Shown here: positions 1-64,000 of the stretch, one piece after another
Layout of the letters: each line of letters starts with the position of its first letter
How positions within the stretch are numbered: the stretch's first letter is position 1
Assembly: GCA_949927415.1 (NCBI GenBank)
Contig: CATLFB010000002.1
Span: 62,001-126,000, forward strand
Source: an uncultured Candidatus Melainabacteria bacterium
GTDB taxonomy: Bacteria; Cyanobacteriota; Vampirovibrionia; Gastranaerophilales; Gastranaerophilaceae
Direction of reading: 5' to 3'
Length of the DNA stretch: 64,000 bases
Made by a program: the position numbers and the translations under genes
The notes under the pieces: model-generated
Seen by the model: only the letters and a program-made list of their open reading frames with translations
Databases searched by the model: none
Told to the model about the DNA's origin: nothing

Positions 1-241
1 CCGCGTTTTCATACTTGTTCAAAATAGATTTTGAAAGATGTGAGCCCAAATCTACGTCAAAGCCGTAGTTGTAGCCGTCTTTGCCGATAAATCCGAAGGG
101 TTTTGCGTCAACCCTCACGCCAACGACAAGTTTTCCGCGCTTCAAGACCGTCTCAAGGTCAGTTGTTTCTTGTTCTTTTTTGCCGCACCCGCACAGTATC
201 AAACTCATTAAAAGGCATGTGCATATTATTTTTTTCAACAT
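1..241 (-). CDS. Family 3 solute-binding lipoprotein (N-terminal part)
   Basis: The frame starts at an ATG at 241, preceded by an AAGGAA ribosome binding site, and runs off the left edge, so only the first 80 residues are visible. Residues 1-19 form a lipoprotein signal peptide with lipobox L-C-G-C (Cys19). After it comes the typical start of a family 3 periplasmic binding protein (amino-acid ABC transporters): a G-K-L-V-V-G-V strand near residue 34, then the GFDVDL signature. It probably sits on the membrane surface and hands an amino acid to an ABC permease outside this window. The ligand cannot be told from this fragment. It lies downstream of rpoD but behind that gene's terminator, so it is probably a separate unit. 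Confidence 0.8.
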   Translation of the reverse strand, partial: MLKKIICTCLLMSLILCGCGKKEQETTDLETVLKRGKLVVGVRVDAKPFGFIGKDGYNYGFDVDLGSHLSKSILNKYENA

Positions 242-363
242 AAGCTTTCCTTCTATCTGAAAATATAACGAAGCCGCGGGAAAATGTCAACACAGAACAG
301 GGGGCGTAAAGATATTATTTTCGGTACTAAATTTTTTATAAATTTCTGCGCTAATTCTCTCAT

Positions 364-394
364 AAAAAAATTCCGGATTAATTCCGGAATTTTT
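364..394. terminator. Rho-independent terminator after rpoD
   Basis: An 11-bp perfect stem (AAAAATTCCGG / CCGGAATTTTT) with a 7-base loop lies 15 bases beyond the rpoD stop codon. The arms end in A and T runs, so it can work in both directions. Confidence 0.8.
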
Positions 395-408
395 CACTTA
401 TTTTATAA

Positions 409-1509
409 CTATGATTCGACGTATTCGCGCAATCTTTTGCTTCTGTTCGGGTGACGGAGTTTTCTAAGCGCCTTCGCTTCAATCTGTCTGATACGCTCGC
501 GGGTTACGCCGAAAAGCTGTCCGACTTCTTCAAGCGTTCTCTGGCGGCCGTCATCCATGCCGAATCTTAATCTCAATACATCGCGTTCGCGCGGTGAAAG
601 TGTGCAGAGAACTTCTGCCAAATCTTCTCTCAAAAGTTCTGATGCAACTGTTTTAATCGGCGCGTCTGCTTCTTTGTCTTCAATGAAATCACCGAGTCTT
701 GAATCTTCTTCCTTACCGATTGGCGTTTCAAGTGAAAGCGGTTCCTGCGCGATTTTGATTATCTCACGAAGTTTCGGGATTGAAACATTCATCTCGATTG
801 CAAGTTCATCTTCGGTCGGTTTTCTTGAAAGTTCCTGCGCAAGGCGGCGGGTAACTTTTTTCAGTTTGTTGATGGTTTCAACCATGTGAACCGGAATTCT
901 GATTGTTCTTGCCTGATCGGCAATTGCTCTTGTGATTGCTTGTCTAATCCACCATGTAGCGTAAGTCGAGAATTTGAATCCGCGTTCATGGTCAAATTTT
1001 TCTGCCGCACGGATTAATCCGAGGTTTCCTTCCTGAATTAAGTCAAGGAAAAGCATTCCGCGGCCGACGTATTTTTTCGCAATCGAAACAACCAATCGCA
1101 GGTTTGCCTGAACAAGTTTTCTTTTTGCGATTGCGCCCGGTGTGCCGCCTTCTAAGATTTTTCTTGCAAGTTCGATTTCTTCGTTTGCTGATAAAAGTTT
1201 AATTCTTCCGATTTCTCTTAAATAAAGTCTTACAGGATCATCAACTGCGATTCCTTTCGGAACTTCAAAGTCGTTTTGGTTTTCTTCTTCTGTCGAATTC
1301 ATCATGTAGATATCGTCAAGGTGCATTTTATTTTCGATTTTAGCTGTTACGATATCTTCAATGTTGTCAGTCGATATGTCCATGTTCATGTAGTTTACGT
1401 CATCATGGTCGTGGTCAAGTGAAGAATCCTCGTCAATGTCCGGAATGTTAAGGTTATCATCTTCCAAAATGCTGACAATTGAGGAGGTGGGTTGTCTTTT
1501 TTTAGTCAT
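409..1509 (-). CDS. rpoD: Primary sigma-70 factor
   Basis: This is the housekeeping sigma subunit that brings RNA polymerase to promoters. The 366-residue protein has an acidic, poorly conserved first 85 residues in place of a full region 1.1. Region 1.2 follows (about 90-120, [11 protein letters not shown]), then region 2 with the RpoD-box core (about 135-203), region 3 (210-285) and region 4 with its helix-turn-helix (300-362, [18 protein letters not shown]). It is shorter than E. coli RpoD because the long non-conserved insert is absent, as in cyanobacteria and Firmicutes. Its ATG lies inside the last codons of dnaG (8-base overlap), so the two are co-transcribed and probably translationally coupled, a conserved primase-sigma arrangement. 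Confidence 0.97.
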
Positions 1510-3409
1510 TATTTATTTTCTCCGAATTTAATCTTTTATTTATCTTATCTCTAAGCTGCATTTGTATTTTCAGGGCTTCGGTTTCGTCATCAACAGCATT
1601 ATTATATAATTTCCGTAATTTTTCTTTTTCCTGATTGCGAATCAGCTGGCAAATTTTGTTTTTGTTTTCTTCGATTACCAGTCTGAAGTCCTCGGGCGAT
1701 AGATTGCTGAACATTTCCGAAATACTTGTTAAATCAGCTATAACTTGCTGTGCATCTGCGTTTTCGCGGTATTCCGTGTACAGGTTTTCAATCAATTCCT
1801 TTACATTATTTACGGTACATATTAATTTGTCAATTGTAGATTTTACATTTATTAACGTTTCATTGGTAAATGCAGTGTCACCAATCATTTCATTAATTTG
1901 TTGGAACGAAAAATGATTGTCGGTTACAAAAAAAACACTCAATAAATTTTTTTGCGCTTTTTCGAAAACTGTTACATTTTTTGTTACAATTTTAGTAATC
2001 CTTTGCGGGACCTCTTCTTCTGCCTGTACCGGCAAAGCTTTGAACCGTTTGACTTCAAGCGCAAGCGCTTTTTCATCAATGTTCAATGCGGTTGCAACCA
2101 TTTTTATGTATTCAACTCTGACAATATCGTTGTTTATTTCCTGAAGAATCGGGATTATTTCTTTGACAAATCTGGTTTTTTCAAGCGGTGTTTTAATTTG
2201 GCTTTTGTTTTTGAGAATATTGTTGAGCTGAAAATCAATCAGCAAAGGTGCGCCTTGAATAATTTGTTTGAAGCTTTCTGCACCGATTGTTCTGATGAAT
2301 TCATCCGGATCCTTGCCTTCTGGCGGGCAGACGACACGGATTTCGCATGCGTACTTGTCGTTAGAAGATGAAATGTAGCTTTCATCAAACTGTTTGATAC
2401 TTCCAAGCCCTGCGAAGGCTTCTTTAATTACTTCTGCGCCTCTTCCGGTTGCTTTTTGGCCTGCGCTGTCAGTGTCGAATGATAGATAAATTCTGCGGGA
2501 TTTCGTGTATCTGCTCAAAAGTTTGACATGGTCTGAGGTCAGGGCTGTTCCGCATGCGGCAACGGCGTTTTCGATTCCGTGGGCTTGCGCGGAAATTACG
2601 TCAAAGTAGCCTTCCATAAGGATTACGCCATCTTCTGCCTTGACGGCTTCGCGCGCGGTGTAGAGTCCGTAGAGGATTTTACTTTTATTATAAATCAGGG
2701 AATCGGACGAATTCAAATATTTTGGCTGCTGATCGGGAGCGATTGCGCGGGCGCCGAAAGCTACATAATCACCCATTTCGTTTTGGATTGGGATGATGAC
2801 GCGGTTGCGGAAACGATCAATAAATTTTCCGGATTCTTTTGAGGGGAGAATCAGGCCGGCTTTTTCGAGAACCTCATCCGAGAAATCTTTTTTCAGGGTA
2901 TCGTACAAAGTATAATAGGATTTTGGTGCGATTCCGAGTGTATATTTTTTGATAATATCTTTAGTAATTCCGCGGGAGGTCAAATAATCCATTGCGATTT
3001 TAATTTCTTCGCTTTTATGGTGGAGGAGCATGTCGCAGTAGAATTCTGCGGCTTGCTGAGAGGCTTTCATCATCTGGCCTTTTAGGTCTTTGGTGTCGCT
3101 GCCTTCTTTGAATTTTTTAGGGACTTCGAGTCCGAATTTTGCGGCCAGGTCCATAACCATCGGGAAGAACTCGAGGTTTTTGGTTTTTTGGATAAAGGAA
3201 AGCGCATCACCTCCGGCGCCGCAGCTAAAGCATTTATAGATTCCGAGCTGCGGGTTTACGGAAAAAGAGGGGGTTTTTTCTTTGTGGAACGGGCAAAGGC
3301 CCCAGTAGTGGTTTCCCTGTTTTTTCAGAATAACCTGTTCGGAAACGACTTCAACGATATCGAGCCGGTCTTTAATTTGAGCAATAAGTTCTTGAAATGT
3401 GTCTGCCAT
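1502..3409 (-). CDS. dnaG: DNA primase
   Basis: It makes RNA primers for the replicative polymerase, working with the DnaB helicase encoded at 8050-9429. The 635-residue protein has an N-terminal CHC2 zinc ribbon with C39, H42, C60 and C63 as ligands. A TOPRIM catalytic domain follows at about residues 265-345 (EGYFD and the acidic DTD motif), then a C-terminal helical region for helicase contact. The ATG is preceded by AGGTGA. The gene overlaps rpoD by 8 bases and is the first gene of that operon. A block of modular repeats lies just upstream, beginning about 45 bases before the start codon. Confidence 0.97.
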
Positions 3410-3454
3410 ACTTCACCTACCAACACTCTAACATCAATAAACATTTTGGTAAAG

Positions 3455-3950
3455 TGGTGCTACGCACGTAGATGGATTTTCGGTAGGGTGAAAGGAGCGT
3501 GAGCGACTGGAATCCGTAAGAGCAACAATTCAACGGAGCGCGAGCGAACTGAGGGTGAAGGGTGCACACGGCGGCGTGGAGCCGGCGGAGCAACCCGAAG
3601 ACCCGCTAAATGTGAGCGAGCAAGACCGCGGCTTAAAGCCGTGAGGCTTTAAATAGCGAAGTGCTTGAATTGTGCGCACCCGAATAATTCAGTGTTACAC
3701 ACGTAAGAACATTGGAACTGAATTAGATGAAAGGCGCTTTTGACAGAATTAAGCGCTGGACGTTCAGGATTAGGACAGGGGCGCTAGGAGCGGACGACGT
3801 CTTCTGACGATTCCTGCAAACTCCAACGATAATCGTTGCATCCCCTCTCCTGGCAGAGGAGAGGGTGGAATTTCAACTTGAGCCCGCTTTTGGCGGCGCG
3901 AAAGTTAGAAATTCGGGTGAGGTACTACCCGAAGTAAAGTACGCATTGAA
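3455..3950 (+). repeat. Modular intergenic repeat block 1 (modules B and A)
   Basis: This block fills the dnaG-ferritin gap. It begins with the boundary GTGCTACGCACGTAG, followed by module B (about 3470-3694), whose ends TGGATTTTCGG and CCGAATAATTCA are nearly inverted. Module A (about 3694-3943) follows, with the hairpin CCCTCTCCT..AGGAGAGGG and the tail GAAATTCGGGTGAGG. An extra GC-rich stretch inside module B (about 3540-3625) matches, in reverse, sequence at 63244-63360. No protein is convincingly encoded here. Confidence 0.85.
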
Positions 3951-4115
3951 AGCTTTTTTCAGATTTTTAAAACTTTTTACAAAAGTTGGGCTCTAAAAAA
4001 GCCCCCCCCAAAAACCTTCCGAAAAAGTTTGCAATAAAAGGCTTGAATTTGCAAATAAAAACCGTAGATTCAAGAACTAACCTCCGGTTTCTATGTATTT
4101 TTCTGCGTTTGCCGA

Positions 4116-4625
4116 TTATCCGATAACAGGCGGGTTGAATACTCTTGCCGCAAGTTCGCGATCCAGCATAAGAAGTGCTTTCGCATCATCTTTCACAAGT
4201 TTCAATGTAGCCAGAACGCCGCCTACATTTGATTCTTCTTCAACCTGTTCTTTCAAATACCAGTCAAGGAATGAAAGTGCTGCGCGGTCTTTTACTTCTT
4301 CGGCTACATCCATCAGCGCATTAATACGTGAGGTAACAAATTCTTCATGAGACAGTACCTGTTCAAAAACTGCAAGGGGAGATGCCCAGTCAATTTCAGG
4401 TTTTTCAATAGCTTCAAGTTCTACCTTGCCGCCGCGCTCATGCAAGTAATTAAACATGCCCATAGCATGCGCATGTTCTTCCTGAACCTGAACGCTCATC
4501 CAGTTTACGAATCCTTTTAGGTTAAGTCTTTCAAAATATGCCTGCATTGAAAGGTACAGGTATTCTGAATAAAGTTCTTTGTTAATCTGGTCATTAAATG
4601 CCTTTTCTAATTTTTCCGAAATCAT
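4116..4625 (-). CDS. ftnA: Ferritin
   Basis: It is a cytosolic iron-storage protein that oxidises Fe(II) and mineralises it inside a 24-subunit shell. Counting from the chosen ATG, the 169-residue protein has the ferroxidase ligands in the usual places: E17, E50, H53, E94, Q127 and E130. The reading frame is open for another 40 codons upstream. The ATG at 4625 is preferred because AAAAGGAG lies just before it and the family's usual start (ISEKLEKAFNDQINKELYSEY-like) begins there. The gene is monocistronic, with repeat blocks on both sides. Confidence 0.95.
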   Translation of the reverse strand: MISEKLEKAFNDQINKELYSEYLYLSMQAYFERLNLKGFVNWMSVQVQEEHAHAMGMFNYLHERGGKVELEAIEKPEIDWASPLAVFEQVLSHEEFVTSRINALMDVAEEVKDRAALSFLDWYLKEQVEEESNVGGVLATLKLVKDDAKALLMLDRELAARVFNPPVIG

Positions 4626-4839
4626 TTTCTTACTCCTTTTTATCTGCTTTTGTAATAAAAGCCTTTGAATTTCTCTCTGCAAAAAGTTACACGGGTTTCC
4701 GAATATTAGATTATTATCCGGAATCTGTTTATATTTTAGCACCAAAAATTTTAAAACAATATTAAAATTTGGTTAAAAATATGATAAATTTGTTGAGGCC
4801 ATGTTTAGTCAGGAATTTTCGGGCAGATTTTCGACAGGC

Positions 4840-5464
4840 ACATTTGCTTAATCCGCTTCCCATGTCCCAAGCACGCATCAGTCGTCATGGAGGTTCTCCG
4901 ATATCGTCAAAAGACATAGTCCGCTCCAAGCGGTTTTGTCCTAATTCTAAACGTCTTCGCCTAGTTCTTGCAAAAGCGCTTTCCACCTCATTCAGACCCA
5001 ATATGTCTAAATGCGTAGTACCTCACCCGAATTTCTAAACTCGCATTCGCTTGTTAAGAAATTCTGCCCTCTCCTCTACCAGGAGAGGGGATGCGACGAT
5101 TGTCGTTGTCGTTTGCGTAAGCTGTCAAAAGACGTCGTCCTTTCCCAGCGCCTCTGTCCTAATCCTGAACGTCCGTGCCCTAATTCTTGCAAAAGCGGCT
5201 CCAGTATGACAGCCCCAATGAGTCGTCTGGATTATTGCTTCACGCCTTCAAGCCGTTCACTATATTTTGCTATTCGCAAAATTGCCGTTCACTTTTTCGG
5301 CGCTAATTCGAGTTTCGCTCATCCTCCGCGCTAATCGCGCTTCGGCTTCTCTTCACTCTACGCAAAATCCACCAGCGCCTTCGTCCTAATTCTGCACTTC
5401 CGTGCCTAATACCATTAAAAGCGACTCCTATATGACAGCCCCAATGTCTCTACGTGCGTAGCAC
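4840..5464 (-). repeat. Modular intergenic repeat block 2 (inverted)
   Basis: The same modules as in block 1, on the other strand. There is a partial module A at about 4905-5018, a full module A at 5018-5222 with the GGAGAGGG hairpin, module B at about 5228-5390 (ends TGGATTATTGC and GCAAAATCCA), and a head fragment of module A up to 5455. The boundary CTACGTGCGTAGCAC directly abuts the stop codon of the parvulin gene. Apparent reading frames across this block are chance. Confidence 0.85.
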
Positions 5465-5815
5465 CTATTTGCGGTCGGTGACTTTGATGATGTGCCAGCC
5501 GAATGGTGAAAATACAGGGCTTGAAACTTCGCCCACGGGCAGTAAAAACGCTTTGTTCTCAAACTCCGGAACCATCTGGCCGCGGCCAAAATACCCTAAA
5601 TCCCCGCCGCGCTGACCTGAAGGACATACTGAATATCGCTGTGCGTAGTATCCAAAATCTCCGCCGGCATCTATCTCTTTTTTTATCTCCATTGCTTCAG
5701 CGGCAGTCTTCACAAGAATGTGGCTTGCGCGAACCTGTGTGAAATTTTCACCGGCAAACGCCGCTGATGTGAGCATAATCATTATTACAAATATTTTCGA
5801 AATCGTTTTTATCAT
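5465..5815 (-). CDS. Secreted parvulin-type peptidyl-prolyl isomerase
   Basis: It speeds cis-trans isomerisation of prolyl bonds in exported proteins. The first 21 residues are a Sec signal peptide (K-T then a hydrophobic core ending A-F-A). The remaining 95 residues are a single PpiC/rotamase domain: VRASHILVK at the start, the SxCPS-x-x-x-GGDLGYF loop, and the end motif FGWHIIKV. There is no chaperone domain as in SurA or PrsA, so this is a minimal periplasmic parvulin. The stop codon directly touches the boundary of repeat block 2. Confidence 0.9.
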   Translation of the reverse strand: MIKTISKIFVIMIMLTSAAFAGENFTQVRASHILVKTAAEAMEIKKEIDAGGDFGYYAQRYSVCPSGQRGGDLGYFGRGQMVPEFENKAFLLPVGEVSSPVFSPFGWHIIKVTDRK

Positions 5816-5862
5816 ACCTTTATCCTACAACAAATAATCTAAATAACAATTGCCAATCAGAG

Positions 5863-7602
5863 TTACTTTCGTTTTTTAATCAGCGAATATTTCCGGCCTT
5901 GCCCCAGAACCTCGATTTTCACAGCTTTTTTTATCGCCTCCAAATCGTCGTTCTTCACAATAATACGCAGATTCTCGTCCTCAAAAAGATCATCTATTAT
6001 ATTGTAATAATCATCAACATAAAAATCGACCTGACCGCCGTAATAGTAATACACGGAATATCTTTTTCCGAAACCGACAGTCGCCAAATCATTCCCCTGC
6101 CTTTTTGCAAACTCAGCCATCCGCATCAAATCATTCTGCCCGAATTCGTAATCCATCAGGAAAAACAACCGGTACCCCCATGCCGAAAGCACCGTCATAA
6201 ACGCAATATATAAGGCAAAAAGACCTAACCTGTTTTTCTTTCGAAGCATTACAACCGACGCAATCCCGAAAACAAAAACCAGAATTATACAAAACCATTT
6301 TATAATCAAAAAGTCATCATAAATCATCTGCGGCAGTACAAATTTAGCAAACAGAGTTACAAATGCGGCAACAATACAAACGCCTGAAAAAATCCATGCA
6401 GTAAGATTGATTGCTTTTTCACAAACGCCTTTTTCTATATAATCTCTCCAGACAAAAGCCAGAATCAAAGCGGAAAAAGGATATACCGGCAAAATATATG
6501 TAATGAGTTTTGTACTCGAAACCGAGAAGAAAAGCATTATAAATCCGAAAGCGATTGATGCAAAAAGCAAAAGTTTTTGCGCGTCTGTCAGAGTTTCAAA
6601 GTCGAAATTTTTCAAGGGATTGAATTTTGAAATCATGGATTTTAAATTGCCGGCTTTTTGCGATTTAATTTCTGCAATCAGTGAAGAAAATTTTGAAGAA
6701 GAAAATTTTTCTTTGATTTTGCAAACCGCAGCCGCGATTGCCGAAAAAGTCCACGGCAAAAATCCCCACAGAAATGTCATCAGCATAAACCATACAGGCT
6801 GTTCTCTTCCGAGAGTTTCAGAGCCTTTAAACCTTCCGAGATGGTGCAGGATGATATATTCGTCAAAAAATCTCGGATGGTGAAGATTCAACATAATCGC
6901 ATGCCATGGAATAACTATAAGGAAGAACAAAATCCAGCCAACGCAAAAATATTTCGGCTTAAAGATTTCCTTAAATCTTCCGCTCACAATTGAGATAAAA
7001 AACATTGTGCCAAAAGGGATTACGAACCCCGGAATCCCTTTTGCCATCACGGCAAGTGCGGAAAATATGTAAAAAAGCCACCAGAAATATTTTTTATTAT
7101 CTTCCTTGCAAAAATAAGTCATAAATCCGAAAATCGTCGAAAATGCCGTGCAAACAGCAAGCACGATATCAAGAATTGCAAATTTGGAAAGGATTACAAA
7201 TTCCATGCTTGTTGCAAGGATTAGGGCGGAAATTACGCCGAAACTTTTTGACACGATTTTTCTTCCCGCAAAATATACAAGAAAGCAAGAAAGCATTCCG
7301 TACAGTGCAACCGGAAACCTTGCGCTGAATTCGTTTATCTTACCCCAGAATGCAAATGAAATGCATTCGCCCCAAAAATACAAAGGAGGTTTTTCAAAGA
7401 AATAATCGCCGTTTAGATAAAGCGAAAGAAAATCTTTGCTGTTGAACATTTCTCTTGCGATTCCGACATATCGAGTCTCATCAACATCCATCAAAGGGTA
7501 GTTCCCGATATTGTGGAAAAATATAAAATAAAACAGAACAAGCATTCCCAAAATAGTACACAAATCCGGATGTGCTTTAAAAAAATCTGTAATTTTCTGC
7601 AT
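5863..7602 (-). CDS. ArnT/PMT-like membrane glycosyltransferase
   Basis: This 579-residue protein has about a dozen membrane helices and the first-loop signature YPLMDVDETRYVGIAREM with the catalytic Asp-Glu pair of the GT-C fold (PMT/ArnT, GT39/GT83). Such enzymes transfer a sugar from a polyprenyl-phosphate donor to lipid A, a protein or a surface polymer on the outer face of the inner membrane. The conserved EKPPLYFW motif follows near residue 70. A soluble C-terminal tail of about 90 residues is present. No lipid A modification genes are nearby, so the acceptor is unknown. Confidence 0.85.
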   Translation of the reverse strand: MQKITDFFKAHPDLCTILGMLVLFYFIFFHNIGNYPLMDVDETRYVGIAREMFNSKDFLSLYLNGDYFFEKPPLYFWGECISFAFWGKINEFSARFPVALYGMLSCFLVYFAGRKIVSKSFGVISALILATSMEFVILSKFAILDIVLAVCTAFSTIFGFMTYFCKEDNKKYFWWLFYIFSALAVMAKGIPGFVIPFGTMFFISIVSGRFKEIFKPKYFCVGWILFFLIVIPWHAIMLNLHHPRFFDEYIILHHLGRFKGSETLGREQPVWFMLMTFLWGFLPWTFSAIAAAVCKIKEKFSSSKFSSLIAEIKSQKAGNLKSMISKFNPLKNFDFETLTDAQKLLLFASIAFGFIMLFFSVSSTKLITYILPVYPFSALILAFVWRDYIEKGVCEKAINLTAWIFSGVCIVAAFVTLFAKFVLPQMIYDDFLIIKWFCIILVFVFGIASVVMLRKKNRLGLFALYIAFMTVLSAWGYRLFFLMDYEFGQNDLMRMAEFAKRQGNDLATVGFGKRYSVYYYYGGQVDFYVDDYYNIIDDLFEDENLRIIVKNDDLEAIKKAVKIEVLGQGRKYSLIKKRK

Positions 7603-7691
7603 AAAATTTTCCTATCCCTAATACCTGAAAAATTGTATCATAAATATTCAGACAAACAAGACACAAATTAGAAGTGAATTTTTCATAAGGG

Positions 7692-7719
7692 TTGAAATTT
7701 AAAAAAAATGGGTTATAAT
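7692..7719 (+). promoter_or_regulatory. Strong promoter for antisense RNA
   Basis: TTGAAA, a 16-base spacer and a perfect TATAAT (7714-7719) face right. No plausible protein-coding gene follows in that direction. A terminator lies about 250 bases downstream. Confidence 0.6.
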
Positions 7720-7725
7720 AAAGAA

Positions 7726-7978
7726 AAGGGCGCGCAGGTTGCACACTTCGCTTTGAAGCCCCCTTTATTTGGATTTAAGCGCTAGTATTATTAGCAATAT
7801 TAGTACTAACGCTTTTTCAGTTATACTGAAATCCACTTTATCACCTCCTTTCCTGAAAGTTTTAACAAATTTCAAGTTCGCGCTCTCAGAATTGAAAAGT
7901 GAAAAAGGGCTTGCCCTTAAAATCAACATTAACAAACAAATCCCGCTTATACATCATGTATTTGCGGGATTTATTATT
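7726..7978 (+). ncRNA. Candidate antisense RNA of a type I toxin-like locus
   Basis: The transcript would start about 7 bases after the TATAAT and end at the hairpin AAATCCCGC..GCGGGATTT (about 7938-7975) followed by a T-rich stretch. It covers the whole small peptide gene on the other strand, including the ribosome binding site, so it could block translation by base pairing. Its 5' end can itself fold (AAGGGCGCGC with GCCCCCTTT). The terminator hairpin can also serve dnaB on the opposite strand. Inferred from signals only. Confidence 0.45.
7765..7836 (-). CDS. Small hydrophobic peptide, type I toxin-like
   Basis: A 23-residue frame starts at GTG (7836) behind GAAAGGAGGTGAT, which matches the 16S rRNA anti-Shine-Dalgarno over about 13 bases, with ideal spacing. 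That is by far the best ribosome binding site I saw in the window. The peptide has a short polar start (DFSITEK), a membrane-spanning stretch ALVLILLIILAL and a basic end (KSK). This layout is typical of type I toxins of the TxpA/Fst/holin-like kind, though I cannot assign it to a known family. A terminator-like hairpin follows at 7727-7768, and a convergent RNA is predicted on the opposite strand. Confidence 0.5.
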   Translation of the reverse strand: MDFSITEKALVLILLIILALKSK

Positions 7979-8049
7979 AATATTTTGAACAGAAGCGTTG
8001 CAGTTTTTCGATTGAATTTCGGACACGGCGCCGCAGAGTTAAAAAATTT

Positions 8050-9429
8050 CTAGAACGCGTCTGTCTTAATCGGGTTTTTGAATTTGGTGATGTTGCCCTG
8101 GAAGAGAAGTTTTACGGTGCCGACAGAGCCGTTTCTGTGTTTTGCGATGATAATTTCGGATTCACCCTTGTTCTGCGCCTTAATCGCCTCTTCTTCCTCT
8201 TCGCTTTTCTTGTAATATTCGTCACGGTAAATGAACATTACAATGTCGGCGTCCTGCTCAATTGAACCTGATTCACGAAGGTCCGAAAGCATCGGACGTT
8301 TGTCAGTTCTGGATTCTACCGCACGCGACAGCTGAGAAAGCGCAATTACCGGCACATCCAACTCTTTTGCAAGAATCTTCAAACCTCTGGATATTGCCGA
8401 AATCTGCTGCATACGGTCTTCTCTTCCCGAACTTTCCATCAACTGCAAATAGTCGATTAAAATAAGTCCGAGATTCTTTTCCTGCATTTTTAAACGGCGG
8501 CATTTTGCCCTCAAATCAGTAATCGTGCTTCCCGAGGTATCGTCTATATATATCGGCGCCTGGGCAAATGAGTTCATCGCATCCGCAAGTTTTTCCCAGT
8601 CTTTGCTCTGCATATTACCGGTCTTAACCCTTTGCGAATCTATTTCTGCCTCAGAACAAAGCATACGCTGAACCAACTGCTCTTTTGACATTTCAAGAGA
8701 GAATATCGCAACAGGTGTTTTTGCTCTCAATGCAACGTTTTGGGCGATGTTTAGCGCAAATGCGGTTTTACCCATCGCAGGACGTGCCGCAAGAATCAGC
8801 AAATCAGACTTTTGAAGTCCGTTCATCATAGCATCAAGTTCGTAAAATCCGGTCGGCGTTCCCGATAACTCGTCCTTGTGTTCATAGCGGTATTCAATCT
8901 TTTCATAAGTGTTTAAGACCAAATCTTTGACATGAACAAGATCGGTTGTGGCTTTTTTGGAGGCAATATCGAAAATAAGTTTTTCAGCCTGTTCAAGTGA
9001 CTGGTCAATTGGATTAACATCGTATCCAAAAGATACTATTTCGCTGCCGGCGTTTATTAAAGACCTTTTGATTGCTTTTTCCTGAATAATTTTTGCGTAA
9101 TATTCAATGTTTGCCGTGCTTATGGCATTCAGCGCAAGGTCGTTGATAAACGGTCTTCCACCGACAGTTTCAAGCTTTTGCGAATAATCAAGCACGTTTG
9201 AAACTGATACGATATCGATTCTTTCGTTTGTGTTGAAAAGCTGGAGCATGGCTTCATAAATATGCCGGTGCGCCGGCTTGTAAAAGCTTTCGGGCTTTAA
9301 GGTTTCCACAACCTTGGTTATCACAACCGGATTAACCAGAATCGCGCCTATCAATGCCTCTTCGGCTTCCGTGTTCTGCGGGATTAAATGTAAGTCTTTG
9401 TTGTTAGTTTTTTCTTTTACTTGTGCCAT
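8050..9429 (-). CDS. dnaB: Replicative DNA helicase
   Basis: This hexameric 5'-3' helicase unwinds DNA at the fork and recruits primase. The 459-residue protein starts with the N-terminal primase-binding domain (PQNTEAEEALIGAIL near residue 17). The RecA-like motor domain follows, with Walker A ARPAMGKTAF at about 214 and Walker B ILIDYLQLM near 320. The arginine-finger/H4 region (SQLSRAVE, RPMLSDLRESGSIEQDAD) is intact. No intein is present. The gene stands alone, downstream of a divergent intergenic region shared with cinA. Confidence 0.97.
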   Translation of the reverse strand: MAQVKEKTNNKDLHLIPQNTEAEEALIGAILVNPVVITKVVETLKPESFYKPAHRHIYEAMLQLFNTNERIDIVSVSNVLDYSQKLETVGGRPFINDLALNAISTANIEYYAKIIQEKAIKRSLINAGSEIVSFGYDVNPIDQSLEQAEKLIFDIASKKATTDLVHVKDLVLNTYEKIEYRYEHKDELSGTPTGFYELDAMMNGLQKSDLLILAARPAMGKTAFALNIAQNVALRAKTPVAIFSLEMSKEQLVQRMLCSEAEIDSQRVKTGNMQSKDWEKLADAMNSFAQAPIYIDDTSGSTITDLRAKCRRLKMQEKNLGLILIDYLQLMESSGREDRMQQISAISRGLKILAKELDVPVIALSQLSRAVESRTDKRPMLSDLRESGSIEQDADIVMFIYRDEYYKKSEEEEEAIKAQNKGESEIIIAKHRNGSVGTVKLLFQGNITKFKNPIKTDAF

Positions 9430-9513
9430 GCCTGAACCTCACTTTTCTATATGATAGTACGGAATGCATGAAAATTTAAACTACATGTAAAAATATATTT
9501 ACCAATTTGGATA

Positions 9514-9542
9514 TTGACATGTCTTAAAGAAGGATTTAGATT
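9514..9542 (+). promoter_or_regulatory. cinA promoter (leaderless arrangement)
   Basis: A perfect TTGACA, a 17-base spacer and TAGATT end only 9 bases before the cinA ATG. The mRNA would therefore carry a 5' leader of two or three bases at most. Confidence 0.6.
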
Positions 9543-9551
9543 AAAAATGTT

Positions 9552-10043
9552 ATGTTTGACAGAAAATTGAAGAAAATTGCTGAATTTTTGTGGGAAAACA
9601 ATCTCACAATCGCGACGGCAGAAAGCTGCACAGGTGGACTTTTGGCGTCAAGATTAGTGGATATTCCGGGAAGTTCAAATTATTTAAACGAAAGCCATGT
9701 GACATACGCAAATTCCGCAAAACACAAGTATTTGGGCGTGGATGAGGAAATTTTTGAAAAATTCGGCGCCGTAAGCACTGAATGCGCTTACCAAATGGCA
9801 GAAGGGCTTCAAAAGCTTTCAGGATGCGATATTGCCGTGTGCACAACAGGAATCGCGGGGCCGGGCGGCGAAAGCAAAGAAAAGCATATCGGCCTGATTT
9901 ATGTATCTGTTATGTATAAAGGAAAAATAACAGTACAAAGCTTTCGGCTGTCACCGTTATACCCTCGAAAGCTTATGAAATTTATGTTTACGCAGAAGGC
10001 AATCGATATTGTGTATAACGTTATAAAAGCAGATTTTAATTGA
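9552..10043 (+). CDS. pncC: Nicotinamide-nucleotide amidase (CinA C-terminal domain)
   Basis: It hydrolyses NMN to nicotinic acid mononucleotide in the pyridine-nucleotide salvage cycle. The 163-residue protein is a stand-alone CinA C-terminal domain, with TAESCTGGLLASRL (catalytic Ser) near the start and CTTGIAGPGG in the middle. The N-terminal COG1058 pyrophosphatase domain of full-length CinA is absent. It starts at the ATG at 9552, which has no ribosome binding site and lies just after a good promoter. Its 3' end overlaps the convergent LuxR-type gene by 8 bases. Confidence 0.9.
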   Translation: MFDRKLKKIAEFLWENNLTIATAESCTGGLLASRLVDIPGSSNYLNESHVTYANSAKHKYLGVDEEIFEKFGAVSTECAYQMAEGLQKLSGCDIAVCTTGIAGPGGESKEKHIGLIYVSVMYKGKITVQSFRLSPLYPRKLMKFMFTQKAIDIVYNVIKADFN

Positions 10044-10257
10044 TAATACTAAGTCTTAATGCACTGCAGGCGGCATGAACACGGTTTTTGGCGGCCATTT
10101 TCTTGATTATCTTGTGTGCAAAAGCACGGACAGTGTGCACGCTTATTCCCATAACAAAAGCGATATCGCGGTCTTCAAAGCCGTTAGATATATGCGTTAA
10201 AACCTGTATTTCCCGGTCTGTAAGTTTTTTATTTGATTCAGATATATTAGTCATCAT
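10036..10257 (-). CDS. Single-domain LuxR-type regulator
   Basis: This 73-residue protein is little more than a GerE/LuxR helix-turn-helix: LTDREIQVLTHISNGFEDRDIAFVMGISVHTVRAFAHKIIKKM. There is no receiver or ligand-binding domain, so it is not a classical response regulator. A second protein of the same design lies at 53033-53302. It probably binds DNA as a dimer, and its target is unknown. The start at MMTNISESN follows a leader with AAAGGGA. It overlaps the 3' end of pncC by 8 bases on the opposite strand. Confidence 0.85.
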   Translation of the reverse strand: MMTNISESNKKLTDREIQVLTHISNGFEDRDIAFVMGISVHTVRAFAHKIIKKMAAKNRVHAACSALRLSIIN

Positions 10258-10290
10258 TATCGCTGATATCTTAATCCCTTTAACATCTTA

Positions 10291-10319
10291 ATGATATTAT
10301 ACCATAACAAATTTGTCAA
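10291..10319 (-). promoter_or_regulatory. Promoter of the LuxR-type gene
   Basis: Read leftwards: TTGACA, 17-base spacer, TATCAT. It lies about 40 bases before the start codon. Confidence 0.5.
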
Positions 10320-10355
10320 TCAACATGTAGACTAATCATGTCGGGTAATTTGTTA

Positions 10356-11264
10356 CTAACCCGCAATAATTTCTGCCAATACTTCCGGAAAACGGTTGAT
10401 TAAAGTGTCCGCAAAAACCTTCGCATCTATCTGTGTAATAACGACAGAGAGCAAATCGTTCGGAAGTTCTTCAAGCATTTTAATCTTTTCTTCCGGCTCA
10501 ATCACGTTCATGGCTTTCACGACGTCAGGTTTCTGTTTTTGCGCCTGAATCATATTGGTGTAAGCATCAGGACTGAAAAGTTGGTAAAGTTCTTTGTGTT
10601 CATGCGCCAAAGATAGCGTCAATTGCTGTTTTGGCACAGGCTGCATGGTTGTCAGGGCATCTTTATACTGCAGGGGATTGAATTCAGAAATCTGTTTTAC
10701 CATATCAAGAGTGTCTTTTCCCTGACATTCTTCGCCGGTAACGCCTTCAATCATTTGCGCAAGGTATTCCGGCGGAATTGACTTGAGATGCTCTAAAACA
10801 TTGTCTTTGTCGACTTCCGTGCTTGTGAGAAAATTGTTTAATTCGTCGTTTGGCATAAGTTGTATAACTTCGCGCTCGGAAAACATTTCAAAAACCGTAT
10901 TAACAAGTTGTTCGGGCGGAAGTTCTTTTAGCATTGCCATAAGTTTGTCTTCGGTAAAATAATAGAAACCCTGCATCAAATCTTCTTCTTCCATAAGCGG
11001 GAGGAATTTTTGGAGTTTGTCAGCGGTCATAGTGCTAAGGATTAAGAATTTGTTGTTTGAATCAGCAAGTTTAAAAATTTCAACAAGTTTGTCGACATTG
11101 GTAAACAGGTCAGCGGCAAACTGCACTGCCGCCTGGTTTCCTTGGGCGGCTTCGGCTTCGACGATTTCGTCAACGGTCATCATTGAATACATTTCGACCA
11201 TTTTGGTCTGGCTGATATTCAACTTGCCTAAAAGAGTTGATAAATCTGTATCTAAAACAATCAT
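10356..11264 (-). CDS. Helical-repeat protein resembling MgtE-N/FliG-type superhelix
   Basis: I do not recognise a named family. The protein (302 residues from the preferred start) is built of short helical repeats with the pattern (L/M)xxLPxxxLxxxhh, for example MLKELPPEQLVNTVF, HLKSIPPEYLAQMI and MLEELPNDLLSVVI. This resembles the superhelical N domain of MgtE and the FliG middle domain. It has no membrane segment or catalytic motif, so a scaffold or protein-interaction role is likely. The frame is open 14 codons further upstream; the ATG at 11264 is preferred because of an upstream AGCAGGGA. It is monocistronic. Confidence 0.7.
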   Translation of the reverse strand: MIVLDTDLSTLLGKLNISQTKMVEMYSMMTVDEIVEAEAAQGNQAAVQFAADLFTNVDKLVEIFKLADSNNKFLILSTMTADKLQKFLPLMEEEDLMQGFYYFTEDKLMAMLKELPPEQLVNTVFEMFSEREVIQLMPNDELNNFLTSTEVDKDNVLEHLKSIPPEYLAQMIEGVTGEECQGKDTLDMVKQISEFNPLQYKDALTTMQPVPKQQLTLSLAHEHKELYQLFSPDAYTNMIQAQKQKPDVVKAMNVIEPEEKIKMLEELPNDLLSVVITQIDAKVFADTLINRFPEVLAEIIAG

Positions 11265-11454
11265 GCAAAATCCCTGCTGAGTACGTTCCGTATAAATTAA
11301 CGGCATGTTTTTTGTAAAACTTGAGTAATTTTAAGAATTGTAACGTGCTTAAACAATCGGGGAAAAACTTTAAACAGAGTAAAGATAGGGTTTTTAGCGC
11401 GGAGAAGAATTAAAAACAAAGGGGTTGATTTTAAAAAATGTTTATAGTAGATTA

Positions 11455-11555
11455 GAACTTGCGAGAGAAATCCGGCCTCAAAGGAAAGCCTTATGGGATT
11501 TCGGAGGCATAAAAAACTGAGGGTTTCTAACGCAGGCAGTTAGAACGCTAGATCG
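11455..11555 (+). ncRNA. Candidate structured RNA upstream of tRNA-Ile
   Basis: This non-coding stretch is unusually rich in pairing. GAAATCC (11467-11473) pairs with GGATTTC (11496-11502), and GCCTC (11475-11479) can pair with GAGGC (11504-11508), which would make a pseudoknot. A second stem, TTCTAAC (11525-11531) with GTTAGAA (11539-11545), has a 7-base loop. A possible promoter (TTGATT, 17 bases, TAGATT) ends near 11454. I cannot match it to a known RNA family. Confidence 0.35.
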
Positions 11556-11582
11556 GAAAAATAATTAAGTATTGTTTTTCAA

Positions 11583-11612
11583 GTGACATAAAAAATATAG
11601 AGCGGGTATAAT
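11583..11612 (+). promoter_or_regulatory. tRNA-Ile promoter
   Basis: GTGACA, an 18-base spacer and TATAAT end 22 bases before the tRNA. Confidence 0.6.
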
Positions 11613-11634
11613 TGCTAAAATTTTATAAAAATAT

Positions 11635-11708
<74 letters not shown>

Positions 11709-11716
11709 GATAAATG

Positions 11717-11744
11717 GACAGAATGAAAATTCTGTCTATTTTTT
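11717..11744 (+). terminator. Terminator of tRNA-Ile
   Basis: GACAGAAT / ATTCTGTC stem with a 4-base loop, then TATTTTTT. Confidence 0.85.
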
Positions 11745-11873
11745 GTATTTCTAAAGGCTGAATAAAAGGCCTGACAAAGATTTAGCCCGATTCATTTTCT
11801 TTTGGTCAGAAGTTCGAGCAGGTTAAGCGACATATAAATATAAAAAAATTATTTCTTATAGTAAAATAAATTT

Positions 11874-12443
11874 ATGAAAAAAAGTATAATTTTCGTTTTA
11901 ATTTCACTATTATCTTTAACTCTTTTGAGCGCCGGTTTTGCGGTGAAATATTATATTAAAACTCAAAAACTGCAAAATAAAATCGTCAGTTTAGAAGCAA
12001 CAATTTCTGATATGTCTTCCAAAAATGACACGCTTAAAAAAGATAGTGAAATATTAGATACCCGATATGAGAATTTAAAATCAAAGAAGTCCGCGATAGA
12101 AATTATTGCTGCACAAGAGCAGGAATGCCTGAAAAAAGAAAACTATACAACTGCCGGGATGAATCATTGTGTACATATTTCACTCGACAGATTGGAAAAA
12201 GAAATAGAAAAAAATATAACTCTTTTAAAATCAGTTATGACTTTTGAACAATATGAGTTACTGCAAAAATCACAAGAAGCTTGGGAAGATTATAAAAAAG
12301 CTGAAATGACATTGAATCGTGAAACAGTCGGAAATAATTCCGGTACAATATATACAAATATCCTCGCCGGACATCAGTTTTCTATCGTTGAAAAAAGGGC
12401 AAAGGATTTAAGCATTTTATACTCGGAATTAGCAGGAGAATAA
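11874..12443 (+). CDS. Membrane-anchored LprI-like (DUF1311) protein
   Basis: The 189-residue protein starts with one N-terminal membrane anchor (residues 5-26). A coiled-coil stretch of about 45 residues (LEATISDMSSKNDTLKKDSE) follows, then a LprI/DUF1311 domain: CLKKENYTTAGMNHC, then the LxxxQxxWxxYKxAE core. The two cysteines bracketing the first motif probably form a disulfide outside the inner membrane. Family members are secreted, and one mycobacterial member inhibits lysozyme, but the function here is unknown. It lies downstream of tRNA-Ile with its own leader and starts at the ATG at 11874. Confidence 0.75.
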   Translation: MKKSIIFVLISLLSLTLLSAGFAVKYYIKTQKLQNKIVSLEATISDMSSKNDTLKKDSEILDTRYENLKSKKSAIEIIAAQEQECLKKENYTTAGMNHCVHISLDRLEKEIEKNITLLKSVMTFEQYELLQKSQEAWEDYKKAEMTLNRETVGNNSGTIYTNILAGHQFSIVEKRAKDLSILYSELAGE

Positions 12444-12535
12444 TTTGTTTCTACCTTTTAAAAATAGCATTTTCCGCTATGGATTTTGCAAAAATGTTCG
12501 GTTATAATATTTCCGGTAAAACTTAAGGATGTAAA

Positions 12536-13018
12536 ATGAACGATTACAAATATTATTTAGATAACGGAATTTTTGATATTCAAAACGGCAAATTCGAACA
12601 GGCAATCGAAAATATCAACAAATCTCTTGAACTTAAAAAAGACTGGGAAATCCCCTACTTCTACCGCGCTGTCGCAAATCAGGCGCTCGAAAACTTCGAT
12701 GAAGCAATGCTTGATTATACAAAAGCAATTCAGTTGAACGAAAAAATGACCGACGCGTATTACAACCGCGCGCGGATTTCTCTTTCGAGAAAAGACATCC
12801 AAAACCCCGATATTGAAAAGGCAGTGAGCGATTTGGAAAAAGCGCTGGAGTTGGACGAGAACTTTGTCGACGCACTATTTGCAATGGCCGCGGCGCAGAA
12901 AAAACTCGAAAATTATCATAAAGCACTTGAATATCTTGAAAGATTACTCCAAATCGAGCCGGAAGCAGTCCATGCAAAAGCTTTGAAAAAATTAATTCTG
13001 CAAAAATATATTGTTTAA
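12536..13018 (+). CDS. TPR-repeat protein
   Basis: The 160-residue protein consists of about four tetratricopeptide repeats with the canonical spacing (for example AIENINKSLELKKDWEIPYFYRA, AMLDYTKAIQLNEKMTDAYYNRA). It has no signal peptide or membrane helix, so it should act in the cytoplasm as a protein-interaction scaffold. The partner is unknown. A TATAAT lies about 30 bases upstream and AAGGATG precedes the ATG. A strong terminator follows. Confidence 0.9.
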   Translation: MNDYKYYLDNGIFDIQNGKFEQAIENINKSLELKKDWEIPYFYRAVANQALENFDEAMLDYTKAIQLNEKMTDAYYNRARISLSRKDIQNPDIEKAVSDLEKALELDENFVDALFAMAAAQKKLENYHKALEYLERLLQIEPEAVHAKALKKLILQKYIV

Positions 13019-13130
13019 ATGTCTTAAAAACTTTTGCAGTATCAAAGCCAGCCGGCTTGAACCGTTATTTTAAAGCGGCTGACATGATGAAAATTTTGCG
13101 ATAAAAATACAGCACAATTTAAGATAAAAT

Positions 13131-13160
13131 AAAGAGGATTAGATATCCTAATCCTCTTTT
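13131..13160. terminator. Bidirectional terminator
   Basis: AAAGAGGATTAG / CTAATCCTCTTTT form a perfect stem with a small ATAT-type loop. It lies between the convergent TPR and DUF6973 genes. Confidence 0.9.
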
Positions 13161-13228
13161 CAGTGTCGTCGTCAGGAATTTTTAGAACGGACCCGATGGT
13201 TTCCGTCACCAAATTTGTTTAAAACAAA

Positions 13229-14143
13229 TTAGTCTTTAATCAAAACATGGTTGCCGTTTATTGTGACCCATTTACCTTCTGCGGTGCCGCCTTTTGAGTT
13301 TGAGGACTTTGACTTCCCGGAATCAGAGTATTTTTTGGACTTTTGAGCGGAATGAGTTTCTGCAGTTTTGGGCAGGTCTTTTTGGTATGGAATCCCGATA
13401 GAATTGTGTTGGGCCATGATTTCTTTTTCATATTTTGCGTATTCTTTGAAAGGCATTTGGGAGATATCTTCGCGTGTGAAAATTTTAGCCGCACCGGTTT
13501 CCGGATTTTTGTAATTGTCGTAATCAATTTCAGGAGACTCGTATTTTATTTGGCCGTTTTTAAGTTGTTCCATTATGACATTTTCATTTCTCGAAAATTC
13601 TTCTGAAGACATCTTACCGATTTCCTGAGGCGTGAAAATATGGTTTATAGGAGCTGCCTGACCGGTAGATTTACCTTCATTATATATTCTTTTGTCTTCT
13701 GGTTTTGTAATAAGTTTACCATTATTCATACGCTCCATTACTTTTTGAGCAATAATATTATTTATCTTTTCTGAAGGTATAGTAGCACTTACACCATATT
13801 CACGGATTATTTCTTCGGCAATTTCACGCCCCTGAGCATTATTCCATTTATCCATATTCTCTTCATCTTTAGATTGACCCATCTTGGTATTACCATCTTT
13901 TTCGTGTCGGTCTCCTAAAGCTTTTGCAATATGTTTACCTGTCCATAAAGCAAGCTGTGCTTGCATGTAAGTATGCTTAAACGCATCTGCTTCATTATTC
14001 CATGTTGCATGAGTGCCGGTACCTATTTCAAAATCGTATTTTTTTTGGTATTTTGTTGTTTCATCAAAAATATAACTGCTATACTTTTTTGCAATATAGT
14101 TAAATGGATTTACATTATTATTATTTTTATTTTTCTGTGTCAT
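13229..14143 (-). CDS. DUF6973-like phage/toxin-type protein
   Basis: The protein has 304 residues from the preferred start (ATG at 14143 behind AAGGAGAAT; the frame is open 23 codons further). Near the N-terminus is the signature of the DUF6973 family: NEADAFKHTYMQAQLALW, then GDRHE, then MDKWNNAQGREIAEEI. That family is known from polymorphic toxins and phage proteins. Two copies of a motif of the form IFTxxxIxxMxxxE(F/Y)xxxExxIMxQ follow at about residues 170 and 225. The C-terminus ends WVTINGNHVLI, a tail common on phage head-associated proteins. Codon use is more AT-rich than its neighbours, which suggests acquisition from a phage. Activity is unproven. Confidence 0.55.
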   Translation of the reverse strand: MTQKNKNNNNVNPFNYIAKKYSSYIFDETTKYQKKYDFEIGTGTHATWNNEADAFKHTYMQAQLALWTGKHIAKALGDRHEKDGNTKMGQSKDEENMDKWNNAQGREIAEEIIREYGVSATIPSEKINNIIAQKVMERMNNGKLITKPEDKRIYNEGKSTGQAAPINHIFTPQEIGKMSSEEFSRNENVIMEQLKNGQIKYESPEIDYDNYKNPETGAAKIFTREDISQMPFKEYAKYEKEIMAQHNSIGIPYQKDLPKTAETHSAQKSKKYSDSGKSKSSNSKGGTAEGKWVTINGNHVLIKD

Positions 14144-14172
14144 AATTATTCTCCTTGTGTTATAAATGTAAT

Positions 14173-14538
14173 ATGAGGTTAGATAAGTATATTTCATTAA
14201 GTTTATTTTCATTAAATGCCTATCTTTTAATATTTACTATATTTTACGTATTTTGCTTGCAAGATATAATTGAAAAAATATGTCCAAACATATATATTAC
14301 TCTCGAAAATTTCTTTCAAATTTATTCTTTATATTTTTATTGGAATATATTTTTGTTTTTAATATTTTGCTGCGAAAGATTTATACGTAAAAAATATCCT
14401 AAATTTTTATTTAAAATAAATTTTAAAAATAAATTAATTAGACATACATATAAGAAACTTTTTTATTTTGGTTATTATTTTGGAATTTTTAATTTGTTAG
14501 TTTTTTTGTTTTTTATTTTAGTATTTTCATTGATTTAA
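14173..14538 (+). CDS. Small AT-rich multi-pass membrane protein
   Basis: I do not recognise this 121-residue protein. It has about four hydrophobic segments (near residues 8-30, 50-67, 92-107 and 107-121) with basic loops between them. Base composition is extremely AT-rich, unlike the surrounding housekeeping genes. The ATG at 14173 is the best start; an upstream TTG at 14155 is less likely. It is divergent from the DUF6973 gene, with only 29 bases between the starts, so the two may share regulation. An immunity role is conceivable but is only a guess from position. Confidence 0.5.
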   Translation: MRLDKYISLSLFSLNAYLLIFTIFYVFCLQDIIEKICPNIYITLENFFQIYSLYFYWNIFLFLIFCCERFIRKKYPKFLFKINFKNKLIRHTYKKLFYFGYYFGIFNLLVFLFFILVFSLI

Positions 14539-14562
14539 TTTCATCTCCTTCCATAGTCAAAT

Positions 14563-14587
14563 TAAGGTATATTTCTATACCTTTCTT
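14563..14587 (+). terminator. Possible terminator in the 14.54-14.89 kb gap
   Basis: AAGGTATA / TATACCTT hairpin with a TTTC loop, downstream of the membrane protein gene. The rest of this 350-base gap shows only an AT-rich promoter-like region just before the acetyltransferase gene. Confidence 0.45.
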
Positions 14588-14887
14588 AGTGCTGTTTACG
14601 TTTCGGTGTCTATTTTAGAAGTTCTATCCCTAAACTTTTCGTTCGGCTTTCTTTAATAAGCCCTTTTCCCAACTTCCTGATAAACGGTTTATTTTAGGCG
14701 CATGATAGTGTAAATCTTTAAGAAACATTTGACGAAATTGTATTAATCAATTATACCACGGCTTGCCGATTTCCGTCAACTCTTGAAAATGTGCGAACAT
14801 TAATTTTTTTTAACTTTCACCTTCCCGGAACCACTTGTGCTATTATATAAATTATCTTATAATATTAAATAGCGGAGTAAAAATATA

Positions 14888-15379
14888 ATGACAGATTTTA
14901 TTAAAGTTGAAAAAGACAATATTAAAGAACTGGCTGAACTTGCTAAAGAAATTTGGTTTGAATACTTTCACTCTCTTCTGACTTTAGGCCAGATTTATTA
15001 TATGGTAAACAAATTCCAGTCAGAGATGGCCATCAATGAGCAAATCGATCATGAAAATTACACATATTATTTTATCGTTGAAGACGGCAAAAAAATAGGT
15101 TACTTCGGAATCGCGCCGCATTCCGACCATTTGTTCCTGTCAAAAATTTATATCGAAAAAGATTATCGCGGCAAAGGTTTTGGCAAAAAAGCCTTTGAAA
15201 AAATCAAAGAAATCGCAAAAGAAAACAATCTGGATAAAATTCAGTTGACCGTTAACAAACAAAACTTCAAAAGCATTTTGATATACGAAAAATGGGGATT
15301 CAAATCACTTCACCCTATGGTCACGCGTATCGGAAACGGTTATGTCATGGACGATTATTTGATGGAATACGTTTTGTAA
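14888..15379 (+). CDS. GNAT-family N-acetyltransferase
   Basis: The 163-residue protein carries the GNAT acetyl-CoA-binding signature IYIEKDYRGKGFGKKAFEKI (motif A, about residues 93-112). A preceding strand pair (YYFIVEDGKKIGYFGI) and a C-terminal motif B region (LTVNKQNFKSILIYEKWGFK) complete the fold. It transfers an acetyl group from acetyl-CoA to an amine, but the substrate cannot be read from the sequence. The downstream flavodoxin-like gene starts 9 bases after the stop, with its ribosome binding site overlapping the end of this gene. They form a two-gene operon. Confidence 0.9.
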   Translation: MTDFIKVEKDNIKELAELAKEIWFEYFHSLLTLGQIYYMVNKFQSEMAINEQIDHENYTYYFIVEDGKKIGYFGIAPHSDHLFLSKIYIEKDYRGKGFGKKAFEKIKEIAKENNLDKIQLTVNKQNFKSILIYEKWGFKSLHPMVTRIGNGYVMDDYLMEYVL

Positions 15380-15388
15380 GGAGTTTTG

Positions 15389-15964
15389 ATGAAAGCGGTT
15401 GCGATATTGGGAAGTCCGCGCAAAGGCGGCAATACTGAAATCATGCTTAATGCGGTTTTAGAACCCCTAAAAGAAGCCGGCGTCGAGACAAAAATAATCC
15501 AAATCGGCGGAAAAAACATTCATGGCTGCCGCGGCTGTTGGGCTTGCCAGAAACTTCTGAACAGAAAATGCGCATTTTCAGATGATATCCTAAACGATAT
15601 TTTAGAAGAGCTTTTCACGGCAGACGCCATAATTTTCGGTACACCTTCGTATTTTTCGGACATGACAGCAGAAATGAAAGCCTTAATTGACAGAGCCGGC
15701 GTAATCGCGCTTGCCAACGGCAAACTTTTCCGCCACAAAGTCGGTGCGGCCGTTGTTGCCCAAAGACGCGGCGGCGGAGTTTCAATTCAATCAAGCCTTC
15801 ATCACATGATGCTTATGTCAGAAATGATAATTCCGGGTTCTACCTATTGGAATTTGGGTTTTGGCCGCGACAAGGGCGAAGTTGCAAATGACGCTGAAGC
15901 CATGGCTAATATGAGAAATCTCGGCGAAAATATTTTGATGTTAATCCAAAAGCTGGCAAAATAA
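15389..15964 (+). CDS. NADPH-dependent FMN reductase / flavodoxin-like
   Basis: The 191-residue protein has the FMN-binding loop GSPRKGGNTE at residues 8-17. The iron-sulfur-flavoprotein-like CRGCWACQ segment follows near 48-55, then the GTPSYFSDMTAEMKALIDR loop typical of NAD(P)H-dependent FMN reductases. It probably moves electrons from NAD(P)H via FMN to a quinone, nitro or metal substrate. Only part of the C-x2-C-x2-C pattern is present, so an Fe-S cluster is doubtful. The start is the ATG at 15389, with AAGGAG six bases before it. Confidence 0.88.
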   Translation: MKAVAILGSPRKGGNTEIMLNAVLEPLKEAGVETKIIQIGGKNIHGCRGCWACQKLLNRKCAFSDDILNDILEELFTADAIIFGTPSYFSDMTAEMKALIDRAGVIALANGKLFRHKVGAAVVAQRRGGGVSIQSSLHHMMLMSEMIIPGSTYWNLGFGRDKGEVANDAEAMANMRNLGENILMLIQKLAK

Positions 15965-16132
15965 ATGACTTTTTTCTGATTTCAGGCAAATTTACAGCCG
16001 GAATTTAATTTTGACACGCTGATTTGCATTTCATTTTCTGAATTGTTTCGGGGAAAGCTTTTTGCACAAAAAAATTTTTGATTGTCTGCCTTTTAAATAC
16101 ATGCCGGCAACGCTCAATTTGAAGAAAAAAGT

Positions 16133-16771
16133 TTAGACCTCTTTATAGGTTTTAAAATGAGTCTTGCAGACTTCAGAAAGCCTTTCGCGTCCGAATTGCT
16201 GGATGAAAACTTTTGCCGCATCTTTAACCTGCGCCGCGCAGCCTTTTGGGAAATTTATGCCGAATTCACTCTGCATAGCCGCAATTTTGTGAACAAAAGC
16301 CGCACGGGCCAGGATTGATGCCGCCGCAACAGCAACATCGCTTTCTGCCCTGACCATTTGTTCTAAACGTATTGACTGACCTTTTTTCATAAGCGCTGAT
16401 TTTATAAGACTTTCATCGCCAAACTGGTCAGAGAGCGCGTATTCGCATTCCTCTTTCTCAAGAATATTTTCAATCGCTCTTGCATGCCCCCAGGCTAAAA
16501 GTTTGTTGAGATTTTTTATGTTTCCGTAAAGTTCGTTGTATCTCTTGTTTGAAATAACAATAACCGTGTGTGCCGCATTGGCCTTGATTTTTGGCTCAAG
16601 TTCGAGAATTTTTTTGTCGGAAATCTTTTTGCTGTCCTTGATTCCGAGTTTTATAAACAACTCTGCCGCGCGCTCGTCTGCCAGAACTCCGGCAACACAA
16701 AGCGGGCCGAAAAAGTCGCCTTTGCCTGATTCATCAACGCCGATGTGTGGTATAAAAATATTTTCATTCAT
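16133..16771 (-). CDS. rnhC: Ribonuclease HIII
   Basis: It degrades the RNA strand of RNA-DNA hybrids. The N-terminal motif GVDESGKGDFFGPL is that of RNase HIII rather than HII. The catalytic acids are Asp13 and Glu14, plus the Asp in LSDQFGD and the Asp in RAESDVAVAAASILAR. At 212 residues it lacks the N-terminal TBP-like substrate-binding domain (about 80 residues) found in Bacillus and Chlamydia RNase HIII. Its start codon shares a base with the stop of the penicillin-binding protein gene (TAATG), so the two are translationally coupled. Confidence 0.88.
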   Translation of the reverse strand: MNENIFIPHIGVDESGKGDFFGPLCVAGVLADERAAELFIKLGIKDSKKISDKKILELEPKIKANAAHTVIVISNKRYNELYGNIKNLNKLLAWGHARAIENILEKEECEYALSDQFGDESLIKSALMKKGQSIRLEQMVRAESDVAVAAASILARAAFVHKIAAMQSEFGINFPKGCAAQVKDAAKVFIQQFGRERLSEVCKTHFKTYKEV

Positions 16772-18921
16772 TAGTGTAAGCTCTCCGGAACTGCCATTGG
16801 TATAGGAACAGGTGCTTTAGGCGCCGCCGGCTGAGGGGCAGGCTTTTGAACAGGTTGGGGAGCCGGCGCATTAGATTCCTGCGTCTGCTTGAAGTTGGTC
16901 ACTACATCTGCCGGTGTCACTGCCTGCTGTGCATCTTGCGGTTGGGTTTGCGGATTTTCTTCTGTTTGTGCGGGGGATTGTGAATTCTCATCTTCAGGTT
17001 TTGTTTCTTCGGATTTAACTTCTGCCGCACCTTTGACATTCAAAAGTTCAACCTGCGGATAGTCGAATTCGGCGTTCTTGTAAGGTTCTGTCGCAACTTT
17101 CATCACATCGCGCCAGATAAGAGCAGGAACGGTTCCGCCCTGAATGGATTTGTAGTTGTCTGTGTTGTCGTCGTTTCCAACCCATACACCGGTTACAACA
17201 TTCGGCGTGTAGCCGATAAAGCTAGCGTCTTTGTAATCGTCGGTTGTACCGGTTTTGCCGGCTGCAGGTTTGCCGATATTAGCAGCAGCTCCTGTTCCGC
17301 CTTTGATTACATTTTTTAGCATTGCTGTCATAACAGCCGCCGTATTATAACTCAACTGATGCGAAGTTTTGACTTTTGGCGCACGGTATACAACTTTGCC
17401 GCGCGATGTTTCAACGCTTTCGATGGCGTAAGGCTGTACAACATAACCGCCGTTTGCAAATGCGCCGTATGCTCTTGTAATTTCGTACAATTTAGTTCCG
17501 TTTGAGCCAAGAGAAATTGTATAATCGTATTCAAGCGGAGTTGAAATACCGAGAACTCTGACAAGCTGGATTACCGAACGGATTCCGACTTCTTTAATCA
17601 TTCGCGCCGCACAAACGTTTGATGAAACCATAAGTGCTTTGTGAACAGGGATTTTGCCTCTGTATTTGTTTCCGTAATTCCTCGGAGACCAGCCGCCAAG
17701 CGTCACAGGCGAATCGTCTATCAAATCATTCGGGTTAATTCCTTTTTCGATTGCCGCGGCGTAAACAAAAGGCTTGAATGCGGAACCTGCCGGTCTCACA
17801 GCCTGAACACGGTCAAACTGGCTTTTTGTGTAATCTTTTCCGCCGGCATAAGCAAGAATTCTGCCGTCAACGGGGCTGAATGAAAATACTGCCGCCTGCT
17901 GGTTGTTTCCTTTAAGCCCGTAAGCATTCAAATTTTTTATAATAGCTTCGTTTGCTTTCTGCTGGGTTTTAAAATCAAGCGTTGTGACAACTTTATATCC
18001 GCCCTGCGAAATGTCTGTTTCGTCAAATCCGAGTTTTTCCAATTCCGCAAGAACCAAATCGCAAAAATACGGCGCTTTGTTTGTTGTGTAGTAGCGCGGC
18101 ATTGTGCTTAGTTTGACCTTCGCTTCTTTTGCCTTTTCGTATTGTTCTTTGTCGATATAGCCCATTTTATACATTCTCAAAAGCACCTGATTGCGGCGTT
18201 TGATTGCCAGATCAAGGTTGTTGAAAGGAGAATAAACGGACGGCGCCTGCGGAAGTCCGGCGATTAGCGCAAGTTCCGGAAGTGTCAGGTTTTTAAGTTT
18301 TTTGTTGAAGTAAATTTCGGCCGCACCTTCAACACCGTACGCGCCGGAACCCAAGTAAACGTTATTCATATACATTTCCAGAATCTGTTCTTTGGAAATG
18401 GTTTTTTCAATTCTTGCCGCAATTACAAGTTCTTTTAACTTTCTGTCAAAGGTTTTTTCGTTTGAAAGGAAGAGAATTCTTGCAAGCTGCTGTGTGATAG
18501 TACTTGCGCCCTGAACAAGGCGTCTTGCCAGAAGGTTTTGGATGGTTGAGCGCGCAAGACCGCAAATATCGTAGCCATGGTGTTTGTAAAAATTTTTGTC
18601 TTCGGTTGCAAGAAGGGCGTTGATAAAATCTTCAGGGACATCTTTCATTTCGACGCGCGAATAGGTATATGCGGTGAAAGTTTTGATAATTTCGCCGTCA
18701 TGGGCGTGGAATTTTGTGACGATATTGGGTTTGAAGCCGTCAAGATTGTTAATCGGCGGCAAGGACGAAAGATAAAGGTTGAACGACACGCCGGCCGCAA
18801 GAACAAAGGCTATGCCAAGGATTAGAGTTATTCTGACACCTCTTAAAAATCCGTTTTCTTTTTTCATGATTCTTTTTTTTGCCGAAGCCTTTTCGGAATT
18901 TGACCTTTTAATCTTTACCAT
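16771..18921 (-). CDS. Class A penicillin-binding protein (PBP1A-like)
   Basis: It polymerises and crosslinks peptidoglycan at the outer face of the inner membrane. The 716-residue protein has a basic cytoplasmic start and one membrane helix (residues 29-50). The GT51 transglycosylase domain (about 75-250) follows, with EDKNFYKHHG and the GASTITQQLAR motif. The transpeptidase domain (about 330-600) has SxxK as S-A-F-K in RPAGSAFKP, SxN as SSN, and KTG as KTGTT. A proline/glutamine-rich tail of about 90 residues ends the protein. It is the first gene of a two-gene operon with rnhC. Confidence 0.95.
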   Translation of the reverse strand: MVKIKRSNSEKASAKKRIMKKENGFLRGVRITLILGIAFVLAAGVSFNLYLSSLPPINNLDGFKPNIVTKFHAHDGEIIKTFTAYTYSRVEMKDVPEDFINALLATEDKNFYKHHGYDICGLARSTIQNLLARRLVQGASTITQQLARILFLSNEKTFDRKLKELVIAARIEKTISKEQILEMYMNNVYLGSGAYGVEGAAEIYFNKKLKNLTLPELALIAGLPQAPSVYSPFNNLDLAIKRRNQVLLRMYKMGYIDKEQYEKAKEAKVKLSTMPRYYTTNKAPYFCDLVLAELEKLGFDETDISQGGYKVVTTLDFKTQQKANEAIIKNLNAYGLKGNNQQAAVFSFSPVDGRILAYAGGKDYTKSQFDRVQAVRPAGSAFKPFVYAAAIEKGINPNDLIDDSPVTLGGWSPRNYGNKYRGKIPVHKALMVSSNVCAARMIKEVGIRSVIQLVRVLGISTPLEYDYTISLGSNGTKLYEITRAYGAFANGGYVVQPYAIESVETSRGKVVYRAPKVKTSHQLSYNTAAVMTAMLKNVIKGGTGAAANIGKPAAGKTGTTDDYKDASFIGYTPNVVTGVWVGNDDNTDNYKSIQGGTVPALIWRDVMKVATEPYKNAEFDYPQVELLNVKGAAEVKSEETKPEDENSQSPAQTEENPQTQPQDAQQAVTPADVVTNFKQTQESNAPAPQPVQKPAPQPAAPKAPVPIPMAVPESLH

Positions 18922-19012
18922 TTGCGCTAAAATCCTTCTTATTACCTATAGAATTTTAGTATAAAATTAATATATAAGCAAGTTTTGCAACAATTTGGGA
19001 TATAATATTGTT

Positions 19013-19417
19013 ATGTTCGACTTTATATTATCGATAATAAATGAAATCCGCTCATATTTTGTTCCTGAAAAACAGGTTTACGAAGTGACGGGCGAATGCA
19101 AAAAGTGCGGCAAATGCTGTAATTACATGTACAGTGTCGACACTTACACGGAAAAAGAATTCAAGATTATGCAATTTTTATTTCCGAAATACAGGCGGTT
19201 TTTTATTAAGGGTAAGGATGAATTCGGAAACTTTATATTTGCTTGCAAGATGGTGACAAAAGATGGGCTTTGTTCGGATTACAAGAGGCGCCCTGCAATG
19301 TGCCGGAATTATCCTGCAAAAAGGATTTATTTCCCCGGAAAACTGCATGAAGGATGCGGCTACACGGTGCATGTGAAAAGTTTTGGGGATTATTTGTCTG
19401 AAGGCAAAGCTGAATAA
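19013..19417 (+). CDS. YkgJ-family CxxCxxCC protein
   Basis: The 134-residue protein begins with a hydrophobic or amphipathic stretch. The metal-binding cluster GECKKCGKCCNYM follows, with later cysteines in FACKMVTKDGLC, MCRNYP and GCGYTV. This is the YkgJ/UPF0153 family, thought to bind zinc or an iron-sulfur cluster; its role is unknown. The frame is open from a TTG at 18995. The ATG at 19013 is preferred because TATAAT lies six bases before it, which would make a leaderless mRNA. The PBP gene is divergent. Confidence 0.8.
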   Translation: MFDFILSIINEIRSYFVPEKQVYEVTGECKKCGKCCNYMYSVDTYTEKEFKIMQFLFPKYRRFFIKGKDEFGNFIFACKMVTKDGLCSDYKRRPAMCRNYPAKRIYFPGKLHEGCGYTVHVKSFGDYLSEGKAE

Positions 19418-19476
19418 ATTGATTTTTCGGAAATTTACAATTTGCCATAAAACATTTTTTATATAAAAATAATTTT

Positions 19477-20067
19477 ATGAAAAATATACCTGAAAAAGCA
19501 AAATGTGAACTTGAAAAACTTTTAAAAGGCAACAAAAATTTTGTAAACGGCACGCCGACCGCAAAGAACATGTGCCTTGAAACTTTGAAGAAATTTGCGT
19601 TTCATCAGGAGCCGTACGCGGTTGTTTTGACGTGTTCTGATTCGCGCGTGGTGCCTGAAATAATTTTCGACTGCGGAATCGGCGAACTTTTTGTTGTGCG
19701 TGTTGCCGGAATGACGACGGGTCCGAATGTTATCGAGAGCGTTGAGTATGCAGTGAAAAAATTGAAAGTGCCGCTATTGATTCTTTTAGGCCATGACGAC
19801 TGCGGGGTGATGAAGTATGCAAAAGAGCATTATCCGGAACCGATGAGAGAGTTTTCGTCGATTTTGAAATGTGTTTATCCGGTTTTGGACAAAAAAGAGG
19901 ACATTTCTTGTCATAATTTTTTTGCACAGGAACATACGCGCTGGGTTGAAGATTATTTGATGAAGCATTCTGTCATAACAAACGAAGCCGTGAAATCCGG
20001 CGATTTGTACATTGCAAAATGCCATTTTGACCATTCAACAGGGCTTGTTGAAGTTTTAGAAAAATAA
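19477..20067 (+). CDS. Beta-class carbonic anhydrase
   Basis: It interconverts CO2 and bicarbonate. The 196-residue protein has the zinc ligands C53, H106 and C109 and the catalytic Asp-Arg dyad D55/R57 (TCSDSR), with GHDDCG around the second ligand pair. Length and motifs fit a cytosolic beta carbonic anhydrase. It may follow the YkgJ gene in one transcript (59 bases apart), though an AT-rich promoter-like tract lies between them. A terminator follows. Confidence 0.95.
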   Translation: MKNIPEKAKCELEKLLKGNKNFVNGTPTAKNMCLETLKKFAFHQEPYAVVLTCSDSRVVPEIIFDCGIGELFVVRVAGMTTGPNVIESVEYAVKKLKVPLLILLGHDDCGVMKYAKEHYPEPMREFSSILKCVYPVLDKKEDISCHNFFAQEHTRWVEDYLMKHSVITNEAVKSGDLYIAKCHFDHSTGLVEVLEK

Positions 20068-20095
20068 AATTATAGTTTTTATTGATTTATAAAAA

Positions 20096-20114
20096 GCGCA
20101 CCATATAGGTGCGC
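20096..20114. terminator. Terminator between convergent genes
   Basis: GCGCACC / GGTGCGC stem with a 5-base ATATA loop, placed between the carbonic anhydrase gene and the small membrane protein gene on the other strand. Confidence 0.8.
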
Positions 20115-20124
20115 TGATTATTTC

Positions 20125-20415
20125 TTAATGTCTGCCGTTATGATGCGGTTTTAGGTCTGAACCGTTATAGGCTGAGTGAGATTTTTTGCCTTGTGAAAAA
20201 GATTTTTCATCATCATCGCCCGAGTTTTCCGCAATCATGCAGAGACTGCTTTCAAGGATTTCGTCAGGATTAATTTCACAGGCATTGCCTTGTTTTTTAA
20301 ATTTTTGCATCAATTCATCAAGTTTGCCGTTTTTGTGCATAATCATTGCTGCAATTGCTGCGCCTGCAGCGCCCATAAGAAATATGGCGCCGATTATTTT
20401 AGAAGTTTTGTTCAT
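20125..20415 (-). CDS. Small single-helix membrane protein
   Basis: I do not recognise this 96-residue protein. Residues 7-26 are a Gly/Ala-rich membrane helix (IIGAIFLMGAAGAAIAAMIM). The rest is hydrophilic: a basic stretch, then an acidic patch (SGDDDEK) and a His-rich tail (LKPHHNGRH). GGAG precedes the ATG. It may be an inner-membrane protein with a cytoplasmic or periplasmic tail of unknown role. It lies just downstream of repeat block 3 in its reading direction. Confidence 0.65.
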   Translation of the reverse strand: MNKTSKIIGAIFLMGAAGAAIAAMIMHKNGKLDELMQKFKKQGNACEINPDEILESSLCMIAENSGDDDEKSFSQGKKSHSAYNGSDLKPHHNGRH

Positions 20416-20529
20416 TTTTTCTCCTTTTTGTTTGTTTTGGGTTTAGGGGCTTTTTTCGTAGTGTGAGGCGGATGTTCTTGTTTGCAAGCCTTAGTAAGGT
20501 AGAGTTCCGGGTTTCTGCCTACGTCAATA

Positions 20530-20668
20530 CATTGTGGCATTTGGTGATAATTGTCAGTAGACATTGGCCGTTCCAAGCGTCTTCGTCCTAATTCTGAACG
20601 TCAAGCGCCTAATTCATTCACAAGCGCCATCTACCTAATTCAGTTCCGATGTCCCTACGTGCGTAGCA
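20530..20668 (-). repeat. Modular repeat block 3 (partial module A)
   Basis: An inverted head fragment of module A. The boundary CTACGTGCGTAGCAC abuts the TAA stop codon of the ferritin-like gene at 20670. Confidence 0.75.
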
Positions 20669-20669
20669 C

Positions 20670-21974
20670 TTAAAGTTCGGGCATTTCGACTTCTTGCATG
20701 TCGCGGTAATCGTCGGCTGTAACTGTGTCCGGCGCCTGTGCAATTTCTTCAAGCCCCATTTCTACAATATCAGCTTCCTTTTTCGCAAGCTTGTCTGAGG
20801 CAAGAACAATGTCGCGGCCGATTGAAGTTACTATTAATTGAATTGTGGTTTCTGTCGGTGAACCGTCCCCGTTTACAACTTCCTGTACTTCGTAACTCGG
20901 CCAGTCTTCAGGCAATTCTTCTATTGTCGTGTAGCCTTTGTCTTCTGTGCCGTCAAGTCGTTTGTCGGCTTCGTTCAAAAGAACATCCGCTACATATTCT
21001 TTCTGGCTTTCAAAATGGCAGGGTTCGTAAACCTTTGTGCCGATTATTGATTCAGGGTCGCGTTTTTCGTATTTCTTAATCAGGTCTGAAGCTATGCGCA
21101 AATGTTCAAGTTCAAAGGCAAGAAATTCTTCCCAGATAAGCTTCAACTGTTCGTCCTGTTCGTCTTTGTAGCAGTTGTAGTATGTGCAGACTTCTGTGAA
21201 TTCATGCAGAAGAAGTTTTTCATACATTGTTTCTGTCGGGTCAATCAGGGATTCGTACATGGAAACATGTTCTTCTTCAACATCGCAGATTTCGCCGAAA
21301 GTTCTTCTCAAATCGTCGTTTCCGTACATCATGCCATGTTCTGCGTAAAAGTTGTGAGTCTGCTGTTCACCTGCAACAAGAGTCATGATGTTAACTTTTG
21401 TCTGCGGGTCAGCGGTTTCTTTGTCGTAGTGATTGCGTAATCTGATTTTGTTATCGTTGTGATGGTTTTGTGTCGGACGGCTTACAAGAACATCTGTCTG
21501 GCCATGCAAAATATCGTTCGGGTCGATTCCGTGAATCATGTAAGCCCACTGGCTGTATCTGTACAGGTGGTCAAAGTCTTCTAAAAGGCCGAAGTTAAAG
21601 GTTTCTTTAACATATTCATCAGGTTCGTTCTGCGCAAGCCATGCTGTCAAATCCACTGCAACCTGTTCATAACCAAGAGTTGTTTCAAGAACGCATTGTT
21701 CAGCCGGCGTCATCCAGTTTACGGTTGTTTGCTGCATATCTTCGATTCGTCTTGATTCAGCGATAATTTTGCACGCGTCTGAATCAGGACAGAATCTTGC
21801 AAAAGCATGTTTGAAATTCCACGCTTCAACTTCAATCCCGTTCATCAGGATTTGGCGTGTTCTTGAGTAGCAGTCTACTTTATGTTTGTCAAACGGTCTT
21901 TTTACAATATCATGCCAGCTTCTTAGCTGTTTGTCGAGTGATATTCCTTTTTCTTTTAACGGATTAAATGTCAT
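20670..21974 (-). CDS. Ferritin-like diiron-type protein
   Basis: This 434-residue protein has several ferritin-like helix motifs: LGYEQVAVDLTAWLAQNE, GLLEDFDHLYRY, VAGEQQTHNFYAEHG, CDVEEEHVSMYESL and FLAFELEHLRIA. The repeated ExxH spacing on long helices suggests one or two four-helix bundles binding a metal pair, as in rubrerythrin-like proteins. There is no rubredoxin domain. The C-terminal 110 residues look disordered and acidic. Function is unassigned; an oxidase or iron-handling role would fit the ferritin gene nearby. The start is supported by AAAGGAG. Confidence 0.65.
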   Translation of the reverse strand: MTFNPLKEKGISLDKQLRSWHDIVKRPFDKHKVDCYSRTRQILMNGIEVEAWNFKHAFARFCPDSDACKIIAESRRIEDMQQTTVNWMTPAEQCVLETTLGYEQVAVDLTAWLAQNEPDEYVKETFNFGLLEDFDHLYRYSQWAYMIHGIDPNDILHGQTDVLVSRPTQNHHNDNKIRLRNHYDKETADPQTKVNIMTLVAGEQQTHNFYAEHGMMYGNDDLRRTFGEICDVEEEHVSMYESLIDPTETMYEKLLLHEFTEVCTYYNCYKDEQDEQLKLIWEEFLAFELEHLRIASDLIKKYEKRDPESIIGTKVYEPCHFESQKEYVADVLLNEADKRLDGTEDKGYTTIEELPEDWPSYEVQEVVNGDGSPTETTIQLIVTSIGRDIVLASDKLAKKEADIVEMGLEEIAQAPDTVTADDYRDMQEVEMPEL

Positions 21975-22010
21975 GATGACTCCTTTCTTTTTTGTTAGTG
22001 GTGCGTGGAA

Positions 22011-22174
22011 GGGGAAATGAGAAGTGAGTGGTGAAAGTTGAAAAGTCGGTTACGATAAATTGTTATTTATAAAATCCGACGATTTTAGTTTTTAATAATA
22101 TGTATCAAAAATTTTTGTCGAAAATCAATTTCCTGATACGGTCTTTTCACCACTCACTTCTCACTTTTACCCCC
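22011..22174. repeat. Long inverted repeat (possible miniature element)
   Basis: The arms at 22011-22037 and 22143-22174 share TGAGAAGTGAGTGGTGAAA in inverted orientation and both end in GGGG, with about 105 AT-rich bases between them. It lies between the ferritin-like gene start and the stop of the next gene. It may be a small non-autonomous element or a strong hairpin. Confidence 0.5.
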
Positions 22175-22176
22175 TA

Positions 22177-23526
22177 TCACTTTCCAATCGCATACGCAAA
22201 AAGCTCTCCGGCTTTTCTGTTGTATTCGATTCCGTCTTCGTGCGTAAATAAATTGTACCAGTGGCTTTGCGCTGTTCCGTCAGTTGAATATGAAGGATTT
22301 GTCATCATCAAAAGATGAGTGTTCGCGTCATATCTCAACGGAAACAAGTCTTCCATCTGCATAAAACTCGGAAGTTTGTCGCTTGCTATTTCAAATCCGA
22401 AAAGAGAATTCCGGATTCTCTCAAGCCGGACTTCATAAGGCGTTCCGCCCGTGTCGTTGTCGTTTGAAACTTCAACGCCGGGCGCGTATGTGCGGTTATA
22501 TTTGAATTTTTCAGACCAATCTTTTACGGAAAAATAATTGTCAGGATTGATGAAAGCTGTTCCTGCAGTAAGCCCGAGGTTCCGAAACCTTTCAAAATCC
22601 CCGCTGCTTTTTTCGCCCACAAAACTTAAAGTCGTCATACCTGAACGCGAACGGATTTCGTTCAAGATGTACTGCATTTGACCGTATTCAGGCAAATCTC
22701 CGACACCGGTGTAGTTTTCGCAGTCATATCCGCCGATGTGTTTTGCAGAATCGATAAAAATCGCTTCAAACCCGAGTTTGCAAAGCTTAACGCATTCATC
22801 AATCCACATTTCCTGATGCTCAGGATTGCACCAGCTGAATGTTTCATCTTCTCTGTCGTTATGCGCAACTTTCATTTGATCAGCCGATATAACTACGCGG
22901 AATCCCGTTTTCAGCCCGCGAAAATGCGCTAAATCATTAAAAGCTTGAAATTGTTCTTCGGGTTTGACTTTATCATAAATTGAAAAGTCTATAATATTGT
23001 TGCTGTAACCCGCATTAAGGCGCACGCCGTAAATTGAATTTTCTTCCAAACCCTTGTTATAACCGTCTCCGAAAATATTCGGCCAAATTTGCGATAATAT
23101 TACGCAGTTCGCCCAGCTTTTGGCTGATGGCGGAATGGCCGGAAGAATTTTCATAGCGCTGATAATTCCACCGCTGCAGCGTTCAAAATTCATTCTTGCG
23201 ATTGCGCGGTTGTTGATTTCAATGTAATTGGCAAGACGCCCCCAGGTGTCGCCGTAGTTTGGGCTTTCGACTTTGCGCGGAAAATCATGGTAAAATTCTT
23301 CGCACTCGCAAAGCGTACAAATTGAATCAACCGTGCGCTTGAGCGTTCTGTTTAAAAGTGTGGAAGGGTGCACGCCTGCTATCCATTTTTTTCGAAAACC
23401 TTCTCCGATGCCTTGAAAGCGATGTTCATCACTCCATTTGTCATAATGGAGTTTTGTGCTGCCGCTTTCTGCCGAAAGAAGTTTTTCAACAGGCGTCATC
23501 CCGTTTTGTTCAAAATTGCTGACCAT
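22177..23526 (-). CDS. Predicted TIM-barrel glycosidase-like protein
   Basis: I cannot name a family with confidence. Within the 449 residues, the middle section has an alternating strand/helix pattern as in alpha-amylase-like barrels: YGVRLNAGYSNNIIDFSIYD, LKTGFRVVISADQM, a helix CVKLCKLGF followed by EAIFIDSAKH, and TTLSFVGEKSSG. The Asp in IFIDSAKH and the Glu in VGEKSS are placed like the nucleophile and acid/base of retaining glycosidases. There is no signal peptide, so it would be cytoplasmic. It stands alone between repeats and ffh. Confidence 0.45.
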   Translation of the reverse strand: MVSNFEQNGMTPVEKLLSAESGSTKLHYDKWSDEHRFQGIGEGFRKKWIAGVHPSTLLNRTLKRTVDSICTLCECEEFYHDFPRKVESPNYGDTWGRLANYIEINNRAIARMNFERCSGGIISAMKILPAIPPSAKSWANCVILSQIWPNIFGDGYNKGLEENSIYGVRLNAGYSNNIIDFSIYDKVKPEEQFQAFNDLAHFRGLKTGFRVVISADQMKVAHNDREDETFSWCNPEHQEMWIDECVKLCKLGFEAIFIDSAKHIGGYDCENYTGVGDLPEYGQMQYILNEIRSRSGMTTLSFVGEKSSGDFERFRNLGLTAGTAFINPDNYFSVKDWSEKFKYNRTYAPGVEVSNDNDTGGTPYEVRLERIRNSLFGFEIASDKLPSFMQMEDLFPLRYDANTHLLMMTNPSYSTDGTAQSHWYNLFTHEDGIEYNRKAGELFAYAIGK

Positions 23527-23656
23527 AACACATTCTTTATAAAAAATCCGGACAAAATTTTCATTCCCTACCGGATTTAAGAGAAATATATAAAGTATGA
23601 TTTATAAAGAATTGTTTTTTAAAAAACGGGTTTGAAAAATATGGCGATTACTTAAA

Positions 23657-25087
23657 CTACTTAAACCGTCTCATCATTTTTAAGGCCCTGTTCATCGCAT
23701 GTTTGCCAAGTTTGCCGTTGTGGCCGGCAAGGCCTCCGAGATTACCCATTTTACTCATATCAGGCATGCCGCCGCCTTTGCTGAACATGTTTTTCATATC
23801 ATACATGCCCTTCATCATCACGCGCATTTGCTCAAATTGCTGGATATAACCGTTCACTTCCGCCAAATCCATGCCGGCACCGGCAGCAATTCTTTTCTTG
23901 CGGCTTGCATTCATAAGTTCAGGTTTGTTCCGCTCCTCAGGCGTCATTGATGAAATGAAAACTTCTATCCGCTTAAACTGTTTGTCGCCTTCATGAGAGA
24001 TTTTGTCGCGGTCGTCTTTGCTGATATTCAGCCCCGGAATCATTCCAAGAAGATTGCCCATTGAGCCAAACATTTTCATCTGTTTTTGAAGTCCGACAAA
24101 ATCGTTGTATGAAAATTCAGATTTTGCCATTTTCGCTTCAAGTTCCATCGCCTGCTTTTCGTCGAAAACTTCCTGCGCGCGCTCAACTAGAGAGACAATA
24201 TCGCCCATCCCGAGAATTCTTGTTGCCATTCGCTCAGGATAAAAATCTTCGAGAGCATGAAGTTTTTCGCCGGTTCCGGTCAGCTTAATCGGTTTTCCCG
24301 TGCAGTATGAAACGCTCAAGGCAGAACCACCGCGGCTGTCGCCGTCGAGTTTTGTCAGGATAAGTCCTGTGAGTTCAAGCTGTGCATCAAAGTTTTCAGC
24401 CACATTTACTGATTCCTGACCTGTCATCGCATCTATCACGAGCAATTTTTCATCCGGATGGAACATTCTGTCTATCAAGAGCAATTCCGCCATCATATCC
24501 GTATCTATTTGTAGACGGCCGGCTGTGTCAAGAATCACGACATCAAATCCGTTGTTTTTGGCATGTTCAATTGCTTTTTCGACGATATCGGGGACGTCTT
24601 TTGAATCGGGGATAGTGAAAACTTCTGTTTCGATTTCTTTTCCGAGTGTTTGAAGCTGCACAATTGCGGCGGGGCGATAGACGTCGCATGCTGCAATGAG
24701 CGGTTTTTTGCCTTCTTTCTTAAGTTTTACGGCCAATTTAGCGCTTGATGTGGTTTTGCCGGAGCCCTGAAGCCCGAGCATCATAATCAAAGCCGGATTA
24801 TTTTTCAATTCAAGCGGTTTTTGTTCTTTTCCGAGAAGTTCGACAAGTTCGTCATGAACGATTTTCACAAGCTGTTGTGAAGGGTCAACGCCCTGAACAA
24901 TATTTTCGCCTTCGGCTTTGTCTCTGATATTTGAAATAAATGACTTTACAACGCGAAGATTTACATCGGCTTCAAGAAGTGCGCGGCGGATTTCGCGCAG
25001 GGCTTCGTGCATATTTTCCTGAGTCAATTCCTGAGCGCGTGTGCCGCTTATAATTTTTTGCAATCTTTCGCTTAAACTGTCAAACAT
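23657..25087 (-). CDS. ffh: Signal recognition particle GTPase
   Basis: With the 4.5S RNA it binds signal peptides on ribosomes and docks them to FtsY. The 476-residue protein has the N domain (1-90), then the G domain with GLQGSGKTTSSAKLA (P-loop), DVYRPAA, DTAGR and TKLDGDSRGG. The methionine-rich M domain begins near 330, and its C-terminal tail has FEQMRVMMKGMYDMKNMF and Gly/Met-rich repeats. GGGAT lies before the ATG at 25087. No SRP RNA gene was recognised in the window. Confidence 0.97.
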   Translation of the reverse strand: MFDSLSERLQKIISGTRAQELTQENMHEALREIRRALLEADVNLRVVKSFISNIRDKAEGENIVQGVDPSQQLVKIVHDELVELLGKEQKPLELKNNPALIMMLGLQGSGKTTSSAKLAVKLKKEGKKPLIAACDVYRPAAIVQLQTLGKEIETEVFTIPDSKDVPDIVEKAIEHAKNNGFDVVILDTAGRLQIDTDMMAELLLIDRMFHPDEKLLVIDAMTGQESVNVAENFDAQLELTGLILTKLDGDSRGGSALSVSYCTGKPIKLTGTGEKLHALEDFYPERMATRILGMGDIVSLVERAQEVFDEKQAMELEAKMAKSEFSYNDFVGLQKQMKMFGSMGNLLGMIPGLNISKDDRDKISHEGDKQFKRIEVFISSMTPEERNKPELMNASRKKRIAAGAGMDLAEVNGYIQQFEQMRVMMKGMYDMKNMFSKGGGMPDMSKMGNLGGLAGHNGKLGKHAMNRALKMMRRFK

Positions 25088-25141
25088 TTTTATATCCCTT
25101 TATTAGTCTTTTAAAAGGATTATAACACAAAAATGCGGCAC

Positions 25142-25567
25142 TTAGTATGAAAAAACATCATCAAGCGGTGAAAAGTCGTCATCTTTTATAAATTTATCGT
25201 ACGGATTGCCGGGCACGAGGTCTTTTGTATTATCCACATCTTCGGCGTCGGTTCCTTCATAGAACGAGTCACGGTATTGTTTGAATTCTTCCGGAGTGAA
25301 GAGAGGTTCCGGTTTTTTCGGGTAGCCATGGGCTTCTCTATAGGCGTCAATTGTAAGGCCTTTAATAGCGCTTGCAATGTTGCGCCATCTTTCGCCGTTG
25401 CTGCGTGGTGTTAAGTCCGGATTGTCTATCAGGTCAAATTCTTCCGCGCCGTAGCCGGAGGTGAAGTTTACGCCGGAATTTTGTTTGTGAGAATTTAAGT
25501 TTGCAGGTTTGTTATTAATATTATAATTAGATGTATATGGTTTATATGTATTGAAAGATATATGCAT
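25142..25567 (-). CDS. Lineage-specific protein with N-terminal NFTSG motif
   Basis: I do not recognise a family. From the ATG at 25567 (AAAGGGG upstream) the protein has 141 residues. It opens with a Ser/Asn/Tyr-rich, probably disordered stretch ending VNFTSGYGAEEFD. A basic helix and an acidic C-terminus (DDDFSPLDDVF) follow. The start resembles those of the proteins at 27243-28547 (TYFTGYD) and 52318-52668. The shared N-terminal motif suggests a lineage-specific feature of unknown role. It lies downstream of a 600-base gap and directly upstream of ffh on the same strand. Confidence 0.6.
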   Translation of the reverse strand: MHISFNTYKPYTSNYNINNKPANLNSHKQNSGVNFTSGYGAEEFDLIDNPDLTPRSNGERWRNIASAIKGLTIDAYREAHGYPKKPEPLFTPEEFKQYRDSFYEGTDAEDVDNTKDLVPGNPYDKFIKDDDFSPLDDVFSY

Positions 25568-25719
25568 GGAACCCCTTTCCATTGTTTTTATTGAATTATA
25601 AACCCATAAAGATAATTTTATGCTACCGGAATAGTAAAAAATTTACATTATTTTACATAGTAAAAAATACAAACATCATAAAAATGAATGATTTAATTTT
25701 CAGAGTGCTCTGCTATATT

Positions 25720-25800
25720 AAAACCATACTCCTTAGAGACTAAGATACACATATCCCTAATCAACAGCTATGCACCTCAAGTACATAGCTTTTTTTTGGC
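25720..25800 (+). ncRNA. Candidate small RNA with terminator
   Basis: A TATATT-type -10 near 25711 precedes about 80 bases without a convincing frame. These end in a clear rho-independent terminator: AGCTATG / CATAGCT stem followed by eight T residues (about 25766-25797). No upstream gene on this strand needs that terminator. Confidence 0.35.
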
Positions 25801-26165
25801 ACACGAAGTGGTGCTACGCACGTAGGTACATTGGGTCTGTCATACAGGAGACGCTTTTAAAGGAATTAGACGAAAACGTTCAGAATTAAGAAAAACCGCT
25901 CGGAACGCCCAACGTCTTCTGACGAACCTGCAAAATTTGACGACAATCGTGGGGCATCCCCTCTCCTGGTAGAGGAGAGGGTGGAATTTCAACTTAAGCC
26001 CGCTTAAAGCGGCGCGAAAGTTAGGTGCTACGCACGTAGAAACACTGGAAATGTCATACCGAAGTCGCTTTTAAAGGAATTAGACGCTGGACATTCAGAA
26101 TTAGGACAGGGGCGCTTGAAAAGGGCAACGTCTTCTCACGGTTATTGTGAAATTTACCGCTAATA
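25800..26165 (+). repeat. Modular repeat block 4 (two module A units)
   Basis: Starts with GCACACGAAGTGGTGC and the boundary CTACGCACGTAG. A full module A (25812-26022) is followed by a second boundary and a head fragment (26023-26165). It fills the gap before the secreted-protein gene. Confidence 0.85.
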
Positions 26166-26241
26166 CCGATTTGACATTAGTGCCGGAAGAAATCCGGATT
26201 TTTTCTGTTATAATATTATTGAAGCATAGGAGGTCAATACA

Positions 26242-26622
26242 ATGAAAAAGTTTTTGGGAATTATTTTGTGTTTTACAATGGCGTTTCCTGCTGCGTTTGC
26301 CGAAGGCAGGGGCAATGCAAACAATTACATCCCTCCGGAAGGTTACGGACAGGACTTAAACGGATTTATGTATTTGAATTATAAAAAAGATGAATCTTCC
26401 GAAAATGCTGACGACTACGCAATGCCCGTTCCAAAATTCCTCCAGCGCAAGAAAGAAGAAACAGTTTCAAAACGCGAACCGCATGAAATTAAGAAAAATT
26501 CGGATGGCAAAATGAAATCCGCACCAATGAATTACAACCAGTTCCCGCAAAATTATGACAGCAGCCAGCAGATGTTTATGATGCAAAACGGTATGCAAAG
26601 CATGTATGGTATGCCGTTTTAA
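26242..26622 (+). CDS. Small secreted protein
   Basis: I do not recognise this 126-residue protein. Residues 1-20 are a clear signal peptide (KKFLGIILCFTMAFPAAFA). The mature part is polar, with a proline/lysine-rich middle and a Met/Gln/Asn-rich C-terminus (MFMMQNGMQSMYGMPF). AGGAGG precedes the ATG, and a TATAAT lies about 30 bases upstream. It probably resides in the periplasm or outside the cell. Confidence 0.75.
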   Translation: MKKFLGIILCFTMAFPAAFAEGRGNANNYIPPEGYGQDLNGFMYLNYKKDESSENADDYAMPVPKFLQRKKEETVSKREPHEIKKNSDGKMKSAPMNYNQFPQNYDSSQQMFMMQNGMQSMYGMPF

Positions 26623-26635
26623 AGCATAATCTTCG

Positions 26636-27235
26636 TTAAAACTTTATTGGATAATCCTTCGGGATTTTCCATCCGTTGTCTATTATCAAAAATGTGCACC
26701 ACCATTCTCTGTCTGATGTTGAAACTGTCACACCGTCAGCAAGTGTCGGATACGGATTTTTGCTTATGCAGTTATTCAAAAAAAGGCTTCGGTTACTTTC
26801 TGAATAAAACTTACTAACAGAGCCTATGCCCACCAGATTCATGTTGTAATCATGTTTTGTTACATCTCTATAAACTCCAAAACCGAATACGTCTTTTCCG
26901 GAGATTAATTTTTCACGCCCTGGATTTGTAATTATTTGAAAAGACATATATCCGTCGGGCTCGCGGATTGCAAAGCAAAGTCCTGTATCGTTTGCAAGAA
27001 TTACGCATCTGTATGAAGGGTTTCTGTAACAACCCTGAAACGACGGATTACATACTTCAAATCTGTTTTCTTTATCAAAAGTCTTTATGATCTTCAAATT
27101 CGGCGCAAAATAATAATCAAAAACTTGTTTGCTTAATTCATAACTCCAGCCATTGCCTGAACCTGAACCGAGAGACAATTCATCAGGTATAAAAGCCAGA
27201 GAATTGCCAAATCTGCATGCTAAAGGCGAAGAACA
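26636..27235 (-). pseudogene. 5'-truncated prepilin-like protein remnant
   Basis: The frame is open for 199 codons but has no ATG at its start: it follows a TAA at 27236, and the first usable start is an internal TTG near 27178. The protein reads as the C-terminal part of a larger one (GNSLAFIPDELSLGSGSG, then a beta-rich segment, ending GWKIPKDYPIKF). It has no signal or membrane segment. The cysteine pattern and the ending resemble pseudopilin-type proteins (GspG/PilA-like), which start with a short cleaved helix that is missing here. I read it as a decayed gene rather than a real short protein. Confidence 0.45.
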
Positions 27236-27242
27236 TTAAGAC

Positions 27243-28547
27243 TTACGCACCCGGAACTTCCATTGTCATGCAGTGGATTCCGCCATAATATTCGGGCAGA
27301 AGTTTATTGGCTATCGCGTTATCTTTACCTGATACAAAATATATCTTGTCTACATAAGGCTTTATGGAGTCTGCAAAAATTTTCTCAAAATTCAATCCTG
27401 TCAAATCCTGCAGTTTTTCGCTCATGCCCAATGTCTTTCCAATATTAGATTTATTTGTTATATAAACAATTTCATCTTTATCATTGATATGAACATTGGC
27501 GTTTATGAAGTTTTGACGATTTTTCAAAATATATTCCGGCTTACCGTTATCACCTTTACTGCTAAAAAGTTCAAAAAGACGGCCCGGAACCCTTATCGGC
27601 TCATATCCGGCTTTCAAAAGAGCATCTTCTGCTTCTTTTGGTTTTGCATAGGGGTTTATGTCAATAATTTTTTTAAATGCTTGCGCAATGCATCCTGTTT
27701 TGCAATAGGCATCCCGGTATTGCTCTACTTCGGATTTCGCAAGACCCGCCACGAAGTTGTGGAGTTTGTCAAACCCTTTTTGCAAAAGTTCAGCAGTCAT
27801 TTCATCATCAGCAATAAGAACTTTTTTATCCTTCAGCGGTCTGGTAAACAAGTCCAAATGGTAGTCGCATTGCGGAATTATATGAACTTTATCAGTCATA
27901 AACATTTCTTTCAACTGTTCAAAGCTGAATTTTTTCAATTCATTGCGGCCGATTAAAAGTTCATCTTCACCGTTGGAATTTTTCGTCAGAAAATAATTTC
28001 CGCCTTTAGGATGGCATTGTTTGCCGATTTCCCCGAGAAGTTTTACATTGCGGTTGAATTCTACATCAAACAATTTCTTATCAACATCCAGAAAACCGTT
28101 TTCAGTAGGCATAAATACGACATCCTTGCCGTTTTTCACACCTTTTGGAAGATTAAAGAGAATATCAACATAATCCTGAATTTCCGGCAATTTCATTTCT
28201 TCTTGAATTTTTGCCTGCGTTTTATTTTGGAATAGGTTAAAAATTTCGCGCAGAATTTTGGGTTTTTCTGTGAGGTCTCTTGCCAGAAGGGTATTTTTAA
28301 CAATTCCGAAGTTATCTTGAGCCCAGCATCCGGCATGATTTTGGGAGAGTTCGAATTTATCGGTTTTAAGAAGAATTCCGGACGGATTTTTCTCAAAAAG
28401 AAATACTTTGAAGTTTTCAATTTCTCCGATTTTGCGGATTTCATCAGCGATTCCGGCGAAGTTAGAGTTCATTACAAAGCCTTTAAGCTTTCTGGCATCG
28501 TAACCTGTGAAATATGTTTGATTTTGGTTAGAGTTTTGTATATTCAT
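27243..28547 (-). CDS. Divergent pentein (agmatine/arginine deiminase-fold) protein
   Basis: From the ATG at 28547 the protein has 434 residues. The features match the guanidine-modifying pentein fold: CWAQDNF (D78), a GGN-containing strand pair near 182-200 (KGGNYFLTKN), YHLDLF (H230, D232), and the closing YYGGIHCMTMEVP with C426. In agmatine deiminase and peptidylarginine deiminases the equivalent Asp, His and Cys form the active site. The N-terminus starts with the lineage motif NQTYFTGYD. It is longer than agmatine deiminase (about 365), with an insert around residues 240-320. The substrate is unknown: free arginine, agmatine or protein arginine. Confidence 0.6.
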   Translation of the reverse strand: MNIQNSNQNQTYFTGYDARKLKGFVMNSNFAGIADEIRKIGEIENFKVFLFEKNPSGILLKTDKFELSQNHAGCWAQDNFGIVKNTLLARDLTEKPKILREIFNLFQNKTQAKIQEEMKLPEIQDYVDILFNLPKGVKNGKDVVFMPTENGFLDVDKKLFDVEFNRNVKLLGEIGKQCHPKGGNYFLTKNSNGEDELLIGRNELKKFSFEQLKEMFMTDKVHIIPQCDYHLDLFTRPLKDKKVLIADDEMTAELLQKGFDKLHNFVAGLAKSEVEQYRDAYCKTGCIAQAFKKIIDINPYAKPKEAEDALLKAGYEPIRVPGRLFELFSSKGDNGKPEYILKNRQNFINANVHINDKDEIVYITNKSNIGKTLGMSEKLQDLTGLNFEKIFADSIKPYVDKIYFVSGKDNAIANKLLPEYYGGIHCMTMEVPGA

Positions 28548-28608
28548 AGTGGTATTAAAAGCGGTCAAAAAATTTTTTTGCTAAAAAAATTTAATTGGTT
28601 AAAATATC

Positions 28609-28636
28609 TTGACAAAAAATTTTGATATAATAAAAT
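28609..28636 (+). promoter_or_regulatory. tRNA-Ser promoter
   Basis: TTGACA, a 16-base spacer and TAAAAT end 23 bases before the tRNA. Confidence 0.6.
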
Positions 28637-28659
28637 AGAATCACATCTGATAATCGTAT

Positions 28660-28750
28660 GGAGGAGTGCCAGAGCGGTTTATCGGAGCGGTCTTGAAAAC
28701 CGTCGTACGTGACGAGCGTACCGTGGGTTCGAATCCCACCTCCTCCTCCA
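28660..28750 (+). tRNA. tRNA-Ser (UGA), integration target
   Basis: Full cloverleaf with acceptor GGAGGAG / CTCCTCC, anticodon TGA in loop CTTGAAA, long variable arm (GTACG / CGTAC) and T-arm GTGGG-TTCGAAT-CCCAC. CCA is encoded. The discriminator base reads T, where bacterial tRNA-Ser normally has G. The 3' end is part of attL. Confidence 0.93.
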
Positions 28751-28794
28751 TTTAAAAAGCCCAAGCCATAAAGGTTTAGGGCTTTTCTTATTAA
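28724..28794. repeat. attL (direct repeat with 35053-35123)
   Basis: 71 bases from the T-arm of tRNA-Ser through its terminator (AAAAGCCC..GGGCTTTT, 28754-28787). They recur at 35053-35123 with one difference visible. Confidence 0.85.
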
Positions 28795-28817
28795 ATACCA
28801 TGTCCATTCTGTGTCCA

Positions 28818-29858
28818 TTAGCCATTTTGAATTGAAACCTCATTACATGAATTAAGAACATCCATAGCTTTGAACATTTCTTCACTAGGAGTGTGAACAT
28901 AACGCATTGTAGTTGTAATGTCAGAGTGTGTCATAACCTTTTGAACCGTTGGCAATGGTACACCAGCATTAACTAAACGACTTGCTACAGTATGCCTTAA
29001 GTCGTGAAACCTAAAGTTCTCGATACCTGCTTTTCGCTTTGCGGTATTCCAAGCTCTTTTAATCTCTTTCGGCTGTTTTTTAGTTAATGGGTTGATAAAT
29101 ATTGACCCATGCCTGTCCCCTTTTGGAGTGCGTTCAATGAAGTTAAGTAGCATCTTTGTACAAGGCATATCAACATATTTATTTGATTTTCTGATGTAGA
29201 GGTGGATTACCTTATCATCGTATGATTTAATATCTTCCCACATCAACGGCAGTATGTCGGACTTCCGAAGTCCTGTATTTAAGGCAAATATAATAATACC
29301 CTCAAGATATGTTCCTTTAACTACATCAAGCAATTTGTTTTGTTCTTTTAGTGACAGACATCTAAAGTTGTTATCATTCTTTAATGAAAACTTTACATCT
29401 TGCTCAATAGGGTTCTTTGTCGTCCAGTCATTGCGGATTGCAATATTGAACATCTTACTTATTACTTCCAAATAACGATTAACGGTTACTTCTTTTAGTC
29501 CTCTATTTAGTAAATATCTTTTAAACTGTTCAATGTCATCAAGTTTAATGTTATTGATGTACCTACATCTTTTAAAATACTCTCTAATAACTTTCACTCT
29601 TGATTTATCCTGCTTGTAACTTCTTTTATTTAATTCAGAATATTGCAGGAACTTGTCACAGAGCTTGTCAATAGACATTTTCTTTTCTTCCATAGGTATT
29701 ACACCATTAAGTTGCTGTAACAATTTGTATTTGAAAGCATTTTCAATTTCTTCCGCTTGTTTTTGAGTTGTAGCTCCAGCACATAAAAGATGTTTAGTGA
29801 CACCTTTAACAGTAAATTTTGCATACCACTTTCCATTATTCTGTAGTTTTACCACCAT
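28818..29858 (-). CDS. int: Tyrosine-recombinase integrase
   Basis: It integrates and excises the element at tRNA-Ser. The 346-residue protein has an N-terminal AP2-like arm-binding segment (KWYAKFTVKGVTKHLLCAG), then the SAM-like core-binding domain (about 65-145). The catalytic domain follows, with Arg in NTGLRKSDILPLMW, HDLRHT (His-x-x-Arg), and the HSDITTTMRYVH segment supplying the last His and the nucleophilic Tyr. It ends 24 bases from attL, the usual int-next-to-att layout. The excisionase gene lies 9 bases upstream on the same strand. Confidence 0.95.
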   Translation of the reverse strand: MVVKLQNNGKWYAKFTVKGVTKHLLCAGATTQKQAEEIENAFKYKLLQQLNGVIPMEEKKMSIDKLCDKFLQYSELNKRSYKQDKSRVKVIREYFKRCRYINNIKLDDIEQFKRYLLNRGLKEVTVNRYLEVISKMFNIAIRNDWTTKNPIEQDVKFSLKNDNNFRCLSLKEQNKLLDVVKGTYLEGIIIFALNTGLRKSDILPLMWEDIKSYDDKVIHLYIRKSNKYVDMPCTKMLLNFIERTPKGDRHGSIFINPLTKKQPKEIKRAWNTAKRKAGIENFRFHDLRHTVASRLVNAGVPLPTVQKVMTHSDITTTMRYVHTPSEEMFKAMDVLNSCNEVSIQNG

Positions 29859-29867
29859 AACCTTACC

Positions 29868-30047
29868 TCATGCAACCTGTGCAATCCATTCTTGCATTTC
29901 TTTAACCTTTATAAATACCGTAGAACCTATGATTTTAAAGCATGTGGCAGGTATTTCTTTTCTGCGTTTCCACGTTCTTACAGTACTTTCTGGAATACCA
30001 ATTTCTTTGGCAAAGTCTTTCAATTTCATGATGTTAAATTGTTCCAT
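29868..30047 (-). CDS. Excisionase-like HTH protein
   Basis: A 59-residue protein starting at the ATG at 30047 behind TTGAGGT. It is a winged-helix or MerR/AlpA-like HTH: MKLKDFAKEIGIPESTVRTW, then KRRKEIPATCFK and a final strand/helix (IGSTVFIKVKEMQEWI). This fits small recombination directionality factors, which sit just upstream of int in such elements. It is too short for most gene finders. It may also repress its own promoter. Confidence 0.75.
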   Translation of the reverse strand: MEQFNIMKLKDFAKEIGIPESTVRTWKRRKEIPATCFKIIGSTVFIKVKEMQEWIAQVA

Positions 30048-30093
30048 AATTTACCTCAACTTTCTTGTTTGATTTAACTAACGCGATAGCTAA

Positions 30094-30198
30094 ATATTAC
30101 AATATAATCTTGATTTTGTCAAGGGTTTTCTAACATGTTTGCTAAATAATGCAAACACAACCACCTTGCTTGACTAAATTTGGCGAACATGTTAGTAT
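30094..30198. promoter_or_regulatory. Divergent promoters with paired operators
   Basis: Leftward promoter for xis-int: TTGACA (30122-30117), 17 bases, TAATAT (30099-30094). Rightward promoter for the repressor: TTGACT (30170-30175), 17 bases, TAGTAT (30193-30198). Two sites, CTAACATGTTTGC (30130-30142) and GCGAACATGTTAG (30183-30195), are inverted copies with the palindromic core AACATGTT. The second lies between the -35 and -10 of the rightward promoter. This looks like a small lysogeny-type switch. Confidence 0.65.
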
Positions 30199-30241
30199 AG
30201 ATAGCATACTGATATAAGGTCGCTACACGTGAGGAGTGTTT

Positions 30242-30712
30242 ATGGAAGATAAAACTATGGAAAAAGCTTCAAAAAAAGCTGTTATGAAAGATAATGCTAA
30301 AAGCATAGGCGAAAGTATATTAAGACGTCTAGGAAGCTTTTTTGGTGATGAAAGAAAGAAAAAAGACTATTCAGTAAGAAAATTAAGTGATTTGTCAGGG
30401 GTTAGTAGTGCTGTTATCTCTGATTTGGAAAACGGTAACAGTATGCCAAGATTTGAAACTATTATTCAGTTAGCACTTGCCCTAGATATTACAGATATGG
30501 ACAAAGTGTTTTCTAATTTTATTGGTGGCAATAGTAATTCATCACAAGGTCGTTTTGGGCAAATAAGGCAGTGTTTAACAAATCTTGGATATGGCACTGG
30601 TGATATACATCAAATTATACAATTTATCAGATACACAGATTATCTTATAGAAGAACGTGTAAAGAAAAATGCCCAGAAAATGAGTGCTAAAGACAATGTA
30701 AAAAGCAAATAG
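30242..30712 (+). CDS. XRE-family repressor
   Basis: This 156-residue protein carries a helix-turn-helix at about residues 37-85 (YSVRKLSDLSGVSSAVISDLENG, MPRFETIIQLALAL). A Lys-rich N-terminal extension and a helical C-terminal half without a LexA-like peptidase domain flank it. It is the probable master repressor of the element, reading away from int and next to two inverted operator sites. The ATG at 30242 is preferred over the GTG at 30236 because GAGGAG sits at the right distance from it. Confidence 0.85.
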   Translation: MEDKTMEKASKKAVMKDNAKSIGESILRRLGSFFGDERKKKDYSVRKLSDLSGVSSAVISDLENGNSMPRFETIIQLALALDITDMDKVFSNFIGGNSNSSQGRFGQIRQCLTNLGYGTGDIHQIIQFIRYTDYLIEERVKKNAQKMSAKDNVKSK

Positions 30713-30779
30713 GATATAGTACTCCGATACAAGTATAATATGCGAACTCTGTTCGCAAGTACGACGAGTGCGGTATATA

Positions 30780-30791
30780 AACCGTACGGTT
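30780..30791. repeat. 12-bp perfect palindrome
   Basis: AACCGTACGGTT, flanked by loosely inverted GTATA and TATAC, downstream of the repressor gene. The surrounding 290-base gap also has the hairpin GTGGTATTTGTACCAC (about 30885-30900). It could be a regulator binding site. Confidence 0.4.
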
Positions 30792-30963
30792 GTAGTATAC
30801 TTTAAATTTCGAAAAATTTTTCAAAAACTTGTCCTGTATAATAGATATACTGTACCTTTTCGGGTGTATAAACAAAATTACTCGTGGTATTTGTACCACG
30901 CACGACTCACATTCAAAAAATATCTTTTTAACAAAATTTCTTCCAAAATTACACTTGAATATT

Positions 30964-30993
30964 AAAACTCGTGGTATAAATACCACGAGTTTT
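30964..30993. terminator. Strong bidirectional terminator
   Basis: AAAACTCGTGGTAT / ATACCACGAGTTTT, a perfect 14-bp stem with a 2-base loop. It lies between the rightward repressor gene and the end of the leftward operon. Confidence 0.75.
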
Positions 30994-31003
30994 AATAAAA
31001 AAA

Positions 31004-31468
31004 TTATTCTAATCTATTCCATGCCCGCCGAATGATGTTCAAGGCATTATCTAATGTACCGACACCATAACAGTTGCAGTCACCACGCAAGAACTCACCT
31101 TGTAAGTGATTATCATTTGCGATGACTTCTGCCAGTTTGTTGGCAAGTGAAACGGCACCCCTATTTAATTCTAACCACTTAATAAGTTGTGCTACATCTT
31201 TGTGTACCAATAATTCTATCTTAACAAAGTCACCTGTACATTTTTTATATACATTACTTTGTAATTGTCTTTCTAAGTCAAAGTTATCCGAAACAACCTT
31301 ATTCACATACTTACTAACATTAACACCATTTTCTCTTAGGTTTTTTAGCCTTAGTGTATTGCCTTCATCAAAATTAACTGATGTTTTATGCACCTTTACA
31401 TTTTCTTTCGGAAAAGTTAAGTCAGGGGAGAAGTCGAAAGACTTCTCCTGATTATTGTATGTATCCAT
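31004..31468 (-). CDS. Two-module ribbon-helix-helix-like protein
   Basis: I do not recognise a family. The 154-residue protein seems to hold two strand-helix-helix units, VKVHKTSVNFDE..LRLKNLRENGVNVSKYVNKVV and FVKIELLVHKDVAQLIKWLE..VSLANKLAEVI. These resemble duplicated ribbon-helix-helix (Arc/CopG/MobC) domains. The ATG at 31468 overlaps the end of the upstream gene by 17 bases, so translation is coupled. It is the last gene of the leftward operon. A DNA-binding role in maintenance or mobilisation of the element is plausible but not shown. Confidence 0.55.
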   Translation of the reverse strand: MDTYNNQEKSFDFSPDLTFPKENVKVHKTSVNFDEGNTLRLKNLRENGVNVSKYVNKVVSDNFDLERQLQSNVYKKCTGDFVKIELLVHKDVAQLIKWLELNRGAVSLANKLAEVIANDNHLQGEFLRGDCNCYGVGTLDNALNIIRRAWNRLE

Positions 31469-31763
31469 ATATACCACCCAGTGTTGCTTGCTGTATATCA
31501 CAAATGTATTTTTTTATAACTTCTTTTGGCATTTCAAGTGCTTTCAACCTTGTAACAGTTCTACTGTAGGCTGTTTTCATACACCTAATTGTAGTGCCTT
31601 GATAGTTTTCAGCTTCCATTTCGTCAATGACCTCGTGGAAGGTGCGTTGAACCAGTCCAAAGAATAGTAATGCACCTACATACTTCCTTGCGTTTATTAA
31701 CACCTGTAAAGTTGTTTCTGGTGTGTTCCATTCTTCAATAGTCATAAATTCAATAGATTTCAT
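31452..31763 (-). CDS. Unknown element-borne protein
   Basis: This 103-residue protein is mostly alpha-helical by eye (TTLQVLINARKYVGALLFFGLVQRTF, then EVIDEMEAENYQGTTIRCMKTAYSRTVTRLKALEM). It has no known motif and no membrane helix. It lies 4 bases downstream of the 96-residue gene and overlaps the next gene by 17 bases. Tight packing argues that it is real and works with its neighbours. Confidence 0.6.
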   Translation of the reverse strand: MKSIEFMTIEEWNTPETTLQVLINARKYVGALLFFGLVQRTFHEVIDEMEAENYQGTTIRCMKTAYSRTVTRLKALEMPKEVIKKYICDIQQATLGGIYGYIQ

Positions 31764-31767
31764 TGGT

Positions 31768-32058
31768 TTAAATCTCCTTTGTTAGTTCAAATTCTAACTT
31801 TTCTATAACTTTTACTACTACTTTATTGTCGCCTGCAATCGTGCGTACCACACCAACTAAGCGATTACAAAACTTTTCCCAAGCCCGTTGCTTATTGCAT
31901 TTCACGACCTCATAGAGTGGCAAAGTTACTTCATATATTACCTGCTTGATTGATTTTCGCAGGTTGTCTGGCATGGGAGTGCGTGCAACTACATTCAGAG
32001 CGTAAGCTCTAAATGTAGTTATATATGCTGATTGTACGTGTTTAGCTTCTTTCTTCAC
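31768..32058 (-). CDS. Unknown element-borne basic helical protein
   Basis: This 96-residue protein is basic and helical (KHVQSAYITTFRAYALNVVART, then KSIKQVIYEVTLPLYEVVKCNKQRAWEKF). I cannot assign a family. It overlaps the 68-residue gene upstream by 17 bases and lies 4 bases from the next gene, so it belongs to the same operon. Confidence 0.6.
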   Translation of the reverse strand: MKKEAKHVQSAYITTFRAYALNVVARTPMPDNLRKSIKQVIYEVTLPLYEVVKCNKQRAWEKFCNRLVGVVRTIAGDNKVVVKVIEKLEFELTKEI

Positions 32059-32248
32059 TTAGCTTGTCTCCTTCTATTCTTATAGTGATAACTATTTCTT
32101 TGTTAGGTTCTGGCGGAGCTGTAAGCTCCGCTATCGCCTTATTAACCGCGTTATCAATGAATGACATTATAGAGGTAATACGCCCAGCATTTTTCAGCTG
32201 GATAAGTTTTGCGTGAGTTTTAGGGTAAAGGTAAGCAACCTTATACAT
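32042..32248 (-). CDS. Small ribbon-helix-helix-like protein
   Basis: A 68-residue protein: a short strand (YKVAYLYPKTHAKLIQLKNAG) followed by a helix RITSIMSFIDNAVNKAIAEL, and a charged C-terminus. This pattern suits an RHH DNA-binding protein. Its ATG overlaps the stop of the 47-residue gene upstream by 8 bases (ATGTATAA), and its end overlaps the next gene by 17 bases. Confidence 0.55.
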   Translation of the reverse strand: MYKVAYLYPKTHAKLIQLKNAGRITSIMSFIDNAVNKAIAELTAPPEPNKEIVITIRIEGDKLSEERS

Positions 32249-32384
32249 CTTTATCGCTCCTCCACTTTTCCAGTAATTTTGTTACTACTGCTGACAGTGA
32301 TAAACAATGTCGCCTTTTGTACTCTTTCAGCCAGTCAGCGAGGTCATGGGGTATAGTTAAGGTTAGGTTTGCATAATTTCGCAT
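32241..32384 (-). CDS. 47-residue CopG/Arc-type ribbon-helix-helix protein
   Basis: First gene of the leftward operon, starting at the ATG at 32384 with AGGAGA about 11 bases upstream. The sequence has the classical RHH layout: strand LTLTIPHDLADWLKEY, turn, then helix LSLSAVVTKLLEKW. Such small proteins usually bind operators as dimers and regulate their own operon. It is too short for most gene finders, but the ribosome binding site and the 8-base overlap with the next gene support it. Confidence 0.65.
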   Translation of the reverse strand: MRNYANLTLTIPHDLADWLKEYKRRHCLSLSAVVTKLLEKWRSDKDV

Positions 32385-32857
32385 TGAGATAAGTCTCCTA
32401 TAATTCTACGGTCAAGTTCTCTTGAACTCTCCAAAAAAGAATTTAATAAAATGACAAGATAAACAACATTAACACGTAAATTATTGTTTAAGATAGGTAG
32501 TTCTAATTTACCTTAAAGTCGCTTGTAATGGTGATAGAAGGGGTATTAGACAAGGGTAATTAACTACGTTTAGAGAATACGCCGAACGAGGTCAACGAGT
32601 ATATAACATGTGTAAATAATGGCAACACAATCAGAGGTCAGTCGTGATTTTACAACAAAAGCCTCACCAAAGGGGGAATACCCCATACCATTTAGGATTA
32701 AATTTGTAAAGAACCAAGAAAAACAAACTCAAAGACTGCTATCGTTCGGCGTAAAAATTATATAAAAGTGCCTTAGCAAGTTTTATACTTCTATTATCGG
32801 CTCTCTTAGCGGTTCTCAATGGTATTGTAGCATTTTGAATTTAGCAAAGTCAACCAC
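32385..32857. other. 470-base non-coding region in the element
   Basis: Lies between the divergent starts or ends of the RHH operon and the SLOG gene. One 47-codon frame (32621-32764, plus strand) lacks a ribosome binding site and I do not call it. The region is long for such a compact element and may hold an origin, a transfer site or regulatory sites. I see no clear iterons. Confidence 0.4.
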
Positions 32858-33298
32858 CTACAACAAAGTAACTTTGATTAACCCTTTTTTCTCACGCCGT
32901 TGGGCATACTCGACGATATTTCGTGAGTTGCCACTTCCTGGGTGAGCAATCAAATAATCACAATTCTTTACCATAAGATGGTTTGCTTGTATAATAGCCA
33001 AGCGGTACGGTGTTTTTTCCAACCCCTCGGGATAAAATGTTCCGTCAAATCCCTCAGGTGCTTCAACCTTTTGATTAAGAGCATAAGGTGCAAGTAAATT
33101 TAATTCTATATTTTGGTGTAATTTTTTTATTTCACAAAGAACGCCGATGACTAAGCGGTCAAAGTTGCCGTAGTGACCAACAGTAAAAGACGTAACGCCA
33201 TATTCCGTAATATGTTTTTCTACAATTTGAGAAAGTTGTTCTCTAATACTATTACAAGTGTATCTACTACCAATAAAGAAACAAGTTTTTCCATTCAT
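32858..33298 (-). CDS. SLOG-superfamily (DUF1273-like) protein
   Basis: The 146-residue protein starts at the ATG at 33298 (KTCFFIGSRYTCNSIREQL; the frame is open 8 codons more). It shows a Rossmann-like SLOG fold: initial strand plus IGSR, FTVGHYGNFDRLVIGVL in place of the usual GGAxGxD, LNLLAPY, and a late CDYLIAHPGSGNSRNIVEYA. Family members bind nucleotide or nucleic-acid-derived ligands, and many occur in mobile elements and conflict systems. The usual GG is replaced by GH, so ligand binding may differ. A DNA-processing role has been proposed for relatives, but not proven here. Confidence 0.7.
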   Translation of the reverse strand: MNGKTCFFIGSRYTCNSIREQLSQIVEKHITEYGVTSFTVGHYGNFDRLVIGVLCEIKKLHQNIELNLLAPYALNQKVEAPEGFDGTFYPEGLEKTPYRLAIIQANHLMVKNCDYLIAHPGSGNSRNIVEYAQRREKKGLIKVTLL

Positions 33299-33372
33299 AA
33301 TAATTAAGTATAGTACAAACATGTCTATTTAATGAGTTTTAATTTACTTAAGTATAAGCAACAATTATAGCT

Positions 33373-33684
33373 ATGGGTTATAAAGAACTAATTGCCAATG
33401 GTATTAAGCGTTTACGAACACAATCCAAACTCACTCAAGAAAAATTTGCGGAGAGAGTTTGTATGAGTGTTCAGGGGTATCGTAACATTGAACATAGCAG
33501 GTATTTGCCTACGGCAGAAACGATAGATAAGATATGTGAAGTATTTAATATCCAACCTGTTGAACTACTATTGCCCGATACTCAAGAAAACTTAGATAGA
33601 TTAAAAGAGCTAATCCATATCAAGTTATGTAATTGTGATGTCGACAAATTGATTAAAATAAATAACTTCATAGATTTAATATAA
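33373..33684 (+). CDS. XRE-family regulator, copy 1
   Basis: The 103-residue protein has an N-terminal XRE helix-turn-helix (KLTQEKFAERVCMSVQGYRNIEHSRYLPTAETIDKICEVF) and a short C-terminal helix with a CNCD motif. It is about four-fifths identical to copy 2 at 33755-34066, and the upstream DNA is duplicated too. No Shine-Dalgarno sequence precedes the ATG in either copy. It probably regulates genes of the element or of the host. Confidence 0.85.
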   Translation: MGYKELIANGIKRLRTQSKLTQEKFAERVCMSVQGYRNIEHSRYLPTAETIDKICEVFNIQPVELLLPDTQENLDRLKELIHIKLCNCDVDKLIKINNFIDLI

Positions 33685-33754
33685 ATACAAATATAGTACT
33701 GGCATGTCTACCTAATTAGTTTTAATTTGTTTGAGAATAAGTGACAATCTACCT

Positions 33755-34066
33755 ATGAGTTATAAAGAATTAATTACTAATGGTATCAGACGTTTACGAA
33801 CTGAAAACAAACTTACCCAAGAACAGTTTGCTGAAAAAATTAGTATGAGTGTACAAGGATACAGAAACATTGAACATAATAGGTACTTACCTACTGCCGA
33901 AACAATAGATAAGATATGTGAGGTGTTTAATATCCAACCTGTTGAATTACTGTTACCCGAACCGCAAGCAAATCTTGACAAAGTAAGAGAACTAATAAAT
34001 AATAAGTTATGTAATTGTGATTTGGATAAGCTGATAAGAATTAACAATATGATTGATTTAATGTAA
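33755..34066 (+). CDS. XRE-family regulator, copy 2
   Basis: A tandem paralog of the gene at 33373, the same length (103 residues) and with the same CNCD-containing tail. Differences are scattered (22 substitutions by eye) and the recognition helix SVQGYRNIEH is unchanged, so both should read the same DNA site. The start is set by alignment to copy 1 (MSYKEL), although the frame is open 8 codons upstream. A terminator follows. Confidence 0.85.
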   Translation: MSYKELITNGIRRLRTENKLTQEQFAEKISMSVQGYRNIEHNRYLPTAETIDKICEVFNIQPVELLLPEPQANLDKVRELINNKLCNCDLDKLIRINNMIDLM

Positions 34067-34125
34067 TAAAATCCATGTCCATATTGTGTCCGTTTGATAT
34101 GTTAATTCATAGGGGTATTATATAA
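34067..34125. repeat. 59-bp direct repeat, copy 1
   Basis: Matches 34945-35003 with one difference seen. It contains CCATGTCCATATTGTGTCC, which resembles the DNA at the integrase 3' end (28798-28819). Confidence 0.85.
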
Positions 34126-34133
34126 GTATAAGC

Positions 34134-34161
34134 AAAGACGGTCACTACTGACCGTCTTTTT
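34134..34161 (+). terminator. Terminator after XRE copy 2
   Basis: AAAGACGGTCA / TGACCGTCTTT stem with a short CTAC loop, then more T residues. Confidence 0.85.
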
Positions 34162-34182
34162 AATAACTTGAGTAACAGTTTA

Positions 34183-34533
34183 TTAGGCTGATTGCAACTT
34201 AATGTCATATTTATAACCCAAACCTTTAATAAGTTTAAAAGCTGTATCAATACGTGGTGTAACTTTACCGCTCATAATATCGTACAGATTTGCTCTGTTG
34301 ATTCCTGCATTGTTTGCAATACGTGTGATTGCACCACGTTCACTGTTCTTCACAACATCAAGTAAACATTCAACAAATTCATCAACGTTTCCTGTATTTA
34401 AAAATTCATTTAGTGTATCTTCAAGCCAAGCCTGCACATACTCTTTGTTTTTAAAGCACTCCGAGAAGTGTTCGTCAAAAGTTGGTGCATTCTCAACAAA
34501 TTTTTCTAGCTTTGTTTTATCTAATTTACGCAT
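34183..34533 (-). CDS. HigA-type antitoxin (addiction module antidote)
   Basis: The 116-residue protein has an N-terminal region with YVQAWLEDTLNEFLNTG and a C-terminal helix-turn-helix, GAITRIANNAGINRANLYDIMSGKVTPRIDTAFKLIKGLG. This is the layout of the putative addiction-module antidote family. It neutralises the toxin encoded just upstream and should repress the operon. The ATG at 34533 is preferred because AGGAAC lies in the last codons of the toxin gene, whose stop is one base before. Confidence 0.88.
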   Translation of the reverse strand: MRKLDKTKLEKFVENAPTFDEHFSECFKNKEYVQAWLEDTLNEFLNTGNVDEFVECLLDVVKNSERGAITRIANNAGINRANLYDIMSGKVTPRIDTAFKLIKGLGYKYDIKLQSA

Positions 34534-34534
34534 A

Positions 34535-34864
34535 TTATGAGTTCCTTTCGATAAAGTCATTGAAGTAAGTATTACACTGTTTTATTACTTTGTCTTGAGC
34601 TTTTTTATCACTTCCACCAACAAACAGAATTAAAGTATCATCAAGGTCGTAATAGTAAATTCTGTACCCTTTACCAAAATCCATTCGGAGTTCTGATAAT
34701 TCAGAGTTCTGTAATGTATGATGGTCACCATAATGTCCTTCTTCTCGTAATTTCTTCAATCGCTTGTTAATTCTAACCTTAAAAGAATTGTCGAGGTCGT
34801 TAAACCAATTCAGATAAGGACATTTGCCATCTATGGTATAGTAGTGTATAATATATTTTCTCAT
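34535..34864 (-). CDS. RelE/HigB-type toxin (addiction module killer)
   Basis: This 109-residue protein matches the phage Gp49/RelE-like killer family: YLNWFNDLDNSFKVRINKRLKKLREEG, then LSELRMDFGKGYRIYYYDLDDTLILFVGGSDK. Relatives are ribosome-dependent mRNA interferases. The toxin-first order is typical of higBA loci. The pair sits between two 59-bp direct repeats (34067-34125 and 34945-35003), near the right end of the element, and probably stabilises it. Confidence 0.9.
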   Translation of the reverse strand: MRKYIIHYYTIDGKCPYLNWFNDLDNSFKVRINKRLKKLREEGHYGDHHTLQNSELSELRMDFGKGYRIYYYDLDDTLILFVGGSDKKAQDKVIKQCNTYFNDFIERNS

Positions 34865-34944
34865 TATAGAGTTCCCTATTTCTATTGTATGCTAAACCGA
34901 CAAATTTGTCAAGTGTTATATCTTACATTTTAAAAATACGATAG

Positions 34945-35003
34945 TAAAATCCATGTCCATATTGTGTCCATTTGATATGTTAATTCATAGGGGTATTATA
35001 TAA
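34945..35003. repeat. 59-bp direct repeat, copy 2
   Basis: Partner of 34067-34125. Together they bracket the toxin-antitoxin operon (878-base offset). Confidence 0.85.
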
Positions 35004-35052
35004 TTCAGGGGGGACAGAGTGTTAGTATTTATGCCCATTTCGGTTAAACCAT

Positions 35053-35123
35053 TGGGTTCGAATCCCACCTCCTCCTCCATTTAAAAAGCCCAAGCCACAA
35101 AGGTTTAGGGCTTTTCTTATTAA
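35053..35123. repeat. attR (tRNA-Ser 3' fragment)
   Basis: Copy of 28724-28794: T-arm, 3' acceptor strand, CCA and the tRNA terminator, without the rest of the tRNA. Bases 35124-35167 continue with weaker similarity to the integrase 3' end at 28795-28838. Confidence 0.85.
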
Positions 35124-35202
35124 GTACCCGATTCATTCTGTATCCATTTGTTATTTTGATTTAAATTATTTGCCTTGTGGAGGCTCTCTATTACTTGTGG
35201 TT

Positions 35203-36312
35203 TTAATCCAGCTTTCTTTTAAACGTCCAACTGGCAAGCGACAGAGTAATTATTGCTATCAAAAACAACGGGATTAAATTCGTAATAACATCATAAATTT
35301 CCATGCCTTTTAAAAAAATTCCGCGCGTCAAAACCATGAAATATTTTACAGGATTTAGTATATCCAAATATTGCCAGAACTTTGGCATGTCCTCAACCGG
35401 AGATATAAACCCCGACAACAAAACCGCCGGCATTTGAAATGTTATGACACCCAAAATTGCCTGCTGCTGGGTTTTGCAAATTGATGAAATAAACAATCCC
35501 ACTCCCACAATTGACAAAAGTGAAACAAAAACCGAAACCAAAAACAGCCACATTGAACCCGCAAACGGAACCTTAAAACAGGTTATGATAATAACCGTCA
35601 TAAGAACAGTCAGAATCATTGCTATAAAAAGCGGCGGAATAGTTTTCCCCAACAGAATCTCAAACGACGAAAGCGGGCTTACTATAAGCTGGTCGAATGT
35701 CCCCATCTCGCGCTCGCGCGCAATTGACAATGCCGTTAACAAAAGCGTTATGACAAGCGCCAGCATCGCAATTATTATCGTTAAAATATACCAGCGGTAT
35801 TCCAAATTCGGATTAAACCAGTTCCTTACAACAGGATTTATCCTTGCGCCATGAGCCGATGTAATTTCTTCGTTATATCCGTTAATAATCTCTGCAGCAT
35901 AGCCTCCGGCAATTGCGGCCGAATTTGTCTGTCTGCCATCTGCAATTACAAGAACTGATACGGGTTTTTGAGCTTTCACGGAAGATGAAAAATCATTGTT
36001 TATATAAAGTCCGATTTGCACTTTTTGATTATCAATTTTGCCCTGAAAATCTTTTTCGTTATCCGCAAAATAAAACTTTCTAAACCGCGGCGAATGCTCA
36101 AATCTTGACAGAAGTTCACGCGACTCAACGGAATTGTCTCTGTCAATCACAACAGTATCAATATTTTTAACTTCCATCGTTATAGCATTTGCGAAAACAA
36201 AAAGCTGAAGCAGCGGCATTGCAATAATTATTCCGCGTGATTTGGGGTCCTGCCAGATTGTTATAAATTCTTTTTTTATAAGTGCAAGGATTCTTCGAAG
36301 ATATTCTATCAT
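35203..36312 (-). CDS. ABC-2 type permease (YbhR/YbhS-like), second
   Basis: The 369-residue inner-membrane protein has one N-terminal helix, a periplasmic domain of about 130 residues, and five C-terminal helices with the ABC-2 signature (AREREMGTFDQLIVSPL, AVLLSGFISPVEDMP). It pairs with the permease at 36309-37418 to form the membrane part of an efflux pump. The ATG at 36312 overlaps the stop of the upstream gene (ATGA); the frame is open 32 codons further upstream but within that gene. It is the last gene of the efflux operon. Confidence 0.92.
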   Translation of the reverse strand: MIEYLRRILALIKKEFITIWQDPKSRGIIIAMPLLQLFVFANAITMEVKNIDTVVIDRDNSVESRELLSRFEHSPRFRKFYFADNEKDFQGKIDNQKVQIGLYINNDFSSSVKAQKPVSVLVIADGRQTNSAAIAGGYAAEIINGYNEEITSAHGARINPVVRNWFNPNLEYRWYILTIIIAMLALVITLLLTALSIAREREMGTFDQLIVSPLSSFEILLGKTIPPLFIAMILTVLMTVIIITCFKVPFAGSMWLFLVSVFVSLLSIVGVGLFISSICKTQQQAILGVITFQMPAVLLSGFISPVEDMPKFWQYLDILNPVKYFMVLTRGIFLKGMEIYDVITNLIPLFLIAIITLSLASWTFKRKLD

Positions 36313-37418
36313 TTTACAAGCCTCATATCTGTGTTTTTGTAAACCGCAAGGAATAAAAGCATGCCTAAAACGCTTAAAAACACTGCGTTTATAAATACGA
36401 TTTCCCAAACCGTTCCTGCCATAAATTCGCTTTCGATAAATGTTATAAAATATCTCGGCGGCAGTATTCCCGTCAGAATTTGGAATACTTTCGGCATAGA
36501 ATTTATCGGATACATCAACCCCGATAGCAAAAGCGCCGGCAAAAATCCGATACCCAAAGACACCTGACTTGCAAGGAACTGATTTTTTAGTTTTGATGAA
36601 ATAGTTAACCCAACCCCCAGAAGCGTAAACAAAAACAATGCGCTAACCGAAAAAAGAATTAAAAAATTTCCCCTGAACGGCACCCTGAAAATAACAACGC
36701 ACAGAAAAACATTAAACATCATCGAAAGCATACCCAGAACAAAATAAGGAATGTATTTTCCAAGAACAATATCAATCCTTCTTACCCGCGTGCTCAAAAG
36801 TGCCTCCATAGTACCGCGCTCCCATTCGCGCGCAACAACAAGCGCTGTCAGAAGAATTCCGATAAGCGTCATTGTGATAGAAATCGAACCGGGCAGAATA
36901 AAATAATGGCTGTTCAAATCCTGATTGTACCAGATTCGAAGTTCCGGTGTTATAACAGGCGCTTTTGCAAATGTTTTATATTTGCTGCCGGCAAGCCAGC
37001 CGTTTGCAATAGATGTCGAATAGCTTTGAACATAATTTGCTGTATTAACTTCACTTCCGTCAGTAATTATCATCAAATCCGCAGATTGTGCGCGCGAAAG
37101 TTTTGTTGAGAAATCATTTGGAATAATAATTGCGCCTTTAATTTTTGAGCGCGCTATTGCGTTTTGAATATCCGTTTCGTTGTCATAGACAATTGATTTT
37201 ACATATTTGCTGTGGCCGAAAGATTTTACAAGCGTTGCGATTTCGGGGTTTGCATCGTCATTTTTTATGCCGAGCGTAACTTTGACAGAATCCAGATTTA
37301 CACCGTACATGTAAATCAAAATTGAGACAAGCGGCAGAACAAACGCAATAATTATACTTGATGGGTCGCGGATTATTTGAAGAAATTCTTTTTTTATGAG
37401 TGATTTCAGAATTTTCAT
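36309..37418 (-). CDS. ABC-2 type permease (YbhR/YbhS-like), first
   Basis: Same architecture as the next gene: N-terminal helix (IIIAFVLPLVSILIYMYGV), periplasmic domain, five helices, and the signature AREWERGTMEALLSTRV with ALLLSGLMYPINSMP. At 369 residues the length is normal. It shares one base with the ATPase stop (TAATG), so all three are coupled. The substrate is unknown. In YbhFSR relatives, drugs or cations have been reported. Confidence 0.92.
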   Translation of the reverse strand: MKILKSLIKKEFLQIIRDPSSIIIAFVLPLVSILIYMYGVNLDSVKVTLGIKNDDANPEIATLVKSFGHSKYVKSIVYDNETDIQNAIARSKIKGAIIIPNDFSTKLSRAQSADLMIITDGSEVNTANYVQSYSTSIANGWLAGSKYKTFAKAPVITPELRIWYNQDLNSHYFILPGSISITMTLIGILLTALVVAREWERGTMEALLSTRVRRIDIVLGKYIPYFVLGMLSMMFNVFLCVVIFRVPFRGNFLILFSVSALFLFTLLGVGLTISSKLKNQFLASQVSLGIGFLPALLLSGLMYPINSMPKVFQILTGILPPRYFITFIESEFMAGTVWEIVFINAVFLSVLGMLLFLAVYKNTDMRLVK

Positions 37419-39097
37419 TATTTGCCGCTCTCCTTGATTAGGGTTATGAAAGTATCTTCCATGGACGGAAGTCCGCTATGGGCGCGGGATTGCTGAACGC
37501 CTGAAGTTTGGTCTGAATGAGAAATCAGCAATGCGGCTTTTTTCTTCAATTCATCCGGAGTTCCAAGCGCAATCGTTTCCCCTTTATAAAAAAGACTGAT
37601 TCTGTCGCAGAACTCGGCCTCATCCATAAAGTGGGTTGTTACAAGGATTGTAACTCCTTTTTTGGAAAGAGAAGTAATATGATTCCAGAATTCGCGCCTT
37701 GCAATAACATCGACCCCTGAAGTCGGCTCGTCGAGAAACAAAATCGGCGGATTGTGAATGAGCGCGCAGGCAAGCGAAAGTCTTTGCTTAAACCCGAGCG
37801 GCAAATCTTCTGACTTTTGGTTCTGGACTGTTTGGAAATCAAATACTTCAATAATTTCGTCAACGCGCTTTTTACGGTCAAACAGGCCTATGCCGTAGGC
37901 GGCCGCAAAAAATTCAAGATTCTGACGCAGTGTAAGTGCGCCGTAAAGCGAAAACTTTTGTGCCATGTAACCTAAATTTGACCTTGCCTGTGCAGGGTTT
38001 TTCAGAATATCAATTCCCATAATTTTTGCAGTGCCCGAGGTGGGTTTGCTGAGTCCGCACATCATTTTAAAAGAAGTTGATTTGCCGGCGCCGTTCGGCC
38101 CTAAAAGTCCGAAAATTTCTCCGCGTTTTATACAAAAAGAATTATCTTTCACAGCATAAAAACTGCCGTATTTCTTTTCCAGATTGTCGGCTTCGACGGA
38201 ACAGAAATCCGCTTCATCCGCATAATTAGAGTAGTCTGACGAAGTATCCGTTTTGAATTCGTTGTTATAAACGTAATTTTGTGCGATTTTAGAAGGCTCT
38301 TTTTTGTAGCCGCCCATAAGTTCAATGACTTTTTCTTCGAACTCCTCCGGCGTCGGCGCTAAATCGTGCGGTTTGCCGTTATAAATAACTTTTCCTTTGT
38401 CTAAAACAACGGCCGTATCAAAACTGTGAGCCTCATCAAGATAGGCAGTTGACCAGAGAACGGTGGTTTCGGGAGATATCATCTCACGCACCATTTTCAT
38501 CAAATCTCTTCTTGAAATAGGATCAACCCCAACCGAAGGCTCATCCAGAAGCAAAAATTCCGGAGTTCCCACAAGCGTGCAGGCTAACCCCAATTTTTGC
38601 TTCATCCCGCCCGAAAGGTCTCCCGCAAGCCTGTCTTGAAAAGGCGCCAGCGAAGTAAATTCAAGCATTTTATCAAGCGCCCCGCATGCGGAATTTTGTG
38701 GATGGTTCTGTTGATTTTTACCGGATTCTTCCGCTAAATCGGAACATTTTTCAAACCTGTAGTCCGGCGGGATGTCAAGGCCTTTCAAATCAGCGTAAAG
38801 CCGCAAATTTTCAATAACTGTCAGATCCTCATAAAGTCCGAACTTTTGCGGCATATAACCTATTTTTGAAACAAGTTCTGATTTTTGGGTAAAAGGGTTT
38901 AATCCGAGTACATCAATTTCTCCCGAATCCGGCAGAAGAAGTCCTATTATCAAGCGGATGAGAGTTGTTTTTCCGGCGCCGTCAGCGCCAATCAGACCGG
39001 TGATTTTGCCTTTTTCAATTTCAAGTGAAAGGTCGTCAACGGCTTTTGCCGCGCCGAAATTTTTCATTAAATTTTTAATTTTTACAGTACTTATCAT
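37418..39097 (-). CDS. Double-domain ABC transporter ATPase (YbhF-like)
   Basis: The 559-residue protein fuses two nucleotide-binding domains. The first has Walker A GADGAGKTTL near residue 38 and signature LSGGMKQK. The second has GPNGAGKST near 329, and its signature region reads LPLGFKQRLSLA instead of LSGG, so that site may be less active. The Walker B motifs are FLLLDEPSVGVD and ILFLDEPTSGVD. It powers the two permeases downstream. YbhF has the same tandem layout. Confidence 0.93.
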   Translation of the reverse strand: MISTVKIKNLMKNFGAAKAVDDLSLEIEKGKITGLIGADGAGKTTLIRLIIGLLLPDSGEIDVLGLNPFTQKSELVSKIGYMPQKFGLYEDLTVIENLRLYADLKGLDIPPDYRFEKCSDLAEESGKNQQNHPQNSACGALDKMLEFTSLAPFQDRLAGDLSGGMKQKLGLACTLVGTPEFLLLDEPSVGVDPISRRDLMKMVREMISPETTVLWSTAYLDEAHSFDTAVVLDKGKVIYNGKPHDLAPTPEEFEEKVIELMGGYKKEPSKIAQNYVYNNEFKTDTSSDYSNYADEADFCSVEADNLEKKYGSFYAVKDNSFCIKRGEIFGLLGPNGAGKSTSFKMMCGLSKPTSGTAKIMGIDILKNPAQARSNLGYMAQKFSLYGALTLRQNLEFFAAAYGIGLFDRKKRVDEIIEVFDFQTVQNQKSEDLPLGFKQRLSLACALIHNPPILFLDEPTSGVDVIARREFWNHITSLSKKGVTILVTTHFMDEAEFCDRISLFYKGETIALGTPDELKKKAALLISHSDQTSGVQQSRAHSGLPSMEDTFITLIKESGK

Positions 39098-39164
39098 CTG
39101 TTATTTCGTTAATTTGAAAAATAAAACGGTAAATCAAAAACCTCCGAATGCCTGTTTTCCCGTG

Positions 39165-40040
39165 TTATTTCAAGCTTTGAACGGCCTCCTGATTGTTTTC
39201 TGATAATAAATCAACCTTAATTGTCACAGGCATTCCCTGGCGAAGATATTCATCAATATCGTCAATATAAACTCTTATTCTGTAAACCAAATCGGTTCTT
39301 AAATCAGTTGATTGAACGGTTTTCGGCGTGAATTCCGCAACGGGCGAAATGTATCCGATATAGCCTTTATATTTCCGTTTTTCACCTGTTGCAGGACTTT
39401 TAGTGTCAGTATAAACATCGACGCTCTGACCGTATTTTATGTTGCCCAAATCGGTTTCATTGACGTACGCTCTAATCCAGACAGGCTTTGTTTTTGAAAT
39501 CGAATAAACAATCTGGCCTTTATTCACTGTTGCGCCGGGTTCCTGAACTCTTACCATGACAATTCCGTCATCAGGCGCGTAAATTTTTGTATAAGAAAGC
39601 TGGTTTTTTGCATAATTTTTTTGCGCTACCGCAGAATTGTAATCAGCCATAGCCTTGTCATTAGTGTTTTTCAAGGTATCGTATTCCTGCTTTGAAATCG
39701 TATTATCGCTTGCAAGAGGTGCATTGCGGAAAAATTTTTCAGAAGCGTCATTTTTCAAAGCAAGAGTTTTATCAACTTCCGCCGCGGCTTTCTCAAGGTT
39801 TGATTTGTAATCCCTGTCATCTAAAATAGCCAGAAGTTCGCCTTTTTTGATGCTGTCGCCTTCTTCTTTCAGCATTTTGCCGATAATTCCGGATACCTGA
39901 AAACTCAAATCCACCTGACGAATTTCAATGTTTCCGTAAAGTGTGAGTTCGTTCGGATTTTCTTTCTTTCGCGTAAAAAAGAAAACCGAAACTCCGATTA
40001 TCAAAAGTAACAAAATTAATGCAATGATTTTTTTCTTCAT
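39165..40040 (-). CDS. HlyD-type membrane fusion protein (YbhG-like)
   Basis: It spans the periplasm between the permeases and the TolC-like channel. The 291-residue protein has an N-terminal anchor (residues 5-22). A biotinyl-lipoyl-like half motif follows (VDLSFQVSGIIGKMLKEEGDSIKKGELLAILDD), then a coiled-coil hairpin of about 80 residues, and the second half (IYAPDDGIVMVRVQEPGATVNKGQ) with a beta-barrel. It overlaps the upstream TolC-like gene by 4 bases. Confidence 0.94.
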   Translation of the reverse strand: MKKKIIALILLLLIIGVSVFFFTRKKENPNELTLYGNIEIRQVDLSFQVSGIIGKMLKEEGDSIKKGELLAILDDRDYKSNLEKAAAEVDKTLALKNDASEKFFRNAPLASDNTISKQEYDTLKNTNDKAMADYNSAVAQKNYAKNQLSYTKIYAPDDGIVMVRVQEPGATVNKGQIVYSISKTKPVWIRAYVNETDLGNIKYGQSVDVYTDTKSPATGEKRKYKGYIGYISPVAEFTPKTVQSTDLRTDLVYRIRVYIDDIDEYLRQGMPVTIKVDLLSENNQEAVQSLK

Positions 40041-41359
40041 AACCTGCCTCCGACGGCTTTGTATAGTGTAAAGTAATTTACGAGCCTTTGATTTTTTGAT
40101 TGCACCGCTTCTTTTTGTATATCAATGAACTTTGACAAATTGTTTAAATATTCCGGTGCGGAAATCGTGCCTTGAGCATATTTTCTGCGTGAATTTTCAA
40201 GATTTTTGAATTCATATTGAAGCTTTTGCAATGTATTATTATCAATTTTTGTATCATGCTTTATCAGGCAAAGTGCTGTGTTTACTTCCTTTACAGCAGT
40301 CAAATCCGTTTGCTTGTATTTTTCAAAAAGTTCTGCGTATTTGGCTTTTTGCAATCTCAAATTTGCAATCTTTCTTCCGCCCGCGAAAATATCCTGTCTT
40401 GCGCCGGCAAGAATTGCCGCGAGCGAAGATTCCCATGAAAAAAACGAACCGCGCGCTATTGTGTTGAAAATCCAAACCCCTGTAATATTAAACGTCGGCA
40501 AAAATTCTTTTCTTGCAACCCGAATATCAATTTTTGCTTTTTCTAAGTTCGTTTCCGCCTGCATAACGTCCGGTCTTGAAAAAATTACATCCGACGATAT
40601 TTCGTCGGGAATTTTCCCCTGATACTCAAACTCCCCGAGATTTCCGCGCGAAAAATCGTCCACCTCAGACGGGGAATTTCCCGTCAAAACCGCAAGCTGC
40701 ATCAGCAAAATTTCCTGCTGTTTTTGATAATTCTCAAGTTCATTTTTTGCAATTTCTAAATTCTTTGCAGATGTGTTAATTTCAGAAGTTCCGATGATTC
40801 CGCGGTTAAATTTCTTTGTGTCGCGTTTTAAAATATCCTCCAAAATCGCAACTTTTTCGCACGCAAGCTTTATCAATTCATCATACTCAAGAATGTTTGT
40901 ATAAACAACCGCAACATCACTCAGCAAGGAAAGATAAACCGATTTTTCTTCCAACTTTGATGCCTCGTAAGATTTTTTTTCACTTCTGGTTTTGTCCCTG
41001 TTTTTCAGCAGAAAATCCGCCTCATAATTCGCGATAAAAGGCAGAATAAAAGCATTTTGCTTTAATTCAAAATTATCAAGCAGAGGAACTTTCACGCCCA
41101 GATAATTTGCCGCAACATTAAAAGTTGGAAGTTCTTTTGAAAACGAATATTTTACCTGCTGTCTGTATTGCTCGACTCTGTGTGAAGCCTGTTTTGCATC
41201 ATGATTGTTTTCAATAGCCTCGTTTATGTATTGATAAAGGCATTCATCGTTAAACCGTTTGAAAAATTCAGGGTTAAGTTCAGATTTACAAACCGCGTAA
41301 ACAGTTTGCGAAAAACAAATTACTAAAGCTGTAAGTATTATTTTTTTTAACAATGTCAT
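40037..41359 (-). CDS. TolC-family outer membrane efflux protein
   Basis: First gene of the efflux operon. The 440-residue protein has a signal peptide (LLKKIILTALVICFSQTVYA). Two outer-membrane-factor repeats follow, rich in long amphipathic helices, with the family motif FSRPDVMQAETNLEKAKIDIRVARKEFLPTFNITG split over residues 265-300. It forms the exit duct of the tripartite pump. The ATG at 41359 directly abuts GGAG; a TTG six bases later (41353) has better spacing and could be the true start. Its presence indicates a true outer membrane. Confidence 0.9.
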   Translation of the reverse strand: MTLLKKIILTALVICFSQTVYAVCKSELNPEFFKRFNDECLYQYINEAIENNHDAKQASHRVEQYRQQVKYSFSKELPTFNVAANYLGVKVPLLDNFELKQNAFILPFIANYEADFLLKNRDKTRSEKKSYEASKLEEKSVYLSLLSDVAVVYTNILEYDELIKLACEKVAILEDILKRDTKKFNRGIIGTSEINTSAKNLEIAKNELENYQKQQEILLMQLAVLTGNSPSEVDDFSRGNLGEFEYQGKIPDEISSDVIFSRPDVMQAETNLEKAKIDIRVARKEFLPTFNITGVWIFNTIARGSFFSWESSLAAILAGARQDIFAGGRKIANLRLQKAKYAELFEKYKQTDLTAVKEVNTALCLIKHDTKIDNNTLQKLQYEFKNLENSRRKYAQGTISAPEYLNNLSKFIDIQKEAVQSKNQRLVNYFTLYKAVGGRL

Positions 41360-41607
41360 CTCCGTAAAATATGGCGTAAATATATTGTTTTTTATTATTT
41401 TAATATCTTCTTGAATAAAACCGTTTTTTTCAATAGTCAGAGGAGACAATTGCTCACCTGTGCAATCATCTCCCGCGTATGGCATGGCGGGCAATGTTAA
41501 AAAATCTCAAAAGATTTCTTCCGCATTAAAAAATGTCTTAATTTTCAGTTGAAAAATTCCCTTATTTTTTATAGAATGTTGGCGTATCAGTTTTTTAAGG
41601 AGAAGAT

Positions 41608-42459
41608 ATGAAAAAGATTTTAAACCTGTTTTTAGTGTTGCTGCTGGGTTTGCAATTGAGTGCGCATGCAGCAGCAACCACAAACACAAACTGGACGGCA
41701 AAAGCTAATGTCGAAAGGGTTAACCGTATCGGAAAATCGCTTTTGACAAAAAACAGCCTGCCGACAAAAATCAGTTTTAAAGTTATGCAAACTGATGAAA
41801 TCAATGCTTTTGCAAACGCAGACAAAGAAATTTGCGTATACACCGGTTTGTTGAAATTCGTCAGCAATGACGCAGAACTTGCAGGCGTAATCGCCCATGA
41901 AATAGGCCACATTGTTAACCACCACGTTGCAAAACAAAACGTTGTCGGAACCGTTACCGCAACTGCAATTTATAACGCAAATATGGACGCACGCCTGAAA
42001 GCAGGCGCAAATGCAGCCAACAATCTTACAATGCTCAAAATGTCCAGAACAGAAGAATACGAAGCCGACATCACAGGTGTTGATTTGATGGCAAAAGCAG
42101 GCTACAACCCGCTTGCAATGGTTTCAGTTCTTTTCAAAATCGGCGGAAGCTATGCTGATTTTACATCAACTCACCCGTCTTCAGACAAAAGAACAATGTA
42201 CATTTATGATTACATCACATACGCATACCCCGATAAAGCAAAGGCCGGATATAACACAGATTCATACAAGAAATTCATGGAATATGCAGGCCCGATTGTA
42301 AAAGAAAGAAATGCAAATCCGAAAAAACTTGCGGCATTCAAGAAAAAACAAGAAAAACTAAAAGCAAAACGACTTGCAAAGCTTGAAAAATACAAAAACG
42401 CAAAAGATTCAAACGGCTGGGACAAATCATTCAACGTAATCAGAGCAATCACATATTAA
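41608..42459 (+). CDS. Secreted M48-family metalloprotease
   Basis: A zinc endopeptidase with a signal peptide (residues 1-22) and no other membrane helix. The active site is HEIGH with H97, E98 and H101. The third ligand is E150 in the EEYEAD motif. This is the layout of the periplasmic Oma1/BepA/LoiP-type M48 enzymes, which handle misfolded outer-membrane proteins. The C-terminal 50 residues are very lysine-rich. AAGGAGA precedes the ATG, and a strong terminator follows the gene. It is divergent from the efflux operon. Confidence 0.93.
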   Translation: MKKILNLFLVLLLGLQLSAHAAATTNTNWTAKANVERVNRIGKSLLTKNSLPTKISFKVMQTDEINAFANADKEICVYTGLLKFVSNDAELAGVIAHEIGHIVNHHVAKQNVVGTVTATAIYNANMDARLKAGANAANNLTMLKMSRTEEYEADITGVDLMAKAGYNPLAMVSVLFKIGGSYADFTSTHPSSDKRTMYIYDYITYAYPDKAKAGYNTDSYKKFMEYAGPIVKERNANPKKLAAFKKKQEKLKAKRLAKLEKYKNAKDSNGWDKSFNVIRAITY

Positions 42460-42482
42460 TCGCTTACTCTGTGAAAATTTTG

Positions 42483-42511
42483 AAAAGACCCTCAAATGAG
42501 GGTCTTTTTTT
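42483..42511 (+). terminator. Terminator of the M48 protease gene
   Basis: AAAAGACCCTC / GAGGGTCTTTT with an AAAT loop, then T residues. Confidence 0.9.
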
Positions 42512-42596
42512 GACTAAAAGAAAGCGCCACGTAAAAACTTTACGACGCGCCCGATTCGTTGTATAATAAGCCGGAAAGATAAAAACAGGAGATGCA

Positions 42597-43430
42597 ATGC
42601 AAAAAATTAAAATAACAAAAATGCAGGGACTTGGAAACGATTTTGTAATCCTTGACTATGAAGAATACGAAAAGACAGGGCTTTCGCTTGAAGATTTGGC
42701 CCGCAAACTCTGCGACCGTCACTTTGGAATAGGGGCAGACGGAATGATAATCCCCAAAATAGACACCAATTCGGCCGACATTGGCTGGTATTTTTACAAC
42801 TCTGACGGCTCAACCGCCCAGATGTGCGGAAACGGTATGAGATGTTTTGCAAAATACGTTTACGACAAAAAACTTGTCGACAAAAAACAATTCAGCGTCG
42901 AAACCCTCGCAGGCATTATAAAACCGGAACTTCTGGATAACGGGCTTGTGAAAGTTGATATGGGCGCACCGATTTTGGAAGACGCCAGAATACCATTCAA
43001 AGGAGAGAGAAAGCTAAAAGTTTTGAATAAAGAATTTGAAATTTTTCCGGTCTCAATGGGCAACCCTCACTGCATAATTTTTACCGACGAAGACCCGCTT
43101 GAATTGGCGAAAACTTACGGCGAAAAAATCGAAAAACATGAATTTTTTCCGGAAAAAACAAACACCGAATTTGTAAAAGTTATTTCGCGGGATGAAGTTG
43201 ATATGCGCGTTTTTGAGCGCGGCTGCGGAATCACGCTTGCCTGCGGCACGGGAGCATGCGCAACCGTTGTGGCTGCTGTTTTAAATAACTTAACAGAACA
43301 AAAAGTGAAAGTTAATCTTCTCGGCGGGTCTGTAATCATTGAATGGCAAGGGTCGAAGGAAAAATTAAATGAACATGTTTTCATGACGGGCCGCGCGGAT
43401 TACAGCTTTTTTGCAGAATACATCTTGTAA
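42597..43430 (+). CDS. dapF: Diaminopimelate epimerase
   Basis: It converts LL- to meso-diaminopimelate for lysine and peptidoglycan synthesis. The 277-residue protein has the two catalytic cysteines, C77 in QMCGNGMRC and C216 in LACGTGAC, and the N-terminal KMQGLGNDFVILD. AGGAG precedes the ATG, and TATAAT lies about 35 bases upstream. The gene ends 57 bases before rpsF and may be transcribed with it, although an AT-rich promoter-like region lies between. Confidence 0.96.
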   Translation: MQKIKITKMQGLGNDFVILDYEEYEKTGLSLEDLARKLCDRHFGIGADGMIIPKIDTNSADIGWYFYNSDGSTAQMCGNGMRCFAKYVYDKKLVDKKQFSVETLAGIIKPELLDNGLVKVDMGAPILEDARIPFKGERKLKVLNKEFEIFPVSMGNPHCIIFTDEDPLELAKTYGEKIEKHEFFPEKTNTEFVKVISRDEVDMRVFERGCGITLACGTGACATVVAAVLNNLTEQKVKVNLLGGSVIIEWQGSKEKLNEHVFMTGRADYSFFAEYIL

Positions 43431-43486
43431 AAATTTGTATTTCCATGCTATTATTGAATCATAGCCAAAATATAAAGGAGAAAACT

Positions 43487-43777
43487 ATGAAAACTTACGA
43501 ATTACTAACTGTATTTAAACCGAATTTAGATGCAGAAGAAGCAGATAAACAAATCGCAAAATTGAACGAAATGATTGTTGAATTCGGCGGAAAAGTTGAA
43601 TCTACAGACAAAATCGGCAGAAAAAAACTTGCATACGACATCCAGAACTTCCGTGACGGATTCTTTGCAACACTAATTTTGACATTGCCTGCAGAAAAAG
43701 TTGCCGAACTCAAAAGACAATTGAGATTAAACGACAACGTTTTAAGAACAATGTTTCTTGAAGCAAAATGTGCATAG
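43487..43777 (+). CDS. rpsF: Small ribosomal subunit protein bS6
   Basis: A 96-residue S6 protein: the start YELLTVFKPNLDAEEADKQIAKL, the middle GRKKLAYDIQNFRDGFFATL and the end LNDNVLRTMFLEAKCA are all diagnostic. The start is the ATG at 43487 behind AAAGGAG, 14 codons inside the open frame. The usual partner bS18 lies at 44758, with ssb between them. Here 500 bases of repeat DNA separate rpsF from ssb, and the rpsF stop codon TAG lies at the repeat boundary. Confidence 0.96.
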   Translation: MKTYELLTVFKPNLDAEEADKQIAKLNEMIVEFGGKVESTDKIGRKKLAYDIQNFRDGFFATLILTLPAEKVAELKRQLRLNDNVLRTMFLEAKCA

Positions 43778-44225
43778 ATGGATTTTCGGCAGAGTGGAGT
43801 GAGCGGGAGCGAACGGAACTCGTTACATCCGTAACTCCGTAGAGAGCGGCAAAATCGCGGGAGCGATTTGAAGCGAGCGTCTGGAGTAGGATGGCCGAAT
43901 AATCCAGACACATTGGGTCTGTCATACAGATGGCGCTTGTGAAGGAATTAGGCGCTGGACGCTCAGGATTAGGACAAAACCGCTAAGAAAGGTCAACGTC
44001 TTCTGACAAAACCCACAAAACTCCGACGACAATCGTCACATCCCCTCTACTGGTAGAGGAGAGGGTGGAATTTCAACTTAAGCTCGCTTATAGCGGAGCG
44101 AAAGTTAGAAATTCGGGTGAGGTGCTACGGTGCTACGCACGTAGGAACTTCGGAACTGAATTAGGTAGATGGCGCTTGGAAAGGACAATGTTTTACACAA
44201 TAACCGCAAAATCCAACGCTAAAAT
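43778..44225 (+). repeat. Modular repeat block 5, inside the rpsF-ssb-rpsR cluster
   Basis: A variant module B (about 43780-43913, ends TGGATTTTCGG and CCGAATAATCCA) starts at the rpsF stop. A full module A (43914-44128) and a head fragment (44128-44225) follow. The hairpin GTAGAGGAGAGGG and the boundary CTACGCACGTAG are present. The ssb gene begins 52 bases later. Confidence 0.85.
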
Positions 44226-44277
44226 CAACACCAAGAAACATCTCAAAGAAACATAAATATCGAAAAGAGGAAAATAA

Positions 44278-44679
44278 ATGTCATTAGCAAAATCAGTTGT
44301 AACCGGAACAGTATACAGAACGCCTGAAAAACGTTTTACACAAAACAACGTCGGCGTATCAGCATTTATACTGAACATCGGCGACAGAGACGAAATGCTT
44401 GTCAGAGTAATCTCAAAACGCAACACTCTTGATGAATTGGTTTCATCACTAAACAAAGGCGACAAAGTTCTTGTAGAAGGCCGGCTTCAGACAGCATCAT
44501 CAAAAATGGACGACGGAACCGAAAAAAGAATTTACGAAATCGACGCCAACACAATCGAAAGATGGGGCGAAATCACAGCTTCATCAGGCTCGCTTGATTA
44601 CGGCAGCGATGACATTGTAAAATTTGAATCTGACGATATGTCGAACGAATTAATAAACGAAGACGAAATTCCATTTTAG
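44278..44679 (+). CDS. ssb: Single-stranded DNA-binding protein
   Basis: The 133-residue protein has an OB fold (VTGTVYRTPEKRFT, FILNIGDRD, GDKVLVEGRLQT) and an acidic tail ending NEDEIPF, the conserved tip that recruits replication and repair partners. The position between rpsF and rpsR is the common bacterial arrangement. AAAAGAGGAAA lies before the ATG. Because of the upstream repeat block it may need its own promoter. Confidence 0.94.
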   Translation: MSLAKSVVTGTVYRTPEKRFTQNNVGVSAFILNIGDRDEMLVRVISKRNTLDELVSSLNKGDKVLVEGRLQTASSKMDDGTEKRIYEIDANTIERWGEITASSGSLDYGSDDIVKFESDDMSNELINEDEIPF

Positions 44680-44757
44680 GAAATTTTAGAAAAAAATTAG
44701 AAAGTAAAAAAACAGGTCGAGCGCGAACGCGCACAATAGAAAGGTAAATCAACAACA

Positions 44758-44988
44758 ATGGCAAGACAGGATCAAGATAAGAAAAAACGCAAAAACTGTT
44801 CATTATGTGCAGACAAAGTGACTTCTATCGACTATAAAGATGCCGCAAAATTGAAAAGATACTTAACAGAAGCAGGCAAAATTATACCTCGCAGAATCAC
44901 AGGCAACTGTGCAGAACACCAGCGTATGATTGCAAAAGCTATTAAAAGAGCAAGAGAAGCTGCAATCATTGATTACGTTTTCGACTAG
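44758..44988 (+). CDS. rpsR: Small ribosomal subunit protein bS18
   Basis: A 76-residue S18 protein with [58 protein letters not shown]-type core, the most conserved part of the family. Three cysteines (in the CSLC and GNC motifs) suggest the zinc-binding form of S18. It binds next to S6 on the small subunit. It follows ssb by 78 bases, and a long hairpin lies behind it. Confidence 0.96.
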
Positions 44989-45021
44989 ACAACGTACGCG
45001 AAACAGTTAAATAAAACAACC

Positions 45022-45059
45022 ACAAGTCGTTAGTTAAAATAAAATAACTAACGACTTGT
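45022..45059 (+). terminator. 15-bp stem hairpin after rpsR
   Basis: ACAAGTCGTTAGTTA / TAACTAACGACTTGT, perfect, with an 8-base A-rich loop. No T run follows; instead the repeat boundary GCTACGCACGTAG begins at once. It may be a terminator whose T tract was displaced by the repeat. Confidence 0.6.
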
Positions 45060-45430
45060 GCTACGCACGTAGACGTATTGGAACAGGATTAGGTGAGAGG
45101 CGCTTGTGAAAGGATTAGACACGGAAGTGCAGAATTAGGACAAAACCGCTAAGAAAGGGCAACCTATTCTGACGCTTACCGCAAAATCCGACGACAATCG
45201 TCGCATCCCCTCTACTGGTAGAGGAGAGGGTGGAATTTCTACTTGAGCCCGCTTAAAGGTGCGAAAGTTAGAAATTCGGGTGAGGTGCTACGCACGTAGA
45301 CGTATTGGAACTGTCATACAGAAGCCGCTTGTGAAAGGATTAGGCACAGAAGTACAGGATTAGAAAATTGCGCTAGGAGAGAGCGAAGTCTTCTGACGAT
45401 TGTTGTGAAATTGTGACGGGTTATCACGCA
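45058..45430 (+). repeat. Modular repeat block 6
   Basis: A full module A (45058-45290) and a head fragment (45291-45430), each opened by CTACGCACGTAG. They fill the gap between rpsR and the glutamate-cysteine ligase gene. Confidence 0.85.
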
Positions 45431-45495
45431 CACAGACAAATTGTGGCTGAATTACCAGCCGCACCCGCAAAAACACCATTTGCCTCACTGCAGCA

Positions 45496-46821
45496 TTATT
45501 CACTTAAATATTTGACAAGCTTTGAAACATCCCTGCCCCACAGCCCGTTCCAATTTCGAAGGATTACATCAGCCGGACAAAGCCCCTCAAGCGTCAACTC
45601 TTTTATCGGCTCAAGAAACTTCTCTTCACAAGTATTCTTTTCAATCAAAGACTTTTCTGCAATATAAAGAATTTCTTTCGCGATTTCGCATGCCTCAATC
45701 CCGCGAATCTTTGCCTGCAAAGCGCTTTTCGGAATATTATACCGCAACTCCGCAAAATCCCGGTATGTAAATTCTTTGAACAACTCCTCAATTTCTGAAA
45801 TCGCACCTTCGCTGTACAAAATCCCCTTGTAAATCGCAAGCATTGAATACTTCATATTTTTGCCAACGCAATCATGGTTTCGGATTTCTATAAAGTTGCG
45901 AAGACGAACTTCAGGAAAATACAGATTTGCATGAAGTTTAAAATCCTCGATTTCCGCTTCAAAATCACAAAAACCGGAACTCATAAATTCTTCGAAATTG
46001 ATTTTTCCCTTGATTGGAACCGGCATTCCTTCGCGATTTATGAAAATCACAGGGCTTTTCAAAACATTATCGACATATTTGTCAAAAGAAAAATCCTCTT
46101 CCATTTTTCCGCAAAAACCGCAGCGGTCGTTATCAGTATTCAGCCAACTTAGGGCGCGGAAAGTTTTGTAACCTGTTTCGACGCCGCCCCGAATCGGAGA
46201 ATTTGCAAACATTGCTGTCATAAACGGCGTAAGCTTGTTTGCAATGTTGAATTTTCGAACAGCGTCAGCCTCATCTTTGAAATCAAAACAACCCTGAATT
46301 CCGGCGGTTTCTCTCATCATAACGTCAGACAGAATCCCCCACAAATACTGCGCCATGATTTTATAGCGGCGTTTCGGGATAAGGTGGATGTTTTTGTGGG
46401 TCGAAAGCGGCGAAACCCCGTATTCAAGAAGTTTTATATTGTATTTGTCAAGAATCGGCGCCATGAATTTGTTCAGCGAATCTATTTTCTTTTTTATATC
46501 AAAAATTGTTTTTTCTGGCTTGACGCTCAATTCAACCTGACTTCCGGGTTCAAGCGTAATTGTGTCATGCTCCTGTTTCAGACCGATAATGTTGTAATCG
46601 TCTGTTATATAATCCCAGTTTTCAGACTTTGCAAACGCACGAAGAAAATTACACACGCCAAAATCTCCCCCATAAGGCACGGCCTCTCTTGTTACAACCG
46701 AAATCGGAAGCCTTTCATATTCAAGCCCGACGCACAAATCTTCTTCCGTTTTACATCCTGTTGTAAAAAGCCTTAAAATATCTTCTCTTTCTAACTTTTT
46801 CTTAGTCTCTAACCGGTTCAC
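45496..46821 (-). CDS. gshA: Glutamate-cysteine ligase (plant/cyanobacterial-type)
   Basis: It makes gamma-glutamylcysteine from ATP, glutamate and cysteine, the first step of glutathione synthesis. The 441-residue protein has VGLEYERLPISV, then ITLEPGSQVELSVKPEKTIFDI, the core strand pair typical of the GCS2/EgtA-like family, and later GIQGCFDFKDEADAVRKFNIANKLTP and NSPIRGG. The start is a GTG at 46821 behind GGAGGGAAAT; the nearby ATG is followed at once by a stop codon. No gshB is next to it, so the product may be gamma-glutamylcysteine itself, or gshB is elsewhere. Confidence 0.88.
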   Translation of the reverse strand: MNRLETKKKLEREDILRLFTTGCKTEEDLCVGLEYERLPISVVTREAVPYGGDFGVCNFLRAFAKSENWDYITDDYNIIGLKQEHDTITLEPGSQVELSVKPEKTIFDIKKKIDSLNKFMAPILDKYNIKLLEYGVSPLSTHKNIHLIPKRRYKIMAQYLWGILSDVMMRETAGIQGCFDFKDEADAVRKFNIANKLTPFMTAMFANSPIRGGVETGYKTFRALSWLNTDNDRCGFCGKMEEDFSFDKYVDNVLKSPVIFINREGMPVPIKGKINFEEFMSSGFCDFEAEIEDFKLHANLYFPEVRLRNFIEIRNHDCVGKNMKYSMLAIYKGILYSEGAISEIEELFKEFTYRDFAELRYNIPKSALQAKIRGIEACEIAKEILYIAEKSLIEKNTCEEKFLEPIKELTLEGLCPADVILRNWNGLWGRDVSKLVKYLSE

Positions 46822-46914
46822 ATTTCCCTCCGTTGTAAATATACTATAACCATTATTAAAATATCAAATCAAATATTAAAAACATTAGCCTGTCTGTGCT
46901 ATTATATGGTTAGG

Positions 46915-47757
46915 ATGAATTACTTTGAACGCGCAAAATTTTTTAAAACAAAGAAACGTCTCGGCCAGAATTTTCTGATTAACGGGGACGTAATCAAGGC
47001 TATTATTGACGAAGCAAAAATTACAAAAGACGATATCGTAATCGAAATCGGGCCTGGTGTCGGATTTGTGACGGAGCAACTGGTGAAGCATGCCAAAAAA
47101 GTTATCGCAATCGAACTTGACGAAGACGCTATAAAAGAACTTAAAAAACTTGACGCTCCAAATCTTGAAATTATTCATCAGGACATTTTGAAAACTGATT
47201 TTTCTGAAATTGTGACCGAAAAAGTCAAAATCGTCGCAAACATTCCATACTACATCACAAGCCCGATTATCGCGCATTTGCTGGGTGAAGTCGATGATTT
47301 GTGCAACAAAAACAGAAACTTGATAAAAGATATAATCCTGATGGTTCAGGAAGAAGTAGCGCGCCGGATGGCGGCAGATGAAAATTCTCCTTCAAAGCAG
47401 TACGGACTTTTGACGATTTTGTCGCAATTCTGGGCTGATGTTGAGATTTTCAGACTTGTCGGTCGAAAATCATTTTATCCTGCGCCAAAAGTCAATTCGG
47501 CACTCGTGAAACTTGATGTCAGAGAGCGTCCGCTCATTGAATTGAGCGATTATGCGCATTTCAGAAAAACTGTCAAGGCCGCATTTGCACAAAGGCGCAA
47601 AAACATCAAAAACTGCCTTCTTCAGGGAGGTTTTCAACGCGAAAACATACAAAAATCGCTTGCTGCTCTTTCGATTGACGAAAACACACGCGGCGAAAAG
47701 CTTTCAATCGAAACTTTCGGTAAACTTTCTGAGGAATTGATGAAAAATGCTATATAA
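46915..47757 (+). CDS. ksgA: 16S rRNA dimethyladenosine transferase
   Basis: It dimethylates the two adjacent adenines near the 3' end of 16S rRNA during small-subunit maturation. The start KKRLGQNFLI, the SAM-binding EIGPGVGFVTEQL, the catalytic NIPYYITSPI and the C-terminal RRKNIKNCLLQ region are diagnostic. From the ATG at 46915 it has 280 residues; another ATG lies 9 bases upstream. TATTAT lies 7-14 bases before these starts, so the mRNA is almost leaderless. It overlaps ispE by 11 bases. Confidence 0.95.
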   Translation: MNYFERAKFFKTKKRLGQNFLINGDVIKAIIDEAKITKDDIVIEIGPGVGFVTEQLVKHAKKVIAIELDEDAIKELKKLDAPNLEIIHQDILKTDFSEIVTEKVKIVANIPYYITSPIIAHLLGEVDDLCNKNRNLIKDIILMVQEEVARRMAADENSPSKQYGLLTILSQFWADVEIFRLVGRKSFYPAPKVNSALVKLDVRERPLIELSDYAHFRKTVKAAFAQRRKNIKNCLLQGGFQRENIQKSLAALSIDENTRGEKLSIETFGKLSEELMKNAI

Positions 47758-48559
47758 AAAATCACTGCGAATCCAGTGCCCTGCAAAAATCAACCTTGAT
47801 TTAAAAATCACATCCAAACGCGAAGACGGTTTTCACAACATCGAAAGCGTAATGCAGACAATAAGCCTGTACGATTATCTGACGCTAAATATTAAGCCTG
47901 CAGAAAATTTCGAAATAAAACTCTCGGGCACAAGCCCCGAAATCCCTTACAACGAAAAAAATCTCGTACACAAAGCAATCCTGCTTTTTCTTGAAACGGC
48001 GAAACCTCAGCCGCAATTAATAGAAGTATTCATAGAAAAAAATATACCCGTCTCAGCAGGCCTTGCCGGCGGAAGCACGAATGCGGCGGGAATTTTAAAA
48101 GGCTTGAACGAAATATTCAAAAACCCCTTATCAAATTCCGAACTCCACAAACTTTGTTCAAAACTCGGTTCTGATTTGAACTTTTGCCTTGAAGGCGGCC
48201 GTCAGATGACAAGAGGCCGCGGCGAAATTCTTGAGCCTGTGGAATTTGAAGAATTTGAAGTTTCGCTGATTAAGCCGAAATCTCTTGGAATCAGTGCAAA
48301 AGAGGCTTACACAAAGTTCTCCGCAAAAAAATCGGCAAATGAGGCGGGCAGAGAAAATTTCAAAAACGATTTGGAATGGGCTGTCTTTGAGGATTACGAA
48401 GAACTCCAAACAATCAAAAAACTTTATCCCGCCTCAATGATGTCAGGTTCAGGCTCAACTTATTTTATGATTGGCGAAAATTTTGAGCCGTTAGACGGTT
48501 TTTGGGTTCAAAACGGTTTGAAGGCCGTGCCGGATGGTGTCAGGATTGTAGAAAAATAA
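47747..48559 (+). CDS. ispE: 4-diphosphocytidyl-2-C-methyl-D-erythritol kinase
   Basis: The GHMP kinase of the MEP isoprenoid pathway. The 270-residue protein has the N-terminal PAKINLDLKI, the ATP-binding PVSAGLAGGSTNAAGIL near residue 103, and the C-terminal MMSGSGSTYF. It phosphorylates CDP-methylerythritol in the cytoplasm. The start overlaps the 3' end of ksgA by 11 bases, the widespread ksgA-ispE pairing. Confidence 0.95.
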   Translation: MLYKKSLRIQCPAKINLDLKITSKREDGFHNIESVMQTISLYDYLTLNIKPAENFEIKLSGTSPEIPYNEKNLVHKAILLFLETAKPQPQLIEVFIEKNIPVSAGLAGGSTNAAGILKGLNEIFKNPLSNSELHKLCSKLGSDLNFCLEGGRQMTRGRGEILEPVEFEEFEVSLIKPKSLGISAKEAYTKFSAKKSANEAGRENFKNDLEWAVFEDYEELQTIKKLYPASMMSGSGSTYFMIGENFEPLDGFWVQNGLKAVPDGVRIVEK

Positions 48560-48676
48560 TCTTCGGCGATTGAATTAACGATAAATTACGGCGATTGATT
48601 TTTCGCTAATTCCGCCGATTTGCAAAATCTCGTCGATTGACCAGATTTCAGCGATTGCGCCAAAGGTTTTAGCAAA

Positions 48677-48708
48677 TAAAAAAGGCCGCCATTTCTGACA
48701 GCCTTTTT
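48677..48708. terminator. Bidirectional terminator
   Basis: AAAAAGGC / GCCTTTTT with a 16-base loop. It serves ispE on one strand and the Asn-rich protein gene on the other. Confidence 0.75.
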
Positions 48709-48729
48709 GAAAATATGGATTGGATATTA

Positions 48730-50430
48730 TTAATTGCCTAAGAAAATATATTTTGTCGGGTTTTCTTTAGCGATTCTTGCCGCTTCCTTGCCTGCAGCGT
48801 CGCGTGAAGGAAGACCTGTTGCAAGAACTTCATTATCGCAGTTGTAAACTCCGTAGTTTGCACCCGGATAACTTACCGGTTTGTAGAAGTTCATCTTTTT
48901 CGGCGGTTTTGATGTATCAACATCGCTTAATACAACATTGCCGTCTTTATAAACATAATCAACACCGTTTACGTTTACTTTGTCAAGAAGTTCGATTTTG
49001 CCTTTTCTTAAACCGTTGTTCTTGCCGAAAATTTGGTTGCGAAGTGCCATTATGTCTTTGTGATTCATCGGCTTGCCATCTGCGCGTTTGTATTTGCCCT
49101 GAACGATGTTGTACGGGTTGTCGCCTTGTGTTTTAATTTTTCCGTCTTTGCCTTTTACTTTGACGCCTGCGCGGACGAAATAATCATGCTTTGCAACACC
49201 GTCATCGCCGTCAACTGTCAGTTCGCATTTTTGCGGTTCTTGATTTACAACAGTATTGTTGTTTTCGTCTCCGTTGTTATTATTGTTTACGACAACATTG
49301 TTGTTATTGTTATTATCGTCGTTGTTGTTGTTTTCAACGGTGTTTTCTTCTGGTTTTGCACCCGGAAGTTTGTCGAAATCTTTTGCGTTGATTTCCGGAT
49401 GGTCGTTGCAGTATTTTGCAATTTCGTATGCGGCCGCAAGTTCTCTGTCATTAACCTTTTTGCCGGTCAATTCACCGTATGCAAGTTTCAGGATAATCGC
49501 TTTGTCTTCGTTAGAGATGTTCGGCATTCTCAAAATTGCCTTCATCATTTTCTGGTTAGCTTCGCCGCGAATTCTTGTTTCGATATTCTTTTCGCCTTTT
49601 GCAACAATTTCTTCTGCTGTGTTGCCGTTAAAGATGTCTTTGCCGCCGTTGTCTTTGACTGCAATGGCCGCTGCAATGGCCGGAATTACACCTGCAAGAA
49701 GTCCTCTGAGTGCGCCGACACCGGTTCTGTTTGAAGAAACAATTGTGTCGAGAAGTTCTTCCGAACCATTGTTGTGAATGCCGATTACGTTACTTGTAAA
49801 TTTCGCACCGACAATCGCTCCGGTTGCGGCACTTGCACCGAGTACGCCAAGTGCTGCAAGTGTTTTATACAGCCATGTCAAATCTTTTTCGCGTTCATAA
49901 CCTGCGTATTCCATGCCCTTTCGGATTGTGCCTTTTGAAACGCCGTAATCAGATGCCGCAGTTGCAATTTCATCAAGGTTGCCTTTGTTGTCAAAACCTG
50001 TGTAACCGCCAAAACGTTTTTTGTACTGATCGCTTGAAAATTCGCCGTTTACATAGAAATCTTCCGGATTTTCAGCAACAATTTTTCTTACATTTTCATC
50101 TTCTGCATATACATATCTGATGTTTGAATCTTTTGATGCATTTTTTGCGGCATTCATTTTATTCTGATCTATGAAAACCATTGTGTCATCAACGTTTGCC
50201 GCTGCTCTTTCGTTTTGCATTGTCTTTTTACCGAAAGAATTTGCCTGTTTTTGTGTAAGTTCCGGAATATCACGTTTGTATTCCGCAGCTTTGTCTTGTG
50301 CAAAAACATTCTGTGAATTTTTGTTGTTTTTCAGAGCTCTGGCTTTTACTCTGTCAAGTCTTGATCGTCTGTACTGTCCGTCTTCGTAACGGACTGACTG
50401 AGCAGAAACTCCTTTAACTGCATCTGTCAT
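48730..50430 (-). CDS. Asn-rich lineage-specific protein with two hydrophobic segments
   Basis: I do not recognise this 566-residue protein. Residues 1-100 are basic and polar. Two Gly/Ala-rich hydrophobic segments lie near 195-218 (TLAALGVLGASAATGAIVGAKF) and 240-262 (LRGLLAGVIPAIAAAIAV). An asparagine-rich low-complexity linker (about 365-405, runs of N, D and V) follows, then a lysine-rich C-terminal domain of about 160 residues with repeated K-G-x-x-x-Y elements. The start at 50430 is favoured by AAAGGGGA. It is probably membrane-associated. The gene downstream of 50669 has a similar hydrophobic helix, so the two may act together. Confidence 0.65.
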   Translation of the reverse strand: MTDAVKGVSAQSVRYEDGQYRRSRLDRVKARALKNNKNSQNVFAQDKAAEYKRDIPELTQKQANSFGKKTMQNERAAANVDDTMVFIDQNKMNAAKNASKDSNIRYVYAEDENVRKIVAENPEDFYVNGEFSSDQYKKRFGGYTGFDNKGNLDEIATAASDYGVSKGTIRKGMEYAGYEREKDLTWLYKTLAALGVLGASAATGAIVGAKFTSNVIGIHNNGSEELLDTIVSSNRTGVGALRGLLAGVIPAIAAAIAVKDNGGKDIFNGNTAEEIVAKGEKNIETRIRGEANQKMMKAILRMPNISNEDKAIILKLAYGELTGKKVNDRELAAAYEIAKYCNDHPEINAKDFDKLPGAKPEENTVENNNNDDNNNNNNVVVNNNNNGDENNNTVVNQEPQKCELTVDGDDGVAKHDYFVRAGVKVKGKDGKIKTQGDNPYNIVQGKYKRADGKPMNHKDIMALRNQIFGKNNGLRKGKIELLDKVNVNGVDYVYKDGNVVLSDVDTSKPPKKMNFYKPVSYPGANYGVYNCDNEVLATGLPSRDAAGKEAARIAKENPTKYIFLGN

Positions 50431-50668
50431 AATTTCCCCTTTCAAATTTGACTTTTTTCAAAATAGTGTGTGTCTATTTTTCCCCTATGTTTTTATAAAA
50501 AATTTTTGTCCGAAAAAATTGCATGCTGACATGGGTTTCGCTGCCATTGCATGCACGAAAAGCCTTATAAATAAAGCGTTTTGGGATTTTAAATTTTTCT
50601 TAATATTTTGTTACATTTTAAAATCTGCAGATTTAAAAACCTGTTAAATCCGGAATTATGGCGCAAAA

Positions 50669-51016
50669 TCAGGGCTTTCTCTTAAACAAATTCTTAAAGA
50701 AGTCACAAACTTTTTCGCCTGCACCTTTTATTAAAGCAGGCGCCGAACTTATTTTTCGAACACCCCAAACGATACCGGCCGCGGCGAGAATCCCGAAAAG
50801 AACCTTTTTCCATGCAGGCGTTTTGACAAGGGAGGTGTCTGTTGGTTTGTATTCATCTTGTTTGACGGGAGTTTTTAGAGGCGGAAGGTTGTAAACCGGA
50901 TACTGCGGGCTTCCGACAAAGCGCGCGGGTGTACCTGTGACGTATGCCGCCGCATCAAAATTTACAATTCCGGCATCTGCCAGCATATCTACACTAGAAA
51001 CCCAGTCTGTGGACAT
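50669..51016 (-). CDS. Small membrane protein with C-terminal helix
   Basis: I do not recognise this 115-residue protein. The N-terminal half is soluble and proline-rich (PVYNLPPLKTPVKQ). A single hydrophobic helix (about 72-88, FGILAAAGIVWGVRKI) and a basic tail end it. AAGGTAATG lies before the ATG. It reads towards the Asn-rich protein gene from about 240 bases upstream, possibly with a shared promoter. It is probably tail-anchored in the inner membrane. Confidence 0.65.
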   Translation of the reverse strand: MSTDWVSSVDMLADAGIVNFDAAAYVTGTPARFVGSPQYPVYNLPPLKTPVKQDEYKPTDTSLVKTPAWKKVLFGILAAAGIVWGVRKISSAPALIKGAGEKVCDFFKNLFKRKP

Positions 51017-51175
51017 AACATTACCTTAAAATTACTACCTTTATTATTTAAAGTATTTTGGGGGTGAAGAATTGCGCGTGAGAAAATTTTTGTTAATTTA
51101 TATTAATACAGTCGTCAAAAATTTCCATCCTTGCAGGCTATGCAAAAGACCGTTTTCGGGTGTATAATTTATTAC

Positions 51176-52138
51176 ATGGCAATATTAGAAGTTAACAATT
51201 TGAATTTAGGATTCAGGACAGAAAACGGCTTTCGGCAGGCTTTGTTTGACGTTAGTTTCGGGCTTGAAAAAGGAAAGACGCTTGCGCTTGTTGGCGAGAG
51301 CGGGTGCGGAAAATCAATCAGCGCATTAAGTATTTTAAGGCTTCTTCCAAAAACAGCGCAAATCAAAAACGGTCAAATATTGTTTAAACATCAGGATATT
51401 TTGACTCTTTCGGAAAAAGAAATGCACTCAATTCGCGGCGCGCAGATTGCGCTGATTCCGCAGGATCCGATGACTTCATTAAATCCGCTTTATACAATAG
51501 AAAACCAGCTTCTTGAGGTTATAAAAATTCATCAGAATCTTCAAGGCGATGAGGCCAAGAAAAAAGCGCTTGAGGCGCTTGAGATGGTACAGATTCCATG
51601 TGCTGCCGAGAGGTTGAAAGCTTATCCGCATGAGTTTTCGGGCGGAATGAAGCAGCGTGCGATTATCGCGATGGCGCTTGCCTGTCAGGCGGAAGTTTTA
51701 ATCGCGGATGAACCTACAACAGCGCTTGATGTGACTATTCAGGCGCAGATTATGAAACTTTTATCAGAAATTAAGTCGCAATTAGGTACTTCAATATTGT
51801 TAATTACGCATGATTTGGGGCTTGTGGGCGAAAATGCCGATGAGGTTGCTGTTATGTACGCCGGGCGTGTGGTTGAAAAAGCGCCGGCAAAAGAGTTTTT
51901 CGCGCATCCTAATCATCCGTATTCGCATGCTTTGTTGAATTCTATCCCCGCAAATCGCGGAAAAATTCTTGAAACAATTCAAGGTCAGCCTCCGACAATT
52001 CATCAGGATATTTCAGGCTGCAGGTTTCATCCACGGTGTAAGTGCTGTTTTGAGCCTTGCGCGGTTGATGTTCCGCCGAATTTTGTTGTCGGCGAAAGCC
52101 ACATAAGCGCATGTTTTCTGAATTCTGTAGAAAATTAG
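51176..52138 (+). CDS. Oligopeptide/dipeptide ABC transporter ATPase (OppD/DppD-like)
   Basis: The 320-residue ATPase has Walker A GESGCGKS, the Q-loop LIPQDPMTSLNPLYT, signature FSGGMKQR and Walker B LIADEPTTALD. The C-terminal oligopeptide-type extension carries a four-cysteine cluster CRFHPRCKCCFEPC, which in relatives binds an Fe-S cluster. It energises peptide or nickel uptake, but no permease or binding protein lies nearby. The ATG at 51176 is preferred: TATAAT ends seven bases before it and no ribosome binding site is present. Confidence 0.93.
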   Translation: MAILEVNNLNLGFRTENGFRQALFDVSFGLEKGKTLALVGESGCGKSISALSILRLLPKTAQIKNGQILFKHQDILTLSEKEMHSIRGAQIALIPQDPMTSLNPLYTIENQLLEVIKIHQNLQGDEAKKKALEALEMVQIPCAAERLKAYPHEFSGGMKQRAIIAMALACQAEVLIADEPTTALDVTIQAQIMKLLSEIKSQLGTSILLITHDLGLVGENADEVAVMYAGRVVEKAPAKEFFAHPNHPYSHALLNSIPANRGKILETIQGQPPTIHQDISGCRFHPRCKCCFEPCAVDVPPNFVVGESHISACFLNSVEN

Positions 52139-52209
52139 TGCGTCAGAAGAATTTCCGCGAATTTAAACCTAAAAATCAGAAATCGCACAGTCAGAATGTG
52201 CAAATTAAA

Positions 52210-52233
52210 AGGCGATTTTAAATAAAATCGCCT
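52210..52233 (-). terminator. Terminator downstream of the 52318-52668 gene
   Basis: AGGCGATTTTA / TAAAATCGCCT stem with a 2-base loop. The T run follows on the minus strand. Confidence 0.7.
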
Positions 52234-52317
52234 GAAAATGTGTGAGTAAATGCATCTTATAAGTTTACTTTAAAGAATTTGAGATAACAATCTTCGGGCA
52301 GAATTCGCCCGCAAAGA

Positions 52318-52668
52318 TTATGCCATATAATTGAAAGCTTCTTCAAGGTCAACGTATGCAATATTTGATTCCGGTGCTAATACAGCTCCATCGTATTTTT
52401 TTAGATTCGGGAATTCTGCACGCAGGTCATTAAATGCTGCAGTAAACATCTGCTGGGTCTTGCCGACTCCTGAAAATGCAATTTGACGGCCGTACAAACC
52501 TTCCGGAGTTCTTCCTAAATCAGTCAGTTCGCCGCGGTATTTTGCACCTGTTACATCAATTGTTTCTTTCGCTGTTTCTGCCGGTTTTGCCTGTCCGGCT
52601 TTTTTGTCTGTGTTGAAGTTAATATTGTTGTTGTTTAAATTTTTTCCGTAATCTCCATAAATAGTCAT
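52318..52668 (-). CDS. Lineage-specific small protein
   Basis: I do not recognise this 116-residue protein. It begins with a disordered Asn-rich stretch (GKNLNNNNINFNTDKK) like those of other proteins in this window. A compact domain follows with ELTDLGRTPEGLYGRQIAFSGVGK and TAAFNDLRAEFPNLKKYDG, ending in the acidic DLEEAFNYMA. There is no signal peptide. AAGGAGAAT precedes the ATG. It stands alone. Confidence 0.65.
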   Translation of the reverse strand: MTIYGDYGKNLNNNNINFNTDKKAGQAKPAETAKETIDVTGAKYRGELTDLGRTPEGLYGRQIAFSGVGKTQQMFTAAFNDLRAEFPNLKKYDGAVLAPESNIAYVDLEEAFNYMA

Positions 52669-53032
52669 CTCAATTCTCCTTTTCTTTTCTTTTTCTTAAT
52701 TACTCACATACTCTTAATCGGTATTCTTCTTAATAATCTTTAGTAAATTATCAAGTTTGTTTACAAATTTTTACATTTAAGTCATGGTTTTTTAATTCCT
52801 ATTAAATACTCTTAATCATCTCTTGTATATATAAAGTATTTTGTTATATACAAATTGCGTCGAAAATATATCTTTTTTGCTTTTTGTTACATTTGTTTAC
52901 AAACCGTAAATCTCTCATTTTATCAATTTATTGAAATATTTTGAATAAATTTTTCAAAATATTAGCCAGGTGGCTAATATGAATTTGATTATATTTTGGT
53001 AGGATAAATATAGAGGAATTATTAATAATAAA
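52669..53032. promoter_or_regulatory. AT-rich gap with a 22-bp operator-like palindrome
   Basis: At 52959-52980, ATATTAGCC and GGCTAATAT are perfect inverted copies around AGGT. A promoter-like TTGATT follows immediately, and the LuxR-type gene starts about 50 bases later. The site is well placed for autoregulation. The rest of the gap is AT-rich, with no frame I trust. Confidence 0.55.
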
Positions 53033-53302
53033 ATGGAGAATGAAAAAGTGACATATGAACCAATCGGTTTAACAGGAAGAGAAAGAGAAGTATTAAAGCT
53101 TATGATTGCAGGATACAGCAACACAGAAATAGCACACAGATTATCCATTGCAATTTCTACCGTCAAAGCTCATGCAAGTTCTATAATAAAAAAGTTTGGT
53201 GTAAAAAATAGAACAGAAGTAGCAAGAGAAGCTACAAAAAAGGGTTATACCGAAAATGACGATGAGAATGAGGATAATAAAGGTAAAGACGACAAAAATT
53301 AG
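53033..53302 (+). CDS. Single-domain LuxR-type regulator with acidic tail
   Basis: The 89-residue protein is a GerE/LuxR helix-turn-helix ([44 protein letters not shown]) followed by an acidic, Asn-rich tail ([14 protein letters not shown]). No receiver domain is present. It resembles the 73-residue regulator at 10036-10257. A perfect palindrome upstream is a good candidate operator. The last four bases overlap the lepA 3' end on the other strand. Confidence 0.85.
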
Positions 53303-55101
53303 TCTTCATCAAGGCTCAAAACAGCCATAAAGGCTTCTTGAGGAACTTCAACGCGTCCGATGGATTTCATACGTTTTTTACCTTTTTTCTGCTTTTCCAA
53401 AAGTTTTCGTTTACGTGAAATATCGCCGCCGTAACACTTGTCCAAAACGTTTTTGCGCATTGCTTTAATATTTGTTCTGGCAATTACGCGGCCGCCGACT
53501 GCCGCCTGAACCGGAACTTCAAAGAGCTGGCGCGGAATTATTTCTTTTAATTTTGCAGTAAGTTTCTGGCCGATATAAAAAGCGCTGTCTTCATGGCAAA
53601 TTACAGAAAGCGCGTCTACAACCTCATTTGCAAGAAGAATATCCAGTTTAACGAGTTTTGAGCGTTTGTAGTCGCTGAATTCGTAATCCATGCTTGCATA
53701 ACCTTTTGAGCGCGACTTCAACTGGTCATAAAAATCAGTAATAACTTCAGAAAGCGGAATTTGATATTCAAGAGATGCACGTATTTTATCTATATAATGC
53801 ATGTTTACAAATATTCCGCGTTTGGCCTGCGACAATTCCATCAGCGTGCCGACGTAATCGTTCGGCGTGATTATCTGAACTCTCACATAAGGTTCTTCGA
53901 TATAATCTCTGTACTGCGCGGCAGGAAGGTTTGCGGGGTTGTCGATTTCGACCATTTCGCCGTTTGTTTTAAAAACATGATAAACAACAGAAGGCGCTGT
54001 TGTCACCAAAGACAGATTGTATTCGCGCTCAAGACGTTCCTGCGCGATTTCCATATGGAGCATTCCAAGAAATCCGCAGCGGAAACCAAACCCCAGAGCA
54101 CTTGAAGTTTCAGGTTCAAAAGTAATACTGCTGTCGTTGAGTTTAAGTTTTTCCAACGCTTCTTTAAGGTTGTGATAATCATCGTTGTCAACCGGATACA
54201 TACCGGAAAACACCATCGGGAGCGCTTCTTTGTAACCCGGAAGCGGTTCTGCGGCAGGGTTTTCAATAGTTGTAATTGTATCGCCGACAAATCTGGTTAA
54301 TTCTTTAATAGAACCGGCAAAATATCCTACATCGCCGCAAACAAGTTCATCAACCTGAACTCTCGAGGGCGTGAGATAACCGAGTTCAACAATTTCGTAT
54401 TCTTTGCCTGAGGCCATGAATTTAACTTTGTCGCCAAGTTTCATTTTCCCGTCGATTATTTTGAAAAAGCAAAGCGTGCCCAGATACTGGTCATAAGCGC
54501 TGTCAAAAACGAGTGCCCTGAGAGGCTTTTCGACTGTATCAACCGGCGGCGGCACAAGGTCAACGACAGCTTCAAGAACTTCTTCAATACCGATTCCAGC
54601 CTTTGCGCTGACAGGGATTGCAAGAGAGGCGTCGATTCCGAGAACTTCTTCTATTTCGGCCTTAACCCTTTCAACATCGGCTGACGGGAGGTCTATTTTA
54701 TTGATAACGGGAATTATTTCAAGGTTTTGTTCAATAGCGAGATAAACGTTAGCGAGCGTTTGGGCTTCAACGCCCTGCGTGGCGTCGACAATAAGAAGGG
54801 CGCCTTCGCAAGCCGCAAGGGAGCGCGAAACTTCGTAAGAGAAATCGACATGCCCGGGCGTATCAATAAGGTTGAGGATGAAATCCTTGCCGTTTTTGGC
54901 TTTATAATTCATACGCGCTGCGTTTAGTTTGATAGTAATACCGCGTTCGCGCTCGATGTCCATGCTATCGAGAAGCTGGTCTTGCATATCACGTTGCGCG
55001 ACGGTTCCCGTGAATTCAAGGAGTCTGTCGGCAAGAGTTGACTTACCGTGGTCGATGTGGGCAATAATGCAAAAATTACGTACGTTTTCTCTATATTTCA
55101 T
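53299..55101 (-). CDS. lepA: Elongation factor 4
   Basis: This ribosome-bound GTPase influences initiation and back-translocation. The 600-residue protein has the G-domain motifs [30 protein letters not shown] and [12 protein letters not shown]-like domains II, III and V follow, then the LepA-specific C-terminal domain with [28 protein letters not shown]. The promoter's -10 ends seven bases before the ATG, so the mRNA may be leaderless. A repeat block abuts its -35 element. Confidence 0.97.
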
Positions 55102-55108
55102 AACTTTT

Positions 55109-55136
55109 ATTATATAAGAAAAATCTCAAACATCAA
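55109..55136 (-). promoter_or_regulatory. lepA promoter, abutted by the repeat
   Basis: TTGATG (55136-55131), 16 bases, TATAAT (55114-55109), then AAAAGTT and the ATG. The repeat boundary GGTGCTACGCACGTAG starts at 55137, directly against the -35 hexamer. Confidence 0.6.
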
Positions 55137-55760
55137 GGTGCTACGCACGTAGACATATTGGAACTGAATTAGATGAAGGGCGCTTGTGAAAGAATTAGAC
55201 GAGGAAGTCCAAAATTATGACAAGGCCGCTAGGAAAGGACGAAGTTCTCTGACGGTTAATGTGAAAATGTGGTGATTTTATTCGCACGTAGACGTATTGG
55301 GGATGTCATACAGGTGCCGCTTTTAAGGGAATCAGGCACAGAAGTACAGAATTAGGAAAAGCCGCTAGGAACGAACAACATCTTCTGACGACACCTCTAA
55401 AATCTGACGAAAATCTTCGCATCCCCTCTCCTGGTAGAGGAGAGGGCGGAATTTCAACTTGAGCCCGCTTAAAGCGGTGCGAAAGTTAGAAATTCGGGTG
55501 AGGTGTGCTACGCACGTAGGAACTTTGGGTCTGGATTAGATGAAGGGCGCTTTTGCAAGAATTAGACGAGGAAGTCCAAAATTAGGACAAGGCCTCTAGG
55601 AACAGCAAATGTCTTCTGACGATTTTTGTGAAACGTGACAGTTTTTATGTACGTAGATGCATCGGAACTGTCATAGCAGAGCCGCTTTTGAAGGAATTAG
55701 GCGCTGGGAAAGGGCAATGTCTTTTGTGACGAATAATCGTAATTTGCCAACAGTAAAAAT
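55137..55760 (+). repeat. Modular repeat block 7
   Basis: The longest array: a head fragment (55137-55285), a full module A (55286-55508), and further head fragments (55508-55640 and 55650-55760). Units are separated by CTACGCACGTAG or degenerate forms such as GTACGTAGATG. It fills the lepA to Mini-III gap with no credible gene. Confidence 0.85.
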
Positions 55761-55848
55761 AGACACATAAACGCTTAAAACCAGATTAAGTAAAGAGCAT
55801 TTGTGACTATACAATGTCGCAAGAGTAAAAATCAGGAAACGCCTCAAC

Positions 55849-56208
55849 TTAATCCGTCAAACTATCCAAAATTTTAATTACTTCCTCAAATCTTTCACTG
55901 TCATTTTTGTACCACCAGCCGATTAATGTTTCAAAAGCCGTTGCCTGACGGTATTCAGTCTGATTTGAACGGCGCCCCACCGGAATGGGCAAATTCCTGC
56001 CGCGGCGCGCGATTTCTTTTTCTTCTTCTGTTAATTTTTCTTCTAATTCGCTTAAAAGATGCGCCTGAAAACTTCCTTTGACTTTTGATGTTGTGAGTTC
56101 ATGAAGCTTTCTGGCGTTATTTGTCGCGCAAACAGTCCGCTTTCTGATGTGAAGTTCCCACACAGCATCACCAAGGTATGCATAGTTACGTAAATTCATT
56201 TCTTCCAT
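55849..56208 (-). CDS. mrnC: Mini-ribonuclease III
   Basis: It is a double-strand-specific RNase lacking the dsRNA-binding domain, needed for 23S rRNA 3' maturation in relatives. The 119-residue protein has AYLGDAVWELHIRKRT (RNase III signature variant), a middle helix with VKGSFQAHLL, GRRSNQTEYRQATAFETLIGWWY and a short tail. The conserved Asp/Glu pairs (GDA and FET) are in place. ATGs at 56208 and 56199 are both possible starts. Confidence 0.92.
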   Translation of the reverse strand: MEEMNLRNYAYLGDAVWELHIRKRTVCATNNARKLHELTTSKVKGSFQAHLLSELEEKLTEEEKEIARRGRNLPIPVGRRSNQTEYRQATAFETLIGWWYKNDSERFEEVIKILDSLTD

Positions 56209-56297
56209 AAATCCAGTCTACAACAAAAAGAAACATATTGAAAAATTTTCAAATCTATGCAAAAATCGTTACATTAAACAACTTGTGGGAGAGTTTT

Positions 56298-56918
56298 ATG
56301 AACAAAAAATTTTTATACACATTTGCCGCACTAATTTTTTCTATGAATATTTGTCATGCAGATGTAATAATACCTGCAGACGGTCTTGAAACTGATGTTA
56401 TACGTATCGAAAAACCGAATCAGGCATACACTCTTTTAAACGGAATCAGAAAGGACAGAAACACTATTTACAATGTTTTGAACCTTACGCCCATACAGAT
56501 TTGCAAAACCAGAGAAATAGAAAAGGCTCGTTTTGAAGAAATTACGCCGCTTGTAGACGAACTTGTTTTAAACAGAAAAAAACTCAAAGATTTGAGGGCG
56601 CAAAACGCTTCTAAAAAAGAACTTTGCGCCGTTGAGCGGAAAATCAACGCTCTTTCTAAGCAGATTAAGCGGATAAGCGAAAAACATGACAGATGTTTTG
56701 AAAAACTTTTGAATACGCAGCAGAAGAACAAGTATGATATGATTCAGAAACTTCGCCGCGACGATTACAAAAAACTTCACAAAATAGAAAAAAACGGCAG
56801 AAAGCAATCCGAACTTCGCCCGTTTGGCTGTGATATAAATCAGGCGCAATATTTGGAAGAACTTAACGAACAGCGTTCAATAAAAAACAGGGTGAAAAAT
56901 TTTTTCAAAAGAAAATAA
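56298..56918 (+). CDS. Periplasmic LTxxQ-motif (CpxP/Spy-like) protein
   Basis: The 206-residue protein has a signal peptide (NKKFLYTFAALIFSMNICHA). It is mainly helical, with the two LTxxQ-type motifs of the CpxP/Spy family in NVLNLTPIQICKTREIEKARFEE and LLNTQQKNKYD. Relatives are periplasmic chaperones or envelope-stress sensors. It is longer than Spy, with a basic C-terminal tail. The ATG at 56298, behind GGGAGAG, is preferred over an ATG 20 codons upstream. Confidence 0.75.
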   Translation: MNKKFLYTFAALIFSMNICHADVIIPADGLETDVIRIEKPNQAYTLLNGIRKDRNTIYNVLNLTPIQICKTREIEKARFEEITPLVDELVLNRKKLKDLRAQNASKKELCAVERKINALSKQIKRISEKHDRCFEKLLNTQQKNKYDMIQKLRRDDYKKLHKIEKNGRKQSELRPFGCDINQAQYLEELNEQRSIKNRVKNFFKRK

Positions 56919-56955
56919 ACTTGTGCGCAACAGAAAAATTTGCTAAAATTCAGAC

Positions 56956-57774
56956 ATGAGCGATGTAATAGAAAGTTTAAAAGAAATCGGATTAAACTCT
57001 TATGAGGCGAAGGTTTATGTTGCGCTTTTGAAGAAATACCCTTCAACGGGTTATGAAATCAGCAAGCTTGCAGACATACCGCAATCGCGTGCATACGATA
57101 CATTAAAGGCGTTAGAGAATGCGCAGATTGTCATGAGTTCAAACACAAAACCGGTAACATACACACCTATAAGGCCGAAAGAACTTACAAAACGTTACAA
57201 GCGGAAAATTACATCGACGCTTGATTATCTTGAGAAAAAGCTTCCGAATGTAAAAGAGGATTACACGGAGCCGATTTTGACGGTAAGCGGAAGCGACGAG
57301 ATTAGAGAGAAAGTAATTGAGATAATCAAACATGCCAAAAAGGAACTATATTTAGAGATTTGGTCACAGGATTTCAAATACATAGAAAACGCTTTATTGA
57401 ACGGATACAACAGGGGATTGGACATCAAGATTGTTGGGTATGACAATTTTGATTGTATGTTTGGGACAGTTTTCAAGCATTCGGGAGCGCGTGAAATTGA
57501 GCATTCAATAGGCGCGCGAATGATTTTTGCGGCGGCCGATAATAGTGAGGGGCTTTTTGGCAAAGTTGAATCTAAAAAGCACGACAATGTAACTTGTATT
57601 TGGACGAAGAATGAGGACATTGTTTTTCTGATAAAGGAATTCATAGTTCATGACATGTATTTGATAGACATAGAAGAGCAATTCCCCGAGCAGCTGCGCT
57701 ACTTCTACGGAAAGGGCTGGAAGCGTCTCAAAGACAAAGTTTTAGGTTTCAACCCCTCCCTAAAAATCCACTAG
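56956..57774 (+). CDS. TrmB-family transcriptional regulator
   Basis: The 272-residue protein has an N-terminal winged helix (LGLNSYEAKVYVALLKK-type start, then YEISKLADIPQSRAYDTLKALENAQIV, about 10-62) and a coiled-coil dimerisation segment (80-100). The TrmB C-terminal ligand domain follows, with a PLD-like fold (ELYLEIWSQDFKYIENAL, IVGYDNFDC). Such regulators in archaea and some bacteria sense sugars. TAAAAT lies six bases before the ATG, with no ribosome binding site. The next DNA is repeat block 8. Confidence 0.9.
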   Translation: MSDVIESLKEIGLNSYEAKVYVALLKKYPSTGYEISKLADIPQSRAYDTLKALENAQIVMSSNTKPVTYTPIRPKELTKRYKRKITSTLDYLEKKLPNVKEDYTEPILTVSGSDEIREKVIEIIKHAKKELYLEIWSQDFKYIENALLNGYNRGLDIKIVGYDNFDCMFGTVFKHSGAREIEHSIGARMIFAAADNSEGLFGKVESKKHDNVTCIWTKNEDIVFLIKEFIVHDMYLIDIEEQFPEQLRYFYGKGWKRLKDKVLGFNPSLKIH

Positions 57775-58510
57775 CACACGAAGTGTGCTCTTACACACTG
57801 GGGCTGTCATATAGGTGCCGCTTTTGAAAGAATTAGATGCTGGATGTTCAGGATTAGGACAAAGGCGCTCGGAACGACCAACGTCTTCTGACGATTCCTA
57901 CAAACTCCGACGACAATCGTCGCTTCACCTCTCCTGGTAGAAGAGAGGGTGGAATTTCAACTTAAGCCCGCGTTTTATGGAGCGAAAGTTAGGTGCTACG
58001 CACGTAGATGGATTTTCGGTAGGGCGAAAGGAGCGTGAGCGACTGGAACCCGTAAGAGCAAACAATTCAACGGAGCGGCTTAAAGCTGTGAGGCTTTAAA
58101 TAGCGGAGTGCTTGAATTGTGCGCACCCGAATAATCCAGACATATTGGAACTGTCATACAGGAGTCGCTTTTGCAAGGATAAGGCGCTGGATGTTCAGGA
58201 TTAGGACAAAGGCGCTGGGAGCGGCCGATGTCTTCTGACGATTCCTACAAAATCCGAAGACAATCGTCGCATCCCCTCTCCTGGTAGAGGAGAGGGTAGA
58301 ATTTCTACTTGAGACCGCTTGTGGCGGTGCGAAAGTTAGAAATTCGGGTGAGGTACTATACGGTACTACGTATGTAAAAACTTTGGGTCTGGATTAGATG
58401 AAGGGCGCTTTTGCAAGAATTAGGCGCTGGACATTCAGGATTAGGATATGGACGCAGGGAAATGGCAACGTCTACTGATTCTGTATCATCAAGAGGCAAA
58501 ACCTATCAGT
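57775..58510 (+). repeat. Modular repeat block 8
   Basis: It starts with the hairpin GCACACGAAGTGTGC beside the trmB stop. It then holds a full module A (57790-57996), a compact module B (58009-58140), a second full module A (58138-58353) and a head fragment (58354-58510). This is the clearest place to see both modules side by side. Confidence 0.88.
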
Positions 58511-58559
58511 TATTTATTTTATAAACTACTATTAATTAAGCTAAGCCGCAAAGCTTTAT

Positions 58560-59396
58560 CTACAAAAGTTTTGCAGAGATTACTCTTTCGATTCCGGCCA
58601 AATCTTTTATAATCTCGATTTCGCCAAAACCGGATTTTGCAAGGAAATTTTTAACATCTTCCGCCTGCCCGATTCCAAGTTCATAAAGCAGATAGCCGCC
58701 TTTGTTTAAAACTTTCGGCGCTTCTGATGTTATTTTTTCATAAAATTCCAAACCTTTTTCATCTTTTGTATATAACGCTATTTCAGGGTCAAATGTAACT
58801 TCTTTTTGGATGTTTTCTTTTTCAAAAGGCGGAATGTAAGGCGGATTAGAAATAATTATATCAAAGCTTTCGCCGGGTTTCACGTTTGAAAAAACGTCTG
58901 ACTTTCTAAAAATAGCTTTGTTAAAAAGATTCAGCCTTGAGGCGTTGTCGAGTGCGGTATTCAAAGCATCGGTTGAAATATCAAGCCCGATTATCTGCGC
59001 ATCCGTGTATTTTGCAATCATGCAGGCAATACATCCCGAACCTGTTCCGACATCAAGCGCTTTTTTGAAGTTATTTTTGTTTATAAGTTCAATTGCAGAG
59101 CGCACGAGTATTTCGGTTTCGTCGCGCGGGATAAGAACCGACGGATTGACGATGAACTTTTCGCCCATAAAGTCGGCAAAGCCGATTATATGCTGAATAG
59201 GACGGCGCGTGCGTGCGCGAAGTTCAGCTTTTTCTTTGACTGTTTCAAGCTTTTCGGGAGAAAGTTTTTTGCCCATTATAATATCTTTCACGCCAAAATT
59301 TGCGAAATGTTCTATCAAAAGTTTCACTTCCGCGTTTGCTTCGTTTGGCTCAATGCCGGCATCTGTCAATATTTTCACTATTTCATGTATTGTCAT
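58560..59396 (-). CDS. prmC: Release factor glutamine methyltransferase
   Basis: It methylates the glutamine of the GGQ motif in peptide-chain release factors, using SAM. The 278-residue protein has a helical N-terminal domain, the SAM site KALDVGTGSGCIACMIAKY near residue 113, and the substrate motif IISNPPYIP near 185. The ATG is one base after the stop of the upstream DUF3137 gene, so the two are coupled. It is the last of a four-gene leftward operon. Confidence 0.95.
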   Translation of the reverse strand: MTIHEIVKILTDAGIEPNEANAEVKLLIEHFANFGVKDIIMGKKLSPEKLETVKEKAELRARTRRPIQHIIGFADFMGEKFIVNPSVLIPRDETEILVRSAIELINKNNFKKALDVGTGSGCIACMIAKYTDAQIIGLDISTDALNTALDNASRLNLFNKAIFRKSDVFSNVKPGESFDIIISNPPYIPPFEKENIQKEVTFDPEIALYTKDEKGLEFYEKITSEAPKVLNKGGYLLYELGIGQAEDVKNFLAKSGFGEIEIIKDLAGIERVISAKLL

Positions 59397-59397
59397 A

Positions 59398-60348
59398 TTA
59401 AAGTCCTATATTCTGGTTGAGTTTAAGTTCGTCGATTATTTCCAATATCGCAGTGAATTCATTCAAAAGTATTGTGAATTGCTTTGTGTCGCTCACTGGC
59501 TTTGACAAATCAGCAAGTTTAAAAAGGTCTTTGCTGATTGAAATTGCAAGGATTAATTTGTTGTTTTGAAAAGATGCCTGAATTGACTTTCCGCCAAACG
59601 CTCTTTTGAGATTTTTAAATCTTTCCATAAAGGATGTTGTCAAAAGATATCTTGATTCGATTTGGTCGTTGGCGTCTACGAAATATTCTTTGGAAAATTC
59701 CGGATCTTCAAGTTTGATTTCCTGATAAGTTTTGCTGTTCAAAAGTCCGCGTTTTCTGATGATTGTGTGACCCATAAACTGTTTTTTTACATCAATTTCG
59801 ACAATTACCCCTTTGAACTCGGTATGAGTTGTTGTACGGCCTTTAGAATCGCGTGTTGTGTATGTAAGTTCGGTTTCATTTATATTTACACCAAGCCCTT
59901 TATAAGTTCCGTAGAAATTGTCATCGTCGGATTTGCGCTCAAACCTTGGAAACAAAGTTGTTTGTTTTATCGTGTAATAATCTATAACACCTTCGTTTGT
60001 CCAGGTGAAATCGCCGAAAGCTTTCATCAGATGCGGCATTATGTGTTCTTTAAGTTTGGTTTCAAAATTTTTGGCAACCAGACCGCTAATTACAAACCCT
60101 AAAATACAAACAAAGAAAATCCCGATAAATACAAATGTATTTGCGCTCAATTTTTCACCAATATCCGGTGCAAAGAAAATCAAGACTAACAGAATTGCAC
60201 ATATTATTCCGACAGAATTCGCAATTTGAGATTTTAATCTTGCTTTTTTCCTGTATCTTTCAAACGGAGCGAGGCGCGGCAAAACCGATTGGTGAAAAAC
60301 ATGCGAGTAATTTGCTTTAAAATCCTGTATACTGTTAAATTCCATCAT
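59398..60348 (-). CDS. DUF3137-family membrane protein
   Basis: From the ATG at 60348 (AGGAG upstream; an ATG at 60345 is equally possible) the protein has 316 residues. Two close hydrophobic segments lie near residues 45-65 and 70-93. Then comes a soluble beta-rich domain with LGVNINETELTYTTRDSKGRTTTHTEFKGVIVEIDVKK and IIRKRGLLNSKTYQEIKLEDPEFSKEYFVDANDQIESRYLLTTSFMERF, typical of the DUF3137 family. Function is unknown. It lies between the 169-residue gene and prmC. Confidence 0.75.
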   Translation of the reverse strand: MMEFNSIQDFKANYSHVFHQSVLPRLAPFERYRKKARLKSQIANSVGIICAILLVLIFFAPDIGEKLSANTFVFIGIFFVCILGFVISGLVAKNFETKLKEHIMPHLMKAFGDFTWTNEGVIDYYTIKQTTLFPRFERKSDDDNFYGTYKGLGVNINETELTYTTRDSKGRTTTHTEFKGVIVEIDVKKQFMGHTIIRKRGLLNSKTYQEIKLEDPEFSKEYFVDANDQIESRYLLTTSFMERFKNLKRAFGGKSIQASFQNNKLILAISISKDLFKLADLSKPVSDTKQFTILLNEFTAILEIIDELKLNQNIGL

Positions 60349-60401
60349 TTCTCTCCTTATAATGCCAGTTTTATATAAATCTTTCAAAGTCTTTAATCTG
60401 G

Positions 60402-60911
60402 CTAATTTCCATCAAAAATCTCCAAATTTTCTCTCTCATGCTCTTTGAGAATTCTGTCAATCTCGTCGCGCGCCTCAAGCTTTGATTTCAGTTCGCGCTG
60501 TTCAATTCCGTACTTCTTGCAAAGCCGCTCATAGTAATATTTTTGCTTCTTTGTCGCTTCTTCATGGCTCATTTTCACTTCACGCAAAAATGCCCGCTTC
60601 TTCTTTTCAAACTCCTTTTGCGCCTGAATTATCGGCTCCTGAGACTTTCTGTAATCGTAATATTTCCGGCATTCTTTCAAATACATCAGGGCTTCTTTTC
60701 GAAAATCATCTTCATCCAAATAGTTTTCCAAAAATTCAAAATGCGGATTGTTAATCTCAAAATAATATCTTTCATCTTCGACAAAATCATCGAAAAGCTT
60801 GACTATATCTACATCCGGCGACTTTTTTACTAACGCACGCAAAAAATTACACAGCGCTGATTTCTGTGTTTTTGTCATGCTTTGAAAAATTTGGTTTTTA
60901 ATATTGTACAT
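60402..60911 (-). CDS. Unknown helical protein upstream of DUF3137
   Basis: I do not recognise this 169-residue protein. It begins with a small helical region (LCNFLRALVKKSPDVDIVKLFDDFV). After about residue 85 it is a continuous highly charged coiled coil (IQAQKEFEKKKRAFLREVKM, ATKKQKYYYERLCKKYG) to the end. The start at 60911 follows the TAG of the 55-residue gene by two bases, so translation is coupled. A DNA- or protein-binding role is possible. Confidence 0.65.
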   Translation of the reverse strand: MYNIKNQIFQSMTKTQKSALCNFLRALVKKSPDVDIVKLFDDFVEDERYYFEINNPHFEFLENYLDEDDFRKEALMYLKECRKYYDYRKSQEPIIQAQKEFEKKKRAFLREVKMSHEEATKKQKYYYERLCKKYGIEQRELKSKLEARDEIDRILKEHERENLEIFDGN

Positions 60912-60913
60912 AC

Positions 60914-61081
60914 CTACTTTTTGAATAAGTCTTTCACAGAGAAAGTTTCAGCCTTCTCAAGATGGAATTGTGCGAGTTTTTTGACAATCGGATTGGTCTG
61001 GAGTTTCGCCTTTGTTTCTTTTTCAGGCTTAACCTCCTGCGCTGTCTTGTTTTCTATCACAGTGAATTCTCTCTTGTCCAT
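60914..61081 (-). CDS. 55-residue charged protein, first gene of the prmC operon
   Basis: The frame runs from the ATG at 61081 to TAG at 60914. It is rich in Lys and Glu (FTVIENKTAQEVKPEKETKAKLQ), ending KLAQFHLEKAETFSVKDLFKK, and looks like a short helix-forming polypeptide. AGAGGTATAAT lies upstream; the TATAAT sits only 8 bases before the ATG. It is coupled to the 169-residue gene by a two-base gap. It is not recognised in any family and is short enough to be missed by gene finders. Confidence 0.55.
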   Translation of the reverse strand: MDKREFTVIENKTAQEVKPEKETKAKLQTNPIVKKLAQFHLEKAETFSVKDLFKK

Positions 61082-61263
61082 AGTCAAAATTATACCTCTT
61101 TATATTTATATAAAAAAGTTTGTAAAGATTTTATTGCTCTGAATCTCATATAAAACGTATATAAATTTACATAATTTAACAAATTTATCTTTTTTTGTTT
61201 TTTGCATATAATAGAATTCCGCGAAAAAATGATTGGAATAGGGAAGATAAAATAAAGTAGCGA

Positions 61264-61347
61264 AAAAGAAAGTCTCGTCAATTGACAAGACTTATAAATA
61301 TACATTTACCCCACACATGTTATAACACAGAAAAACTTTGTTGTCAA
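61264..61347 (-). promoter_or_regulatory. Promoter followed at once by a terminator (attenuator or small RNA)
   Basis: Reading leftwards: TTGACA (61347-61342), 17 bases, TATAAC (61324-61319). After about 20 bases comes the hairpin AGTCTTGTCAATTGACGAGACT (61292-61271) followed by TTTCTTTTT. The transcript would be only about 50 nt unless readthrough reaches the prmC operon at 61081. Confidence 0.55.
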
Positions 61348-61433
61348 GCAGTTTATTTACAAATATTTTGCGCGGCGCGGACGGGGCGAAATTACCCGGT
61401 CAGGTAAGACTGAATGAGTGAAAAATCTGCTTT

Positions 61434-61700
61434 TGTAGAAAAAGCTATATTTCTGTAGAAAACTTTGTAGAATACTGTAGAAAACTCATGAGTTTTCTAC
61501 ATAATATCCTCCAAATGGATTAGACCGGTTAGTTATCTACAAAGATGTCAAAAGTTTTCTACAGAATTTTCTACCGGAAAAACCTGCGTCGTTAAATAGT
61601 TTCAGAGAGTTTTCTACAAATATTGACAGCTTACTACTACTATTAATTATATTATTATATATATTATAATAATATATAATAAGAGATTTAATGTAGAAAA
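61434..61700. other. oriC: Candidate chromosomal replication origin (oriC)
   Basis: Ten copies or near-copies of TTTTCTACA/TGTAGAAAA lie at 61434, 61454, 61466, 61476, 61493, 61533, 61555, 61567, 61610 and 61692. The boxes at 61476 and 61493 form a perfect 26-bp palindrome. A DnaA-trio-like tract and a 42-bp all-A/T stretch follow (61631-61682). dnaN starts at 61864. The boxes differ by one base from the cyanobacterial DnaA box TTTTCCACA. Confidence 0.7.
61631..61682 (+). other. DnaA-trio-like tract and AT-rich unwinding element
   Basis: TTA CTA CTA CTA TTA at 61631-61645 has a complement reading 3'-AAT GAT GAT GAT AAT-5', five successive (G/A)AT trios. It starts 12 bases after the DnaA-like box at 61610-61618. 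Bases 61641-61682 contain only A and T. Confidence 0.6.
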
Positions 61701-61863
61701 CCAAAGAACGAAAAACTGAAGGGTTTTTGGGATACGGAAATTTAGGAATAATCAAAGTTTCGGTTAGTTTCGTGAATTTTTGTTTTATTTTTTTGTTTTA
61801 ATTAGTTTTTAAAAGGTGTTTATTATATAATTTTCTTATGGTTTACAGAAAAAGGAGTAAGGT

Positions 61864-62985
61864 ATGAAATTTTTTGTCAAAAAGGAAGATTTATATAACG
61901 GGATAAAAATCGTAGAACGTGCAACAAGCATGAAAGCTTTGCAGCCGGTGCTTTTGAACATACTTATAGAAACAGTTGACAAAGGTACAATCAGACTTGT
62001 CGCAACGGATTTGGATTTGACAGTTGTAGCGCTTGTCGATGCGCAGGTTGAAGTTGAAGGCAGGATTACACTTCCTTCAAAGACGCTTAACGAGATAGTT
62101 TCAAAGCTCGGCGATAAACTTATTACATTCGACATGAACGAGGGTGAAACGGTTGTAAATATCACTTGCCAGAACTCAAAGTTTGATATAATCGGTATTT
62201 CGGCAAACGAATTTCCGCCGGAAGTGTATAATGTTGAAACAAATGACGAAAACAGTTTTGACATTGCAATCAAACCTTTGAACAAAGCTGTTCGACAAGC
62301 CGGATTCGCAGCAGCCGGCTATGAATCCTCAAACCTTTTATCAGGTATAGTTTGTGACATTTCAGGCGATGTTTTGGAAATTGCATCAACTGACGGAAAC
62401 CGCCTTGCGCGCGTTCGTGAAAAAATCGAAAACAAAGACGGACGCACAAGCCAGCTTATTATTCCGTCAAAAACCCTGAACGAGTTTACGAAAATGAGCG
62501 CATTTATTGAAGAAGAATCTGTGAAAGTTTACACAGAGCGCACAAAAATGATTATCAAAAGCGAAAGAACAATGACTGTTTCAAGACTACTTGAAGGCCA
62601 GTATCCGAAATACAACCAGCTTATTCCGAACGAAAGCCCGAAAGAAGCGCTTGTTAGTGTAAGTTCTTTAATTTCAGCGCTTGAACGTGTTTCGATTATG
62701 GTTAACGACAAAACAAGCATTGTTAAACTTGCGTTTTCACAAGGAAAACTGAAACTTACAGCTGACACACCCGACAGCGGTAAATCTGAAGAAGAACTGG
62801 AAATTGTTTATAATTCTGAAGATTTGGATATTGCATTCAACTACAAGTTTGTTCTTGAGGCTTTGAAAAACATGGATTGCGACAATGTCAAAATCGGTTT
62901 GAACACAAGTTTATCAGCAACAGTTTTGCGTCCGGATTGCGAAGATGATTTTGTTTGCTTGATTATGCCGGTTCAAATCAGATAA
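61864..62985 (+). CDS. dnaN: DNA polymerase III sliding clamp
   Basis: It forms the dimeric ring that tethers the polymerase to DNA. The 373-residue protein has three clamp domains. The N-terminal KFFVKKEDLYNGIKIVERAT, the middle FAAAGYESSNLLSGIVCDIS and the C-terminal YKFVLEALKNMD, with the closing VCLIMPVQIR, are typical. AAAAGGAG precedes the ATG. It lies immediately downstream of the candidate origin. dnaA is not in the window. Confidence 0.97.
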   Translation: MKFFVKKEDLYNGIKIVERATSMKALQPVLLNILIETVDKGTIRLVATDLDLTVVALVDAQVEVEGRITLPSKTLNEIVSKLGDKLITFDMNEGETVVNITCQNSKFDIIGISANEFPPEVYNVETNDENSFDIAIKPLNKAVRQAGFAAAGYESSNLLSGIVCDISGDVLEIASTDGNRLARVREKIENKDGRTSQLIIPSKTLNEFTKMSAFIEEESVKVYTERTKMIIKSERTMTVSRLLEGQYPKYNQLIPNESPKEALVSVSSLISALERVSIMVNDKTSIVKLAFSQGKLKLTADTPDSGKSEEELEIVYNSEDLDIAFNYKFVLEALKNMDCDNVKIGLNTSLSATVLRPDCEDDFVCLIMPVQIR

Positions 62986-63007
62986 AGGTCGTTAAATAAT
63001 TTTATGG

Positions 63008-63046
63008 AAAATTCCTGTTTGCTTTATTTGCAGACGGGAATTTTTT
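63008..63046 (+). terminator. dnaN terminator
   Basis: AAAATTCCTGTTTGC / GCAGACGGGAATTTT stem (with G-T pairs), TTTATTT loop, then T residues, right after the dnaN stop. Confidence 0.85.
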
Positions 63047-63099
63047 AATCAGGCGTTTGTTCGTGAGCATCCTTATCTGACTTTACCTTCACTAAAACC

Positions 63100-63600
63100 T
63101 CCAAAATCCGAAGTTGTCATTGCGAGCGTACGCGTACTCTCAAGCATCCTGTTCCGTATAGTTCGAACATCTCACCAACGGCACAGGCAAGCAATCCAGC
63201 TTATTTTCATATTCATCCCTGTGAAAATATCACTTAATTCTATTATTTAGTCTCCGACGGGTCCTCCGCGGACAGCGGTCACTTCTTGTTTGCCCGCGTT
63301 TAACGGGTCTACGGGTTGCTCCGCCGGCTCCACGCCGCCGTGTGCACCCTTCGCCCTCAGCGGGCAATCCGCTTTGGCGGCAAAGTGACGCGAACCGCCG
63401 GCCTACACTTCGTACGCTAATCAATTGTAACGCTCAAGCCGTAACAGGCAAACTCGCTAGATTTTCATATTTTGCCACTATATTCTTCTACCGCACCGCT
63501 CAGACAAAGCCTGTTTAGCTGTTCTTTCGCTAACATTGATTGCGTACTTCGTTAAGTCCGGTTCCAACCCTGGACGCTACGAAGATGGGCGCGAAGAGAA
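63100..63600. repeat. GC-rich repeat-like intergenic DNA between dnaN and pgi
   Basis: It contains the widespread motif GTCATTGCGAGC..AAGCAATCC (about 63116-63200). It also holds a GC-rich stretch (63244-63360) that matches, in reverse orientation, part of module B at 3540-3625 (for example TTGCTCCGCCGGCTCCACGC). I see no credible gene. Frames here have a composition unlike the genes. Confidence 0.6.
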
Positions 63601-63750
63601 TATTGCTTTTGGAAAGATGGGATTGTTTGATTTTCTTATTGAAACAGCTTTTAACAATAAAAATATCATTATCAACTAACCTTCCAAAAATCCTTTTTCA
63701 TGTTAAAGTATAATTGAAAAGTTATTTTATTAACAAAAGGAGAGTGAAAA

Positions 63751-64000
63751 ATGACTCAAGTCTGTAATTGTAAATTAGGATTGTCGGTTGATTTCAAAGA
63801 TTTCGATTTTTCTAAATATGAAAGCAATGTTTCAAAATTCGTTTCTGAATTTTCGAAAAGAGCAAACCAAAAAGGCCAGTTTCTAAACTGGGTTAACCTT
63901 CCGCAAGAACAAATTAAACGCGTTGACGAGATTTATTCTCTTGCTGAGAATTTGAAAAACCAAACAGGCGCTAAGGTCTTGAGCGTTATGGGTATCGGCG
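63751..64000 (+). CDS. pgi: Glucose-6-phosphate isomerase (N-terminal part)
   Basis: The frame starts at the ATG at 63751 behind AAAGGAGAG and runs off the window. The visible 83 residues end VLSVMGIG, which matches the first substrate-binding strand and loop (VxGIGGS) of sugar isomerase (SIS) proteins. The preceding helices (FLNWVNLPQEQIKRVDEIYSLAENLK) fit bacterial Pgi, the glycolytic enzyme interconverting glucose-6- and fructose-6-phosphate. Another SIS-domain isomerase cannot be excluded with the active site outside the window. Confidence 0.7.
   Translation, partial: MTQVCNCKLGLSVDFKDFDFSKYESNVSKFVSEFSKRANQKGQFLNWVNLPQEQIKRVDEIYSLAENLKNQTGAKVLSVMGIG

What the first reader, a model, noticed from the sequence alone, without database searches (positions are those of the whole stretch)
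7692..7978. Possible undescribed type I toxin-antitoxin locus
A 23-residue hydrophobic peptide gene has an almost perfect extended Shine-Dalgarno (GAAAGGAGGTGAT). It lies fully inside a convergent transcription unit with TTGAAA-16-TATAAT and a strong terminator and no protein product. Peptide size, membrane helix, basic end and overlapping antisense RNA all fit type I systems, but the sequence does not recall a known family.
Basis: partly seen in the sequence, partly recalled or inferred. Interest (0 to 1): 0.75.

Follow-up and report, generated by a model that had tools for sequence, protein, structure and literature searches.

The report
Toxin gene encoding its antidote's terminator
A gut bacterium of the order Gastranaerophilales (non-photosynthetic relatives of cyanobacteria) carries about ten tiny predicted toxin–antidote loci, this one included, in which the stop signal of the antidote RNA is written, in reverse, into the codons of the predicted toxin; comparative sequence evidence is strong, but toxicity has not been tested.

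Summary
In detail: on the minus strand, GAAAGGAGGTGAT (7840-7852) precedes a GTG-started 23-residue hydrophobic ORF (7765-7836), opposite a TTGAAA-16-TATAAT promoter (7692-7719). It is real and widespread. The own genome has ten such loci; a covariance model finds relatives in 157 of 288 genomes of the family and in 37 of 50 genera of the order, none outside the order in the class sample. Of 106 distinct copies, 101 keep an ORF of 19-41 aa, with codon-like variation. The antisense promoter is near-invariant.

The antisense RNA most likely ends inside the toxin ORF (hairpin 7777-7814, U-tract 7813-7817), not at 7978, so it is about 92 nt and stops short of the Shine-Dalgarno. An antisense-strand terminator inside the ORF occurs in 91% of copies, against 0% after synonymous recoding and 4% on the sense strand. 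Compensatory changes and the G·U/A·C asymmetry place this hairpin on the antisense strand. All 26 loci found by promoter-to-Shine-Dalgarno spacing alone also have it.

Best explanation: a new class of type I toxin-antitoxin loci. The toxin mRNA is closed by a 5'-3' interaction and partly hides its Shine-Dalgarno. Toxicity, both transcripts and antidote action are inferred.

The parts
7765..7836 (-). Predicted toxin ORF, GTG start, 23 aa MDFSITEKALVLILLIILALKSK
   Evidence: read in frame from GTG 7836. ORF kept in 101/106 distinct copies; codon-position entropy 0.76/0.38/1.03 for positions 1/2/3
7840..7852 (-). Extended Shine-Dalgarno GAAAGGAGGTGAT
   Evidence: GAAAGGRGGTGAT near-invariant in the 27-copy genus alignment
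7720..7917 (-). Predicted toxin mRNA, about 198 nt, from AGGGC to the 3' terminator
   Evidence: Inferred; fold z -4.7. In other copies a TTGACN-17-TATAAT-like promoter sits 5-9 nt upstream of AGGG (>=10/12 in 37% of copies vs 6.8% of shuffles); in the window copy this promoter is weak (8/12)
7913..7917 (-). 5' arm (AGGGC) of the 5'-3' long-distance interaction of the toxin mRNA
   Evidence: Consensus pairing; paired in the single-sequence fold; covaries across the order: AGGAC:GUCCU, AGGCGCAAG:CUUGCGCCU, AGAG:CUCU (read)
7727..7731 (-). 3' arm (GCCCU) of the long-distance interaction; also base of the toxin terminator
7894..7909 (-). 5'-UTR segment predicted to pair with the Shine-Dalgarno region
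   Evidence: Shine-Dalgarno less accessible than in shuffled context in 71 of 91 copies (0.28 vs 0.37, Wilcoxon p 2e-9)
7720..7764 (-). Toxin 3' UTR and intrinsic terminator
   Evidence: terminator stem covaries in helix 4
7692..7719 (+). Antisense promoter TTGAAA-16-TATAAT
   Evidence: same position in 99/106 copies, exact TATAAT in 87/106, mean score 10.6/12 vs 8.0 shuffled
7726..7817 (+). Predicted antisense antidote RNA, about 92 nt, nested in the toxin mRNA; covers the 3' UTR and about codons 7-23, not the Shine-Dalgarno
7777..7817 (+). Antisense intrinsic terminator embedded in the toxin ORF (stem-loop 7777-7814, U-tract 7813-7817 from the GAA-AAA Glu-Lys codons)
   Evidence: terminators cluster at +80 to +120 of the antisense RNA; 66 sites in 70 copies; 91% vs 0% after synonymous recoding; strand test; covariation
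7938..7972 (.). Hairpin AAATCCCGC...GCGGGATTT between dnaB and the element; probably a transcription barrier, not needed for the antisense unit
   Evidence: present in a minority of copies

Best explanation
[quoted passage not shown] Toxin strand (minus): a ~198-nt mRNA starting at AGGGC (7917) carries a strong Shine-Dalgarno and a 23-residue membrane peptide. Its ends pair (5' AGGGC with 3' GCCCU) and its Shine-Dalgarno is held in a hairpin, so the full-length mRNA should be poorly translated until it is processed or refolded. Antidote strand (plus): a constitutive-looking promoter just beyond the toxin 3' end makes a ~92-nt RNA that starts within the toxin terminator and stops at an intrinsic terminator encoded in reverse inside the toxin ORF. 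The antidote is therefore fully nested in the toxin mRNA and complementary to its 3' UTR and last ~17 codons. It probably acts by duplex formation that starts at the shared complementary hairpins and leads to RNase III cleavage and/or blocks elongation and refolding, not by covering the Shine-Dalgarno directly. The freed peptide would insert into the inner membrane and arrest or depolarise the cell. Shown by comparative sequence: peptide conservation, antisense promoter, antisense terminator and its strand, 5'-3' pairing, multi-copy spread. Inferred: transcription of both RNAs, toxicity, RNase III route, physiological trigger.
For: Family: ten loci in the own genome (the two weakest have E 0.002-0.004 by the model but show the full architecture); 9/14 genus genomes by blastn; 157/288 family genomes and 30/41 genera; 37/50 genera of the order; tandem pairs and arrays of up to four. 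Coding: ORF kept in 101/106 distinct copies, other same-strand frames open in 0 and 13, C-terminal charge positive in 91%; codon position 2 most conserved, 3 least. Antisense promoter. Antisense terminator inside the ORF; synonymous-codon control 91% vs 0%; all 26 loci found by promoter/Shine-Dalgarno spacing alone have both a small ORF and the terminator, although neither was in the pattern, whereas 14 of 16 viral-collection hits to that pattern lack the combination. Strand test: in the ORF hairpin A-C mismatches (G-U in antisense) are 59 of 92 expected, toxin-strand G-U only 17 of 66; the opposite in the end-to-end pairing and toxin terminator. Covariation controls. Presence/absence at one site: dnaB-PMT empty in three relatives.
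Against: No transcript, toxicity or protein data exist here. The window copy's own toxin promoter is weak, so this copy may be poorly expressed. The covariance model contains the promoter and ORF hairpin, so their conservation among its hits is partly built in; the blastn-found copies, the recoding control and the spacing-only pattern are the independent tests. The ORF-embedded terminators are AT-rich (GC base only); efficiency unknown. Some copies (e.g. TEELA type) have a weak U-tract. The 5' and 3' arms of the long-distance pairing also take part in local hairpins.
Confidence: 0.8

Rival explanations
1. A small non-toxic membrane peptide (for example a regulator of a membrane complex) whose expression is damped by a nested antisense RNA: same RNA layout, but the peptide is not a toxin.
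For: Peptides are short single-helix membrane types, and toxicity was not tested. Many unrelated peptides sit in the same RNA frame.
Against: Tight multi-layer silencing (end-to-end pairing, hidden Shine-Dalgarno, antisense), ten loci per genome, tandem arrays and patchy presence at a given site are typical of type I toxins and odd for a regulator of one partner. Several unrelated peptide sequences in one chassis argue against a specific partner.
Confidence: 0.12
2. The antisense RNA is the functional product (a trans-acting small RNA) and the peptide ORF is incidental.
For: Strong promoter and terminator on the antisense strand.
Against: The ORF shows coding-like variation, length preserved in codons, near-perfect Shine-Dalgarno and preserved hydrophobicity in 101/106 copies.
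Confidence: 0.04
3. A dispersed repeat (MITE- or REP-like element) with no function of its own.
For: Multi-copy, intergenic, palindromic, presence/absence at orthologous sites.
Against: Genus copies are mostly 68-79% identical by blastn, yet keep ORF, promoter, terminator and compensatory pairs; no transposase-like terminal repeats were seen; the recoding control gives 91% vs 0%.
Confidence: 0.02
4. One reading: antisense RNA running to the 7938-7972 hairpin and covering the whole toxin mRNA including the Shine-Dalgarno (a variant of the best explanation, not exclusive of it: read-through could make both species).
For: A good hairpin plus T-rich tail exists there (-16.8 kcal/mol); read-through of the AT-rich ORF terminator is likely to some extent.
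Against: That hairpin is absent from most copies, while the ORF terminator is near-universal.
Confidence: 0.2

Closest known systems
AapA/IsoA (Helicobacter; PMC6733600)
   Same: Multi-copy chromosomal family; ~30-aa membrane toxin; ~80-nt antisense RNA opposite the small ORF; 5'-3' long-distance pairing; regulatory RNA signal embedded in the toxin ORF.
   Different: There the -10 box of the antisense promoter lies in the toxin ORF; here the antisense terminator lies in the ORF and the promoter lies beyond the toxin 3' end. The peptides were not aligned here.
TxpA/RatA, BsrG/SR4, YonT/SR6 (Bacillus; PMC4147584, PMC5848175)
   Same: Convergent genes with the antidote complementary to the toxin 3' region, away from the Shine-Dalgarno; RNase III and/or refolding is the known route.
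   Different: Those toxins are longer (TxpA 59 aa, YonT 58 aa), and their antidotes overlap at the 3' ends; here the antidote is wholly inside the toxin mRNA and ends in its ORF.
Ibs/Sib (Escherichia coli; PMC4147584, PMC8309996)
   Same: Very short hydrophobic single-helix toxin; antisense opposite the coding region; repeated family (from general knowledge).
   Different: Sib spans the whole ibs coding region and ribosome-binding site; here the antisense stops within the ORF.
MsoT1/MsoA1 (Microcystis; PMC12390103)
   Same: The one type I candidate reported in Cyanobacteria.
   Different: Photosynthetic host, candidate toxins of 39-81 aa in that genome, MsoT1 with two predicted helices; the paper does not mention Melainabacteria or Vampirovibrio. 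No sequence comparison was made.

Membership tests
Type I toxin-antitoxin system (functional class) | Small hydrophobic toxin peptide under 60 aa with one membrane helix and cationic end | tested here: met
   19-41 aa, median 24; max 12-residue hydropathy mean 3.5; positive C-terminal charge in 91% of copies
Type I toxin-antitoxin system (functional class) | Antisense RNA from its own promoter, complementary to the toxin mRNA | tested here: inconclusive
   Promoter and terminator strongly supported by comparison; the RNA itself was not observed
Type I toxin-antitoxin system (functional class) | Peptide is toxic when expressed alone | not testable with these tools
   Needs an induction assay
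Type I toxin-antitoxin system (functional class) | Antisense RNA prevents toxin expression | not testable with these tools
   Needs co-expression or RNA assays
Known Rfam antitoxin RNA families (e.g. OhsC, OrzO-P) | Covariance-model score above gathering threshold | tested here: not met
   Best antitoxin match OhsC 18.0 bits vs threshold 50, OrzO-P 15.8 vs 60, chance level
Toxin peptide families in Pfam, NCBIfam, PHROGs, PADLOC | Profile match to the peptide | tested here: not met
   No significant hit; only chance-level matches. Profiles have low power on peptides this short
AapA/IsoA | Antisense promoter inside the toxin ORF | tested here: not met
   Predicted antisense start lies 33-54 nt beyond the toxin stop codon in all ten own-genome loci
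AapA/IsoA | 5'-3' long-distance pairing of the toxin mRNA | tested here: met
   Consensus and covarying end pairing
Ibs/Sib | Antisense covers the Shine-Dalgarno and start codon | tested here: not met
   Predicted antisense 3' end at 7817, inside the ORF, short of the start codon at 7836

The most novel reading that the evidence does not exclude
An order-wide RNA chassis in Gastranaerophilales in which the antidote's intrinsic terminator is written into the synonymous codons of the toxin, so that toxin coding and antidote termination cannot evolve separately. At least six unrelated-looking peptide types occupy the same chassis, about ten loci in the one genome examined closely, with at least one copy on a phage-like contig. 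It would be the first type I toxin-antitoxin class of non-photosynthetic Cyanobacteriota.
Probability: 0.75. Interest if true: 0.8.

Novelty: new variant of a known kind. Interest (0 to 1): 0.75.

Why it matters
A 2025 paper states that type I systems were known only from Proteobacteria, Firmicutes and Tenericutes, with its own candidate in Microcystis (PMC12390103), and blames search methods tied to known sequences. Here an architecture-based signature (antisense promoter, fixed spacing, Shine-Dalgarno, terminator inside the ORF) recognises unrelated peptides and could be used to look for such loci in any genome. The nested terminator makes a sharp testable prediction (synonymous recoding should extend the antidote RNA), and it offers many short membrane peptides from a common gut lineage that has almost no genetics.

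Tried and rejected
tblastn of the 23-aa peptide in phages found nothing; back-translated peptide patterns in viral contigs gave 600 stretches and no confirmed relative. Rfam at gathering threshold finds only two tRNAs in the window; at E up to 10 only chance hits. Conservation at the dnaB site in named relatives was sought and not found, apart from one weak hit near it in L058: the copy is not tied to dnaB. A mobile-repeat reading was rejected because diverged copies keep all parts. An antisense peptide (one reverse frame is stop-free over the ORF in 82 of 101 copies) was set aside as a likely by-product of the palindrome and T-rich codons; no Shine-Dalgarno was noticed for it. Host of the viral contig L246 could not be determined.

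Full report
Origin. Close relatives of the neighbouring DnaB (8050-9429, minus strand) are Candidatus Gastranaerophilales / Melainabacteria genomes, so the window comes from a gut-type, non-photosynthetic member of the Cyanobacteriota. The assembly is 2.18 Mb in 22 contigs, 99.9% complete.

Observation. On the minus strand GAAAGGAGGTGAT (7852-7840) precedes a GTG-started ORF (7836-7765) for MDFSITEKALVLILLIILALKSK. On the plus strand TTGAAA-16-TATAAT (7692-7719) is the best promoter-like site in 3 kb. Both strands fold better than dinucleotide shuffles (z -5.6 and -6.8).

It is a family. blastn finds paralogues in the own genome and up to seven copies per genome in 9 of 14 genomes of the genus, some in tandem. 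Every genus copy examined encodes a related peptide behind the Shine-Dalgarno. A covariance model from 27 copies finds the element in 157 of 288 genomes of the family, 30 of 41 genera, with arrays of up to four; in 37 of 50 genera of the order, including other families; and in no genome outside the order in the class sample. At E up to 0.1 the own genome gives twelve matches, of which ten show the whole architecture (two of these ten have only E 0.002-0.004). Their peptides include unrelated ones such as MTKQEVLVIVKNVLVVLGHLILTFASLM, MIEKIIMLLLAFAITVIALKIQL and MDNFNISLFLIFLILYILKNGSKLNS.

Coding evidence. Of 112 model hits in fetched loci (106 distinct), 104 gave a small hydrophobic ORF by an automatic rule; a slightly wider rule gives 101 of the 106 distinct ones. 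Those missed by the first rule mostly contain a readable ORF with an unusual Shine-Dalgarno, start codon or stop. Lengths are 19-41 aa, median 24; C-terminal charge is positive in 91%; the two other same-strand frames are open in 0 and 13 of 101. In 67 distinct gene cores, entropy is 0.76, 0.38 and 1.03 bits at codon positions 1, 2 and 3. The cores were picked by a hydrophobic pattern, so position 2 is somewhat favoured by the choice of sample.

Antisense promoter. It sits at the same place in 99 of 106 copies, TATAAT exact in 87, mean score 10.6 of 12 against 8.0 in shuffles. The covariance model includes it, so this is partly by construction. The blastn-found genus copies show the same two hexamers with a variable spacer.

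Antisense terminator inside the ORF. Scanning the antisense strand for hairpin plus U-tract gives 66 sites at +80 to +120 from the predicted start in 70 copies, against 11 or fewer per 20-nt bin elsewhere. The hairpin is the ORF segment encoding roughly KALVLILLIILALK, and the U-tract is the reverse of the Glu-Lys codons GAA-AAA; Lys there is AAA in 58 of 58 cases. If the same peptides are recoded with synonymous codons, antisense terminators of -10 kcal/mol or better fall from 91% of 101 copies to 0%; on the sense strand they occur in 4%. The hairpin has compensatory changes (68 double-change cells against 20 in shuffles for the whole structure; score 0.40 against 0.19; all slid controls lower). 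Strand test: in the ORF hairpin A·C cells, which are G·U in the antisense RNA, are 59 of 92 expected, while G·U in the toxin strand is 17 of 66 expected and other mismatches 43 of 154. In the end-to-end pairing, start hairpin and toxin terminator the preference is reversed. The model is written in the toxin sense, which if anything biases against this result. All ten own-genome loci, including those with unrelated peptides, have the promoter at 11 of 12 and a terminator in or overlapping the ORF, giving antisense RNAs of 73-111 nt.

An independent test. A pattern with only the promoter hexamers, their spacing and the reverse Shine-Dalgarno at a set distance matches 61 of 339 genomes of the phylum, all in this family, with zero hits for the reversed control and zero in the other Cyanobacteriota sampled. 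All 26 distinct loci examined have a small ORF and an antisense terminator inside it, neither of which was in the pattern. In the viral collection the same pattern gives 16 stretches: 14 lack the combination, and two have both features. One of these, L258, sits beside genes that read as terminase, portal, protease and capsid genes (its terminase matches phage terminases) and matches the covariance model at E 5e-12.

Toxin mRNA. In many copies a TTGACN-17-TATAAT-like promoter lies 5-9 nt upstream of AGGG, so the mRNA probably starts there; in the window copy this promoter is weak. The ends pair (AGGGC:GCCCU), and in other families the two ends change together: AGGAC:GUCCU, AGGCGCAAG:CUUGCGCCU, AGAG:CUCU (read). 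The Shine-Dalgarno is less accessible than in shuffled context in 71 of 91 copies, a modest effect (0.28 against 0.37). The window mRNA folds into the closed form.

Evolution. At the window site, three relatives have dnaB followed directly by the PMT-like gene with about 160-170 bp between and no element, against 447 bp here. Elsewhere, copies in several species share a lipA-side flank (sequence reading). So loci come and go, but some sites persist.

Mechanism. By position the antidote (7726-7817) pairs with the toxin 3' UTR and about codons 7-23, not the Shine-Dalgarno. Known antidotes that bind 3' regions act through RNase III (TxpA/RatA) or by refolding (BsrG/SR4) (PMC4147584, PMC12390103), and 5'-3' closure of the toxin mRNA is known from Hok and AapA (PMC6733600). 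I therefore favour duplex formation followed by cleavage or elongation block. This, toxicity and transcription are inferred.

Comparison and novelty. No profile library matches, nor Rfam. Literature searches found no type I system in this order and no paper with the exact phrase tried for a terminator inside a type I toxin ORF; the library is open-access only and one phrase is a weak test. The closest design is AapA/IsoA, where the antisense -10 box is inside the toxin ORF. I file this as working like a type I system, a new variant, with membership in any named system not met.

Noticed in passing
Own-genome loci L217-L222 (G000 C1:119438, C14:7854, C2:343236, C3:205331, C2:399898, C2:254100): Six further loci with the same RNA layout but mostly unrelated small peptides, some with textbook antisense terminators inside or overlapping the ORF.
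   Followed up: yes
L258 12115-12334: A phage-like contig (IMGVR_UViG_3300021400_000707) carries a family member near terminase, portal and capsid-like genes.
   Followed up: partly
L246 2500-2720: A viral/prophage contig of undetermined host has a 26-aa hydrophobic ORF with antisense promoter and an antisense terminator with a long T tail inside the ORF; its 5' UTR is very short.
   Followed up: partly
G039 C34 29935-31088 (L193): Four copies in a head-to-tail tandem array.
   Followed up: no
window 7938-7972: Near-perfect hairpin between dnaB and the element, T-rich on the plus strand; it lies in a block ATTAATAATA-TCC that is conserved in most genus copies even without the hairpin. Role unexplained.
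   Followed up: partly
window 7765-7836 and copies: One reverse frame is free of stops across the ORF in 82 of 101 copies; probably a by-product of the palindrome, no Shine-Dalgarno noticed.
   Followed up: no
5' UTR of copies, window about 7860-7885: A conserved AAACT...AAATTTG motif upstream of the Shine-Dalgarno in most genus copies; function unknown.
   Followed up: no

Follow-up and report, generated by a model that had tools for sequence, protein, structure and literature searches.

A putative replication origin at dnaN in Candidatus Gastranaerophilales, with an altered DnaA box and a lysine at DnaA residue 433

Where does chromosome replication start in Candidatus Gastranaerophilales, and which word does the initiator read there? 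The question is raised by a cluster of short repeats upstream of dnaN in the window, that is, the whole 64-kb stretch of DNA that was analysed (G000:C2:62001-126000, from the 2.18 Mb, 22-contig genome G000). This gut lineage belongs to the class named Vampirovibrionia or Melainabacteria, non-photosynthetic relatives of Cyanobacteria. The close relatives of the window's dnaN (73-93% identity) come mostly from Candidatus Gastranaerophilales, with one from a Cyanobacteria bacterium. The cyanobacterial oriC at dnaN uses the box TTTTCCACA (PMC4674748).

Box cluster and unwinding module upstream of dnaN

Between 61434 and 61700, upstream of dnaN, ten sites match TTTTCTACA, seven of them exactly and three with one mismatch, which agrees with the ten exact or one-mismatch copies within 270 bases counted in an earlier, sequence-only reading of this DNA. 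The anatomy of the region, as observed, is the following:

61434-61442, minus strand: exact DnaA box TTTTCTACA (word search of window and genome)
61454-61462, minus strand: exact DnaA box TTTTCTACA (word search; invariant in the ten-genome alignment)
61466-61474, minus strand: one-mismatch box TATTCTACA (word search)
61476-61501, no strand: perfect 26-bp palindrome TGTAGAAAACTCATGAGTTTTCTACA, made of two exact facing boxes, 61476-61484 (minus) and 61493-61501 (plus) (word search; pair conserved in ten genomes)
61533-61541, plus strand: one-mismatch box TTATCTACA (word search)
61555-61563, plus strand: exact DnaA box TTTTCTACA, first member of a tandem pair (word search; alignment)
61567-61575, plus strand: one-mismatch box TTTTCTACC, second member of the tandem pair (word search; alignment)
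61610-61618, plus strand: DnaA box TTTTCTACA adjoining the unwinding module (word search; alignment; box-spacer-trio search)
61619-61630, no strand: 12-bp spacer from box to DnaA-trios, of the same length in most relatives
61631-61645, minus strand: five DnaA-trios, 3'-AAT GAT GAT GAT AAT-5' (trio definition from PMC8287927)
61641-61682, no strand: 42-bp tract of 100% A/T that overlaps the final trios and is a candidate DNA unwinding element
61692-61700, minus strand: exact DnaA box TTTTCTACA, past the A/T tract (word search)
61864-62985, plus strand: dnaN, encoding the DNA polymerase III beta clamp (in the order, 111 of 117 genomes have a homologue)

The boxes point leftward at 61434, 61454, 61466 and 61476, and rightward at 61493, 61533, 61555, 61567 and 61610. 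In the ten-genome alignment, the two facing boxes, the two tandem boxes and the module of box and trios all stay in register. Outside the cluster, the window holds only three exact copies of TTTTCTACA, which are scattered, and seven of the 57 exact copies in the whole genome lie in the cluster, after which come pairs separated by about 400-500 bp. Across the genome as a whole, TTTTCTACA shows no enrichment (57 copies versus 98 for the reversed control word), and under a Poisson model at least seven exact copies in 267 bp have a probability of 1.6e-19, which becomes about 1e-15 when corrected for all windows. The earlier statements that two boxes form a perfect palindrome and that the window has no other such cluster were both borne out, and the genome-wide count that had been proposed as a check found no equally dense cluster anywhere else. 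The cyanobacterial word TTTTCCACA occurs once in the window, at the distant position 7512 and never inside the cluster, and its 45 genome-wide copies are scattered.

The basal unwinding system was described as a box, a spacer whose length peaks at 10-13 bp and trios with the consensus 3'-GAT-5' (PMC8287927). Its criteria, a box, a spacer of at most 16 bp and at least three DnaA-trios, are met here by the 12-bp spacer and the five trios, opposite which the plus strand reads TTACTACTACTATTA. By searching the whole window with the exact TTTTCTACA box, the sole box-spacer-trio match was obtained at 61610. When any base was allowed at box positions 5 and 6, 55 of 96 dnaN-upstream regions gave a match, whereas the block shuffles used as background averaged 0.3 and never exceeded 4; the commonest spacer was 12 (34 of 58 matches). 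The layout of a box cluster and a DnaA-trio module at dnaN is conserved across much of the order. Among the features of an oriC, both a unique dense box cluster, in the lineage's own word, and an A/T-rich element beside the boxes are present; of those of the cyanobacterial type, the position at dnaN is met and the box TTTTCCACA is not.

Two further observations concern this neighbourhood. A stretch of about 60-70 bp upstream of the boxes (window 61260-61329, AAAAAGAAAGTCTCGTCAATTGACAAGACTTATAAATATACATTTACCCCACA), which includes the imperfect palindrome AAGTCTCGTCAATTGACAAGACTT, is nearly identical among the genera g1, g2 and g4, and an Rfam search of 60900-62000, this stretch included, gave no family match. 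Second, distant DnaN-like genes (22-30% identity) are scattered across the family, on G025:C3, G048:C22, G085:C3, G053:C5 and G083:C5.

Residue 433 of DnaA and box position 6

The single dnaA gene lies on a different contig from the window (G000:C1:252586-253980), and its product matches the DnaA C-terminal domain PF08299 with 81.3 bits versus a cut-off of 31.5. Residues 399, 423, 432-435, 438 and 439 contact the bases of the box, and the 433-434 pair is highly conserved (PMC5043019); residue 433 is classed as base-contacting (PMC5043019, PMC7561715). In the window genome's DnaA, the recognition helix reads K-K-H-T-T, as opposed to R-D-H-T-T in E. coli (1j1v), M. tuberculosis (3pvp) and B. subtilis (8btg). 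Arg399, His434, Thr435 and Thr436 are retained, and the expected Asp-His pair is replaced by Lys-His. Lysine also occupies the position of E. coli Asp433 in most sampled members of the order and class. In the window's genus, Pro423 (to Glu) and His439 (to Tyr) are also changed. The Asp-His pair is a common feature and not a requirement of DnaA, the Thermotoga maritima protein being also without it. The trio-capturing residues known from B. subtilis, namely N187, I190, R202, K222 and E228 (PMC10721633), are kept in the window genome and most of the order, so that the single-strand reading would be old and the change confined to the double-strand address word.

Residue and box were compared in genomes sampled across the order, class and phylum, including 13 from other classes, by counting all TTWTnnACA sites near dnaN (in the dnaA region for some genomes). 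With Asp433, position 6 was C at 66 of 81 sites. With Lys433, it was T at 293, A at 111 and C at only 13 of 439 sites (T or A at 404/439), part of the A6 count being background, as the pattern read backwards is also A-rich. Asn433 went with C6 at 24/34 sites, mostly with G5 (TTTTGCACA), and the repeats of one Gln433 genome, TATCAACA, have A6. Fisher's test of C versus not-C between Asp and Lys gave p = 3e-55, with sites that are not independent. When only trio-anchored boxes were taken, C was found at 4/4 for Asp, T at 36/38 for Lys and C at 2/2 for Asn. In the other classes, all 13 genomes have Asp433, and where a cluster was visible the boxes were mainly TTTTCCACA or TTATCCACA; within the order, most genera combine Lys433 with TTTTCTACA, and families f2-f4 have an otherwise canonical GGRKHTT.

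A lineage-specific change at box position 6, suggested from the sequence alone, is upheld by these counts, with C6 in the sister classes and T6, sometimes A6, in Gastranaerophilales. The accompanying prediction of a matching change in DnaA was fulfilled by Asp433 to Lys on inspection of domain IV; this change reaches beyond the lineage, most of the sampled class having Lys.

As judged from these sequences, the residue-base association is strong in count but weak in independent events. A DnaA tree built without domain IV yielded no more than three independent pairs, each of them concordant or neutral, and the phylogenetic sign test on these three pairs was not significant and was unable to reach 0.05. 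Because only about three independent changes are available, a causal link is likely but not proven. Chemically, the amino group of C could give a hydrogen bond to Asp, as it could to Asn, and Lys could serve as donor to T (at O4) or A (at N7); this is an inference, as is the proposal that the base at position 6 was determined by the change at 433. On balance, we lean slightly towards residue 433 as a naturally occurring switch of specificity at positions 5-6 of the box (Asp with C6, Lys with T6 and sometimes A6, Asn with C6 and G5, Gln with A6), which would amount to a class-wide rewritten initiator-origin code, orthogonal to that of other bacteria.

The site could also be an origin with DnaA-bound boxes in which Lys433 is a bystander, T6 having arisen from other changes in domain IV or from A/T-rich drift. 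The few independent events, the differences at Pro423 and His439 in the window's genus and the A6 boxes among Lys433 genomes all leave room for this. However, families f2-f4 keep Pro423 and GGR-HTT, change only Lys433 (besides Tyr439, common to D433 Cyanobacteria) and still have T6; the Asn433 clade, nested in equally A/T-rich Lys433 lineages, has C6; and C8 of the box stays fixed whereas C6 varies. A bystander role is considered unlikely, without being dismissed.

Several genomes depart from the common pattern. In genus g13 (L071, L072 and L073, upstream of dnaN), the boxes mix TTTTGAACA, TTTTCTACA, TTTTATACA and TTTTAAACA, with Lys433 yet never C6; A6 is frequent and goes with G5. The possibility that TTTTGAACA is a separate motif in this genus was rejected, as its copies lie among those of TTTTCTACA and TTTTATACA with identical spacings, and it was counted as an A6 box. 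At L194 (the single-contig genome G118, Gln433), five copies of TATCAACA lie 336-473 bp upstream of dnaN. At L083 (G097, genus g19), DnaA has Arg433 and Gln435, and the trio-adjacent box TTTTCTGCA carries an additional base change at position 7. No cluster was found at dnaN in g5, g14 and most of f9 (Lys433 or Arg433), nor in the Thr433 family f12. In g5 (L019, L030, L064 and L065; Lys or Arg433, Pro435), neither a recognisable box cluster nor trios occur upstream of dnaN, and either the origin may have been relocated or the box word altered again. L075 (G106, genus g14) has seven copies of GGGGTAAA upstream of dnaN, with DnaA boxes of the usual type absent. Thr435 to Pro was rejected as the cause of altered boxes, since g10, g15 and g21 have Pro435 yet keep TTTTCTACA copies.

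Location of the replication start

The position of the site was compared with the switch in strand bias by using a change-point model of codon-position-3 bias on sampled stretches from four genomes, with a permutation control. In G031, the best break was observed at 313,108, about 0.8 kb from the boxes (313,844-314,007), with an R2 gain of 0.526 versus a permutation maximum of 0.059. In G013, of a distant family, the break at 259,446 lies about 3.5 kb from the site at 262,915 (0.789 versus 0.102), and in G053, of the window's genus, the values were 135,893 and 144,455, 8.6 kb apart (0.205 versus 0.100). For the genome that holds the window, no change point rose above permutation and no strand asymmetry was detectable, so skew is uninformative there; cumulative GC skew, whose minimum had been proposed as a check in the earlier reading, was flat and noisy, with no usable signal. 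The stretch G000:C2:1-246000 is without the replication strand bias that its relatives G031 and G013 show strongly. Rearrangement, assembly mixing or an altered replication mode are candidate causes. Irregular skew can go along with DnaA-independent replication in Cyanobacteria (PMC7198777); as against that case, boxes, trios and DnaA are all conserved in the present lineage. An origin at dnaA was rejected, as no box cluster lies beside that gene.

This lack of skew, the link between irregular skew and DnaA-independent replication in some Cyanobacteria (PMC7198777) and the placement of the cluster in the dnaN upstream region would fit a DnaA-bound regulatory or titration site for dnaN, with replication starting elsewhere. 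Such a site is improbable, given the box-spacer-trio module and A/T tract, the change of strand bias close to the corresponding site of three relatives and the absence of a second cluster from the genome. That the repeats are operators of an unrelated dnaN regulator, with DnaA uninvolved, is hardly tenable: their word differs from the standard box and inverted repeat pairs are typical of dimeric repressors, but the word is one base off the cyanobacterial box at the homologous locus, DnaA-trios are adjacent, the place is conserved across the order and the arrangements are both direct and inverted.

The site is very probably the chromosome replication origin, the replication start itself being inferred; the location at dnaN, as first proposed, is supported by the order-wide box/trio module and by the strand switch 0.8 to 9 kb away in three relatives. 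The explanation that we hold with good confidence is that the region is the oriC of Candidatus Gastranaerophilales and that DnaA and box changed together, although binding, unwinding and the setting of position 6 by residue 433 are all inferred. Against it stand the missing strand asymmetry of the window's own genome, the 8.6 kb distance in G053, the small number of independent residue and base changes, the further altered recognition residues of the genus, the Lys433 genomes without a cluster at dnaN and the A6 boxes of g13. Accordingly worded as a proposal, domain IV of DnaA would bind the TTTTCTACA boxes; from the box at 61610-61618, a DnaA oligomer would extend over the 12-bp spacer onto the minus-strand trios at 61631-61645 and open the A/T tract at 61641-61682, where the helicase would be loaded. 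Lys433 would go with T6 in place of C6, initiator and boxes having been altered jointly at a position that is almost invariant among the bacteria compared.

Significance and known systems

The oriC, the DnaA box, the trios and the location at dnaN are already known. In the open-access literature, subscription papers being outside the search, no account was found of a Melainabacteria origin, a T6 box, a Lys433 DnaA or a class-wide association of the last two. Both the core of the DnaA box and its reader, the Asp-His pair, have been described as highly conserved, and a class in which residue and base are both changed constitutes a natural experiment on the rewriting of an essential protein-DNA contact that recurs many times at one locus. 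The residue rules are directly testable with short proteins and oligonucleotides, and the finding suggests orthogonal initiator-origin pairs for laboratory replicons. Furthermore, locating the origin in uncultured gut bacteria is useful for metagenome-based estimates of growth rate, and origin finders that rely on TTATCCACA or TTTTCCACA may miss or down-score such origins.

Among known systems, the cyanobacterial oriC of Synechococcus elongatus, Anabaena PCC 7120 and Cyanothece 51142 (PMC4674748, PMC7198777) is similarly placed at dnaN, away from dnaA, with a cluster of 9-bp boxes that start with TTTTC and end with ACA, and an A/T-rich stretch; it differs in having C6 and Asp433, where T6 and Lys433 are found here. 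The basal unwinding system of Bacillus subtilis and most bacteria (PMC8287927, PMC10721633) shares the box, the 12-bp spacer, the 3'-GAT-5' trios and the trio-capturing residues, whereas the double-strand box word and residue 433 differ. In Campylobacterota (Epsilonproteobacteria), one core base of the box is likewise changed lineage-wide (PMC5043019), but the change, to T, is at position 5 instead of 6, and Asp-His 433-434 is kept. Finally, the origin of Thermotoga maritima, with 12-bp AAACCTACCACC boxes (PMC10316083), also combines a non-standard box with a DnaA without Asp433 (aligned N-R-S-H-P), although its recognition residues and box length diverge far more, and the change is not confined to a single position.
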